A DNA stretch of 35,885 nucleotides from an uncultured Chitinophagales bacterium (GTDB lineage: Bacteria > Bacteroidota > Bacteroidia > Chitinophagales > UBA2359): assembly GCA_937951415.1 (NCBI GenBank), contig CALFBW010000048.1:1-35885 (forward strand). The letters are read 5' to 3'. Every line of letters begins with the position of its first letter. Positions within the stretch are counted from its first letter, which is position 1. A program made the translations under genes and the position numbers. This document shows, piece by piece, positions 1 to 35,885 of this stretch. The notes under the pieces are model-generated. The model did not search any database, was not told where the DNA came from, and saw nothing but the letters and a program-made list of their open reading frames with translations.

Positions 1-513
1 GGGGAAAACTTAGCCGCAGAGGAAACGCAAAAGAACACCTTCGAGGTGGAGCGCGAATATTACAAGCTAGAAATCCAGGAAAGCAGAAAGGGCGTCATCA
101 ACTATAAAAAGGTGCCCATGAAAGCCAATGAATGGAAAAGCGGTGACGACATTTTAGTTAAAGTAAAAGTCTCTGCGGAAAGCGATCAAGATTATGTTTT
201 GGTGGAAGATCCAATTCCTGCGGGCTGCGAATTTATTCGTGATACGGACAGCTACATCATCGAAGGGGAAAACAATTTCCAAGGACGAAAGCAACGCGGT
301 TACTGGAGTTATTGGTATTCTCATCAAGAATACCGCGACAATCGTTTTGCCATGACGGTAACGAAAATGCGCAAAGGAGATTACGAATATTCCTATTTAT
401 TAAAGGCACAAATTCCTGGCGACTACAAAGTATCTCCTGCCGTAGCTCAACTCATGTATTATCCCGAATACAGAGGTTACAGCGAATTTGAATCTGTTAA
501 AATTCAGGAATAA
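1..513 (+). CDS. Alpha-2-macroglobulin family protein, C-terminal fragment (5' end outside window)
   Basis: The frame is open from base 1 and ends with TAA at 511-513, so about 170 C-terminal residues of a much larger protein are present. The text includes the VEDPIPAGCEFI stretch, followed by a beta-rich segment with many Tyr and Trp and a short end (SEFESVKIQE). This is the pattern of the last macroglobulin-like domain of bacterial alpha-2-macroglobulins, where 'DPIPAG' is common. Family members are large periplasmic, often lipid-anchored proteins that trap proteases, frequently with a thioester. The thioester region is not in the window, so its presence cannot be judged. A GTG at 46 is an internal codon and not the start, because the reading frame continues upstream. 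A strong terminator follows 58 bases after the stop. Confidence 0.85.
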   Translation, partial: GENLAAEETQKNTFEVEREYYKLEIQESRKGVINYKKVPMKANEWKSGDDILVKVKVSAESDQDYVLVEDPIPAGCEFIRDTDSYIIEGENNFQGRKQRGYWSYWYSHQEYRDNRFAMTVTKMRKGDYEYSYLLKAQIPGDYKVSPAVAQLMYYPEYRGYSEFESVKIQE

Positions 514-570
514 ATAATAAATTCAAAATTCGTCAGTTTTTATTACTGATAGATGAATGGTCTGATGAGG

Positions 571-608
571 AAAGCCCGCAGTATCGTAGGATATTGCGGG
601 CTTTTTTA
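571..608 (+). terminator. Rho-independent terminator after the alpha-2-macroglobulin gene
   Basis: A 15-bp stem (571-585 with 590-604, one G-U pair) closes a GTAG loop. The right arm runs straight into a T tract (603-607). It lies between the convergent genes ending at 513 (+) and 626 (-). The A tract on the other side is short, so it should work mainly for the plus strand. Confidence 0.85.
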
Positions 609-625
609 TTTATTGACAATAAAAA

Positions 626-2377
626 TTATTCTTCAACTAAGCTCGTTGCTGATCGATAGTCATCGAAAATGATCACCCAATCGCCACTAGGGGTAAAGTA
701 CAATTTATTAATCTCTACTTTTCTGGCAGCTAATTGCTTTACAACCGAAACCAATTTATTGCTGAGCTTTTTAGGGAGACTTGCAGCCATTCTATTCTTT
801 CCGAAAATCAATGCCCATCCACCTGTGCTTGTAAACGAAATACTATTTATTCCCTGTTTGTATACCTTTTGAATCGTTGGCTTTAGTTTCGACAAAGTGC
901 GATCGTTGACATTACAAGTAAAGCCATTACTATTTCTCCCATAAATAGCGATCCAACCTTTGTTCGTGTGGTGCGTAAAAACAACATCCTGTAAAGGCTG
1001 CCCTTGCTTTTCGGTTAAATTATTAGAGGCTGCTAATAACTGATTACTACTCTCTTCGGTCATCGAAGTAGAAATTCCAAAACCGTTGTGATAGGTGATA
1101 AAATATTCCCCATCAGGCGCCAATGCTATATCGGTAATTTCGTGTTTCTTGCCTTTTAAAATCTGAACAGCGTTCAATAAATCAGCAGGCATTTTCTTAT
1201 GATAAACATCATTCTTTCCAAAGAGAATCATCCAGCCTCCTTCATCACTAAAAACCAGGCTTTTGATTTTTCTCCGTCGTTTAGCTAGCTCCTTCAGAGC
1301 TTCCAACAAATCTCGATCTGTTTGGGTTCTTGGAGCCCTGTAAATGTTGTACTTTTTCGTTTTGGTATTTTCCGAGTTCCCGTAAGGATAAGGTTTATTC
1401 CTGCCTATGTAATTCAATGGTTCCAGCTTAACTTCGCCCGATTTATATTTTGCTGGAACCCCTAAATTGTTTCTTCCAGGACCGGCGGTTTCAGCCACGA
1501 CCCAAGATTTTCCTTTTCCTTTCACAACAGCCATTCCTTTTTCCGGCGGGGTATTGATAGCTGTTAATAAATGACCAGGAACCGTGAGGAAAGCTATTTT
1601 ATTAGCAGGAATTAAATAGGTCAATATTCCCGCAAACAAAAAGGACTTGGAATCACAATCGCCAAATTTCAAATATAAAATTTGGGGTGGAGTGACCAAT
1701 CCTCCGTATAAATAATCAGGATCGTTTTGATACGGGATGGCGTATGGAATGTCCTGAATAAATTTCATCGCCATTTCAATGCGCTCACGTTCAGTATCCG
1801 TTCCATAGTTTTCGAGTACAGCTACTATTTGTTGGGCAATTTGCTCACAAAACACTTCGGTGTAATAAGAAACAATCGCTGAAGGATTAGGACGCAGGGC
1901 TTTCTTTTGGATGACAAACATTCCTTCCGCTAAAGCCTGTTCTCGCATTTTGTTCCAAACAGGAATCTCCGACTTTCGCATTCGATAACTGCCTGTAAAG
2001 GCGCGCGGAAAACCAAAACGATGATTCATGTCCTTCATCTGTTTTAGCTTGTAGGACATCGTAAAATGCTGTTTGCGGTTTTTGTGATCCTTAAAGGAAT
2101 AGCTCAAACGATAAATTCCTTGGTCCACTGAGCTTTCTAGTTTAGCATGTGGATTGAATTTATACTCCTTATGCTCTACCGCATCCATTGGTCGGCTGCT
2201 TTTCTTTCTCGTTGGCAGCTTCGGCATGGAAGTGCCCTTTTTTGAAGCCGTCGATCTTCCAGTAGAAGAACGCCCCGTTCTACCCGTCGTTCGAGCTTTG
2301 GGAGTGGTTTTGGTTATTTCCTTAATTAAGGCTTTGCCTGCCTCTTTGAAAATATTGAAAAGCAATCCTTTACTCAT
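626..2377 (-). CDS. Transglutaminase-like protein with C-terminal tandem beta/helix repeats
   Basis: 583 residues from an ATG at 2377. The N-terminal 65 residues are strongly basic and rich in Ser/Thr/Arg/Lys, with no signal peptide, so a cytoplasmic protein is likely. Residues 170-300 look like a transglutaminase/papain-fold core: Cys241 in FGDCDSKS, His269 in VPGHLLTAI and an acidic residue, Glu296, in WVVAETAGPG would form the Cys-His-Asp/Glu triad. Residues 371-583 hold four and a half tandem repeats of 43-48 residues, each starting with a strand (I-x-x-I-x-F) followed by GGWxIxFGKN and a helix. Transglutaminase-like folds include proteases, amidases and cross-linking enzymes, so the reaction is not predictable. 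It is the distal minus-strand gene of this block, 60 bases downstream of the DUF6702 gene. The core assignment rests on motif order and was not searched. Confidence 0.6.
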   Translation of the reverse strand: MSKGLLFNIFKEAGKALIKEITKTTPKARTTGRTGRSSTGRSTASKKGTSMPKLPTRKKSSRPMDAVEHKEYKFNPHAKLESSVDQGIYRLSYSFKDHKNRKQHFTMSYKLKQMKDMNHRFGFPRAFTGSYRMRKSEIPVWNKMREQALAEGMFVIQKKALRPNPSAIVSYYTEVFCEQIAQQIVAVLENYGTDTERERIEMAMKFIQDIPYAIPYQNDPDYLYGGLVTPPQILYLKFGDCDSKSFLFAGILTYLIPANKIAFLTVPGHLLTAINTPPEKGMAVVKGKGKSWVVAETAGPGRNNLGVPAKYKSGEVKLEPLNYIGRNKPYPYGNSENTKTKKYNIYRAPRTQTDRDLLEALKELAKRRRKIKSLVFSDEGGWMILFGKNDVYHKKMPADLLNAVQILKGKKHEITDIALAPDGEYFITYHNGFGISTSMTEESSNQLLAASNNLTEKQGQPLQDVVFTHHTNKGWIAIYGRNSNGFTCNVNDRTLSKLKPTIQKVYKQGINSISFTSTGGWALIFGKNRMAASLPKKLSNKLVSVVKQLAARKVEINKLYFTPSGDWVIIFDDYRSATSLVEE

Positions 2378-2437
2378 GTTGCGTGTGGGTTAATTTGAAA
2401 AAGCGCAATGTTTCTATCTCTCCTCGGTTCTCCTCAC

Positions 2438-2938
2438 TTAGTTCCAAGTGATAACTCCTGAATTTTGATCTCGATGCAAAATCAAGGATTTCCGTTCACC
2501 TTCTCTTCGGGCTTTGATGATGTTCTGTTGATCTTCAAATACATCAGTTAATAAAAAGGATTGAATACTCACTTCAGGGCAAATGGGGATAACAGAACTT
2601 TCGAAGTACATCCAAGTGGCATCTAACTCCACTTCTTTACCAATAAAAACCAAATCAATCTCCGTTTCTGCACAAGTCAAGAGTAAACGCTTTTGCACGT
2701 ACTTTGTCAAATAAGTATCGGCTTGTTCATGCTCCATTTCTTCACCCAGCAAGAGCTTTTCAGTACCTTCTGTCATAAGTGCCTGTTCAAGATCGTCTGT
2801 GAAAATTTTCACCGTAAACTCAAACCGTCCATTTTCCGCATTCTGCTCTACCTCAGTAATGCTCACATGAAAATCATGCGGCGAGAAGGAACTGCAAATG
2901 CATCCCAGCAGGATAAGGGGTAAAAACAGATATTTCAT
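2438..2938 (-). CDS. DUF6702 family exported protein
   Basis: 166 residues starting at ATG 2938. The first 20 residues form a hydrophobic export signal. Cys13 in the LLGC context could be a lipobox, but the -2 residue is unusual, so lipid attachment is uncertain. The mature start HDFHVSITEVEQN and the following FTVKIFTDDLEQAL match the pattern I know from DUF6702 proteins, short Bacteroidetes envelope proteins often found near M1 peptidases. No M1 peptidase is present here. Function is unknown. It lies 45 bases downstream of the S4-protein gene on the same strand and may share its transcript. Confidence 0.7.
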   Translation of the reverse strand: MKYLFLPLILLGCICSSFSPHDFHVSITEVEQNAENGRFEFTVKIFTDDLEQALMTEGTEKLLLGEEMEHEQADTYLTKYVQKRLLLTCAETEIDLVFIGKEVELDATWMYFESSVIPICPEVSIQSFLLTDVFEDQQNIIKARREGERKSLILHRDQNSGVITWN

Positions 2939-2983
2939 TGCTATTTATTACTTGCAAAAAGTTCGCCCATTTATGGCTTTTGA

Positions 2984-3385
2984 TCAATCATCCCAATCTT
3001 CACGCATCTTATCAATGTCGCGGCGATCTCGTTTCGTTGGTCTACCCGTACCTCTGTCGCGATGACCGCTGTTTAAAAAGACAGCGTCTTTCTTCGAAAA
3101 GACCGGTTGAGGCGGTGGCGGCGGAGAATGATCTTTAAAGCATTCGGCCGCCAAAGTAGCTGAAACACGTTTCGCTATGATCTGTTCCACTTCGTAGATA
3201 ATGGTCAAAACACCTTTGCGTACCGTGATCTTATCACCAACACTCACAGAACGAGAAGCCTTTACAGATTTACCATCGATTTTCACTTTTCCAGAGGAGC
3301 AAGCAGTCGTAGCCATTGTTCTTGTCTTAAATACACGAACTGCCCACAACCACTTATCTATGCGAATTTTTTGTAGCTCTCCCAC
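2984..3385 (-). CDS. S4-domain RNA-binding protein, Hsp15 (HslR)-like
   Basis: 133 residues. The N-terminal text IRIDKWLWAVRVFKTRTMA, followed by GKVKIDGKSVKASRSVSVGD, is a complete S4 RNA-binding domain (about residues 7-70), as in Escherichia coli Hsp15. Hsp15 binds free 50S subunits that carry a nascent chain after heat stress. The tail has a poly-Pro stretch and then RGTGRPTKRDRRDIDKM, a basic end common in the Bacteroidetes versions. The start codon is GTG at 3385; no in-frame ATG lies close upstream. It is separated from glyS by a terminator-like hairpin, so it probably has its own promoter. Confidence 0.85.
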   Translation of the reverse strand: MGELQKIRIDKWLWAVRVFKTRTMATTACSSGKVKIDGKSVKASRSVSVGDKITVRKGVLTIIYEVEQIIAKRVSATLAAECFKDHSPPPPPQPVFSKKDAVFLNSGHRDRGTGRPTKRDRRDIDKMREDWDD

Positions 3386-3430
3386 CCTTGTTTCTTATTT
3401 ATTTACTTAATAAATGCTTTTTCTACAAAA

Positions 3431-3469
3431 ACAAAAGCTGATAATCCTAAAATACCAGACTATCAGCTT
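3431..3469 (-). terminator. Terminator-like hairpin downstream of glyS
   Basis: On the minus strand a 9-bp stem (3461-3469 with 3435-3443) closes a 17-base loop and is followed by a T-rich run, TTGTTTTTG. It sits 39 bases past the glyS stop codon. It should separate glyS from the S4-protein gene. Confidence 0.7.
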
Positions 3470-3507
3470 CTGCAGTAGTTACATCGAATGTTTACGATAA
3501 GTGCTTT

Positions 3508-5058
3508 TTATGCTAAAAGGTTCCTTAAATCGAGTTTTTTCGCAATTCTTGGCTCTAATTCGGCGATTGGAACACGAATTTGCTCCATAGAATCTCGATC
3601 TCTCAGAGTAACCGTATCATCTTCGATAGTATCAAAATCGATGGTTACACAGAAAGGAGTTCCAATGGCATCTTGTCTACGGTAGCGCTTGCCGATGGCA
3701 TCCTTTTCGTCGTATTGACAATTAAAGGCAAACTTCAAATCATCAAAGATGGCTCGGGCCTTTGTGGTCAGCACTTCCTTGTTTTTCAGCAAAGGCAAAA
3801 TTGCCACTTTCACTGGAGAAAGCGCTGGGTGCATTTTCATCACCGTTCTTGTTGCTGTTCCTCCTTTTGCGTCTGGCACTTCTTCTTCCATCAAGCTGTT
3901 GGCAATAACTGCTAAGCACATGCGATCTACACCAATTGAAGTTTCTACCACATAAGGAACATAACTTTCGTTGATTTCTGGATCAAAGTACTGCAACTTC
4001 TTGCCCGATAGCTCCTGGTGACTCTTCAAATCGAAATCGGTTCTAGAGTGAATTCCTTCTAATTCTTTAAACCCAAACGGAAATTTGAACTCTATATCAG
4101 CAGCTGCATTGGCATAATGCGCTAAGTTGTCGTGATCGTGGAAGCGCACACTGGTTTCTGGGAACAAGGCTTGGTGCCATTTCATACGGGCTGCTTTCCA
4201 GTGTTCGTACCAATCCATTTCGGTGCCGGGGCGCACAAAGAACTGCATCTCCATTTGCTCAAATTCACGCATACGGAAAATAAACTGACGTGCTACAATC
4301 TCGTTTCTGAAGGCTTTACCAATCTGAGCGATTCCAAATGGAATCTTCTGACGGGTAGTATTTTGAACATTTAGAAAGTTCACGAAGATTCCTTGGGCCG
4401 TTTCTGGGCGAAGGTAAATCGTATCAGCCCCTTCGGCTACTGCTCCCATTTTGGTGGAGAACATCAAATTGAATTGACGAACGTCAGTCCATTCTTTTGA
4501 ACCACTCACAGGACAGGCTATTTCCAACTCTTCGATGATGGTTTTCAAACCCTCCATGTCATTGTCGGCCATCGACTGCGTGAATCGCTGCATGATCGCT
4601 GAACGCTTTTCCATGTAACCCACCACTCGTGGATTGGTCATCATGAACTGTTCGCGATCAAAGGCATCACCAAAGCGCTTGGCTGCTTTATCGATTTCTT
4701 TATCGATCTTCTTATCAATCTTATTGGCCAAGTAATCTTCAATCAACACATCCGCACGGTAGCGCTTCTTAGAATCCTTATTGTCGATCATAGGATCGTT
4801 GAAAGCATCAACGTGACCAGAGGCTTTCCAAATCAATGGATGCATGAAAATCGCAGAATCAATACCCACAATATTCTCATGCATCTTTACCATGGCTTGC
4901 CACCACAAAGACTTGACGTTGTTCTTCAATTCCGATCCGTAGGGACCATAATCGTAGACAGCACTTAAGCCATCGTACACTTCACTTGATTGAAAAATAT
5001 ATCCGTACTCCTTACAATGGGAGATGATCTTTTTAAAATCTGCCTCTTGAATTTTCAT
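3508..5058 (-). CDS. glyS: Glycyl-tRNA synthetase, single-chain eukaryote/archaeal-type
   Basis: 516 residues, the usual length for the homodimeric class II GlyRS of Bacteroidetes. It charges tRNA-Gly with glycine in the cytoplasm. The N-terminal FQSSEVYDGLSAVYDYGPYG is the family's motif 1 region. Motif 2 is seen as FRNEIVARQFIFRMREFEQM, motif 3 as SIGVDRMCLAV, and the C-terminal anticodon-binding domain begins near MHPALSPVKVAILPL. I chose the ATG at 5058 because it fits family starts (MKIQEADFKKIISHC). A TTG three codons upstream (5067) also keeps the frame open. A perfect -7 box ends 6 bases before this ATG, so a leaderless transcript is possible. Confidence 0.96.
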   Translation of the reverse strand: MKIQEADFKKIISHCKEYGYIFQSSEVYDGLSAVYDYGPYGSELKNNVKSLWWQAMVKMHENIVGIDSAIFMHPLIWKASGHVDAFNDPMIDNKDSKKRYRADVLIEDYLANKIDKKIDKEIDKAAKRFGDAFDREQFMMTNPRVVGYMEKRSAIMQRFTQSMADNDMEGLKTIIEELEIACPVSGSKEWTDVRQFNLMFSTKMGAVAEGADTIYLRPETAQGIFVNFLNVQNTTRQKIPFGIAQIGKAFRNEIVARQFIFRMREFEQMEMQFFVRPGTEMDWYEHWKAARMKWHQALFPETSVRFHDHDNLAHYANAAADIEFKFPFGFKELEGIHSRTDFDLKSHQELSGKKLQYFDPEINESYVPYVVETSIGVDRMCLAVIANSLMEEEVPDAKGGTATRTVMKMHPALSPVKVAILPLLKNKEVLTTKARAIFDDLKFAFNCQYDEKDAIGKRYRRQDAIGTPFCVTIDFDTIEDDTVTLRDRDSMEQIRVPIAELEPRIAKKLDLRNLLA

Positions 5059-5064
5059 AGTGCC

Positions 5065-5072
5065 CAAAGATA
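5065..5072 (-). promoter_or_regulatory. Bacteroidetes -7 box (TATCTTTG) just before glyS ATG
   Basis: The minus strand reads TATCTTTG, an exact match to the TAnnTTTG consensus of Bacteroidetes housekeeping promoters. Only 6 bases separate it from the ATG at 5058, so the +1 would fall on or next to the start codon. I see no convincing -33 TTG element at the usual spacing. Confidence 0.4.
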
Positions 5073-5336
5073 AACCTTTCCCTTTTTTTATGACTCCTTT
5101 CTACTAGTATCGCATTGACGATCAATAGAAGGCGTTCGAAAGCGATCATCCTAGACTAAGGGAGGCAAAGTCTACAACTGTCCGATTTGAACTGGTTCCC
5201 GACGACATTGATATTTTCAAAACTACTTCCTTAGAAAGCCTCGCCAAAGTCCTGCTGTGTCTGCGTTTTCTGCCAGGTATTTCTGAAAACGGTTTCGTTC
5301 AATTTCAGACACTTATGTAAAGTGTATTCCTAAAGC
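5068..5336. other. Intergenic stretch with no recognised gene
   Basis: The gap between glyS and the large T9SS gene is 341 bases. Apart from the terminator at its right end I see no RNA gene or repeat. A 63-codon open stretch on the plus strand (5129-5320, TAA at 5318) has no early ATG and resembles nothing I recognise. It could be a chance ORF or a decayed gene. Confidence 0.5.
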
Positions 5337-5374
5337 AAAAAAATGGCAGACAAGCTCTAGCTTGTCTGCCATTT
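5337..5374 (-). terminator. Strong terminator for the 5400-9254 gene
   Basis: A perfect 16-bp inverted repeat (5341-5356 with 5359-5374) is nearly loopless on paper, so the tip must fray. On the minus strand the stem is followed by seven T residues. It lies 26 bases past the stop codon at 5400. Confidence 0.9.
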
Positions 5375-5399
5375 ATTACGCGCTCAAAACGTTGACGTA

Positions 5400-8300
5400 T
5401 TAGCGGGCTATATGAATCTTTTGCGTGTGTTGTCCTTGTTCCGTATTTATTTGCAAAAGATACAAACCAGCCACTTGGTTTATTAGAGAAATCTCTGCTT
5501 GCTTAGCATTAAGTAGAACGTCTTCCATTACAACTTTTCCTTGGAGGTCTAGCAATGTCCACTTCAAAGAACTGCTGACTTCAGCCAAATTGAGGTATAA
5601 TATATCTTTCGCTGGATTCGGAAAAACATTTATTGCCAAAGCTTCATTTTCTTGCAGACCTGTTTGAACTTCTGTTTCATCAGAAACCGGGTTAATGGGC
5701 ACTTCTTCATCCGCGAGGTTAAGGGCAAAAACATCTAGAATGGAAATACCAAAGGGTATCGCGGATTTACCAATAATATCATCGGCCATGACATAACTCA
5801 TAGTACCGATTTGCCCCGAACCACTCCAGTTCATTTTGTCAATTTTAGTAAGACCTACTTCCGTTCGTCCCAAATCCTCTATAGTAAACGATAGATGAGT
5901 TTGCTCAATTTCAGGAATTCCGAAAACTGATTGATCAAATTTCATTTGAACAGAACCTGGCACTACGTATTCAGGATTGTATTCTAAGCTAAATGCTAAA
6001 CCGTAAATTTCAGGAGCCGGAATTTCTTCAGAACCCAAGAATATTGGAACCTCGACTAACTGACCAGGATCAACTGTGCTGGGCATTTCTAAATAGAGCG
6101 GCGGGTCATTTTCGTCAAAACCGCCTTTTCCAATTTCATGCTCTGAATTGTAATTTAAAAGAATGACCTCTTTGTCAAGCAAATTTATTATACCGTTTCC
6201 ATCGCAGTCGCTGTGTTTTGCATTTATTCCATTCGGTAAAATTTGTTCCCAATTGGGAGCCACCTGACCGATCCACTCAGCAGTTGCATTTGGACGCAAT
6301 GGACCTACTTCGCCAAACTCCATTCCGAAATAAATAATGTCTTGATTGTTTGCTATTCCGTCGTAATTAATATCGCCCGGCCAGACTTCAAAACTACCGC
6401 AATCATAAACGTCAATGTAAATAATATCTATCCATGCTACACTCGGCAAAAAGGCATATTGCGTAACGGTGATAATATCTGTACCTACGTACTCCGTGCT
6501 AGGCGTATAATTAATTTGATAGCCTCCTCCTTCGAGCGGAATAGCTGTAGCAATTCCATGTAATGGCTCTTGACTAATTCCGAAAGGTGCATTTGGACCT
6601 GAAACTGCATCTGGATAAAAAATATCGAGGCTTGTTTTATTACAAACAAAATGAGACTGCTCACTTACACAGGCATTGAAATCGGGATTCGTAGGCTCCA
6701 AACAAATCCCACACAAATCAATTACAGCTGTTCCACCATTTACTCCAGCACAATCGAGACAATCTTCTGACTCTATGTATACTACTAAATAGCTACCATA
6801 TACTCCTGTGGGTTCTCCTGCAATTGGTGACCAATTCCCAAACACAATACTGTCTATTCCCATAAAAGTTTCATCGGGTTGGTAGTGAATCAAATTGCTT
6901 GCTATAAAAGGATCAAGTTCTTCCTCCACTACTCCATGTTGAGGATAATTAATGGGAAACCAAGCAAATTCAAAACCAGGCCAAGGCAATTCTATCTGGA
7001 CTTGCTCTTCGCATGTATTGTAATTTAAATATTGAACGCAATTTGAATAAACTAGTGCTGGATCGTCTAAAATTAGATTAAGCGTTTCGCATGAATTTTC
7101 TCCTGTACCGTTATCATACACACAATACAATTCCGCATTGCAATCATACACTTCAAAGGGATTACTAATATCTCCGCAAACATTTACTGTGTAGAAATAA
7201 TTTCCATTCACTAAATATTCGTAAACATTTCCAGTTTCCAAAAGTGTTGCATTAACAATGTCTTGGGGATTTGCAGGTGTCTCACAAGATTCTGGGCAAT
7301 CTGCTACATAGATTTGAACATCGACCGTTTCTTGGTAGGGTACATTCAGGTCAATATAATGATCAGCAATTCCCTGAAAGTAGTATTCACCTTCCATCAA
7401 TGGGTTTGCAGATATTACGTAAGGATCACCCTGTATTGTTGCTACTTCAAACTGTCCATTTCCATCATCTAAAAGATCCAAAAAATTTGGCGCAATAATA
7501 TCAAAAGGAATTTCCAATGATTCATTTAAACAGAAAGTCAATGAATTTCCAATATTACAAGTTTGATAGATCGTCCAACCATCTAGAGTGAGGAGAAAAT
7601 TTATATCGGCACAAACATCTAATCCTAAACTATTTTCTTGAGAATAGGCACAAACATCAAAACCTTGACAATTAACCAAACGCCATTGATCAATATTCCA
7701 AACACCACATTCTTGTATCAAATAATAGTATTCTCCAAAGAATAAATACTCTACCACATTTACGGCAAAATTATTACTAACAGAGTTTAGTAAGAATTCA
7801 ATATCGTTTCCTATTGGGTTTGAACAATCCGTCAAACATCCTTGATGAACTAATTCGAAAGAAGTTCCATTAGAGGGAAATCCTACATCGGAGCAATCAA
7901 GTACGTCTGGATCATTGGAAAAATTACAAACGATATTTCCTTCGCAATCATAAAGTTCCCGAGAAAAAGCTGCTTCGGGACAAGACCACACTTCGTAGAA
8001 ATATTCACCGTCGATCAACCATTCTTTTATCATTTTGTCATCACCCACTTGCGCAATTAATGCTAGAAGATCGCCTGGGCTTTCACAGACTGTGGAACAG
8101 TCTTCAACGATGATGTAAGCATCGATATAAATAGAATAATACAGTCCATTAATAGTATTCATTGGAGATTCACCAAAAAAGTAGTCATTACCTTCAAAGA
8201 AAGGATCAGCGGTATAAATAATACTCCCCCAGTTTTCCCCTTCCACTGTGCCGTGTTCTGGCTCTTGAAAAATAAATATTTCACCAAACGGCGGAAACAT

Positions 8301-9254
8301 TTCTACAGATTCTCCGGAACAAACTGTTTCATCGAAATAAAATCCGCTGCAATTACTTCCAATCTCGTAGCCGTTTGGCCATTGGGCTAAGGGTACATCT
8401 TCGCAAGCACATTCTCCCTCTGGATTCCAATTCGAAAAGGAACAAACAATATTCCCTTGGCAGTCATAGATGATATCGGGACCAGATTGATAGCAATCAC
8501 TGACTTGGTAATAAAAATCACCATCAAATTGAAACTCAAAAAGAACGGACTCAAAATTAAGCAAGCCATTTTCTTGAAAGAAGGAGAAATTTTGGGCAGT
8601 TTCGCAATCACAGTCCACTACTTCCACAGTCAGCTCCTTCAAATAGATCGGCCCATCGACATCGTATGAATAGCCTGTTAGTTGCAGTATTTCTTCACCA
8701 ACAAACCCTTGACTTGGAATATAGTACTCCACAATACTTGGCCCTTGTACTCCTTGAGATATCGTTCCATTTTCGGCGGCACCAGCAACACTTTCTCCTT
8801 GAAGCTCTCCACTGCTAACGAGCAAGGGGATATTTTGGCAGGTAGTCACTACCTCCGTAAAAACACAAGAAGTGTAAATAGAATAAGTATTTGATTCGCC
8901 TTGTGCGAACAGTACTCCCAAATCTTCGCAAATCGGCAAATCAGGATCAGTATCCCAAAAAGTACAGACTTCTATCCCGTCGCAGGTGTAGAGGCTTCCA
9001 GACCCTGCTTGAATGGAACCACATTCTAGCACCTCAAAAAGAGGATCGTCAATGGTGGAAGAAAAATGCTGTAAGACAGTAGCTTCTAGGGGTAGATCAT
9101 TGGAATCTAACCAAAGTTCCCAATCGTCAATGGGCGTATCGCAGGTCTCTAAAAAAATGAGTGCCTTTGCTGAGGGACTAAGCAATAAGAACAGCAACAT
9201 TCCTAAGACTAATGCCTTTGGGAGGCTGTTTAATGAGCGATCTTTACTATTCAT
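5400..9254 (-). CDS. Giant Cys-rich multidomain T9SS protein with dockerin-like, cohesin-like and sorting domains
   Basis: 1284 residues from ATG 9254 (a GTG at 9272 also keeps the frame). A signal peptide (LVLGMLLFLLLSPSAKA) comes first. Then two module types alternate. Five Cys-rich units carry the pattern G[ED][FY][FY]Y..V..C ... YDC.GN.VC.F ... C.D (about residues 75-112, 242-286, 412-457, 503-551, 680-725). Five Ig/cadherin-like modules show P.HG, then Y.P...F.G.D (about 139, 312, 575, 748 and 871 onward). A DCAGV...DLCGIC segment sits near 835-850. Two EF-hand-like loops (GDINYDGIANNQD and DCDGNGIINLLDKE, about 960-1030) form a dockerin-like pair. A cohesin-like beta domain follows (1060-1185). 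The last 75 residues (NVFPNPAKDILYL to the end) are a type A T9SS sorting domain. An exported or surface role in adhesion or matrix building is inferred. No catalytic domain is seen. Confidence 0.85.
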   Translation of the reverse strand: MNSKDRSLNSLPKALVLGMLLFLLLSPSAKALIFLETCDTPIDDWELWLDSNDLPLEATVLQHFSSTIDDPLFEVLECGSIQAGSGSLYTCDGIEVCTFWDTDPDLPICEDLGVLFAQGESNTYSIYTSCVFTEVVTTCQNIPLLVSSGELQGESVAGAAENGTISQGVQGPSIVEYYIPSQGFVGEEILQLTGYSYDVDGPIYLKELTVEVVDCDCETAQNFSFFQENGLLNFESVLFEFQFDGDFYYQVSDCYQSGPDIIYDCQGNIVCSFSNWNPEGECACEDVPLAQWPNGYEIGSNCSGFYFDETVCSGESVEMFPPFGEIFIFQEPEHGTVEGENWGSIIYTADPFFEGNDYFFGESPMNTINGLYYSIYIDAYIIVEDCSTVCESPGDLLALIAQVGDDKMIKEWLIDGEYFYEVWSCPEAAFSRELYDCEGNIVCNFSNDPDVLDCSDVGFPSNGTSFELVHQGCLTDCSNPIGNDIEFLLNSVSNNFAVNVVEYLFFGEYYYLIQECGVWNIDQWRLVNCQGFDVCAYSQENSLGLDVCADINFLLTLDGWTIYQTCNIGNSLTFCLNESLEIPFDIIAPNFLDLLDDGNGQFEVATIQGDPYVISANPLMEGEYYFQGIADHYIDLNVPYQETVDVQIYVADCPESCETPANPQDIVNATLLETGNVYEYLVNGNYFYTVNVCGDISNPFEVYDCNAELYCVYDNGTGENSCETLNLILDDPALVYSNCVQYLNYNTCEEQVQIELPWPGFEFAWFPINYPQHGVVEEELDPFIASNLIHYQPDETFMGIDSIVFGNWSPIAGEPTGVYGSYLVVYIESEDCLDCAGVNGGTAVIDLCGICLEPTNPDFNACVSEQSHFVCNKTSLDIFYPDAVSGPNAPFGISQEPLHGIATAIPLEGGGYQINYTPSTEYVGTDIITVTQYAFLPSVAWIDIIYIDVYDCGSFEVWPGDINYDGIANNQDIIYFGMEFGEVGPLRPNATAEWIGQVAPNWEQILPNGINAKHSDCDGNGIINLLDKEVILLNYNSEHEIGKGGFDENDPPLYLEMPSTVDPGQLVEVPIFLGSEEIPAPEIYGLAFSLEYNPEYVVPGSVQMKFDQSVFGIPEIEQTHLSFTIEDLGRTEVGLTKIDKMNWSGSGQIGTMSYVMADDIIGKSAIPFGISILDVFALNLADEEVPINPVSDETEVQTGLQENEALAINVFPNPAKDILYLNLAEVSSSLKWTLLDLQGKVVMEDVLLNAKQAEISLINQVAGLYLLQINTEQGQHTQKIHIAR

Positions 9255-9300
9255 GCTGTGGATTTTTGACACTATCGAAGCCAGTTTTCTGAATCTACTT

Positions 9301-9308
9301 CAAATCTA
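9301..9308 (-). promoter_or_regulatory. Putative -7 box for the giant T9SS gene
   Basis: The minus strand reads TAGATTTG, an exact TAnnTTTG match about 46 bases before ATG 9254. This would give a 5' leader of about 40 bases. No -33 element is clear at the expected spacing. The 195-base gap it lies in is shared with the divergent gene at 9450. Confidence 0.35.
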
Positions 9309-9449
9309 AGTCCTCTTTGGGCTTATAAAAATGACAAATAGCAGCATTTATAGTTACATTTACAAGACTCAAAATTTACTAAGATGCTGATTATCTTTTA
9401 TTTAAAAGTAATAAAAGAGATATTTTATCGTAAAATTTTACTTTGATTT

Positions 9450-10916
9450 ATGCTATTATCGCAGACTGAACTATTCCGTTGCATTCAAACTTTTGAGCCA
9501 GATGAATACCAGTCCTTTGCTCTATGGTTAAATAAAGCAGCTGGTGCAAAGGGCGAAAGTTTACGACGCTTTTGGACTTTCCTTGAACTTGAGCTTAGCA
9601 AGAAGCGCATTGAGCAGCTGGATTGGATGCAAGTCCATAAAGCGATTTACGCCGACAAGACTTTCAAGGTACAAAGAGTGAGAGACTTGATGAGCCTGCT
9701 TTATGCAGCAGTTAAAGATTTTCTTTGCTGGCAAGAACTTCAAGAAAGTTCTGCCGAGAAGAACAGCTTGCTGCTTCGGCAGTTTAGAAAAAGAGGCTTA
9801 GACAAAGCGCATGGAATTCATTTGCGAAAATGGAAAGGGTGCTTAGAAATGAGCGACTATCGAGATCATCATTGGTTCGCTGAAAAATTCTATGCGGAAG
9901 AGGAAGCAGAAGCGATTGTTGAGGCAAGAAACGTACGCCAACCGAAAGATCATCTACAAGAAACCACCAATGCACTTGACATTTATTACTTAAGCAGAAA
10001 GCTACAAGCTCTGTGCGAAATGCAGAACCGCTCTAAGATTTTTCAACGCAATTACGATTTTCACTTGCAAACGGAAATCAAGTCGATACTGCAGCGGTCG
10101 GACTATTCGCATTTGGAGGAGGCTTGTATTTCCATTTATTACCTAATTCTTAAAACCTTTGAAGAATCTGAAGATGTCAGTCATTTTCAAGATTTACAGC
10201 GTATGATAGAAAAGAACGTTCATCTATTTCCGAATGAAGAAGCTAGAAAGCTCTACCGGTATTCAGAAAACTACTGCATTCGAAAAATCAATCAAAGCGC
10301 GACTGGCTGGCTAAAAGAGTTGTTCGATATTTATCAAAAACTAATAGCTAGCGGCCTGATTCTTCAGGAAGACAAATTTCCACATACCGATTACAAAAAC
10401 ATAGTCACGGTAGGTCTGCGATTGCAAAAGAATGACTGGGTCAAAGCTTTTATTGATAAAAACAAAGATCTACTCGATGAAAACATTCGCTTGAACGCTT
10501 ACAATTACAACTTAGCCAATTACTACTATGAAACCGATGAACTCGACGCAGTAGTGGATCTATTGCGGACGGTAGATTTTAGCGATTTGTTTTACGAAAT
10601 CAGTTCTAAATACATTCTAATAAAAGTATATTACGACCTAAAGGAACATATTCTTTTGTCTTATCTACTCACCTCCTTTGAGCGGTTTGTCGCTAGAAAC
10701 AAGGACATTAGCACAGCCAACAAAAAAGCAATTCAAAGTTTTCTTTCGATGACAAAAAAACTGAATCGCTTTCAGCAAGATGCTCCGACGAGAAAACAAG
10801 AGAAGAATCAAGCCCGTTTGCTTAAAGTTGAGTCTGACTTAGCATCACGAAAAGCAATGACCAATATTAAGTGGATTAAGGACCAAGTGGCGCATTTAAA
10901 GAAGAGCTATTGTTAG
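9450..10916 (+). CDS. All-helical protein of unknown function (Saprospiria-type, TPR-like)
   Basis: 488 residues from ATG 9450. There is no signal peptide or membrane segment. The sequence is charged and predicted helical throughout, with repeated helix-turn-helix pairs such as ARKLYRYSENYCIRKI and NAYNYNLANYYYETDELDAVVDLL that look like degenerate TPR-type repeats. The C-terminal 60 residues are strongly basic. The start, MLLSQTELFRCIQTFEPDEY, resembles hypothetical proteins of similar size that I recall as multi-copy in Lewinella and relatives, but I cannot assign a function. It is divergent from the giant T9SS gene, and its stop codon overlaps the stop of the convergent DUF4241 gene (shared bases 10913-10916). 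Confidence 0.75.
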   Translation: MLLSQTELFRCIQTFEPDEYQSFALWLNKAAGAKGESLRRFWTFLELELSKKRIEQLDWMQVHKAIYADKTFKVQRVRDLMSLLYAAVKDFLCWQELQESSAEKNSLLLRQFRKRGLDKAHGIHLRKWKGCLEMSDYRDHHWFAEKFYAEEEAEAIVEARNVRQPKDHLQETTNALDIYYLSRKLQALCEMQNRSKIFQRNYDFHLQTEIKSILQRSDYSHLEEACISIYYLILKTFEESEDVSHFQDLQRMIEKNVHLFPNEEARKLYRYSENYCIRKINQSATGWLKELFDIYQKLIASGLILQEDKFPHTDYKNIVTVGLRLQKNDWVKAFIDKNKDLLDENIRLNAYNYNLANYYYETDELDAVVDLLRTVDFSDLFYEISSKYILIKVYYDLKEHILLSYLLTSFERFVARNKDISTANKKAIQSFLSMTKKLNRFQQDAPTRKQEKNQARLLKVESDLASRKAMTNIKWIKDQVAHLKKSYC

Positions 10917-11548
10917 GTATTCCACCATTCGACTACAGCACAATCGATTAAGAGCTGCAATACCTCTCCCTCTTTGTTTCTTGCTATATAAACACCATAA
11001 AATCCATCTCCATAGCCTGTTGAGAACACTGCCATAGAGAGCCCGTTTTCTTGATGAATAAAATGACTTCTTGTATCTACAAAGTGCTCCTGGACTTTAT
11101 CATCAAAGACGTACTCCCAGTCAAAATCATCAATTCCCACAGCCAGTTTGTCTAAATTCTTTTGATCGCATAGCACAGCGATTCCTCCGTCAACAGCGAA
11201 ACCATTCAGCTCTTCTCCTCGAATATCGGTAGAGTCCTGTCCGCTAAAAGAAGCAAAATTCCATTCCGCAATCTCATCATCTTTGAATCTTAGACGAACA
11301 AAAGCAATTCGTTCGTCATCTGCGATTCGGGCAATCGCAATATCCAGGGGAAAATCTCCTTTAGGGAAGGCATCGAGCATCGCTTGACTGTCTTCCAATA
11401 GCACGGGATCAACAATGTGCAGAAGTCCTGATTCTAGGCGTAATTGACCAGCCGTTTGCCTATCAAAGAAGACTTTCTCGCCTTTAGTCCAAGTAAAACC
11501 AGGCTCAAAGGCTTGTTCAAAAATCGAAGGATAAGGTTCTTTTGACAT
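10913..11548 (-). CDS. DUF4241 domain protein
   Basis: 211 residues from ATG 11548. No signal peptide is seen. The order of motifs fits DUF4241: an early segment giving LRLESGLLHIVDPVLL, then FPKGDFPLDIAIARIADDER, a WNFA segment, DGGIAVLCD, and a C-terminal STGYGDGFYGVYIARNKEGE followed by LLIDCAVVEW. Members are cytoplasmic proteins of unknown function found across many bacteria, sometimes in polymorphic-toxin immunity settings. No toxin gene is visible beside it here. It converges on the helical unknown with a 4-base overlap and is divergent from the acyl-CoA dehydrogenase gene 140 bases away. Confidence 0.75.
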   Translation of the reverse strand: MSKEPYPSIFEQAFEPGFTWTKGEKVFFDRQTAGQLRLESGLLHIVDPVLLEDSQAMLDAFPKGDFPLDIAIARIADDERIAFVRLRFKDDEIAEWNFASFSGQDSTDIRGEELNGFAVDGGIAVLCDQKNLDKLAVGIDDFDWEYVFDDKVQEHFVDTRSHFIHQENGLSMAVFSTGYGDGFYGVYIARNKEGEVLQLLIDCAVVEWWNT

Positions 11549-11688
11549 GGTAATGTTTGCTTAAAAATTCGGATTCATTTTTGCCTACCTTATATTAGAG
11601 CGAATTTTCGCTAAAAGCGCTATAAGTTCGGAAAAGCTCTCAGCAATAATGGGCTATTTTCTCGATATTAATAAAATAAAAAGGTACG

Positions 11689-13491
11689 ATGTCAGATTAT
11701 ATGAATATGGATACCCTTCGTTTCCAATTGAACGAAGTGTTGGGTTTGGGTGATCTTTTAAAATTTGATCGCTTTGAAGATTGGGATTCGGAGAGTGTGG
11801 ACATCTTCTTAGATGCGGTAAAAGACTTTGCTGATCAAGACCTCTATCCTGCTTTTCGGGAGATGGACGAAGATCCTGCGCGTTGGGAAGATGGGAAAAT
11901 CATTGTTCACCCTGTTGTAGAAAAGCTAATGAGAAAGAGTGGTGAACTTGGATTGATATCTGGACCATTTGCTCCCGAACATGGAGGAATGATGATGCCG
12001 GCAATGGTTCTACAGGCGGCATATTTTATCATGGAATCTGCGAACAACAATGCACCAGGCTATCCAGGATTAACCAGTGGTTCTGCCAATTTAATTATCG
12101 CCTACGGGAGTCAACATCTAAAAGACACCTTTTTACCAAATATGCTAGAAGGTAAATGGGCGGGCACGATGTGCTTAACTGAACCTCAAGCTGGTAGCTC
12201 GCTATCGGATGTAACCAGTACCGCTTACCCTCAAGAAGATGGCTCGTATAAAGTGAAGGGACAAAAGATTTTCATCTCGGGTGGAGATCACGAATTCTGC
12301 GAAAATTTCGTGCATTTATTCCTAGGACGTATTGAAGGTGCTCCAAAAGGTACTAAGGGAATTTCGCTTTTTGTCGTACCTAAAAATCGAGTAGAAGCAG
12401 ACGGTTCACTAGCATTCAATGATGTTATTTCTGCAGGGGATTTCCAAAAAGTGGGTCAACGAGGTTATTGCACGACGCACTTGTCGTTCGGAGAAAAAGA
12501 CGACTGTCGTGCTTGGATAGTGGGCGAACCGAACAGAGGTTTAAAATACATGTTCCAAATGATGAACGAGGCTCGTATTGCCGTAGGTCGCGGTGGTGTT
12601 TCAGTGAGTAGTGCAGCTTATCATGCATCCTTGCAATACGCGAGAGAGCGCCCACAAGGTCGTAGAATCAGCAACACCGGAAAGAAAAACCCAGATGCAG
12701 AGCAAACCTTAATCATTAACCACCCAGATGTTCGCCGCATGTTGCTTCTGCAAAAGTCGGTCTATGAAGGAGCATTGAGCCTCATTTTGCGTTCAGCCAA
12801 GTACCATGACCTTAGTCAAGCTAATCCCTCGGAAGAAAAATGGCACATGCTCTTGGAATTACTTACCCCAGTAACAAAAACGTACCCTGCTGAAATGGGA
12901 CAAGTAGCTGTTTCCAATGGATTGCAAGTTCTAGGAGGTTATGGCTTCTGTTCTGAATTTGTTTTGCAGCAATACTATCGAGACATCCGCATCATGTCTA
13001 TCTACGAGGGAACGACTGGAATCCAGTCTATGGACTTACTGGGTAGAAAAGTTACCATGAACGGTGGAGCGGCATTGCAGGCATTGATGGGAGAAGTTAG
13101 TGCTACTATTGCAAGCGCTAAAGAACAAGACAATTTGAAGCCTTACGCAGAAATTCTGGAATCTAAGCTCGGCTTGATGCAATCGATTTTACAAAAATTG
13201 ATGCCAATCGCAATGAGTGGAAAATACGAGCGCTTCTTATCGGATGCGAATATGTTCATGGAAATGTTTGGCATTTTAGTAGTGGCTTGGCAATGGCTGG
13301 AAATGAGCATTACTGCACAGAAGGCCTTAGATTCATCAGAACGTAGATTTACCAAAGCTTTCTACGAAAGCAAAATTCACACAATGAAATTCTTCTTTAA
13401 ATATGAGATTCCGAAAACATCAGGACTTGCAGAAATATTGAAGAGCGATGAAGTATTGACTATTTTAGAAGAACAAGCAGTTGAATTTTAA
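11689..13491 (+). CDS. Acyl-CoA dehydrogenase, large (about 600-residue) type
   Basis: 600 residues from ATG 11689. The enzyme oxidises an acyl-CoA to the trans-2-enoyl-CoA with FAD, passing electrons to ETF. The FAD-binding signature is seen at MCLTEPQAGSSLSDV (161-175), and the probable catalytic base is Glu440 in SIYEGTTGIQSMDLLGRK. The roughly 130-residue C-terminal extension (from 460) is typical of the large subgroup that includes DmdC-like and long-chain-type dehydrogenases, so substrate cannot be set from sequence. The bound residues around QRGYCTTHLSFGE are conserved for the subgroup. It ends 28 bases before a good terminator and seems to be transcribed alone. The next gene, an alpha/beta hydrolase, starts 86 bases later. 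Confidence 0.95.
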   Translation: MSDYMNMDTLRFQLNEVLGLGDLLKFDRFEDWDSESVDIFLDAVKDFADQDLYPAFREMDEDPARWEDGKIIVHPVVEKLMRKSGELGLISGPFAPEHGGMMMPAMVLQAAYFIMESANNNAPGYPGLTSGSANLIIAYGSQHLKDTFLPNMLEGKWAGTMCLTEPQAGSSLSDVTSTAYPQEDGSYKVKGQKIFISGGDHEFCENFVHLFLGRIEGAPKGTKGISLFVVPKNRVEADGSLAFNDVISAGDFQKVGQRGYCTTHLSFGEKDDCRAWIVGEPNRGLKYMFQMMNEARIAVGRGGVSVSSAAYHASLQYARERPQGRRISNTGKKNPDAEQTLIINHPDVRRMLLLQKSVYEGALSLILRSAKYHDLSQANPSEEKWHMLLELLTPVTKTYPAEMGQVAVSNGLQVLGGYGFCSEFVLQQYYRDIRIMSIYEGTTGIQSMDLLGRKVTMNGGAALQALMGEVSATIASAKEQDNLKPYAEILESKLGLMQSILQKLMPIAMSGKYERFLSDANMFMEMFGILVVAWQWLEMSITAQKALDSSERRFTKAFYESKIHTMKFFFKYEIPKTSGLAEILKSDEVLTILEEQAVEF

Positions 13492-13519
13492 TAATCAATA
13501 AGAAATCCTATCAACTTAG

Positions 13520-13549
13520 AGCGGTGTATTTATATGCACCGCTTTTTTT
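13520..13549 (+). terminator. Terminator after the acyl-CoA dehydrogenase gene
   Basis: A 10-bp stem (13520-13529 with 13534-13543, one G-U pair) closes a TTAT loop and is followed by a run of seven T residues. Confidence 0.85.
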
Positions 13550-13577
13550 ATGGTCAAAAAGAAACGTACCTTAAGAG

Positions 13578-14444
13578 ATGGACATTCACCAATGGCGTGA
13601 CAGTGGAAGCTACTTTGATTTCGATGGTAATAAAATATTCTATCGTCGAAAAGGAATGGGTGAAAAAGTATTACTGAGTTTACATGGCTTTCCAACAGCT
13701 TCATGGGATTGGCACAAAATAGCAAATGATTTAGAGAAGGATTTTTCGGTGATTTATTTTGATTTTATAGGGTTCGGTTTTTCCGACAAACCGAGAAACA
13801 ATAAGTATTCTATTTTCCAACAAGCCGATATCGCTGATGCCTTATTAGAGCACTTTACTGTAGGTAGCTATCATTTATTGGCGCACGATTATGGTGACAC
13901 AGTAGCTCAAGAACTATTAGCTCGTCAACAAAACGAAAAGAACAGCGCACAAATTCTTTCTTGTTGTTTGCTCAATGGTGGATTATTTCCTGGCAGTTAT
14001 CATCCGCGATTTATTCAAAAACTACTGCTTGGTCCATTGGGTCCTATACTCAGCAACTTTCTTTCGAAGTCCTCTATTCGAAGAACTTTCGATACTATTT
14101 TCGGACCCAATACAAAGGCCAATGAAAAAGACTTGGATCAGTGGTGGGAAATGTACTTACAAAATGGAGGTAAAAAGGTGTTACATAAAACCATCCAATA
14201 CATGAAGGAACGTGAACAAAATGAGCAGCGCTGGACGAAAGCCTTGAGCGAAACCTCCGTTCCCCTGGCACTTATTGATGGAGTATACGATCCTATTTCA
14301 GGAAAACGCATGGCGGAGACCTTTCGCACATTAGTTCCACAAGGCGAACTTTACTTACTAGAAAACATTGGCCATTATCCCCAGTTTGAAGACCCAAATT
14401 CAGTTGTTAAATATTTCAGGCAATTCCATCAGAATTTTTCTTAG
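13578..14444 (+). CDS. Alpha/beta hydrolase similar to animal MEST/Peg1
   Basis: 288 residues from ATG 13578. The fold is an alpha/beta hydrolase with Asp as the nucleophile: HGFPTASWDW (36-45, oxyanion-hole HG), AHDYGDTVAQELL (nucleophile Asp104), an acid at Asp234 or Asp238 in LIDGVYDPI and His266 in ENIGHYPQFEDP. An Asp nucleophile places it with epoxide hydrolases and haloalkane dehalogenases. The strings FIGFGFSDKP, YSIFQQADI, HDYGDTVAQELL and NGGLFP follow the vertebrate MEST sequence almost position by position as I remember it, so this is the bacterial branch of that family. Its substrate is unknown. DinB-like and SulP genes follow, with no obvious link. Confidence 0.88.
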   Translation: MDIHQWRDSGSYFDFDGNKIFYRRKGMGEKVLLSLHGFPTASWDWHKIANDLEKDFSVIYFDFIGFGFSDKPRNNKYSIFQQADIADALLEHFTVGSYHLLAHDYGDTVAQELLARQQNEKNSAQILSCCLLNGGLFPGSYHPRFIQKLLLGPLGPILSNFLSKSSIRRTFDTIFGPNTKANEKDLDQWWEMYLQNGGKKVLHKTIQYMKEREQNEQRWTKALSETSVPLALIDGVYDPISGKRMAETFRTLVPQGELYLLENIGHYPQFEDPNSVVKYFRQFHQNFS

Positions 14445-14458
14445 GGCTGTTTCTCGAC

Positions 14459-14466
14459 TAATTTTG
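14459..14466 (+). promoter_or_regulatory. Putative -7 box for the DinB-like gene
   Basis: TAATTTTG, an exact TAnnTTTG match, ends 20 bases before the ATG at 14487. The implied leader is about 13-15 bases. A T-rich block (14434-14438) lies about where a -33 element would be, but lacks a clear TTG. Confidence 0.45.
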
Positions 14467-14486
14467 GAATAAATAGAAAGGTCAGC

Positions 14487-15077
14487 ATGCAAAGTGGATT
14501 GGTATTACAGGAGTTGCGAGAAATCACGGAGCAAATCATTCTAGATTGCGAACCATTTAGAAAGCTTGATGAGCGATCCTTTAATCAACGACCAGCGGAA
14601 AAAAAGTGGAGTATTGCTGAGTGTTTAGAGCATTTATGCCTTTACGGGGATTTTTACCTCCCTGCAATTGACGCAAAGTTTTCAAAAGCTAGTCCAAAGA
14701 TCAAAGATGAATTCAAGTCAGGTTTATTGGGAAACTATTTCGCTCAATCTATGAAAGTCAGGAGCGGGCAGATCGGAAAGCCAATGAGTACTTTCAAGGA
14801 TAAGAACCCCAGTCTTTTGGAGAAACAAGCACCCAAAAACTCCTTGTATTCGCAAATTGAAAAAGACCCTCAACTATCCCGCTTTCTGGAACAACAAAAT
14901 CAATTTTTATCATTAATAAATAAAGCCGCTTCAGTTGATTTGAACAAGAACAAAGTCGCCATTACTCTGAGCAGATTTATTCGTTTAAAGATGGGAGATG
15001 TATTGCTTTTTAACGTTTATCACAATGAGCGTCATTTGCTGCAAGCAAAAAACGTTCTTCGCAAAATCAGGGAATAG
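14487..15077 (+). CDS. DinB superfamily protein
   Basis: 196 residues from ATG 14487. The pattern is a four-helix DinB_2-type bundle: a first helix, then the KKWSIAECLEHLCLYGDFYL signature with metal-ligand candidate His49, and a last helix with His179 and His183 in YHNERHLLQA. Three such His residues usually bind a divalent metal in this fold. Members include thiol-dependent S-transferases (bacillithiol and mycothiol types) and many proteins with no known reaction. It is likely cytoplasmic. The stop is only 9 bases from the stop of the convergent SulP gene, so there is no room for a terminator between them. Confidence 0.85.
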   Translation: MQSGLVLQELREITEQIILDCEPFRKLDERSFNQRPAEKKWSIAECLEHLCLYGDFYLPAIDAKFSKASPKIKDEFKSGLLGNYFAQSMKVRSGQIGKPMSTFKDKNPSLLEKQAPKNSLYSQIEKDPQLSRFLEQQNQFLSLINKAASVDLNKNKVAITLSRFIRLKMGDVLLFNVYHNERHLLQAKNVLRKIRE

Positions 15078-15086
15078 AATAGTCCA

Positions 15087-16829
15087 CTAGTAGAGTACTT
15101 GGTCTTCTTTCTTGCATTCCCAAAACACCTTAACAGAACAAGTTGTACAAATAGATTCATCCCTCTTCTTATAGAAATATTCGATTGCTTGGGTCTTGTT
15201 GGTGAAAATATTTTCTTCCCCTATTTCTTCAAGATAGCCACCTCGTTCTACATATCTTAAGCTAGACTTTTTCAATCCACTGATTAAGAACATGCCCCCT
15301 GTGCTTTTTATTCTTTGTGCTTCCCTAGCCAGTAGCTCGGCACCTGCCATATCAATTCTATTCACTCCATTTGCCACCAGCAACAGATTCTTATTTCCTT
15401 GTTCTGCTAGCTCTTCAAAACGATCGGCAATGTGCGAAACAGAACCAAAAAACAAGGAACCATCTACACGGATGATTTTAAATTGAGGGCATTCCTCCGC
15501 CTCCACATACTTAACATTCACCCATCGTCGAGCTGTCAAATTCGAAGGTGCTAAATCAATGATTGCTGGCTGTGCCAATTTTTGAAGGTAAACGGCTAAA
15601 GACATCAAGACTCCTACATAAATAGCAAACTCTAAATCCAGAAAGAGGGTCGACAAGAACGTTACAAGTAGTACTCCTAGCTCTGACTTACTCGTTCTGG
15701 AAATCTCATATATCTGTTGAAAATCAACGAGACTCCAGGCCACCATTAAGATAATGGCCCCCATTGAAGCCATAGGAATGTAGGAAGCAAAACGGGCAAA
15801 AAAGAGGACGATAATCGTTAGCAATATTGCTGTAAAAATGGAGGCCATCGGAGTCTTAGCTCCCGATTCATAGTTCAGCCCTGAGCGAGTTAAAGAACCC
15901 GAAGAAGCATAGCAAGAAAAGAAACTACCAACAATGTTGGAGATCCCTTGACCTGTAAACTCTACATTGCCATTTATTCGCTGCCCTGATTGACTGGCAA
16001 TAGCTCTTGAAAAGGAAACGGCGGTGATAAGCCCAAGCAAAGCCAAGGCAAAAGCCTTTGGCATTAATTCCTGTACGGTGCCCCAATGAAAACTGGGCAT
16101 AGAAAGTGGTGGCAAACTTGCTGGAACCTCTCCTATCAAGGGAATCCCCTTTTCAGCCGCACCATAGTAATTGGCTAAAAGTGATCCAGCAATTATAGCA
16201 AACAACATGTAGGGTATCTTCTTACTCCATTTCTTAATCGCTATCGCAACAACAAGTGTTACAATGGAGATACTTAACACGTATTCGTCGCTCTTACCAA
16301 TTTGCCAAAACAAACCTTCCCAAGTATCCATAAAATTGCTACCCGGAGTTAGCTCAAGGCTAAAGATGTACTTCAGTTGTTTTGTAAAAATGAGAACAGC
16401 TGCTCCAGCAGTAAATCCTACCACCACCGATTGAGAAACGAAATTAACAAGGGTTCCCAGACGTGCTAATCCCATGATAAATTGAATCACTCCAACCATA
16501 AAGGTGAGGGTAATTGCTAGGCTTACGTAGTACTCTTCTCCAGGGGTAGCAAACTCACTGACCGAAGCAAATACCACAATTGACATAGCGGTAGTAGGAC
16601 CAGAAACGAGATGCCAGGAAGAACCAAAAAGTGCTGCGATGATCGGTACAATCATACCTGTGTACAAACCATATTCAGGTGGCAAACCAGCAATCAAAGC
16701 AAATGCAACGCTCTGCGTTACTTGAATCACCGCGCCTGTCAAACCCGCAGAAAAGTCTGCCTGTAAACTTTCTTTGTTTACGAGAGGCCACCAATGGAGG
16801 AAGGGGAATATTTTACTCCAGTTATTCAT
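15087..16829 (-). CDS. SulP family inorganic anion transporter with STAS domain
   Basis: 580 residues from ATG 16829, a normal SulP length. The membrane part has about 12-14 hydrophobic segments and starts with the SulP pattern ADFSAGLTGAVIQVTQSVAF and GLPPEYGLYTG. The cytoplasmic STAS domain covers about residues 445-550 (FKIIRVDGSLFFGSVSHI; NRIDMAGAELL). SulP proteins carry sulfate, bicarbonate, dicarboxylates or other anions, and the substrate is not evident here. An unusual tail beyond the STAS domain carries CTTC and a further Cys (561, 564, 572), a possible metal or redox site. It is transcribed alone, divergently or independently of its neighbours. Confidence 0.94.
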   Translation of the reverse strand: MNNWSKIFPFLHWWPLVNKESLQADFSAGLTGAVIQVTQSVAFALIAGLPPEYGLYTGMIVPIIAALFGSSWHLVSGPTTAMSIVVFASVSEFATPGEEYYVSLAITLTFMVGVIQFIMGLARLGTLVNFVSQSVVVGFTAGAAVLIFTKQLKYIFSLELTPGSNFMDTWEGLFWQIGKSDEYVLSISIVTLVVAIAIKKWSKKIPYMLFAIIAGSLLANYYGAAEKGIPLIGEVPASLPPLSMPSFHWGTVQELMPKAFALALLGLITAVSFSRAIASQSGQRINGNVEFTGQGISNIVGSFFSCYASSGSLTRSGLNYESGAKTPMASIFTAILLTIIVLFFARFASYIPMASMGAIILMVAWSLVDFQQIYEISRTSKSELGVLLVTFLSTLFLDLEFAIYVGVLMSLAVYLQKLAQPAIIDLAPSNLTARRWVNVKYVEAEECPQFKIIRVDGSLFFGSVSHIADRFEELAEQGNKNLLLVANGVNRIDMAGAELLAREAQRIKSTGGMFLISGLKKSSLRYVERGGYLEEIGEENIFTNKTQAIEYFYKKRDESICTTCSVKVFWECKKEDQVLY

Positions 16830-16958
16830 TTCTATTCAGGCTGCTAGCTTTCCTTTCTATCGACAATTCTCCTTCCGAAAATAGGGAGAATGTACTTTAG
16901 TAGTTTCTTCTTTTACAAGTAATCTATTCTACCACTTGTCTTCCTTAAGCTAGGGTAT

Positions 16959-16988
16959 AAAAAAAAGAGCCACCCATTGGGTGGCTCT
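16959..16988 (-). terminator. Terminator for the 17012-18310 gene
   Basis: A near-perfect inverted repeat AGAGCCACCCA/TGGGTGGCTCT (16966-16988) is followed on the minus strand by eight T residues. It lies 24 bases past the stop at 17012. Confidence 0.9.
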
Positions 16989-17011
16989 CCTTATTTCAGT
17001 TTAAAATCTTC

Positions 17012-18310
17012 TTATTTAGACTTCACGAAACGTGCAGTAGAAGAATCTGTTCCGTTAGAAACAGTAATGAAGTAAGTTCCAACAGCGTAATCACCAATCT
17101 GAACTGGGATAGTGTTAGCACCTACTAGGCTTGAGAAGTTGAAAGCTGTGATCAACTTACCAGTGATGTCAAACAACTCAACACGTGTAGTTGTAGAGTT
17201 AGTATTGAAATCGATGTTCACGATGTCTGAAGCAGGAACTGGGAAGATGTTAGTGATGTCCAACTCAACACGAGTTTCAAGCACAACTACATTTGAAACA
17301 ACTTTTGCTACTCCAGCAGTGTTTGTTTCTACCAAACGGTAGTAGTTAGCTCCAGTAACTGGCTGTGCATCCAAGAAGCTGTAGTTTTTAGCTGTAGAGC
17401 TGTTTCCAGCAGCAGCAACTGTTCCTACAGGTGCGAAATCACTTCCATTCTTAGAACGCTCTACTGTAAAGAAGTCAGACTGATCTTCAGAACCAGTAGT
17501 CCAAGTCAACTCATTTCCACCTTCTACATTACGACCATCAAAACTGATCAATTCTACAGAAGTAACTACACAGCTAATGTTGCTTTGAGCAGTGTTCAAT
17601 ACACAGGCTCCGTTTGCAGCATCGCTAATAGTGTAAGAGTAGCTAGTACCCAAAGCGAAAGGCCCATCAGTAAATGAACCAGCAACTGTTCCATTGAATC
17701 CTGTTGGAGAAGAAACATTATAAGATGTTGCTCCAGCCAAGCTCACTACCACTGTGTAGCTGTTCAATCCACATACTACTTCACTTTGTACAGCATATAC
17801 TCCGCATTCTGCAGGAAGTACATCACATCCACAAGCAGGAGCATTAACAGTAGCCAAAGAAGATACACCCAAAGTAAAAGCTGGGTTAGTAGAAGTCCAC
17901 TCACCTACTCCAGTTTGAGTAGCCAAGCCTAACAAATCATTGATTGAAGAACCTGCGTTCAAGTATGACTCAACCAATGCAGCATCTGCTACATCATAAA
18001 CAATGTAGTAGATCAAGTAATCGCCTGTTCCTACTGAAGTAAAAGTTCCAGAAGTGTTGTAGGCAACAACTGACTCGTCATCAGCATCAGAAGTAACTGT
18101 GGCATTTGCTGCATCAACCAAAATGTATCCTTGGTTAGTAGCAGTACTGAAATCACAAGATGCAACATCTGCAACTAGTGTTCCTGCGCCTGTTAAACAG
18201 TCACATGCTGTTAGCTCTTGACCACCTCCACATGGAAGTGTCTGTGCTTGCACATCTGCACTCACAAGTGCAGCGACAGTTAACAACAAAAAAGTGTAAA
18301 ATAGTTTCAT
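17012..18310 (-). CDS. Secreted T9SS protein of unknown function
   Basis: 432 residues from ATG 18310. A signal peptide (MKLFYTFLLLTVAALVSA) ends near ADVQAQ. The mature part is rich in Thr, Ser, Val, Ala and Asn, with paired Cys residues (CDCLTG, CGCDVLP), as in surface beta-sandwich proteins. Residues 250-345 contain a fibronectin-like stretch (ELTWTTGSEDQSDFFTVERS then NYYRLVETNTAG) that in Bacteroidetes often precedes the sorting domain. The last 75 residues (NIFPVPASDIVNI to the end) are a type A T9SS sorting domain. No enzyme motif is visible. Upstream is a leader of about 150 bases with two hairpins, and downstream is a strong terminator. Both suggest a well-expressed single-gene transcript. 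Confidence 0.85.
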   Translation of the reverse strand: MKLFYTFLLLTVAALVSADVQAQTLPCGGGQELTACDCLTGAGTLVADVASCDFSTATNQGYILVDAANATVTSDADDESVVAYNTSGTFTSVGTGDYLIYYIVYDVADAALVESYLNAGSSINDLLGLATQTGVGEWTSTNPAFTLGVSSLATVNAPACGCDVLPAECGVYAVQSEVVCGLNSYTVVVSLAGATSYNVSSPTGFNGTVAGSFTDGPFALGTSYSYTISDAANGACVLNTAQSNISCVVTSVELISFDGRNVEGGNELTWTTGSEDQSDFFTVERSKNGSDFAPVGTVAAAGNSSTAKNYSFLDAQPVTGANYYRLVETNTAGVAKVVSNVVVLETRVELDITNIFPVPASDIVNIDFNTNSTTTRVELFDITGKLITAFNFSSLVGANTIPVQIGDYAVGTYFITVSNGTDSSTARFVKSK

Positions 18311-18465
18311 AGTCCTAAATATGAATATGTAAGGTGAAAAATTATCGTTAAAAAGTGGGAGGGCTTCACTACTTATCGAGTAGTTACTCTCCCTTGAGAC
18401 CTAATAAATTAGGTAGGTCACTAAAAAGAACAAATAGCGTGCTTAATTTGTACCCATAGTTTCGC
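18311..18465 (-). promoter_or_regulatory. Structured 5' leader of the 17012-18310 gene
   Basis: If the -7 box at 18470-18477 is used, the mRNA has a leader of about 150 bases. It can fold into two local structures. One has an outer GGGAG/CTCCC stem (18357-18361 with 18389-18393) and an inner ACTACT/AGTAGT stem (18368-18373 with 18379-18384). The other is a 7-bp hairpin (18399-18405 with 18408-18414), with an alternative GACCT/AGGTC pairing (18398-18402 with 18415-18419). No known riboswitch class is recognised. Confidence 0.4.
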
Positions 18466-18469
18466 ACTG

Positions 18470-18477
18470 CAAAGCTA
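18470..18477 (-). promoter_or_regulatory. Putative -7 box for the 17012-18310 gene
   Basis: The minus strand reads TAGCTTTG, an exact TAnnTTTG match. Transcription would start near 18463. No clear -33 element is seen. Confidence 0.45.
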
Positions 18478-18693
18478 GCTTATAAAGCACATCTGAAGAA
18501 GCTAAACCGAGAAGTTTTTTTATAAAAATTGCTACTTTTTTGCTTCTAGACTAAAAGTGTGTAATCCAAAGGTCAGTACTGTCTTAATCTACAGTCATTT
18601 TTCCCTTTTTCTTTCGACTAATTTGATGATTAAGGCTTTCATTATCAATAGCAAGTTGCAGAATGTATATACTTGCAGCACATTTTTAGCATT
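18478..18693. other. Divergent intergenic region, no gene seen
   Basis: This AT-rich stretch separates two divergent genes. Near its right end TATACTTG (18667-18674) is one base off TAnnTTTG and is placed to serve the epimerase gene starting at 18694. No ORF, RNA gene or repeat is recognised. Confidence 0.4.
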
Positions 18694-19710
18694 GTGAGAA
18701 TTTTGATAACAGGTGCCGCTGGTTTTATAGGAAGTCAGCTTTGTTCTGCCCTCCTAAAGTTGGGACATTCCGTATGGGCGGTTGACAACCTAAACAGCTA
18801 CTATGATCCACAGCTAAAGCATGCACGAATTCAAATTTGCAATGCTTGCGCAGAACAGTACAAGGCACACTTTCGCTTCGTGGAACTTGACCTATGTAAT
18901 CGAGCAGAATTAGATTCGCTATTCGAAGAAGGCCAATTTGAGCAAGTCTATCACTTAGCTGCTCAAGCAGGCGTTCGTTACAGCCTGAAGAACCCCTTAC
19001 AATACGTCCATTCAAACTTGGAAGCATTTGTTCAACTATTAGAGTGTTGTCAAAAGCAAAAAGTACAGCATTTCATCTTTGCTAGTAGCTCTAGTACTTA
19101 CGGAATGAATAATAGCATCCCTTTTACAGAAACAGAAGGCTGCAATCACCCTGTAAGTCTATACGCCGCAACGAAAAGGTCAAATGAGTTGATAGCACAC
19201 GCTTATGCACACCTTTACAAGATTCCATCTACGGGATTGCGCTTCTTTACAGTGTATGGCCCCTGGGGCCGGCCTGACATGGCCTACTACTCTTTTACGC
19301 ACAAGATTTTTTCTGGTGAAACTATTCAAGTGTTTAACCACGGAAAAATGCAACGTGACTTTACCTTTATAAGTGATGTTGTCGAACCACTCGTTCGTTT
19401 GTTGAAATACCGACCTAAGGCGATAGAGAATCCTCAAAATCTTCCAGATCGCTCCGCCATTGCTCCTTTCAGGATTTTTAATATTGGAAACAGTCAACCT
19501 GTGAGCTTGATGGACTTCATTCTTTTATTAGAAAAAACCATTGGCAAGAAAGCTGATCTTCGAATGGTAGAGATGCAAGCTGGAGATGTTCTACAAACCT
19601 ATGCAAACGTAAACGCCCTTCATGAGGCGGTGAATTATATCCCAAGCACTTCTCTAGAAGCGGGCTTAGCAAAATTCGTTCAATGGTACCGAGAATACCA
19701 TTCAGTTTAA
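18694..19710 (+). CDS. NAD-dependent epimerase, UDP-glucuronate 4-epimerase-like
   Basis: 338 residues if started at GTG 18694, which gives the family-typical MRILITGAAGFIGSQL; a TTG at 18673 would add seven residues. It is an extended short-chain dehydrogenase/reductase: GAAGFIG (7-13) binds NAD, SSSSTYG (about 131-137) supplies the active-site Ser/Thr, and YAATK gives Tyr157 and Lys161. The segments DNLNSYYDP, LRFFTVYGPWGRPDMA and QRDFTFISDVV are hallmarks of UDP-glucuronate 4-epimerases, which make UDP-galacturonate for surface polysaccharides. Sugar specificity is inferred from these segments only. The last 9 bases overlap the end of the convergent GT2 gene. Confidence 0.9.
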   Translation: MRILITGAAGFIGSQLCSALLKLGHSVWAVDNLNSYYDPQLKHARIQICNACAEQYKAHFRFVELDLCNRAELDSLFEEGQFEQVYHLAAQAGVRYSLKNPLQYVHSNLEAFVQLLECCQKQKVQHFIFASSSSTYGMNNSIPFTETEGCNHPVSLYAATKRSNELIAHAYAHLYKIPSTGLRFFTVYGPWGRPDMAYYSFTHKIFSGETIQVFNHGKMQRDFTFISDVVEPLVRLLKYRPKAIENPQNLPDRSAIAPFRIFNIGNSQPVSLMDFILLLEKTIGKKADLRMVEMQAGDVLQTYANVNALHEAVNYIPSTSLEAGLAKFVQWYREYHSV

Positions 19711-20460
19711 ACGTTTCGATTTACTCAAGTATTTGAATTTCAAAAGACCAGTTTGTTGAAAGAAGTACTGAACTGAAACTTTCAAAACCCCGAGCCCATA
19801 TTCTACGCTTCTCTTGAAATTGATAGAAGAGGCTTCTGGAAAGTACTTAGTAGGGCATGAGATCTCTGCCATCTTAAATCCGCTGTGAAAAATCTGAGCG
19901 ATCATTTGATTGTCGAAAACAAAATCATCGGAGTTTTCTTCTAGGGCTATACTCTTCAACACTTCCTTTGTAAAAGCCCGATAGCCGGTGTGGTACTCAG
20001 AAAGCTTCTGCCCCATAAGTAGGTTTTGAAAAGCTGTCAAAAAGCGATTCGCTACATACTTGTAGAGAGGCATTCCTCCTTCCAAGGCTCCATTCCCAAG
20101 TATTCGGGAAGCCATCACAGCATCATACATACCAGTTTCCAACAATGAAGCAATACTTGGAATCAATAGTGGCGTGTATTGATAGTCTGGATGCAGCATA
20201 ATGACAATGTCAGCATCCAATTCCAAGGCTTTACGGTAACAAGTTTTTTGATTTCCGCCGTAGCCCTTGTTTTTGTCGTGAACAATGACCTCTTCAATCC
20301 CTATTTTTCGAGCGAGAGCAGCAGTCGTATCACTGCTGGCGTCATCCACCAAAATCACCGCATCCACAATATCTCGTGGTACTTCACGATAGGTCTTTTC
20401 CAGCGTTTGCGCTGCATTGTAGGCAGGCATCACTACCACTATTTTCTTTTTCCCTATCAC
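19702..20460 (-). CDS. Glycosyltransferase family 2 (dolichol-phosphate-mannose-synthase-like)
   Basis: 252 residues with a GTG start at 20460. The GT-A nucleotide-sugar fold is clear: VVVMPAYNAAQTLEKT at the start, the acidic motif LVDDASSDT (VDD at 38-40), NKGYGGNQKT, and HPDYQY (90-95) in the place of the second Asp motif. The segment EYHTGYRAFTKEVL and the length match DPM1/ArnC-like GT2 enzymes that load a sugar on a polyprenyl phosphate, although this one lacks C-terminal membrane helices. The GTG start overlaps the TGA stop of the upstream TMTC-like gene as GTGA, a sign of translational coupling. A role supplying lipid-linked sugar to the neighbouring GT-C proteins is inferred. Confidence 0.92.
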   Translation of the reverse strand: MIGKKKIVVVMPAYNAAQTLEKTYREVPRDIVDAVILVDDASSDTTAALARKIGIEEVIVHDKNKGYGGNQKTCYRKALELDADIVIMLHPDYQYTPLLIPSIASLLETGMYDAVMASRILGNGALEGGMPLYKYVANRFLTAFQNLLMGQKLSEYHTGYRAFTKEVLKSIALEENSDDFVFDNQMIAQIFHSGFKMAEISCPTKYFPEASSINFKRSVEYGLGVLKVSVQYFFQQTGLLKFKYLSKSKRLN

Positions 20461-22445
20461 TCTGCAGACATAGATTTTAGTAAGACATCCCGATTTCCAA
20501 TAGCATCAGGAAAATCGGGTCTTAACTCGATGGCTTTATTATAATCCTGCAAAGCTGCGTCATAATTCCCATTTAAGTGATTTATCAGTGCTCGTAGGTT
20601 GTAGCTTACAGGGAAGGGAGCTCCAGCATTTATTACCTTATTCACATCCTTTTTAGCTAACTCGTATAAAGATCGCGCCGATGCAGGATCTTTTGCTGCA
20701 TAAATCTCATTGCCCCTTTGGTAATAAATATTTGCGCGATTTTCATATGCCTCCAATGATTGAGGCTTCTTCTTTATAGCTTCAGATGCCTTAGCAATTG
20801 CTCCATCAAAGTCACCTCGGGCTTGCAGTAACTTGGAGTGGCTAAAGTATGTGGGCAAAAAACTAGGATCTAGCACTTCCGCTTGTTGAAAATCTTCAGC
20901 TGCTTTTGCAAAATATGCTTCCGCCCGTTCATTTTGTTCTTCCTGTGATTTTTGACTTCCCCAATTCAAATAAGCTACGCCTCTGTTGTGCACTGTTTTA
21001 TTGAACTTCGGGTTCAATTCAATGGCCTTATTCAATTGCTCCACCGCGTCGCCAAATTTCTGAGATTTTAAATACACTTCACCCAAACCCGCGTAAGAAC
21101 CGTAATAGGAAGGAGCGAGTTTTGCCGCTTTCTTGAAGTCCTTCAAAGCTGCGGGCATATTGCCGCGGCCATTGTAATAATGCCCACGCTTTGTGTAAGC
21201 CAAGCGCTCTTTCGGGTAAGTCTCGATCATATTCGTCCACAATGTTCCACCATTTTTCCAAACGGTACAGGCTTGCATGGTCTGCATCGCATACCAGCCA
21301 ATCAATAACACAAAAGGAGCTGCTAATAAATAAGGGCTGATGGATCGCGTTTTCTCACTTGTGAAAACCAAGCTGCTCAATAAAAAGAATAAGCCCCAAT
21401 ACGACAGATAAGTATAACGCTCTGCTATGATGGCATTACCTACCGATATAAACTGCAAAACCAAGAGCACGTTTACAAAAAAGAAAGCAACTCCAAACCA
21501 CCAAATACGGTTCTTCTTTCCCAAAAAGAAAGCGACTGTCAAAACCCCTAGCATTCCCAAAGGCGCTAAGTAATATTGCACTGGCATTCCGTTGCTAAAG
21601 TCGGGATACGGATGCAAAGCTGAAAGGCCTGTTGGAACAAAGAGCTTAAGCAAGTAGCTCATAAAAGCATATCCGCCTAAACCCAATCTTTCAATAATAC
21701 TGAAGTCTTGCAAATCACCAATCGCGGTAGATTTCTGAATCATGATGGTAATAACTCCAAAGACGATTGCCAGTGCAAAATGCGGCAATTTTTCCAAAAT
21801 CAAACTGGTCTTCCAAGTTCTTCCTTCGTAGTAGTCTAAAAGCAAAAGCACTAACGGAAAAACCACTGCTGCGGGTTTCGATAGACAAGAAAGGAGGAAT
21901 AATAACAAAGCCGCTCCGTACCAAGCTTTGTTCTCTCCTTTTATGTAACGGAGATGCGCGAGCATTCCTGCTATAAAAAACAAACTGTAGAGCAAGTCTT
22001 TCCGTTCTGATATCCAAGCAACCGACTCCACATGCATAGGATGAATCGCAAACATGGCGGTAGTAATGCCGCTCACCCACAAGTTCCCCCGAGCTAGTCT
22101 GCAGGTAAGCAAGAAAACAAGCACACAGACTAATAAGTGTAAAAACAAATTTGTCCTGTGGAAGCTACTAGCACTCAATGCTCCTGTGCCTCGATCAATC
22201 GCCAATGACACAATGGTCAATGGGTGATAGTTATCGGCAATGGGTTGCGTAAATATCTCGCCGAGCTTCCCCGTCCAATTGTTTAAGTAAGGATTGTTGG
22301 TCACGTACACATCATCGTCCCAATTGGTAAAACCATTTTGCAGGGATAATCGAAAACTCAGTACCGTTAAAAACAGTACACCAAGCAACACCAACCATTT
22401 AATCCATGGCGGTGAGACCTTTACCTCTGGAGTTTTTTTACTCAT
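20457..22445 (-). CDS. TMTC-like membrane glycosyltransferase (GT-C) with C-terminal TPR repeats
   Basis: 662 residues from ATG 22445. Residues 15-400 contain about 10-11 hydrophobic helices. The first outer loop carries NGFTNWDDDVYVTNNPYL (acidic triplet 43-45), and a later loop carries HPMHVESVAWISERKDLLY; both are typical of the GT-C fold related to animal TMTC O-mannosyltransferases. Residues 415-660 hold about five tetratricopeptide repeats, for example YTKRGHYYNGRGNMPAALKD and VHNRGVAYLNWG, which should lie on the acceptor side. TMTC proteins transfer mannose from dolichol-phosphate-mannose to proteins. A similar lipid-linked donor is likely here, and the downstream coupled GT2 could make it. 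The exact sugar and target are unknown. Confidence 0.88.
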   Translation of the reverse strand: MSKKTPEVKVSPPWIKWLVLLGVLFLTVLSFRLSLQNGFTNWDDDVYVTNNPYLNNWTGKLGEIFTQPIADNYHPLTIVSLAIDRGTGALSASSFHRTNLFLHLLVCVLVFLLTCRLARGNLWVSGITTAMFAIHPMHVESVAWISERKDLLYSLFFIAGMLAHLRYIKGENKAWYGAALLLFLLSCLSKPAAVVFPLVLLLLDYYEGRTWKTSLILEKLPHFALAIVFGVITIMIQKSTAIGDLQDFSIIERLGLGGYAFMSYLLKLFVPTGLSALHPYPDFSNGMPVQYYLAPLGMLGVLTVAFFLGKKNRIWWFGVAFFFVNVLLVLQFISVGNAIIAERYTYLSYWGLFFLLSSLVFTSEKTRSISPYLLAAPFVLLIGWYAMQTMQACTVWKNGGTLWTNMIETYPKERLAYTKRGHYYNGRGNMPAALKDFKKAAKLAPSYYGSYAGLGEVYLKSQKFGDAVEQLNKAIELNPKFNKTVHNRGVAYLNWGSQKSQEEQNERAEAYFAKAAEDFQQAEVLDPSFLPTYFSHSKLLQARGDFDGAIAKASEAIKKKPQSLEAYENRANIYYQRGNEIYAAKDPASARSLYELAKKDVNKVINAGAPFPVSYNLRALINHLNGNYDAALQDYNKAIELRPDFPDAIGNRDVLLKSMSAE

Positions 22446-22457
22446 AGCTTAGTCAGC

Positions 22458-22471
22458 ATTCTTATAAGAAT
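22458..22471. repeat. 14-bp perfect palindrome upstream of the TMTC-like gene
   Basis: ATTCTTATAAGAAT sits 13 bases before the ATG at 22445, in the 71-base gap after the GT39 gene. It could be a dimeric regulator site or chance in AT-rich DNA. Confidence 0.3.
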
Positions 22472-22516
22472 CAGCCACGAAGATACAGTAGATCATTCTT
22501 GGTACAGCGCTTTCTA

Positions 22517-24205
22517 CTATTGCTTTGGCAAGTTGATCGGTTTGGCAGCAATTGATGGCGGCAAATCACCAGCATAAAAACTAATCAAAACCGATAAACC
22601 GTCTTCGTTGGGAGCTTCAAATCGTACGGTATGTGTTGTTAGACTCTCTGGCAATAATTGAGACGGCTCAGCAGACACAAATGCCACTTCTTTGAAAGCA
22701 ATTAGTTGACCGTCTTTATATAAAATGGCTTTAGCTGCTAAAGGAAAGCCAGCTTGCTTGTACTCTATGCTATAAGCATATGGATTTTCGATTTCTAAAG
22801 GAGCTTCCCAGTGCGTTCCATCATACTTTGCTTCTTTCACCAATATGTTTGTTTGCAACTTTTGCACGGAGTGAAAACCGCTTGCTTTTCGACAGTAGGC
22901 TTGCGGATGGACTCCTTCGATCAGTTGGAAACCTTCCTTAGTCTGGGAAGTACAAATCAAGACCTCCTTAGCTTGCATCCTTTCTTCTTGATCCCACAAA
23001 TCGTATTGATTTTTTCGGTAAGCAACATTGTTCAATGAGGTAGTTTGACTTCCCGAATAGAAAGCGTACTTCGATGCTTTTTGGTAGGAGTTAATAAAAG
23101 CGACAGGACTGTCTTTTGCAACTTCTTGAATCTTACTTGTCCATTCTTCCGCACCGTAAAATTCTTCCGGAAACTCCGTGAGCCCACTCACCAATAAAAG
23201 TCGTAGGGCAAAAATGAGCAGTAGAGAGGGCAGAGCAAAATGATAGAACTTCCGCCAAGAAACTTTTCTATCCAATAACGCATGGTAGCACAAAATAATC
23301 AAGGGAATACTTATCACCACCAGCCAATGTGCTTCTGCTTTTATTTTTATACTCATAAACAAAAAGAAGACAGGCAAACCAATCAAGATCGCCCACAAAC
23401 TCTTTTGAAAGTCATAATTTTCTGTCCATTTAATTTTTAAAACTGGAATAAACAGCAACAATAAGAGCGGATTAAAAACAAGAAATTGCTCAATAATAAA
23501 TCTGATAGGGTTAATAAATGCCGAACCTGCTGGCCGATCGACTAAATGGTATTGCATTGAAGGAAAGTCATATTCCAATTGCCACATAAAATGTGGTGCA
23601 TAAAGCAAGAGGGAAATAATGACTGCAAAATAAAAACTAGGACGTTTCAAGAACTTCCACTGAGGCAAAAATGCTAGCGTAATAAAAAGAGCTCCATGAT
23701 ATTTGCTATACATCAATGCCGCCATAGCTCCTGCCAGCAACAGCGCATTCGCAATATTTCCCTTTTGTAAATACTTTTTTAATACAAATAAAAAAACAGC
23801 TGCGAATAATAAAAGCGGAGAGTCAGGTGTAGCAACGAATCCGTACACTTGAAAGACAGGTAGCATTAAGACCAAAAGCCAAAACAGCCATTCCCCGTTT
23901 TTCCGTTGAGGATGATCGATGGTTTTCCAAATAAATAAAAGAGAGAGCGATTGTGCTAAGACAGAAAACAAGCGCACCGCCCATTCCTGATGCGCCAACA
24001 ATGTGCCCATCTTTATCATTAGAGCAATGGCAGGGGGATGATCAAAATAACCCCAATCTAGATGCTGTGAAAACATCCAATAATAGCACTCGTCATCTAG
24101 TAGCTTTAGAAAGGCAGCTTGTAAAAAATTAAGCAAGGTAAAACCAAATAGGATACTCCAAAATGGCCATTCGTCTACACCATTCTTTTGATTCCCATTT
24201 TCCAA
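22517..24205 (-). CDS. GT39/ArnT-type membrane glycosyltransferase
   Basis: 562 residues. It starts at TTG 24205, since the only nearby ATG is out of frame and an in-frame stop lies four codons upstream. Two motifs in the first outer loop are diagnostic: LDDECYYWMFSQHLDWGYFD, with acidic residues at 37-39, and FDHPPAIALMIKMG. These belong to the PMT_2/ArnT-like GT39 family, which moves a sugar from a polyprenyl-phosphate donor to lipid A, glycan or protein. About 10-12 hydrophobic helices follow up to residue 345, and residues 360-562 form a soluble, beta-rich periplasmic domain. Together with the two genes downstream it suggests a set of lipid-linked-sugar transferases working in the envelope. 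Confidence 0.92.
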   Translation of the reverse strand: MENGNQKNGVDEWPFWSILFGFTLLNFLQAAFLKLLDDECYYWMFSQHLDWGYFDHPPAIALMIKMGTLLAHQEWAVRLFSVLAQSLSLLFIWKTIDHPQRKNGEWLFWLLVLMLPVFQVYGFVATPDSPLLLFAAVFLFVLKKYLQKGNIANALLLAGAMAALMYSKYHGALFITLAFLPQWKFLKRPSFYFAVIISLLLYAPHFMWQLEYDFPSMQYHLVDRPAGSAFINPIRFIIEQFLVFNPLLLLLFIPVLKIKWTENYDFQKSLWAILIGLPVFFLFMSIKIKAEAHWLVVISIPLIILCYHALLDRKVSWRKFYHFALPSLLLIFALRLLLVSGLTEFPEEFYGAEEWTSKIQEVAKDSPVAFINSYQKASKYAFYSGSQTTSLNNVAYRKNQYDLWDQEERMQAKEVLICTSQTKEGFQLIEGVHPQAYCRKASGFHSVQKLQTNILVKEAKYDGTHWEAPLEIENPYAYSIEYKQAGFPLAAKAILYKDGQLIAFKEVAFVSAEPSQLLPESLTTHTVRFEAPNEDGLSVLISFYAGDLPPSIAAKPINLPKQ

Positions 24206-24218
24206 GCCCTCAATTTAA

Positions 24219-24235
24219 AAGTCCTCTTCGGACTT
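24219..24235 (-). terminator. Weak terminator-like hairpin after the DUF7009 gene
   Basis: A 6-bp stem (24219-24224 with 24230-24235) closes a 5-base loop. On the minus strand it runs into TTTTAAATT, a poor T tract. It may reduce read-through into the GT39 gene. Confidence 0.35.
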
Positions 24236-24248
24236 GTTTGATGAATTT

Positions 24249-24629
24249 CTATTTCAAATTCGGGTTCGGATAATTATTACTTTCATCCTCCCCTTCACGA
24301 ACATTCATGCAAGCAAAATCTTTTTCTATAGTAATGCTTAAAGTATCTTCATTAGACAATGGAATACTCGCATAAATACCTATCGCTTCGGTCCTTAACC
24401 AATTTTCACCAACTGAATCTGGAATTTTTAATTGAATTCCGCGATCGCTATAAATTGCTGCTACTTTGTCTTCTTTATTGGCGTCTAGGCTTTTATTAAG
24501 TGCGTAAGAGAATACCGCTCCATCAGGAAAGCTGGTTTTTTCTTCTAGCCGCCCTTGCTTGTCAAAACGTTCGACTTCCGAGCGGGTTAAGCGAAAACGG
24601 ATAGAATTTCCCTTTATTCGAATCTTCAT
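24249..24629 (-). CDS. DUF7009 family protein
   Basis: 126 residues from ATG 24629. The N-terminal KIRIKGNSIRFRLTRSEVER and the segment RGIQLKIPDSVGENWLRT, followed by EKDFACMNVREGEDESNNYPNP, fit DUF7009, a small cytoplasmic Bacteroidetes family of unknown function. The conserved C-terminal part has one Cys in FACMN and an Asp/Glu-rich end. Its ATG overlaps the stop of the upstream cytochrome-b5-like gene by 4 bases (24626-24629), so the two are probably translated together. It is the last gene of a three-gene minus-strand run starting at 25430. Confidence 0.8.
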   Translation of the reverse strand: MKIRIKGNSIRFRLTRSEVERFDKQGRLEEKTSFPDGAVFSYALNKSLDANKEDKVAAIYSDRGIQLKIPDSVGENWLRTEAIGIYASIPLSNEDTLSITIEKDFACMNVREGEDESNNYPNPNLK

Positions 24630-24877
24630 TTATTCCAATCTTTCAAGCGACCAATGGCCTTAAATTTACGAAAGACCTCTCTTTGATGTGGAGCATCTGC
24701 ATTTAGTTCTTCCGTTAAATCTTGGCCTGCCCAATGCTGATAATGTTTGCCATTTCTCCACATGCGACTTTCGGTTACATCGTAGATAACACCCTCGTAA
24801 GCTACCCAAATTTGCTCCTTATCTTGACCGTTTCTCAAGGCAAGTTGTCCGCGTCGGTACTCTGGCAATTCTTCCAC
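24626..24877 (-). CDS. Small cytochrome b5-like heme-binding protein
   Basis: 83 residues from GTG 24877; an in-frame stop lies six codons upstream, so no longer start exists. The sequence has the short prokaryotic cytochrome b5-like pattern: WVAYEGVIYDVTESRMWRNG, then H-Y-Q-H-W-A-G-Q-D-L-T (45-55) and NADAPH. His45 (or His48) and His64 are the expected heme ligands. There is no signal peptide or membrane anchor, so it should be cytoplasmic. The domain may carry electrons or bind a steroid-like ligand. Partners are unknown. It lies 16 bases after the SH3-like gene and overlaps the DUF7009 gene by 4 bases. Confidence 0.88.
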   Translation of the reverse strand: MEELPEYRRGQLALRNGQDKEQIWVAYEGVIYDVTESRMWRNGKHYQHWAGQDLTEELNADAPHQREVFRKFKAIGRLKDWNK

Positions 24878-24893
24878 TTCGTTTTTGTGCTAT

Positions 24894-25430
24894 TTATGAG
24901 CCCGTCCCAGAAAAATGATCTTCTTTACGAGCAAACAAGACGTTAAAGGTAGTTAGCGATCCATAAATACGGGTGATGTATTGCTGCAAAGCCACTTTTT
25001 CTTCATCGTCCATGTTTTTACTGGCATTGATCTTTTGCTCCATCACGCGCAAACGATCACGGGTCATCACAATTTTATGAAAAAATGATTCGATCGGGAG
25101 CTCCTTCGATTTCAGGTTTTCACTGTTCGGCTTCATGATGAGCGTTCCACCTTTCCATTTGTCTCCTAGATCGGTAATCTCTGTAGCATCCGACCATTTA
25201 CGCAACACATTTTCTAGGGCCGTTTCCACTTCACTCAAAGAAAGGCGGTCAATAGTGTCTGCTACTAGTTCGCGAATTTCTAAGCGATCATCGTTTCTTG
25301 GGACTTCCTTTTCGCCTCTGTTCTTAAAATAAATGCTGAAGGTTCCCAAACTAACTTCTACAACAACTCCACGACCAAAAGATGGGTGATACACTTGGCT
25401 ACCCACCCCAATATTTTCGTTTTCAGACAT
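24894..25430 (-). CDS. Unknown protein with N-terminal SH3/Tudor-like (CarD-type) region
   Basis: 178 residues from ATG 25430. The first 50 residues, IGVGSQVYHPSFGRGVVVEV then FSIYFKNRGEKEVPRND, resemble the small beta-barrel found in CarD and in the C-terminus of UvrD/PcrA, which binds RNA polymerase or nucleic acid. The rest is helical and charged, with a long helix around IESFFHKIVMTRDRLRVMEQKI. Similar proteins occur widely in Bacteroidetes without a known function. It is the first gene of the run with the cytochrome-b5-like and DUF7009 genes, and has a good -7 box 40 bases upstream. A nucleic-acid or RNA polymerase role is only inferred from the barrel. Confidence 0.75.
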   Translation of the reverse strand: MSENENIGVGSQVYHPSFGRGVVVEVSLGTFSIYFKNRGEKEVPRNDDRLEIRELVADTIDRLSLSEVETALENVLRKWSDATEITDLGDKWKGGTLIMKPNSENLKSKELPIESFFHKIVMTRDRLRVMEQKINASKNMDDEEKVALQQYITRIYGSLTTFNVLFARKEDHFSGTGS

Positions 25431-25469
25431 GCTCTTGGCTTTTACTTTTTAATGATATTCCTCTAGTTA

Positions 25470-25477
25470 CAAAGATA
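25470..25477 (-). promoter_or_regulatory. Putative -7 box for the 25430-24249 operon
   Basis: The minus strand reads TATCTTTG, the same octamer as before glyS. It lies 39 bases before ATG 25430, giving a leader of about 30 bases. Confidence 0.45.
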
Positions 25478-25518
25478 ATACCATTGGCGCATCTTGTTGA
25501 TTTCTATGGCTTTGCTTC

Positions 25519-27639
25519 CTAGGAGATTCTACTCCATTCCAAGTCTTTCTTTCCAGCATCCATCTGATCTATGTACCGTTTCAAGGTTTGATGTTCTGGA
25601 AGTTCCAGCTCTGGATCTTCATCCATAATTTCGTTCGCAGCTTCTCTAGCTCTGATTAGTAAAAGACGATCTCTCACAATGTTTGCTAACAACAAACCGT
25701 GCATTCCACTTTGTTGTGTTCCTTGAATGTTTCCCGGTCCGCGAATCGCCATGTCTCGCTCAGCAATCACAAAACCGTCGTTGGTTTCCACCATGGTTTT
25801 CAAACGCTCTTTTGCTTCTTTTGACAGCTTGAAAGAACTCATCAAGTAACAATACGACTTGTCGGCGCCTCGCCCAACGCGCCCTCGCAACTGATGCAAT
25901 TGAGACAAGCCAAAACGCTCGCTGCTCTCGATGACCATCACAGAAGCGTTCGGTACATTAACGCCGACTTCTATCACCGTAGTTGCTACCATAATTTGCG
26001 TCTTTCCCTGTACAAACAATTGCATTTCCGCCTCCTTGTCCTTGGCTTTCATCTTTCCATGCACCATCGAAATGGCTAGACTGGGAAATGCGCGTTGTAC
26101 ACTTTCATAGCCGTCTGTTAAATCCTTGTAGGACATGTTCTCCGACTCTTCTATGAGTGGGTAGACGATATAGACTTGCCGCCCGAGATCTACTTGTTGT
26201 TGTAGAAAAGCAAATACTTGCATCCGCTTTGTGTCGTACACATGAAAAGTCTCCACGGGCTTTCTTCCGGGAGGTAATTCATCTATAACAGATACGTCTA
26301 AATCGCCGTGAACGGTCATTGCAAGGGTTCGCGGAATGGGCGTAGCGGTCATGACGAGCACATGAGGTGGGGTGGTATTTTTCCGCCAAAGTTTCGAGCG
26401 TTGCTCCACGCCAAATCGGTGTTGTTCATCAATAATGACCATTCCCAGGTTTTGAAAAACCACAGTGGGCTCGATCAAGGCATGCGTTCCCACCAAAATG
26501 TGAATTTCACCTGCAGCTAGATCTTCTAGTAAAGCTTTTCGCTTCTTTCCTTTTATAGAGCCCGTTAAAATTTCAACGCGCACCGGCATGTCATCAATGA
26601 GTTCAGAAATACCAGTAAAATGTTGCTGCGCCAGTATCTCCGTTGGCGCCATCATACAAGCCTGAAATCCGTTGTCAATCGCAATCAACATCGTCATGAC
26701 GCCAACTACGGTTTTGCCGCTACCCACATCACCTTGTAGCAAACGATTCATTTGATAGCCACGACGGGTATCTCTTCGAATTTCCTTCATCACCCTTTTC
26801 TGGGCATTTGTTAATTGGAAAGGCAATTTCTCTTCATAAAAGGTATTGAAGGCTTCACCCAACTGCTCGAAATGAAATCCCCGCAATTTTCGACGGACAT
26901 TCTTTAAACGAAGTAAGCGCATTTGCAGCAAGAAAAACTCCTCAAATTTCAAGCGCTGCCTCGCCCATTGCATTTCCTCTTGATTCCTAGGAAAGTGCGT
27001 TCGCAAAAATGCGGTGTATCGATCAGGCAAACGAAATTCCTCCACCACTGCAGCAGGAATAAACTCGACAATATCATCCGGTTTTATTTTCAAAAACAAC
27101 TGCTTCATGCTTCGCACAAAACCCTTTGAATCAAAACCTTTTCTTTTCAATTTTTCTGTGCTGTGGTATACAGACACCAATTTGCTCTCTTGTTGCTGAA
27201 CGGGAACTTGGCTTTGCTGCTCTTTTATTTCCTCAATTTCGGGATGAGCAATATTGGGCGTACCATTAAAAAAGGTAGGTTTACCGTACACCAAATATTC
27301 CCGATTGGGAACTAAGATTTTTGCCGCCCATTGAATTCCTCGAAACCAAACGAGATCGATCATTCCCGTATCGTCTTGAAAGGTGGCGACCAGTCTTCTG
27401 CCTCGCCCATCTATCTTTTTGATTTGTTTGATTTTCCCCCGAAACTGTAATTCTGGAGAATCTTTATCAATATCGGCAACTTTCGACACGGCCGTTTTAT
27501 CCACATATCGAAAAGGATAATGATACAACAACTGCCCTTGTAAAAAAATACCGAGTTCATTCTTCAAAGCAGTCGCCCGAGTAGGTCCTACTCCTTTCAG
27601 ATATTCTATGCCAGCATGTAAAATGGATGGGCTTGCCAT
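25519..27639 (-). CDS. recG: ATP-dependent DNA helicase RecG
   Basis: 706 residues from ATG 27639, the usual size. RecG remodels stalled forks and Holliday junctions. The N-terminal wedge/OB domain (residues 60-130) begins with the helix-hairpin segment LKGVGPTRATALKNELG. The helicase core shows Walker A GDVGSGKT (303-310), Walker B DEQH (404-407), TATPIPRTLAM and the C-terminal QLHQLRGRVGRG. The RecG C-terminal part (MAIRGPGNIQGTQQSG) is intact. No frameshift or missing motif is seen. A 16-bp perfect palindrome lies 29 bases upstream of the start. Confidence 0.98.
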   Translation of the reverse strand: MASPSILHAGIEYLKGVGPTRATALKNELGIFLQGQLLYHYPFRYVDKTAVSKVADIDKDSPELQFRGKIKQIKKIDGRGRRLVATFQDDTGMIDLVWFRGIQWAAKILVPNREYLVYGKPTFFNGTPNIAHPEIEEIKEQQSQVPVQQQESKLVSVYHSTEKLKRKGFDSKGFVRSMKQLFLKIKPDDIVEFIPAAVVEEFRLPDRYTAFLRTHFPRNQEEMQWARQRLKFEEFFLLQMRLLRLKNVRRKLRGFHFEQLGEAFNTFYEEKLPFQLTNAQKRVMKEIRRDTRRGYQMNRLLQGDVGSGKTVVGVMTMLIAIDNGFQACMMAPTEILAQQHFTGISELIDDMPVRVEILTGSIKGKKRKALLEDLAAGEIHILVGTHALIEPTVVFQNLGMVIIDEQHRFGVEQRSKLWRKNTTPPHVLVMTATPIPRTLAMTVHGDLDVSVIDELPPGRKPVETFHVYDTKRMQVFAFLQQQVDLGRQVYIVYPLIEESENMSYKDLTDGYESVQRAFPSLAISMVHGKMKAKDKEAEMQLFVQGKTQIMVATTVIEVGVNVPNASVMVIESSERFGLSQLHQLRGRVGRGADKSYCYLMSSFKLSKEAKERLKTMVETNDGFVIAERDMAIRGPGNIQGTQQSGMHGLLLANIVRDRLLLIRAREAANEIMDEDPELELPEHQTLKRYIDQMDAGKKDLEWSRIS

Positions 27640-27667
27640 TGGGCTAAAATAGGGATTCTAAACTAAT

Positions 27668-27683
27668 TTTATTTGCAAATAAA
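27668..27683. repeat. 16-bp perfect palindrome upstream of recG
   Basis: TTTATTTGCAAATAAA lies between the CotH-gene stop (27718) and the recG ATG (27639). A perfect 16-mer palindrome suits a homodimeric DNA-binding protein, but the low complexity makes chance plausible. Confidence 0.35.
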
Positions 27684-27717
27684 TGAGTCGATGATTCAAT
27701 GAGCTTCTTTGATAAAA

Positions 27718-30036
27718 TCAAGGAATAAATACTTGTACGGCATCCATCTGATTTGCCGAAAAAATTTGCAAAATATACTGCCCTGTCGGAACATCGCTCG
27801 TAGACCAAGAATAACGATTCGCCCCTTCGAAGCTTTCCTTGAAACCTTTTTGCAAAGCTTTACCATTTAAGTCAATCAAGCGTAATTCAATATCCGTTTC
27901 TTCTTGAGAATTATAAATAAAATCTATCTCATTATTAATAGGATTATGAATTACTGCAATGGCGTTTTGCTCTTGTTCAAAATCGGCACAATCATAGGGA
28001 TATACTTCCAAATCAAAATACAGCATCAAATGCTTTACCGCTCTGCAAGGCCTTCCTACTGCAAATTCTCGCATTAAGTCCACTTCTTTTTCCCACTTCG
28101 AATAGCTGGATGGATAATTCCATCGATCGATGTGATTTCGCATTTCATTGGAATACAAAGATTCGAAAAGGTCAATCTTCGCTAGCATATTTTCTAGACT
28201 GAAAGTATTTTCCAAGTGAAAAGAAAAGCGATCAATGTATTTATCTCTAAATTGTTGATTCTCTAAAAGCTTTCGAAATAAAATAGTGGACCAAGGAGGA
28301 TTAGGCCAGGAAGGTCCATCTACCTCTGTCGCACTTGCCAAGGTATTGTGATCAATGGCTCTTTCTGAGTCTCGCAAAAAACCGAATCCCATATCTAAAT
28401 CATAAATCAACCAATTCCATTTGGTTTGCGCATCTTTCGAGCAGAAATATTTGATATTATTTCCAGGCCAATCAAAGTTTCCAATAAATATTTGAGCAAT
28501 TTGATATTCAATGAACCGATCTATGTCTACCTCGTCGTTCACTACTTGATAGTTTTCAGGAAGCGATAGATCTGCTAGTTCCAAAAATTCCAAGAATTGA
28601 TTGTACTTAACCGTATCTCCTTTTACTACTTCAAAACCATTTTTTATTAAATCATAAGAACCACTTTCTAACTGGTAATTATTCTCGAAGAAGCTTTCAT
28701 CAAATTGTTCCTTCAGGTTCACGATTCCCCAATACTCTCCATTCAAATAGAGACAGGCTGATCTATTGGCTTGTACATCAACGTCCATGGAAGCAACGAG
28801 TTCTTGCTGAACCACATCTCGAATGTGTGTTTTAATAAAATCATTTCCGGCATTTCGTAAAATGAGGCTCTTAAAGGAGCAGTAGTTTCTATCGGGAAAG
28901 AAGCAGTGCTCTAAGCGTTTATTTCCATAGCCTTTCCTAGCCACAAAACGCATACTTTTCTGCGGCATGGTCCTACCTGCAAATCCAAACATTTCCAAGC
29001 CTCCGTATTCCGAAAAGTAGTTACCCGTATCAAAAAATTCAAAATTCGCTCCTAGCTCTGTTTCGCGATTATAGTTGCCTGGAGGATGATATCCGGTCCA
29101 TTCGGTATTTTCGAAATCTTTTCCCGGAACATACATTCCCTGCTCATAATCAAACAGCTCTTCTTCATTCGTAATTAGTGAAATGATGGGTAAGTCGTGT
29201 TTGTCCTCCCATCCCTCTCCTACAAAGTAAGTCGCCGATTCCACTTCCGAATTCGCTTTCCCGTCCAGAAAAGAGCGCCAACGGAGAATGTGGCATTTAT
29301 CCACTTCACGCTTCGGTGCCTTGTACACGAACGACTCTAAATGATCGGGACCTTCTAAAGGGGTGGTGGGTATCATCGACAAACGATTTTCCTTTCCTTC
29401 GAGTGATTCCAATAGTATTGCCTGCTCCCAGACTGGATGTTCCAATGTTGGTTCTGAGCCATCGGTTGAATAATGGACTTGTCCTAAAACGTCATTTATT
29501 ACCAAATCAACAGAAACTGGCTCGGCATAAAATCCTGCTGGTCTTAGCACATCAAAAAGGTGAATCGGTCTACTAGTGCTATTACTTGTTCCAGGAGTCG
29601 CTTCGTACAGAACAGCTGTTTCTTGCTCCCCATCCACAAGCCGACCAAAACTGCGGTGGACTTCCAAGGGCTGTGCAACTAATTGATCAGCGATTTGACC
29701 ATCGGGTGCGAATAAGACCACAGGCTCTCCCTCCGAAGAAAGAGAAAAAGAAGTATGTAAATTAGGGAATGCTCGATTCTTTCCCGAAGCAAAAATGACC
29801 AAATATTCGTTGGCTTCTAGAATTGTCCCTATGGGAAGATTCCATTTTCCTTGCAAGGTATCGTCCGATAAAACGTAGCCACTAAGGTCAAGTTGCTCTG
29901 CAGATGTATTGAAAAGTTCGATCCAATCGGGCGTATCTCCATCCTCATCTTCCAAGTCGCGCTGATTCTTCGATTGGTATTCGTTGATTATGACCTGCGC
30001 AGCAACAAACTGCCCCGTTAAGGAGAGGAAGGCCAA
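27718..30036 (-). CDS. Lamin-tail/CotH-kinase-like T9SS protein
   Basis: 772 residues if TTG 30036 is the start. Residues 14-115 are a lamin-tail (LTD) domain (VIINEYQSKNQRDLEDEDGD, then DWIELFNTS). VHYSTDGSEPT near 187-197 is a short CHB_HEX_C-type repeat. About 275-640 is a CotH kinase-like domain, with FIGNFDWPGNNIKYF and WLIYDLDMGFGF. CotH proteins phosphorylate spore-coat proteins in Bacillus; in Bacteroidetes they are secreted with unknown targets. The end (AVIHNPINNEIDFIY to VQVFIP) is a T9SS-type sorting domain. The signal peptide is incomplete at the TTG: 12 more in-frame codons back to a CTG at 30072 give a complete one (NPLHTYVCWALLAFLSL, cleavage near AAQ). No in-frame ATG is present, so the start is unresolved. 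Confidence 0.88.
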   Translation of the reverse strand: MAFLSLTGQFVAAQVIINEYQSKNQRDLEDEDGDTPDWIELFNTSAEQLDLSGYVLSDDTLQGKWNLPIGTILEANEYLVIFASGKNRAFPNLHTSFSLSSEGEPVVLFAPDGQIADQLVAQPLEVHRSFGRLVDGEQETAVLYEATPGTSNSTSRPIHLFDVLRPAGFYAEPVSVDLVINDVLGQVHYSTDGSEPTLEHPVWEQAILLESLEGKENRLSMIPTTPLEGPDHLESFVYKAPKREVDKCHILRWRSFLDGKANSEVESATYFVGEGWEDKHDLPIISLITNEEELFDYEQGMYVPGKDFENTEWTGYHPPGNYNRETELGANFEFFDTGNYFSEYGGLEMFGFAGRTMPQKSMRFVARKGYGNKRLEHCFFPDRNYCSFKSLILRNAGNDFIKTHIRDVVQQELVASMDVDVQANRSACLYLNGEYWGIVNLKEQFDESFFENNYQLESGSYDLIKNGFEVVKGDTVKYNQFLEFLELADLSLPENYQVVNDEVDIDRFIEYQIAQIFIGNFDWPGNNIKYFCSKDAQTKWNWLIYDLDMGFGFLRDSERAIDHNTLASATEVDGPSWPNPPWSTILFRKLLENQQFRDKYIDRFSFHLENTFSLENMLAKIDLFESLYSNEMRNHIDRWNYPSSYSKWEKEVDLMREFAVGRPCRAVKHLMLYFDLEVYPYDCADFEQEQNAIAVIHNPINNEIDFIYNSQEETDIELRLIDLNGKALQKGFKESFEGANRYSWSTSDVPTGQYILQIFSANQMDAVQVFIP

Positions 30037-30132
30037 TAGAGCCCAGCAAACATATGTATGTAAAGGATTCAGATCGACGAAATTAAACTTGATCGACCAA
30101 TCCTGCTGTCGTAAGAGCGAAGTTTGTAAATA

Positions 30133-31083
30133 TTAACGCTTCGCTTCTCGTTCTACACGGGAAAAGAGAGACATTTTCGGATCTAATAAGAACTTAATCA
30201 ACAGTTTCGTCCATGATTCATGGTAAACAAGCGTGTTGTAGTACTCTGGTGCCATTGCACGAATTTTCGGCAGACGGTTCCAGGGAACAGCTGGAAAATC
30301 GTGGTGCTCATTGTGGTAACCCACATTAAAAGCTAGTGTATTCAAAGGTCCGTAGTACGAGTAAGTCTCTTGAGGAGGAGCGGTCAAATAGTGCTCTTGA
30401 ATCCATCGTGCTCCCAGCGGATGTAAGCCCACAGAAAACCACAACGACAAGAGCAAGTATAGGATCGCCTTCCATCCGAAGAAATAGAAAAGAATAGCAT
30501 CGCTCGCCAAGAGTGCCCCCATGTTCACCATCGTCCAGCCGCTTACAAACTTGATAGACTCCAAACGGGGAGGGCGCAAAATTTGAAATACTGGATACAT
30601 CAGTAACCATAAAGCTTTTCCTATGGTGGTATTACCGATCAATCGCGCTTCCCAGTGACTGGCCAAATCCGCATCTCTATCATAGTGCCCTTGAAAGGCG
30701 TGGTGTTTCAAATGGTAGGTTCGGAAAGATACAGACGAAGGCAAAACATTCGGCAAATCAGCAATGATGCCCGAAATGAAATTTAGCTCACGTTTCTTAA
30801 AGACTAAGTGATGCGCACACTCGTGGATGAGGGTAAACAAAGAGTGATTGGCAAAAGCGCCAATGCAATAAGCTGCAAGTACTATCCAGTACCAAGCAAT
30901 ACCGCTCAAACTGATCGCGAGCGTCATTTGCAATCCTACAATCAAAACGATAAAGGCGAAAGTCCAGGGGTTCTTCCCATTCAAGTCCCGAATCTCGGGA
31001 TGTGCCTTTAAAATTTCCGAAGTTCTAATCTTGTGTGGCTCTGGTGTTGTTGACAACAGATAACCTTCTTGCTTTTCGGCCAT
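30133..31083 (-). CDS. Membrane fatty acid desaturase, sphingolipid delta-4 desaturase (DES1)-like
   Basis: 316 residues from ATG 31083, close to animal DES1 (323). The three His boxes of di-iron membrane desaturases are intact: HECAHH (87-92), HLKHH (124-128) and HNEHH (257-261). The N-terminal segment EPHKIRTSEILKAHPEIRDL matches the lipid-DES extension that precedes the desaturase domain in DES1. The run from GLHPLGARWIQEHYL through ETYSYYGPLN and FNVGYHNEHHDFP corresponds almost word for word to the DES1 C-terminal half as I remember it. DES1 makes ceramide by introducing a 4,5-trans double bond into dihydroceramide. Many Bacteroidetes make dihydrosphingolipids, so the substrate is probably a long-chain base or dihydroceramide, but this is inference. 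No serine palmitoyltransferase gene is in the window. Confidence 0.88.
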   Translation of the reverse strand: MAEKQEGYLLSTTPEPHKIRTSEILKAHPEIRDLNGKNPWTFAFIVLIVGLQMTLAISLSGIAWYWIVLAAYCIGAFANHSLFTLIHECAHHLVFKKRELNFISGIIADLPNVLPSSVSFRTYHLKHHAFQGHYDRDADLASHWEARLIGNTTIGKALWLLMYPVFQILRPPRLESIKFVSGWTMVNMGALLASDAILFYFFGWKAILYLLLSLWFSVGLHPLGARWIQEHYLTAPPQETYSYYGPLNTLAFNVGYHNEHHDFPAVPWNRLPKIRAMAPEYYNTLVYHESWTKLLIKFLLDPKMSLFSRVEREAKR

Positions 31084-31262
31084 TATTCCTTCTTTGCGTT
31101 GACTTTACCGATATAGATAACAAATTGCTGCGCAAGATAACACTCAAACAGGGAGTTTGTCACTTCTGCGTGCTCCGAATTCAACTTGTTTAAGCAGTTC
31201 TTTCACTTACTACGGGAAAGGACGACAAGAATTCCTACTATTTCAAGTACTTAAGTTTCGCA

Positions 31263-34064
31263 TTAAGGGAGGAAAATCTTCTGCTGATAACTGCTAGCTC
31301 CCGCATTTATTAGCAAAACGTACATACCGGAAGCCTGTACATGTATTTTCAATTCAGCGCGTCCATCAAAGTCCGTCCAGTTTCCAGTCTCTAATGTTTG
31401 CCCGTTCAAGGAAAGTAAAGACCAAGAAAGCTCCTCATCAACGAGCGCTTCGTTTTCGACGAAAAACTGATAAGGTGAATCGGTGGCTTGAATAGAAAAT
31501 AGACTTTCTTCTAAAGATTCCACATTAGTAAAACAAGAATTGCTGCAACCGTCCACTATGTAAACAATGTTTAAGGTGTCTTCTGATAACAAACCATTTA
31601 TATCTTGCGCCGAATAAGTTACGTTATAGTAACAGCCGAAGTCAACATTAACAGGATCTCCTCCAATCAAAATATTGATGGGAAAAGCATCACTCGCAGT
31701 TAATTGCGCCAGCGCTTGAAAACCGACATTCCCGCATTCCACTAAAATGGTATCGTTGTCAAAAGGCGAATCAATTGTTGGTGGCATACTATCAATCACA
31801 TGTACAATCAACTCATATTCCGTAGTCTCTCCCACCTCGTCTTGCACCGTATAAATTAGAACATAGTCACCAGGCACCGACATATCAACAGATCCTTCGA
31901 TGACATATTCATAAGGCTCTCCAGTAATTTGCTCCCCAACCACCACTTTGGGAGGTACATCCTCAAAGAAGTCAAAATTGGGATTTGCCTCCACTGTATA
32001 TTCTCCTTCTAATTCCTCAAAGGTTTCAGGATCCAGAATAGTAATAACAGGCCCTGGATCAGCGCAAGATTCTACCATAATGGTAATCGTTTCTACTGCA
32101 GTATTATTCGAAAAATCCCTTGCAATTATGGTCACCTCATATTCTCCACTCATTCCAGTATCGAAGGGGTAACCCAAAAAATCTAATTCAATTTCAGGAC
32201 AATTAAATCCATCTGAATTATCTTCTACTAGAATCTCTGGAAGAAAAAAAGGTTCGTTTAAACAAGAAAAATAGGAATTTTCTCCTAGGATGGTAATCAC
32301 TGGATCTTCCTCATCTAAAAAGGTTTCAATAGTAACCGACCAAGGAGTAATTTGATTTAATTCATAAAACGGTTCGTCATCAATTACATTTATTCTGTAC
32401 GCATTATTACCATCAGCATCCTGCATTTCTAAGGTAACATCAAAAGTATTTGCTGTAGAATAAATAGCAGGTGCGGTGTAAAGTTCATGGGTTAAATCAC
32501 CCTCTGGATAATCTACCACATTCAATCCCCATCCTTCCACTAGCTGGTCGGCTACGGGGCATTCCGCCCAAATGGCGTTTACGTCATCAAAGGCAAAAGG
32601 CGTAAATATTAAAGGCACCGTATTGGTATTTTCTGGTGTAACAATTTCATCTACTGGAAATTGTAAATACCGCAAAGTGTTGGCACTTGTATTTTCTTGG
32701 CTGCTAAAAGAAGTGGAGCCTGTAAAATCATCGTGCTGGTAAATCAAGTGAACATTTTCATCTACCTCTTTGGCCATAAACCCATAAAAACATTCTTGGC
32801 TTGGGCTATTGGTAATATTCACTGGACCGATCCAGCTATTTCCGGCGTCTAGTGATTTAATTAAAAATAAATCTCTGAACGGAATCCCCTCCTCATCGTA
32901 AGTATCGTCAACAATTTGAGCGAATAATAAATAAATATTTCCCGCAGTATCAATTCCAGCGCTCGGCATAGAAGAAACACCAATTAAATATTGTCGGTCA
33001 TGCGCATAAGGCGGCAATAAATCCCCGTCACTGTCATGAATAACAGTTTCTCCTATACAACGAACAGGACCACGATCTTTGTCGTTCCAATAATTAATTC
33101 CAACACGAGTTACTTGGTAAAAATTAGCGACACCATCTCCCGGTTGCACATCAACATTCAAAGAGCGCGACATAAAAACATGCGCTACACCTTCTTGTGA
33201 TAAAAGCACTTCCATAGAACCATCTGATCCATAATTGGGATCAAATGTGTCATTTTCGTCGGGACTATAAGTAGGATTTTCAGTGCTAGAAATTCGGGTC
33301 ATCGTCCAATTTTCTCCTGCATCATCAGATCGCCACAAAGTGGGATTTAGTGAATGCGCTACAATGACGACTACTTCTCCCATGACATCAATCGAGTAGC
33401 GATCACCTGGAATGTAGCCATGCTCACTCGCGTCCATTCCCGGTAAAGGAATGGTTTCAAAGCTGTCGCCGCCGTCTCTCGATCGATGGTATTGCAAGCC
33501 TTGTAAAACTCCATTCCAAGACGTTTCCCACTGGCCGTTAATGAGGTGAATGTCCAAATCATGGATACCCATTCTCGTCCATATCGCATCGGGATTGTAT
33601 TCCACGCCTTCAAAGTCGTGGAACCACATACTGGTCCAATCAGTATCTCCCTCATCCTTGAAATTGTAAACGAGACCATTTTTCTCCGGACCATCTGAAA
33701 GTGGAAAATGATGGGAAATCACCACAGTTCTTCCAGCCGATGTTCGTCCAATGGAAGGCCAACCACAACGCTGTCCACCCTCGAAGTTTTGCTCAATGGC
33801 TCCGGCTTGCCCATTATTTTCCAAGATGTTCCAAGTGCCATTGATGTACTCGGCGTAGCCAGAGCCTCTCGTAGGTGCTCCCGCTAAGTCTTCTGTCTGT
33901 GTCCAGCTAAAGAGGAAATCTCCTCCACCCAATGATACAATGCGATCTGCCGCAGATGCATTTGACTGCAAGCCGTAGTAAGTCACAGCGATAGAATCGC
34001 CTACTTGAGCAGAAAGGGAAAAGACACTTAGTAAAGTACACAGCAGTGCTAGGGAAATTCTCAT
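31263..34064 (-). CDS. Sialidase-fold (BNR/Asp-box) T9SS protein with Ig-like domains
   Basis: 933 residues from ATG 34064, with a clear signal peptide (MRISLALLCTLLSVFSLSAQ). Residues 25-430 form a beta-propeller-like region with three Asp-box motifs: SRDGGDSFETI (195-205), SDDAGENWTM (246-255) and SLDAGNSWIG (404-413). Asp-boxes occur in sialidases and in many non-catalytic propellers; the Arg triad of true sialidases cannot be confirmed. About 540-840 are several Ig/HYR-like modules, for example DPVITILGENSYFSC, MSGEYEVTIIARDFSNNTAV and VPGDYVLIYTVQDEVGET. The C-terminus (SLEESLFSIQATDSPYQFF to IFLP) is a short T9SS-like sorting end with a SLNGQTLETGNW core. A secreted carbohydrate-binding or matrix role is likely. 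Confidence 0.82.
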   Translation of the reverse strand: MRISLALLCTLLSVFSLSAQVGDSIAVTYYGLQSNASAADRIVSLGGGDFLFSWTQTEDLAGAPTRGSGYAEYINGTWNILENNGQAGAIEQNFEGGQRCGWPSIGRTSAGRTVVISHHFPLSDGPEKNGLVYNFKDEGDTDWTSMWFHDFEGVEYNPDAIWTRMGIHDLDIHLINGQWETSWNGVLQGLQYHRSRDGGDSFETIPLPGMDASEHGYIPGDRYSIDVMGEVVVIVAHSLNPTLWRSDDAGENWTMTRISSTENPTYSPDENDTFDPNYGSDGSMEVLLSQEGVAHVFMSRSLNVDVQPGDGVANFYQVTRVGINYWNDKDRGPVRCIGETVIHDSDGDLLPPYAHDRQYLIGVSSMPSAGIDTAGNIYLLFAQIVDDTYDEEGIPFRDLFLIKSLDAGNSWIGPVNITNSPSQECFYGFMAKEVDENVHLIYQHDDFTGSTSFSSQENTSANTLRYLQFPVDEIVTPENTNTVPLIFTPFAFDDVNAIWAECPVADQLVEGWGLNVVDYPEGDLTHELYTAPAIYSTANTFDVTLEMQDADGNNAYRINVIDDEPFYELNQITPWSVTIETFLDEEDPVITILGENSYFSCLNEPFFLPEILVEDNSDGFNCPEIELDFLGYPFDTGMSGEYEVTIIARDFSNNTAVETITIMVESCADPGPVITILDPETFEELEGEYTVEANPNFDFFEDVPPKVVVGEQITGEPYEYVIEGSVDMSVPGDYVLIYTVQDEVGETTEYELIVHVIDSMPPTIDSPFDNDTILVECGNVGFQALAQLTASDAFPINILIGGDPVNVDFGCYYNVTYSAQDINGLLSEDTLNIVYIVDGCSNSCFTNVESLEESLFSIQATDSPYQFFVENEALVDEELSWSLLSLNGQTLETGNWTDFDGRAELKIHVQASGMYVLLINAGASSYQQKIFLP

Positions 34065-34172
34065 GGGATCTTTATGTAGTGGAATGGGAGGCTTCTACAA
34101 GATACAGACAAAGCCCGTGCCGTACAAGGTCAATACTTGGGCGAAAATTGACTTTGGGTTCGCTGCGCGTTC

Positions 34173-34679
34173 TTATTTATTAGCAAAAAATTTCAAGAAA
34201 GTGGTGGTGACCCAGTTGCGTTCAGCATTCATCAAAGCTTCTAATGCTGTGTCAGTTTCGGAAGTCAATTTCGATAAATCTGCCATCATATGGCGAAAAG
34301 CCTCCGTTTCTTCACAGTCTCCTTCTACAGCACTTAACTCGTGCAAACTGTTGCGGACCGGCTCCAATTCGCGCTTCTTGCGCTCTTTGATGATTTGCCG
34401 CGCCATCTTCCAAACGTCTTTTTCAGCAATAAAAAACTCTCGGCGCTCCCCAGATTTATGTGTTTTTCGCACCAATCCCCAATCAATGAGGGCTCGCAGG
34501 TTCATGTTTACGTTTCCACGGGAAGCATTGAGTGATTCCATGACATCATCAGCTCCCAAAGGGTCTTTGGAAATGAGCAATAAGGCATGTACTTGGGCCA
34601 TTGTGCGATTAATACCCCAGTTCGTTCCGATGGTTCCCCACAGTTGTATAAACTCTTGTCGTGCTTCTTCGTTCTTCAT
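34173..34679 (-). CDS. GbsR/MarR family transcriptional regulator
   Basis: 168 residues from ATG 34679; a TTG three codons upstream keeps the frame but fits the family less well. The N-terminal EEARQEFIQLWGTIGTNWGI and RTMAQVHALLLISKDPLGAD, followed by SLNASRGNVNMNLRALIDWG and VRKTHKSGERREFF, form the winged helix-turn-helix of the GbsR subgroup of MarR regulators. The C-terminal half is a dimerising helix pair. GbsR represses choline/betaine genes in Bacillus. In Bacteroidetes the ligands are mostly unknown. It is divergent from paaD (101 bases apart), so it may control the paaD/Trx-MsrA unit, itself, or both. A long ORF on the opposite strand is a shadow. Confidence 0.9.
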   Translation of the reverse strand: MKNEEARQEFIQLWGTIGTNWGINRTMAQVHALLLISKDPLGADDVMESLNASRGNVNMNLRALIDWGLVRKTHKSGERREFFIAEKDVWKMARQIIKERKKRELEPVRNSLHELSAVEGDCEETEAFRHMMADLSKLTSETDTALEALMNAERNWVTTTFLKFFANK

Positions 34680-34767
34680 ACTATACAATAAGTAAGTTCA
34701 AAGGGTTCTGAAAGTTCACGCTGAAGGTAAGAATCTCTAAAGAACCCCCAAAGAACTTGGTATCATT

Positions 34768-34775
34768 TACCTTTG
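34768..34775 (+). promoter_or_regulatory. Putative -7 box directly before paaD
   Basis: TACCTTTG, an exact TAnnTTTG match, ends only 5 bases before the ATG at 34781. Transcription would then start at or next to the ATG. No -33 element is apparent in the expected place. Confidence 0.4.
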
Positions 34776-34780
34776 AAAGT

Positions 34781-35269
34781 ATGAACAGCGCACAAAAATT
34801 AGGCATAGAAAAGGCTTTACAGGAGGTAAAAGACCCTGAAATCCCAACCATTTCGGTGCTCGAACTGGGCATCATTACAGGCATCGAATTCCTGGAAGGG
34901 AAAGCCACAATTACCATGACTCCGACCTTTTCGGGTTGCCCCGCTGTGGATTATATGAAAAAAGACATACATGCTGCCATTGACGCACTCGATTTTGTTC
35001 AAACTACGGAGGTGATCGTCGACTTTTCGACTCCTTGGTCCAGCAATAGATTAAGCGAAGAAGGCAAAAAAAAGCTAGAAGCTTTTGGTTTAGCCGCTCC
35101 AAAAAAACACAATGGCACGGTAGAACTGTCCGATATCGAGTCAGCGCACTGCCCAAACTGCGGCTCTCCTAATACAACGCTAAATACCATGTTTGGTCCT
35201 ACACTATGTCGCGCCATCCACCGTTGTTTTGAATGTCACGAAGCTTTCGAGTCGTTCAAACCTCTGTAA
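34781..35269 (+). CDS. paaD: PaaD family protein (phenylacetyl-CoA epoxidase subunit / Fe-S maturation)
   Basis: 162 residues from ATG 34781. The N-terminal half is a DUF59/MIP18-like domain with VKDPEIPTISVLELGII (16-32) and TPTFSGCPA, including Cys53. The C-terminal half is a zinc ribbon: CPNC (124-127) and CFEC (149-152). This two-part layout is what separates PaaD from plain DUF59 Fe-S assembly proteins. PaaD supports the PaaABCE di-iron epoxidase that attacks phenylacetyl-CoA, probably through metal or Fe-S assembly. No paaA, B, C or E is in the window, and the gene downstream is unrelated. A TTG at 34757 would add eight residues and is less likely. The next gene starts 8 bases after the stop, so they are probably co-transcribed. 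Confidence 0.88.
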   Translation: MNSAQKLGIEKALQEVKDPEIPTISVLELGIITGIEFLEGKATITMTPTFSGCPAVDYMKKDIHAAIDALDFVQTTEVIVDFSTPWSSNRLSEEGKKKLEAFGLAAPKKHNGTVELSDIESAHCPNCGSPNTTLNTMFGPTLCRAIHRCFECHEAFESFKPL

Positions 35270-35277
35270 TTTTTTCT

Positions 35278-35885
35278 ATGCGCACGCTTTTTCTTTTATT
35301 ACTTATACTAACTGCGTTTTCGGTTTGCGCTCAAGACATGGGAGCGCTATTAGCCACCATTTCAATGGAAGAAAACCAAGCAGAAGAATTGGGTAAAGTG
35401 CAATGGTTGCGTGATTTAGACGAGGCCAAAACCATTGCGGCTAAAGAAGACAAACCCATATTTATTTTCTTCCAAGAAGTGCCCGGCTGTCATACTTGCA
35501 CCAATTACGGATCACAGGTTATGAGCCATCCATTAATTGTGGATGCTATTGAAGAGCTGTTTGTTCCCCTCGTTATTTACAACAATAAGGGCGGAAAAGA
35601 TGCCGCGACTTTAGCGCTCTACGAAGAACCCAGCTGGAACAATCCGGTGGTGAGAATAGTGGACAAAAACGAGCGCGCTTTGGCAAAAAGGTTAGCAGGC
35701 GATTATAGTTTGGAAGGCCTGATAAACACGATGATTGCAGCTTTGAAAAGAGATAAAAGAGCCATCCCTGAATACTTGCGTTTGCTTGGGCAAGAGTGGA
35801 AAGCAAAAGCTGAAAATTCAGAAGAGGCCATTTTTGCGATGTATTGTTTTTGGACGGGTGAAACCGTTTTGGGTGCCTTGGAGGG
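35278..35885 (+). CDS. Exported thioredoxin-like/MsrA-like fusion, VPGUxxT type (3' end outside window)
   Basis: 202 codons from ATG 35278 run off the window edge. A signal peptide (MRTLFLLLLILTAFSVCAQ) leads it out of the cytoplasm. Residues 45-160 are thioredoxin-like, with DKPIFIFFQEVPGCHTCTNY: the active-site string VPGCHTC corresponds to the VPGUxxT motif in which some relatives have selenocysteine; here the codon is TGT (Cys65). Near the right edge AMYCFWTGETVLGALEG resembles the GCFWGxE active site of peptide-methionine sulfoxide reductase A, with the catalytic Cys encoded at 35850-35852. The likely role is repair of oxidised envelope proteins, with electrons coming from the protein's own Trx domain or a partner. 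The MsrA half is only begun, so its completeness is unknown. Confidence 0.8.
   Translation, partial: MRTLFLLLLILTAFSVCAQDMGALLATISMEENQAEELGKVQWLRDLDEAKTIAAKEDKPIFIFFQEVPGCHTCTNYGSQVMSHPLIVDAIEELFVPLVIYNNKGGKDAATLALYEEPSWNNPVVRIVDKNERALAKRLAGDYSLEGLINTMIAALKRDKRAIPEYLRLLGQEWKAKAENSEEAIFAMYCFWTGETVLGALE

Follow-up and report, generated by a model that had tools for sequence, protein, structure and literature searches.

The window, 35,885 nucleotides long, is contig C48 of a genome that is 86% complete and spread over 490 contigs. One of its genes probably encodes a membrane diiron desaturase that acts at the delta-4 position of a sphingoid base and gives true ceramide. In the proposed route, serine palmitoyltransferase (SPT) would carry out the condensation of an acyl thioester with serine, a GNAT-type N-acyltransferase would attach the second chain, and a CerR-like epimerase-type reductase would reduce the 3-keto group to give dihydroceramide. 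The desaturase, using oxygen and electrons from a donor, would then introduce a 4,5 double bond into the long-chain base of dihydroceramide, yielding true ceramide. For this last reaction we infer the exact substrate, the position and trans geometry of the bond, the electron donor and the headgroup.

The desaturase gene, its product and its relatives

The gene was recognized from the ORF listing, the sequence itself, Pfam and a whole-genome search. It occupies 30133..31083 on the minus strand, with an ATG at 31083 and the stop at 30133, and encodes a protein of 316 amino acids. Analysis with hmmscan placed a Lipid_DES segment (PF08557; E value of 1.4e-11; 44 to 47.8 bits against a cut-off of 23) at residues 8 to 40 (30964..31062, minus strand) and an FA_desaturase domain (PF00487; E value of 7e-27; 95.2 bits against a cut-off of 29.7) at residues 64 to 287 (30223..30894, minus strand). 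The three His boxes, all on the minus strand, are HECAH at residues 87 to 91 (30811..30825), HLKHH at residues 124 to 128 (30700..30714) and HNEHH at residues 257 to 261 (30301..30315), with the spacings H87-x3-H91, H124-xx-HH128 and H257-xx-HH261. The sequence QETYSYYGPLN was found at residues 238 to 248 (the ETYSYYGPLN block, residues 239 to 248, at 30340..30369, minus strand), and NVGYHNEHHDFP spans residues 253 to 264. Across 110 bacterial homologues, 43 residues were invariant, including the eight histidines of the His boxes (H87, H91, H124, H127, H128 and the three of HNEHH, a motif present in 110 of 110), N258 and the ET..YYG..N core (E239, T240, Y243, Y244, G245 and N248); at the level of sequence, both family membership and intact metal ligands are evident. 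A preliminary description of this DNA had placed the ORF at these coordinates, with no strand given, and had claimed a DES1 N-terminal lipid-DES segment, three His boxes and the ETYSYYGPLN...NVGYHNEHHDFP block, and all of these were borne out, the Pfam profile check that it proposed returning Lipid_DES at 44 bits.

Both domains were present in all 30 of the aligned homologues, and Lipid_DES was absent from all 14 control genomes, indicating that the match is more than chance. Ordinary acyl-lipid desaturases without that domain, which as best matches would have refuted the preliminary description by its own terms, were not the best matches found. The whole-genome profile search found the window protein to be the only Lipid_DES protein of its genome; the second FA_desaturase match there is a different protein, on contig C358. 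When the window protein was searched against NCBIfam, no model came near its cut-off and none named the protein, the acyl-desaturase models reaching 25 bits against a cut-off of 500, so that generic annotation probably conceals the family. A PDB sequence search returned no related solved structure, only one weak match to a rhodopsin (E value of 0.02). The AlphaFold2 model of the protein was confident, with a mean pLDDT of 90 and a pTM of 0.88, and its top fold matches in the PDB were two chains from chloroplast FtsHi motor complexes, followed by FtAlkB and human stearoyl-CoA desaturase, the last with an E value of only 0.02. The predicted fold thus resembles membrane diiron enzymes, as expected of a member of the membrane diiron superfamily.

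Within the window, no lipid gene adjoins the desaturase, which weighs against the delta-4 reading. Directly downstream, on the same strand and after a 96-bp gap, is a gene for a CotH-kinase protein with a lamin-tail domain (27718-30036).

The desaturase is not rare. Lipid_DES was detected in 39 of the 395 sampled Bacteroidia genomes. In species genomes, matching stretches that encode relatives numbered at least 580, some of them from Ignavibacteria and Kiritimatiellota. The best 80 of these stretches came mainly from Saprospiraceae, Chitinophagaceae, Sphingobacteriaceae, Cytophagales and Ignavibacteria, with single records from KSB1, Kiritimatiellae and Dadabacteria among the same 80. It is a sizeable family across Bacteroidota and Ignavibacteriota. 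Two of the homologues, L086 and L063, come from records labelled Dadabacteria and KSB1, where gene transfer or misbinning is possible. A viral origin was considered and rejected: 46 pattern matches in viral contigs included no relatives, and the viral fold matches were distant fatty-acid desaturases.

Predicted ceramide pathway genes in the same genome and beside related desaturases

The preliminary description had also proposed a genome check for SPT, and an SPT gene was present. Ten PF00155 matches were found in the genome of the window, two of which are alpha-oxoamine synthases of interest (L034 and L035). The first, the SPT candidate, lies on a 4.7-kb contig (C456; L194) that brings three genes together: a GNAT N-acyltransferase resembling a ceramide synthase (192-1325, minus strand), SPT (1331-2533, minus strand) and a CerR-like epimerase-type reductase (2615-3613, plus strand). 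The GNAT and reductase genes are related to those flanking the desaturase in a Saprospiraceae relative (L120, below), and from domain type and position we infer that they may act as CerS and CerR, respectively. The nearest match of L034 was Sphingobacterium SPT (3a2b, 356 bits with a start-trimmed copy), and L034 has Ala at the site of the Lys that distinguishes SulA, the cysteate acyltransferase of sulfonolipid synthesis. It fell in the SPT clade with a support of 99/96, in a subclade that also contains sequences from Saprospiraceae, Ignavibacteria and Melioribacter, in a tree that contained two wrong antisense ORF rows (Chijap and Chirupis), which were ignored in its reading; a smaller tree built without these rows again placed it with SPT (support of 94/82). 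Against the NCBIfam SPT model it scored 490 bits, below the cut-off of 640, a shortfall that counts against the sphingolipid reading of the window gene. The strongly supported subclade of Ignavibacteria and Saprospiraceae relatives scores about 480 to 500 bits against this cut-off, so that the model would miss it.

The second synthase, L035 on contig C284, matched cysteate acyltransferase best (567 bits against 28eh, 543 bits against 7u7h), and it carries a Lys that corresponds to Lys281, the distinguishing residue of SulA (PMC9304779). By gene presence, with enzyme activities predicted, this one genome therefore appears to hold both a dihydroceramide route and the first step of sulfonolipid synthesis. 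Since the SPT contig is short and the metagenome-assembled genome 86% complete, misbinning of that contig is possible.

Most DES genes (as we refer to the DES1-like desaturase genes) stand alone among clade-specific neighbours. Five exceptions were found (L120, L092, L122, L117 and L107). In L120, an FA-hydroxylase gene, SPT, GNAT, DES and the reductase form one overlapping run on the same strand, in which DES overlaps both the GNAT and reductase genes and the SPT scores 647 bits, over the NCBIfam cut-off of 640. In L092 and L122, SPT, GNAT and reductase genes lie about 7 to 10 kb upstream of DES and are followed by further genes, a BT1523-type PIP synthase, DUF4833, an FA-hydroxylase, DES and PAP2; DES begins 20 to 46 bp after the FA-hydroxylase gene and lies no more than 6 bp from the PAP2 gene that follows. 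The PIP synthase of L092 scored 393 bits against a cut-off of 350, and the sole NCBIfam match of its PAP2 was phosphoinositol dihydroceramide synthase, at 299 bits, below the cut-off of 480. Two clusters are looser: L117 has SPT, GNAT, reductase, PIP synthase and PAP2 genes on the opposite strand about 3 to 10 kb from DES, the first three of them at about 7 to 10 kb; in L107, a two-piece FA-hydroxylase is accompanied by GNAT, reductase and DES genes, and no SPT was found in that stretch. The five clustered DES proteins occupy four places in the DES tree, indicating that the link to ceramide genes is not one local accident. Gene context thus gives independent support to the reading of the window gene as a DES1-like sphingolipid desaturase.

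Small FA_hydroxylase (PF04116) genes stand beside DES or SPT in L092 (9352-9960), L122 (9257-9862) and L120 (6960-7646), and the PF04116 gene of the ceramide clusters possibly encodes an acyl 2-hydroxylase of ceramide. In L107 (7115-7704) and in a Kiritimatiellae genome (G402), the match to the FA-hydroxylase lying upstream of DES is split into two pieces, and an in-frame TAG is found in the GNAT gene, reflecting either pseudogenes or sequencing errors.

Co-occurrence pointed in the same direction. Among the 395 Bacteroidia genomes, of which 40 had SPT and 39 had DES, both were found in 16, compared with 3.9 expected (Fisher p of 4.5e-8, ancestry ignored). With SPT counted only over its cut-off, 14 genomes had both rather than the 3.7 expected (p of 1e-6, ancestry ignored), and 12 genera shared the two rather than about 3 (p of 1e-6, ancestry again ignored). 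In the order to which the window belongs, SPT was present in 4 of 5 genomes with DES and in 0 of 9 without it. Type strains with DES and an SPT over the cut-off include Mucilaginibacter galii, Chitinophaga japonensis, Chitinophaga rupis, Ferruginibacter paludis and Arachidicoccus ginsenosidivorans. In a Melioribacter roseus metagenome-assembled genome with DES, the one alpha-oxoamine synthase match at the threshold used was SPT.

Alternative substrates and reactions

PMC9304779 describes sulfonolipids as sulfur analogues of ceramide phosphates. It is conceivable, though unlikely, that the main substrate is not dihydroceramide but a sulfonolipid (capnoid) base, which SulA makes from cysteate, with 4,5-unsaturated sulfonolipids as the product. 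The SulA candidate with the diagnostic Lys in the same genome as the window gene is consistent with this, as are eleven genomes that have DES and SulA without SPT (G290, G370, G387, G351, G158, G300, G135, G248, G316, G317 and G169; G290 and G370 are single contigs). The DES proteins of these eleven mix with those from SPT genomes throughout a single tree, suggesting that the enzyme may also act on a sulfonolipid base. However, SulA-type cysteate acyltransferase homologues (E <= 1e-110) were found in 346 of the 395 Bacteroidia genomes, so that by sequence a potential for sulfonolipids is near universal in this sample and the presence of SulA nearly uninformative; fixing the substrate by co-occurrence with SulA was rejected for this reason. 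Moreover, DES clusters were found with SPT and ceramide genes and none with SulA, no SulA match being found near DES in the loci searched, and one genome (G363) combines DES with SPT and, at the thresholds used, has no SulA.

In the eleven SPT-free genomes, no sphingolipid marker was found near DES within the stretches examined, and a GNAT relative was present in all eleven, scoring lower than most of those linked to SPT. Either the enzyme also takes sulfonolipid bases in these species or it serves something else there. In a further genome with DES (G195, 99% complete), neither SulA nor SPT was found. A tentative extension, possible but doubtful, is that one DES family desaturates the long-chain base whatever stands at carbon 1, giving true ceramides in SPT genomes and 4,5-unsaturated sulfonolipids in SulA-only genomes; it would then be the enzyme hitherto missing for unsaturated sulfonolipids in bacteria. 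Flavocristamide A may be one product of this kind. Accordingly, the preliminary reading of a DES1-like sphingolipid desaturase stood with respect to its domains, SPT and relatives in ceramide clusters, and was amended in two respects: the gene is not rare, and the term "sphingolipid" may need widening to the sulfonolipid base, given the many DES bearers with SulA and without SPT.

Delta-4 desaturation and C4-hydroxylation cannot be separated by sequence alone, the fold being common to desaturases and hydroxylases so that a profile match does not distinguish them. The eukaryotic DES family includes bifunctional desaturase/C4-hydroxylases, and the window protein might instead convert dihydroceramide to phytoceramide in the manner of the second activity of animal DES2. 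We consider this improbable, because all 110 homologues have HNEHH, which we take to be the DES1 rather than the DES2 form of the third His box, and because the clusters already hold a separate FA-hydroxylase gene, though of a different type. The general FA_desaturase domain would also fit an ordinary desaturase or hydroxylase acting on the acyl chain of a phospholipid or on the amide-linked chain of ceramide, and PMC11324152 provides a precedent in Caulobacter CC_0202, a member of the DesA family reported to hydroxylate the amide-linked chain of sphingolipids. The occurrence of Lipid_DES in every aligned member and the 25-bit scores of the acyl-desaturase models make such an activity very unlikely, and delta-4 desaturation of a sphingoid base is the reading that we prefer.

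Implications and comparison with known systems

The introduction of PMC12724326 depicts the sphingolipids of bacteria as restricted to simple forms, partly for lack of desaturases. The DES1-like gene and its relatives inside ceramide-building clusters suggest that some bacteria probably make true ceramides, besides the saturated form usually reported for them. If so, the ability to make ceramide carrying the double bond known from eukaryotes would extend to many environmental Bacteroidota and Ignavibacteriota, and ceramide in mixed samples would not by itself be a eukaryotic marker. DES is likewise a testable candidate for unsaturated sulfonolipids. A literature search of incomplete coverage, and hence weak evidence of novelty, returned no report of a bacterial DES1-like enzyme.

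Like the inositol phosphoceramide cluster of Bacteroides thetaiotaomicron (BT_1522, BT_1523; PMC9246714), L092 has a BT_1523-type PIP synthase over its cut-off and a PAP2 with a phosphoinositol dihydroceramide synthase match below its cut-off, and L122 has close homologues of both. Unlike in that cluster, an FA-hydroxylase and DES are inserted between the two genes, and a search of the text of PMC9246714 found no mention of a desaturase. As outlined in parts of PMC11324152, the Caulobacter pathway of Spt, CerS (CC_1154) and CerR (CC_1164) has SPT, N-acyltransferase and dehydrogenase roles matched here by domain type, but those parts describe no DES1-like step.

The window protein differs from eukaryotic DES1/DEGS1 in its bacterial host, and its activity is putative. 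Bacterial DES often occurs alongside a sulfonolipid pathway, and bacterial ceramide is apparently made by GNAT and epimerase-type enzymes rather than by a eukaryotic ceramide synthase. With eukaryotic DES1/DEGS1 the window protein shares Lipid_DES, FA_desaturase and three His boxes, the third of them HNEHH, and the ETYSYYGPLN block and NVGYHNEHHDFP are presumably common to it and the animal DES1 sequence.
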